NCBI GenBank assembly: GCA_900542505.1
Contig: UQNV01000062.1
Location: 1 to 6,077, forward strand
DNA length: 6,077 nucleotides
Reading direction: 5' to 3'
Source of the DNA: an uncultured Alistipes sp.
Lineage (GTDB): Bacteria > Bacteroidota > Bacteroidia > Bacteroidales > Rikenellaceae
Of the stretch, positions 1 through 6,077 are shown piece after piece; position 1 is the stretch's first letter; each line of letters starts with the position of its first letter. Under the pieces are notes generated by a model that worked only from the letters and a program-made list of their open reading frames with translations, was not told where the DNA came from and ran no database searches. The position numbers were made by a program, and so were the translations under genes.

Positions 1-1208
1 GTCGTCGGCGACGGCTCCCCCGGAGCGGGGGTCGGGGTCGTCGGAGTGCTCCGGCGGGCCGATGCGGCGTCGATTTCCGGCAACGGGTAGCTGTCGGGGG
101 TCAGGGGGTCATTTTTTTTTTGGCCGAGACCTGCGATTTTCATCAGGCCCAGCTCGACAAGCAGCCGCTGGTTGGACGACTGCCGGATTTTTCCGTCGAG
201 CTCCGTCAGAATGGAGATGGCTCCGAAGAGGAACTCGACACTGCAGGCCTCCGCCTGCGCGCGGTATCGTTCGAGCAGCGTGCCGGTCATCTCAATCAGC
301 CGCAGCGTCTCGGGACGCTTGGCCATCAGCAGGTCGCGCATGTGGCGGTTGAGTCCCGCCATGAAGGTCTGACCCGAGAAACCGCGGCCGAGCACCTGGT
401 CGAAGGTGACCAGCGTCTCGACGTAGTTGCCCGCGCGGAGCATCTCGGTGACTCCGAAATAGGTGTCGTAGTCCAGTACGTTGAGCGTCTGGGCCACTTC
501 GGGATAGCGGAGCGTCGTGCCGCAGAACGAAACCGCCTTGTCGAACATCGACAGGGCGTCGCGCATGCCGCCGTCGGCCTTCTGGGCGATGAGGTTGAGC
601 GACTCCTCGTCGTAGGCGATGCCCTCCTGCGAGGCGATGTAGCGAAGGTATTCGACGCCGTCCTCGACGCGGATGCGGTTGAAGTCGTAAATCTGGCAGC
701 GCGAGAGAATCGTCGGGATGATTTTGTGCTTTTCGGTGGTGGCGAGGATGAAAATCGCATGGGCGGGGGGCTCTTCGAGCGTCTTCAGGAAGGCGTTGAA
801 GGCCGCGGCCGAGAGCATGTGGACCTCGTCGATGATGAAGACCGAGTAGCGTCCCACCTGCGGGATGATGCGCACCTGGTCGATGAGCGTGCGGATATCC
901 TCCACCGAGTTGTTCGACGCGGCGTCGAGTTCGTGGATGTTGAGCGAACGCCCCTCGTTGAACGAGCGGCACGATTCGCATTCGTTGCACGCCTCGGCAC
1001 CCTGGGGGTGCAGGCAGTTGATGGCCTTGGCGAAGATGCGGGCGCAGGTGGTTTTGCCCACGCCGCGCGGGCCGCAGAAGAGGTAGGCATGGGCCAGCTG
1101 ACCCCGTTCGATGGCGTTGCGGAGCGTGGAGGTGATATGCTTTTGCCCGACGACCGAAGCGAAGGTCGCGGGGCGGTATTTGCGTGCGCTGACGATGAAA
1201 TCACTCAT
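1..1208 (-). CDS. dnaX: DNA polymerase III subunit gamma/tau (clamp loader), 3' end missing
   Basis: This is the ATPase subunit of the clamp loader, which opens and places the sliding clamp on DNA; the longer tau form also ties the polymerase cores to the loader and the helicase. The reading frame starts at the ATG at 1208 (MSDFIVSARKYRP) and stays open to the left edge, giving 402 codons. Seen in order: Walker A GPRGVGKTT at residues 46-54; zinc-binding cysteines C65, C74, C77 and C80; Walker B VFIIDEVHML at 123-132; the SRC arginine-finger motif at 169-171; sensor 2 GGMRDAL at 213-219; then the helical collar domain to about residue 362. From residue 367 on the sequence becomes a Pro/Thr/Ser-rich linker, as in tau proteins. 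The tau C-terminal domains are off the window. At residues 363-366 the gene crosses a run of ten A (separate entry). The start is secure because the SARKYRP segment begins the family domain. It lies 180 bp downstream of the tupA-like gene on the same strand. Confidence 0.97.
   Translation of the reverse strand, partial: MSDFIVSARKYRPATFASVVGQKHITSTLRNAIERGQLAHAYLFCGPRGVGKTTCARIFAKAINCLHPQGAEACNECESCRSFNEGRSLNIHELDAASNNSVEDIRTLIDQVRIIPQVGRYSVFIIDEVHMLSAAAFNAFLKTLEEPPAHAIFILATTEKHKIIPTILSRCQIYDFNRIRVEDGVEYLRYIASQEGIAYDEESLNLIAQKADGGMRDALSMFDKAVSFCGTTLRYPEVAQTLNVLDYDTYFGVTEMLRAGNYVETLVTFDQVLGRGFSGQTFMAGLNRHMRDLLMAKRPETLRLIEMTGTLLERYRAQAEACSVEFLFGAISILTELDGKIRQSSNQRLLVELGLMKIAGLGQKKNDPLTPDSYPLPEIDAASARRSTPTTPTPAPGEPSPT
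101..121 (-). promoter_or_regulatory. candidate dnaX slippage (recoding) site: A10 run with stops in both other frames
   Basis: On the coding strand, ten consecutive A (121 to 112) follow GGCC and precede two tandem copies of TGACCCCC. Normal reading is CAA AAA AAA AAT GAC and continues into the tau linker. A -1 shift, or one extra A in the mRNA, gives Q-K-K-K then TGA (111-109), a 366-residue product. A +1 shift, or one A fewer, gives Q-K-K-M-T-P then TGA (103-101), a 368-residue product. The A AAA AAA heptamer is in the correct phase for tandem -1 slippage. Known from the family: E. coli dnaX makes gamma by -1 frameshifting at A AAA AAG, and Thermus thermophilus dnaX by transcriptional slippage on a run of A. 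That this site works here is inference. I found no clear downstream stem-loop or Shine-Dalgarno stimulator. Confidence 0.7.
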
Positions 1209-1215
1209 GATGCAG

Positions 1216-1223
1216 CAAAGATA
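1216..1223 (-). promoter_or_regulatory. candidate dnaX -7 promoter box
   Basis: The minus strand reads TATCTTTG, a full match to the Bacteroidota -7 consensus TAnnTTTG. Only 7 nt separate it from the dnaX ATG, so a transcript from it would be leaderless or nearly so. The best -33 candidate, TTTTTG (1243-1238), is only 14 nt upstream, shorter than the usual spacing of about 19-21 nt, which weakens the call. Confidence 0.4.
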
Positions 1224-1233
1224 GTGAAAGTCG

Positions 1234-1271
1234 CGCGCAAAAAGTCATGCTTGCATGAGTTTTTTGCCGCG
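1234..1271 (-). terminator. long inverted repeat, probable terminator (possibly bidirectional) upstream of dnaX
   Basis: The core is TCATGC-TT-GCATGA (1245-1258), flanked by a G on each side, then by five A on the left (1239-1243) and six T on the right (1260-1265), then by GC on both sides, with CGC/GCG pairing further out if C1268 bulges. A hairpin followed by a T tract results on either strand (CTTTTT on the minus strand, GTTTTTT on the plus strand). Transcription here should come from the tupA-like gene, which ends about 120 bp upstream on the minus strand, so termination of that transcript is the simplest role. The two-base centre forces a loop of at least four bases and a core stem of five pairs, so stability is moderate. 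It also lies where a -33 region for dnaX would be, so an operator role is possible. Confidence 0.5.
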
Positions 1272-1388
1272 ACGCATGCTATCTGCTCCGAAGTCGGGAA
1301 AAGTTCGGCGGATTCGCACCTCCCTCCTTCCCGGATTCGGTGCCCGGCGTCCGGTTCTTTCAGGCGTGCCGCCCTCCGTCGCCCGGTG

Positions 1389-2408
1389 TCAGGCCTCGGA
1401 GCCCGACCGCTCGGGGTGGCGGAAGAGGACGAATCCCGTGGGCATGCGGTTCGGCAGCGCCTCCTCGGGCAGCGTAATCCGGTCGCCCATCATCCGCTGG
1501 AACTCCTCGGTGAAGCGGGGGCTGGTGCCTGCCGCCGAGGTGAAGGTGAGTTCGCCGAAGACGGGGCGTCCGTCGATTTCGTAGAGGTCGACGCGCACCT
1601 CGGGGAAGCCGTGGGAGAGACGGCGGGCGGCGTCGAGCATCCGGTCGAGCGATGCCGGGCGGGGAATCTGTCGCTGCCCCTGCTTGTAGTGCGAAGGGTT
1701 GATGTAGTGGTTGAGCGGTTCCCAGGTGTGGGCGTCGTAGAGGCAGGTGTTGAACCCGCCGTGTCCCTGGCGGTCGTAGCAGACCATGCAGTAGCAGGGC
1801 TCGCCGTCGAGGCAGAAGAACTTGTAGTCGATGAGCGAACAGCTCAGCGCGGGGTTCTCGTGGAGCATCTTTTCGGCGATGATGCAGGGCTTGATGAACA
1901 TGTAGTGGTGCTCGGCGCTCTTGAATCCGTAGTGGTAGCGGAGCGCCCGTTTCATCTTGTGGCGAATCGACTTCAGGTCGGCCGTGCGGGCGTCCGAGAC
2001 CAGGATGACGTCGCCGCAGCCGTTGTTGGTCTTCAGCACGAATTCGCGGCCCTGGAGCTGCGGCAGCGTGAGATCAATCTCTTCGGGACGCTCCCATACG
2101 GCATAGAGTTCGTTGAGCATCCAGCCCAGGCCGCACTGCTCGACATATTCGCGCACGCGGTATTTGTCGGCCAGCTGCGTCCAGCGCGACGTGTCGGAGA
2201 AGTGTTTCAGCCAGAGCACCTTCTCGTTGAAGGTCTTCGGATGGTGCAGGTCGGGGACGCGGCCCAGTTTCTCGCGATAGAGCTCGGAGGTCAGTTTCAG
2301 CGGCGAGACATAGGCATAGTAGTGTTTCTTGAGCCGCTGCATACGGTATTGCAGATATGCAACGAAAGAATTGAACCCGAGGGTGAGTTCATTCGCATTT
2401 TGGGCCAT
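1389..2408 (-). CDS. TupA-like ATP-grasp protein (polysaccharide biosynthesis)
   Basis: A 339-residue cytoplasmic protein with the layout of the TupA-like ATP-grasp family (Pfam ATPgrasp_TupA), often annotated as a glycosyltransferase. TupA is known from teichuronopeptide synthesis, and relatives are frequent in capsule and O-antigen loci, where they are thought to join amino acids to sugars using ATP. Seen in order: KTFNEKVLWLK at 58-68; LADKYRVREYVEQ at 79-91; FVLKTNNGCGD at 123-133, with K126 a likely ATP-binding lysine and a glycine-rich turn; IAEKML at 177-182; DYKFFCLDGEP at 194-204; and VRVDLYEID at 271-279 with FGELTFT at 284-290, where D274 and E286 are likely metal ligands. There is no signal peptide or membrane segment. 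The ATG at 2408 is the first in frame and is preceded by an A-poor leader without a Shine-Dalgarno site. No glycosyltransferase, flippase or polymerase gene is next to it, so its polymer cannot be read from context. The exact substrate is unknown. Confidence 0.85.
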   Translation of the reverse strand: MAQNANELTLGFNSFVAYLQYRMQRLKKHYYAYVSPLKLTSELYREKLGRVPDLHHPKTFNEKVLWLKHFSDTSRWTQLADKYRVREYVEQCGLGWMLNELYAVWERPEEIDLTLPQLQGREFVLKTNNGCGDVILVSDARTADLKSIRHKMKRALRYHYGFKSAEHHYMFIKPCIIAEKMLHENPALSCSLIDYKFFCLDGEPCYCMVCYDRQGHGGFNTCLYDAHTWEPLNHYINPSHYKQGQRQIPRPASLDRMLDAARRLSHGFPEVRVDLYEIDGRPVFGELTFTSAAGTSPRFTEEFQRMMGDRITLPEEALPNRMPTGFVLFRHPERSGSEA

Positions 2409-2696
2409 GGGTAGAAGGGGGTTTAATCGGGATGCAAAATTAGATGAAAAATGTCTTATTGTGTGAAAAAATGTGTAAAATTTCGCCTAAATTATTCATT
2501 TTGTATGCAAATTCGATTCGATAGAACCATTTCTCCGGGCTGCGTCCTTCGGGCAGGGGCGTGACGTTCCGCCTGCCGGGCGGCGGCGGTTTGAAATATT
2601 ATTCCTATTTTAGCCCCGAGAGGATGGCCTCGGTGGATGGCTGCATGCGGGTGCCCGCCTCGGATTGTTCAACCCGTTAAACAAAATTGGTGAGTT
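2409..2696. other. divergent intergenic region between tupA-like gene and hydroxyisourate hydrolase
   Basis: This 288-bp gap separates divergent genes. The half next to the tupA-like gene (about 2425-2520) is strongly AT-rich against a GC-rich background, as expected for promoters. It contains a -7-like box on the minus strand (separate entry) and two TGTG-AAAA-like direct repeats 10 bp apart (2462 and 2472). The other half is GC-rich with small inverted repeats: GGCAGG/CCTGCC (2552-2557 with 2572-2577) and GCGGG-TG-CCCGC (2647-2658), possibly structured leader RNA. For the plus strand, TTTG (2590-2593) and TATTTTAG (2606-2613) resemble promoter boxes, but the 12-nt gap is too short, so I do not call a promoter there. 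Confidence 0.6.
2435..2442 (-). promoter_or_regulatory. candidate -7 promoter box for the tupA-like gene
   Basis: The minus strand reads TAATTTTG, a full match to TAnnTTTG, 26 nt before the ATG at 2408. That would leave a leader of about 20 nt. No TTG sits at the expected -33 distance (only TTTTTC near 2470-2465), so the promoter would be one-sided or helped by an activator. Confidence 0.45.
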
Positions 2697-3110
2697 ATGC
2701 GCGTGATTCGAATTATGGCGTCGGCATTGCTGGCGCTGCTGTGTGTCGGGAGTGCATGGGCTGCGGAGCCGACCTTCCAGCTGAGTACCCACATGTTGGA
2801 CATTTCGCGGGGCGAGCCTGCACGGGGCGTGCGGGTGGTGCTCGAGGAGCGGCAGGCCGACGGAGGCTGGCTCGGGGTGGCCGAACGGCGGACCGATGCC
2901 AACGGTCGGGTGGCTGACCTGCTTCCCGTCGGACAGCCGAACGACGGAGTCTACCGGCTGCGGTTCGAGACCGAACCCTATTTCGAGAGCCAGGGGCTCC
3001 GCTCGATTTATCCCTGGGTCGAGGTGACCTTCCGCATCGAGGGCGAGGGGCATTACCACATCCCCATCACGATGTCGGCCAACGGCTACGCGACCTACCG
3101 GGGCAACTGA
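2697..3110 (+). CDS. hiuH: secreted 5-hydroxyisourate hydrolase (transthyretin-like protein)
   Basis: A 137-residue transthyretin-fold enzyme predicted to hydrolyse 5-hydroxyisourate, the first product of urate oxidation, to OHCU (2-oxo-4-hydroxy-4-carboxy-5-ureidoimidazoline). Residues 1-22 form a signal peptide: basic start (R2, R5), hydrophobic core ALLALLCVG, and an AWA site that predicts cleavage before A23. C16 lacks a lipobox, so the mature protein (about 115 residues, the usual family length) should be free in the periplasm, like E. coli HiuH. Family marks: STHMLD at 30-35 with catalytic-type H32; DANGRV at 67-72 with R71; YPWVEVTF at 105-112; HYHIP at 119-123 with the H119/H121 pair; and the C-terminal YRGN at 134-137. 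The family usually ends in Y-R-G-S, so the final Ser is replaced by Asn. The ATG at 2697 is chosen because it alone gives the basic n-region; M7 would lose it. No urate oxidase or OHCU decarboxylase gene is nearby. A terminator lies about 155 bp downstream. Confidence 0.9.
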   Translation: MRVIRIMASALLALLCVGSAWAAEPTFQLSTHMLDISRGEPARGVRVVLEERQADGGWLGVAERRTDANGRVADLLPVGQPNDGVYRLRFETEPYFESQGLRSIYPWVEVTFRIEGEGHYHIPITMSANGYATYRGN

Positions 3111-3131
3111 GCGCAGCCGGCTGTCGGTGCC

Positions 3132-3151
3132 GGCGATGCCTGGCGATGCCT
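3132..3151. repeat. tandem 10-bp direct repeat, two copies
   Basis: GGCGATGCCT occurs twice head to tail (3132-3141 and 3142-3151), just after the hydrolase stop codon. It probably arose by simple slippage; no function is visible. Confidence 0.6.
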
Positions 3152-3264
3152 GGGCGACGTTCTGGTCGTGTTCCGGAGGGGACCGTCAGGCCGGTGCCGG
3201 TTGTCGGAGCAGGTGATGCCGTATGCGGCGGCGTGCTGATGCCATGGCGCCGCTTCCGTTTTGC

Positions 3265-3293
3265 GGGGGAGGGCTTCGGCCCTCCTCCTTTTT
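3265..3293 (+). terminator. intrinsic terminator with TTCG tetraloop
   Basis: A 10-bp stem (3265-3274 with 3279-3288, one G-T pair) closes a C(TTCG)G tetraloop, a very stable type, and is followed directly by five T (3289-3293) and ATATAT. The T tract lies only on the plus-strand side, so it should end the hydroxyisourate hydrolase transcript after a 3' untranslated region of about 155 nt and shield clpB from read-through. Confidence 0.85.
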
Positions 3294-3396
3294 ATATATC
3301 TGTAATGCCCGGCCCGGGACTCGGGCTGTTGCTCCGACGGGGGAGGGCTCGGCGGATGTCGGCGCGCCATTTTGGCGGCGGTGTGGCAGCCGTGTC

Positions 3397-3452
3397 GTGA
3401 CAAAGAGTGACAAAATGTGACAGGATGTGACATTTCCGGCTTCGGGTGTGAC
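3397..3452. repeat. phased GTGACA direct-repeat array upstream of clpB
   Basis: GTGACA starts at 3397, 3407, 3417 and 3427, exactly one helical turn apart. A fifth, shorter copy (GTGAC) starts at 3448, 21 bp after the fourth. The bases between copies differ (AAGA, AAAT, GGAT, TTTC), so the core is kept while the spacer varies, as in arrays of protein-binding sites. The first copy also forms the inverted repeat TGTC-GT-GACA (3393-3402). The array ends about 76 bp before the clpB ATG, a plausible position for a heat-shock or stress regulator. Confidence 0.75.
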
Positions 3453-3455
3453 GCC

Positions 3456-3487
3456 TTGTCCTTTTTTTCGTCGTGGCAGGCGTTTTG
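3456..3487 (+). promoter_or_regulatory. weak candidate clpB promoter
   Basis: TTG at 3456-3458 and GCGTTTTG at 3480-3487 are 21 nt apart, fitting the Bacteroidota -33/-7 spacing. However, the -7 box matches only the TTTG half of TAnnTTTG. A poor basal promoter just downstream of a repeat array would fit activator dependence. Transcription would start near 3494, leaving a leader of about 35 nt. Confidence 0.3.
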
Positions 3488-3528
3488 CGGTGAGTAGGGT
3501 CGAACGTTGAAACTAAAAAATACGCAAT

Positions 3529-6030
3529 ATGAATATCAACACTTTAACCATCAAGGCGCAGGAGGCATTGCAGAGTGCAATCACTCTTGCACAGGAGCGG
3601 GGGCAGCAGGCCGTGGAGCCGGTGCACCTGCTGAGCGTGCTGATACGCGAAGAGAACGCCCTGTCGACCTTCCTATTGGGTCGCGTGGGGGTCAATGTCA
3701 AGATGTTGCGCGATGAGACGAACCGCCTGCTGGCATCGCTTCCGAGGGTGCAGGGCAGCAGCGAGCAGTACTTTGCGCAGGATACGTCGAAGGTCGTGCA
3801 GCGCGCCGTAGATTTTACGAAGAATTTCGGCGACAAGTATGCGTCGGTCGAGCACCTGCTGTTGGCGCTCGTTGCCGAGCGAGGCCAGGTTTCCGAGCTG
3901 CTCAAGCGCCACGGCGCTTCGGAGAAGGAGCTCATCGAGGCCATCCGCACCTTCCGCAAGGGGGCGACGGTCGACTCGCAGACCTCCTCGCAGGAGTTCG
4001 ACGCACTGGGCAAGTATGCCGTCAACCTCAACGAGCAGGCTCGCTCCGGAAAGCTCGACCCGGTCATCGGCCGTGACGAGGAGATTCGCCGCGTGCTGCA
4101 GATTCTGTCGCGCCGTACGAAGAACAACCCGATTCTGGTCGGTGAGGCCGGTGTCGGCAAGACGGCCATCGCCGAAGGCATTGCCCACCGCATTGTCGAC
4201 GGCGATGTGCCCGAGAACCTCAAGTCGAAGGTCATCTACTCGCTCGACATGGGTGCGCTGATTGCCGGCGCGAAGTATCAGGGCGAGTTCGAGGAGCGTC
4301 TGAAGGCGGTCGTGCAGGAGGTCGTCTCGAGCGACGGCGAAATCCTGCTCTTCATCGACGAGATTCATACGCTGGTCGGTGCGGGCAAGTCGTCGGGCGC
4401 GATGGATGCGGCCAACATCCTCAAGCCGGCGCTGGCGCGCGGCGAGCTGCGCACCATCGGTGCCACGACGCTCGACGAGTACCAGAAGTATTTCGAGCAG
4501 GACAAGGCGCTCGAACGCCGTTTCCAGAAGGTGATGGTCGACGAGCCTTCGCGCGAGGATGCCATCTCGATTCTCCGCGGCCTGAAGGAGCGCTACGAGA
4601 ACCACCATCAGGTGCGTATCAAGGATGAGGCGATTGTGGCGGCCGTCGAGCTCTCGACGCGTTACATCACCTCGCGGTTCCTCCCCGACAAGGCCATCGA
4701 CCTGGTCGACGAGGCCGCCTCGCGGCTGCGGCTCGAGATGAACTCGATGCCCGAGGAAATCGATACGCTCGAGCGTCGTATGCGTCAGCTCGAAATCGAG
4801 CGTGAGGCCATCCGTCGCGAGAACGACAAGGAGCGCGTCGAGTCGCTGACGCATGAAATCGACGAACTGAAGGCCAGGGATTCCGAACTGCGGGCCAAGT
4901 GGCAGGGCCAGCGCGACCTGCTCCGGAAAATCCAGGCCGACAAGGACGAAATCGAGCGTCTGAAGATTGAGGCGCAGCAGGCCGAGCGCCAGGGCGACTA
5001 CGGCCGTGTGGCCGAAATCCGCTACGGCCGGATTCAGGAGGCTGAGAAGCGCATTGCGACCCTGCAGGAGGAGTTCCGTCTGGCTTCGGCCGGCGGCGAT
5101 GCGATGATTAAGGAGGAGGTCGACGCCCAGGACATCGCCGAGGTGGTTTCGCGTTGGACGGGCATTCCCGTACAGCGCATGCTCGCCTCCGAGCGCGAGA
5201 AGCTGCTCCACATGGAGGAGGAGCTCCACAAGCGTGTCGTCGGTCAGGAGCAGGCCATTGCCGCCATCTCCGATGCCGTGCGCCGCTCGCGTGCCGGACT
5301 GAACGACCCGCGCAAGCCGATTGGCTCGTTCATCTTCCTCGGTACGACGGGTGTGGGCAAGACCGAGCTGGCGAAGGCGCTGGCCGAGTTCCTCTTCAAC
5401 GACGATACGATGATGACGCGTATCGACATGAGCGAGTATCAGGAGCGTCACAGCGTCTCGCGTCTGGTCGGTGCGCCTCCGGGATACGTCGGTTACGACG
5501 AGGGCGGCCAGCTCACCGAAGCCGTGCGGCGCAAGCCCTACTCGGTGGTGCTGCTCGATGAAATCGAGAAGGCCCATCCCGATGTCTTCAACATCCTGCT
5601 GCAGGTGCTCGACGACGGTCGTCTGACCGACAACAAGGGACGTACGGTCGATTTCCGCAACACGATTATCATCATGACGTCGAACATGGGCTCGCAGGTC
5701 ATCCAGGAGAATTTCGCCTCGGCATTCGACGGGGAGAAGCTCTCCGAGGAGGTCGTCGAGAAGACGCGCCGCGAGGTCATCGAACTGCTCAAGCAGCAGC
5801 TCAAGCCCGAGTTCCTGAACCGTATCGACGAGATTGTGATGTTCGAGCCGCTGACGCGTGCCGACATCGAGCGGATTGTCGACATCCAGCTCTCCCATGT
5901 GCGCCGGATGCTCGAGGAGAACGGCATCCAGCTCGAATACACGGCGGCAGCGCGCAAGTGGGTGGCCACGGCCGGTTACGACCCGCTCTACGGAGCACGT
6001 CCGGTCAAGCGTACCATCCAGCGCTACATC
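3529..6030 (+). CDS. clpB: ATP-dependent disaggregase ClpB (Hsp100), C-terminus cut by contig end
   Basis: A hexameric cytoplasmic AAA+ chaperone that pulls proteins out of aggregates together with DnaK. There are 834 residues up to the adapter junction; the family is usually about 860, so about 30 C-terminal residues are missing. Domains: N-terminal Clp_N repeats, about 1-145; first AAA+ with Walker A GEAGVGKT at 205-212, pore loop tyrosine Y250, Walker B LLFIDE at 273-278 and arginines R330/R331; coiled-coil middle domain about 410-520, which marks ClpB rather than ClpA or ClpC; second AAA+ with Walker [10 protein letters not shown] at 605-613, pore loop GYVGY at 652-656 and Walker B LLDE at 675-678; then [13 protein letters not shown] near the end. 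All key residues are present. The ATG at 3529 is chosen because [13 protein letters not shown] begins the N-domain, and an A-rich leader precedes it without a Shine-Dalgarno site. Upstream lie a phased repeat array and a weak promoter candidate. The frame stays open through the adapter, but those codons are not real. Confidence 0.97.
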
Positions 6031-6077
6031 TGTCTCTTATACACATCTCCGAGCCCACGAGACATCTCAGGATCTCG
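6030..6077. other. Nextera (Tn5) sequencing adapter, index and P7 start: not genomic
   Basis: From 6030 to 6048 the sequence is CTGTCTCTTATACACATCT, the Tn5 mosaic end. Then CCGAGCCCACGAGAC (6049-6063) completes the Nextera i7-side adapter. ATCTCAGG (6064-6071) sits where the 8-base index belongs and matches i7 index N715 as I remember it. ATCTCG (6072-6077) is the start of the P7 primer region. C6030 could be genomic or adapter. This is untrimmed read-through, so genomic sequence ends at 6029 or 6030. Confidence 0.98.

Follow-up and report, generated by a model that had tools for sequence, protein, structure and literature searches.

A conserved A run at the gamma/tau junction of Bacteroidota dnaX as a candidate site of transcriptional slippage

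The dnaX gene at the left end of the window

The stretch of 6,077 nucleotides analysed here (the window) derives from an Alistipes-like member of the Rikenellaceae, whose nearest named relative is 92% identical in DnaX (among the best 80 of 584 confirmed stretches). Its first 1,208 positions hold the beginning of dnaX on the minus strand, which the left end of the window truncates after 402 residues, full-length tau extending past the window. The features of this region, in window coordinates, are the following.

3..1208, minus strand: dnaX, encoding the N-terminal 402 residues of DNA polymerase III subunit gamma/tau, cut by the left end of the window (open frame; TIGR02397, E 4e-127; PRK14971, E 7.6e-195)
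129..500, minus strand: clamp-loader domain III, residues 237-360 (Pfam DNA_pol3_gamma3, E 1.6e-5)
112..121, minus strand: run of ten As in the mRNA (T10 on the plus strand), the proposed slippage site (a single match in the window, 0.01 expected; 238 of 353 unique dnaX genes have A9 to A13 here)
109..111, minus strand: TGA adjoining the run, reached by one additional A or by a -1 ribosomal shift and predicted to end a gamma of 366 residues (reading of the sequence)
101..103, minus strand: TGA reached by one A fewer or two more, predicted to end a gamma of 368 residues (reading of the sequence)
3..108, minus strand: start of the tau-only linker, zero frame open to the end of the window (open frame)

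The zero frame at the junction reads CTC GGC CAA AAA AAA AAT GAC CCC CTG ACC, and the run starts in codon 363, directly past domain III, whose Pfam match extends to residue 360 (TIGR02397 covers residues 6-358). With one A fewer the frame translates to ..KKKMTP* and ends at the TGA at 101-103. An earlier note on this DNA, made from the sequence alone, had placed ten As exactly at the end of the clamp-loader domains, followed by off-frame TGA codons, and had deduced short products of 366 or 368 residues. The position of the run, the domain boundary and the two TGA codons bear out the former, and reading both shifted frames returns the same product lengths; the interval that it had marked, 101-121, comprises the run together with both off-frame stops. 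A10 is found once in the window, against a mean of 0.01 in dinucleotide-preserving shuffles, and the same A10 is kept in the nearest relatives found, L001 (Alistipes montrealensis, 92%; among the best 80 of 584) and L081 (92%).

The window gene shares features with two types of dnaX that are known to make two products. As in the Thermus type, at least about nine As stand at the gamma/tau junction with stops near in both other frames, and as in the E. coli type, the heptamer A_AAA_AAA lies inside the run with an immediate TGA in the -1 frame. Its zero frame stays open to the end of the window, whereas that of the two-ORF genes collected by the GeneTack survey, and of 52 of the relatives considered below, ends as gamma. 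A search of the window, L035 and L001 against Rfam at the gathering threshold gave no match, and scans of window positions 1-1400 yielded no promoter-like site and one terminator-like site, against 1.5 expected.

Elsewhere in the window, a TupA-like ATP-grasp protein at 1389-2408 (minus strand) is an ordinary neighbour of dnaX, and a hydroxyisourate hydrolase/transthyretin-like protein, with a signal peptide recognised by eye, is encoded at 2697-3110 (plus strand). The right end of the window, 6030-6077, matches a sequencing transposon adapter (CTGTCTCTTATACACATCT at 6030-6048), which we take to be the Nextera adapter; because of this match, the final clpB codons at that end are regarded as an artefact.

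Conservation of the run

The comparative set combines the window dnaX with 366 further loci; of these 367 sequences, eight without the site and six exact repeats were removed, leaving 353. The loci comprise 80 named records, 108 from a family draw, 129 further loci from a phylum draw and 49 further loci from an order draw. The named records are the best 80 of 584 confirmed stretches, and run-bearers are favoured among them, since one of the six search peptides extends across the run. The family draw of 120 genomes gave its 108 loci in two ways (30 automatic, 78 fetched), the remainder being six already among the named loci, two partial matches without the site and four weak matches only. From the phylum draw of 198 genomes, 130 including G001 were used (30 best-scoring and 100 hand-chosen from the listed rows), with a bias in that some of one batch of 20 were picked for short open frames. 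The order draw covered 149 genomes, of which 50 were used (30 best-scoring and 20 hand-spread over the rest), and two were already in the set. L307-L315, nine loci retrieved for their GGGCGTAGCCC pattern, are excluded from all counts, and since the sequences are related, the counts are not independent events.

Among the 353 unique genes, 238 carry A9 to A13 at the junction (39 runs of nine, 164 of ten, 30 of eleven, four of twelve and one of thirteen); five others have seven or eight As, and the remaining 110 have two to six. The earlier note had asked whether related genomes break the run with AAG codons: in the family draw, A9 or longer persists in 89 of the 99 unique loci that cover the site and is lacking in the other 10; in L183, one of the 89, the A9 lies at about residue 392, away from the usual place. 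Run-bearers make up 31 of 76 genes in the named set (the best 80 of 584), 87 of 129 in the phylum draw, and 19 of 28 and 11 of 20 in the best-scoring and spread parts of the order draw, in addition to the window. Because a run of nine or more is absent from 10 of 99 family-draw and 42 of 129 phylum-draw genes, the gamma that the run is proposed to make would be dispensable in some lineages. In a FastTree phylogeny of 332 sequences, built before the last 20 loci were added and with two A8 sequences given no state, presence of the run changes at least 24 times, a count that FastTree error can inflate.

The A run at the dnaX junction is not a product of chance. Three equal-sized control windows in the same genes contain A9 or longer in 0 of 353 genes each, and a control window in the tau linker does so in 2 of 350. 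Synonymous codon usage predicts A9 at the junction in 5.4 of 111 run-bearing Rikenellaceae-type loci; these loci hold 116 A or T runs of nine or more in 371,394 bases, and every locus has one at dnaX. In whole genomes related to the Rikenellaceae (G001-G010), A10 or T10 placements number two to four per 1.6-3.5 Mb in eight genomes, and 12 and 14 in G007 and G010 (an A11 scoring two in this count). The start of the run is free with respect to codon phase, falling in the three phases in 27, 155 and 56 genes.

Stops and tau tails around the run

Closure of the two other frames was assessed by permuting downstream codons in 182 of the 186 run-bearers with tau in the zero frame, four being dropped because their open frame or the sequence available was too short. 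Both off-frames stop within seven codons in 164 of the 182, against 18.4 expected, and the off-frame stops to which the earlier note had drawn attention are thus kept in relatives. Taken singly, the -1 frame stops within seven codons in 179 of these genes, and the other frame is closed in 165, against 45.7 expected. In many Rikenellaceae the codon after AAT is GAC, AAC, GAA, AGT, AGC or GAT, all of which give TGA, TAA or TAG when shifted. A natural control is provided by 104 loci that lack the run and have a zero frame free of stops for 60 codons or more; at the matched place, stops in both frames occur in 13, against 8.7 expected. Only one frame closes within 12 codons in 9 of the 238 run-bearers.

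In a further 52 run-bearing genes it is the zero frame that stops within 12 codons, and plain translation of these genes would yield gamma. The open frame lies one A away in 45 of them and in the other register in seven, where it is out of reach for a -1 ribosomal shift. A tau-tail profile, built solely from zero-frame tau tails, matches the open other frame in 51 of the 52, with no wrong-frame match at E<1e-3; a smaller earlier run had found the tail in the open frame in 44 of 47. With the tau tail out of the zero frame, these genes must shift frame if tau is made at all. On the FastTree tree at least 22 changes of register fall among 226 run-bearers, a count likewise open to inflation by tree error, and the gamma parts of L254, with A11 and in-frame tau, and of L255, with A10 and the other register, share 88% identity. 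Of the 89 run-bearers in the family draw, 88 have their tau in the zero frame.

The sole exception among the 52, without a tau-tail match, is L139, whose contig ends soon after the run. This family-draw member of the Rikenellaceae has A9 and a zero frame that ends seven codons past the run, and its 98.6% relative L130 has A10 with tau in frame. L139 may represent a real change of register or an assembly error near the contig end.

Reading these patterns together, we consider it quite probable that RNA polymerase slips at the A10 of the window dnaX, and that full tau would be translated from some mRNAs and a gamma of 366-368 residues from others. The polymerase would slip on the unbroken A10 just past the clamp-loader domains, giving mRNAs of mixed run length, and ordinary translation would then produce tau where the change in length is a multiple of three and gamma where it is not. 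That slippage occurs, and that the polymerase rather than mainly the ribosome is its site, is likely on this comparative evidence; that the window gene slips as its relatives would, we infer by homology. RNA-polymerase slippage is favoured over frameshifting of the E. coli type because the open frame of some genes lies in the third register, the phase of the run is free, run lengths exceed seven and stimulators are mostly absent. The preference for RNA polymerase in the earlier note is accordingly one that two findings appear to support: tau tails occur in each of the three registers, and stimulators of the E. coli type are rare. Moreover, by the reasoning given in passages of the GeneTack survey (PMC3711429), a tail found in both other registers would point to transcriptional realignment.

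A ribosomal origin of gamma, by -1 frameshifting at A_AAA_AAA within the run as in E. coli dnaX, is unlikely. Any run of nine or more contains the heptamer, and the near-universal -1 stop fits such a shift, yet the heptamer needs seven As only, and the runs have nine to thirteen, with just 5 of 353 genes at seven or eight. Likewise, the -1 stop alone would suffice, and the closure of the other frame well above expectation, as well as the seven genes whose tail no -1 shift can reach, speak against this explanation. As to stimulators, Shine-Dalgarno (SD)-like words within 22 nt upstream of the run are rare yet above the control (16 of 226 run-bearers against 4 in the control; among Rikenellaceae-type loci, 4 of 111 against 1), so that an upstream stimulator is not the rule. 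In 44 genes with tau one A away, the 55 nt that follow the run have a slightly lower folding energy than the control window (-9.0 against -7.7 kcal/mol), and a weak ribosomal contribution in genes of this kind is conceivable. In the Rikenellaceae the same stretch folds no better than controls (-13.7 against -13.5 and -13.3), and the overall mean is -11.3 against -10.8 in the control window. On these counts, E. coli-type stimulators appear not to be the rule.

Two further explanations dispense with programmed slippage in expression altogether, and each is very improbable. One takes the run for a functionless part of a lysine-rich linker written in an A-rich codon style, in keeping with the commonness of Lys and Asn codons in linkers and with the 110 genes that get by with runs of six or fewer; it is contradicted by the near absence of such runs from all four control windows, by the low expectation from codon usage, by the excess of off-frame stops and by the tau tails lying out of frame in 51 of the 52 genes, and a chance lysine-rich linker was rejected on the controls, codon usage and tails. 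The other, no more probable, is phase variation at the DNA level, whereby replication slippage would alter run length from cell to cell and switch tau off and on. Long homopolymers do mutate easily, and the register varies between related species, but tau in the zero frame throughout all but one of the family-draw run-bearers argues against such switching, as does the harm that loss of tau would be expected to do to the cell.

Known systems and the reach of the pattern

Transcriptional slippage at an A9 run was demonstrated by experiment for the dnaX of Thermus thermophilus (Larsen et al. 2000, as cited in PMC5009743 and PMC1088944). As described there, that gene resembles the window gene in its homopolymeric A run, zero-frame tau and near stops in both other frames, and differs in belonging to another phylum, in having A9 where the window has A10, and in resting on experiment where slippage here is predicted. 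Passages of the 2013 GeneTack survey (PMC3711429) report 17 dnaX genes from 12 genera that need a -1 shift for tau, nine of them with A10, and suggest transcriptional realignment for these two-ORF genes. The poly-A run, the zero-frame gamma and the tau reached by a -1 shift are shared, register included, by 45 of the relatives; the window differs in its zero-frame tau, and seven relatives are open in the other register, whereas the 17 genes contain -1 frameshifts. According to the earlier note, such a site is not known to have been described for this group of Bacteroidota; the survey bears on this in part, giving nine A10 genes in which tau needs the shift without species names in those passages, which name Chloroherpeton thalassium, Chlorobium chlorochromatii and Chlorobium phaeobacteroides, all with shorter runs.

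In E. coli, dnaX undergoes -1 programmed ribosomal frameshifting at A_AAA_AAG (passages of PMC5009743 and PMC3711429). As there, a single gene would serve tau and gamma with a stop just past the shift; unlike there, an SD-like stimulator is usually missing, the run is longer, both other frames are closed and the Rikenellaceae appear to have no extra downstream structure. In Blochmannia, a poly-A frameshift in dnaX was proposed to be corrected by transcriptional slippage (passages of PMC3017870); the poly-A tract and the proposed slippage are alike, but the frameshift of this symbiont lies within the tau-only region and involves no conserved gamma/tau junction. A review of 2012 states, in the part considered here, that most other bacteria lack dnaX frameshift signatures and may not make gamma (PMC3290774). 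Among open-licence papers, judged mostly by title and the start of the abstract, we recognised no other account of an A-run dnaX for Bacteroidota.

The class of mechanism is already known from Thermus and the two-ORF survey, and the window dnaX adds a further, predicted member. In the literature searched, which was covered to the extent just given, we did not find the prevalence across Bacteroidota, the third register or the loss in Bacteroidaceae and Prevotellaceae. With the run in 87 of 129 genes of the phylum-wide draw, a two-product dnaX could be common in this large phylum of the gut and the environment. Read in one frame at a time, the 52 genes with a closed zero frame would be annotated as a short DnaX, with tau separated from it or overlooked; these genes would also be natural tests of the slippage efficiency of cellular RNA polymerase, since tau there would depend on slippage.

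More broadly, and with moderate confidence, we hypothesize that the slippage cassette is old and widespread in Bacteroidota and has freed the tau tail from the frame of the DNA, making dnaX a frame-agnostic essential gene, and that the run was lost in several clades, with a hairpin instead in Bacteroidaceae and Prevotellaceae. On this hypothesis the tail could wander among the three registers as often as it did while the run stayed, because slipped mRNAs would always supply all three frames.

The hairpin, GGGC-N3/4-GCCC, is present in 38 of 41 named Bacteroidaceae and Prevotellaceae (among the best 80 of 584), 18-29 codons past residue 350, and in 43 loci overall (e.g. L023, L035, L041, L042, L044, L053, L071, and L079), against 1.7 expected from synonymous codon usage. 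It is kept at the nucleotide level while the encoded residues vary (GRSP, GLGP, GLCP, GRRP, and GRKP), with loops of three or four bases, among them GCAA, GTAA, and TTCG. This conserved element stands about where the A run lies in other lineages. No slippery heptamer was seen beside the hairpin in the printed sequences, and -1-frame stops near it are not enriched (27 of 43 loci, against 24.7 expected). Stops in the +1 frame are enriched at the 43 loci (33 against 10.6), and may be a by-product, falling mostly in a conserved Leu-Lys pair.
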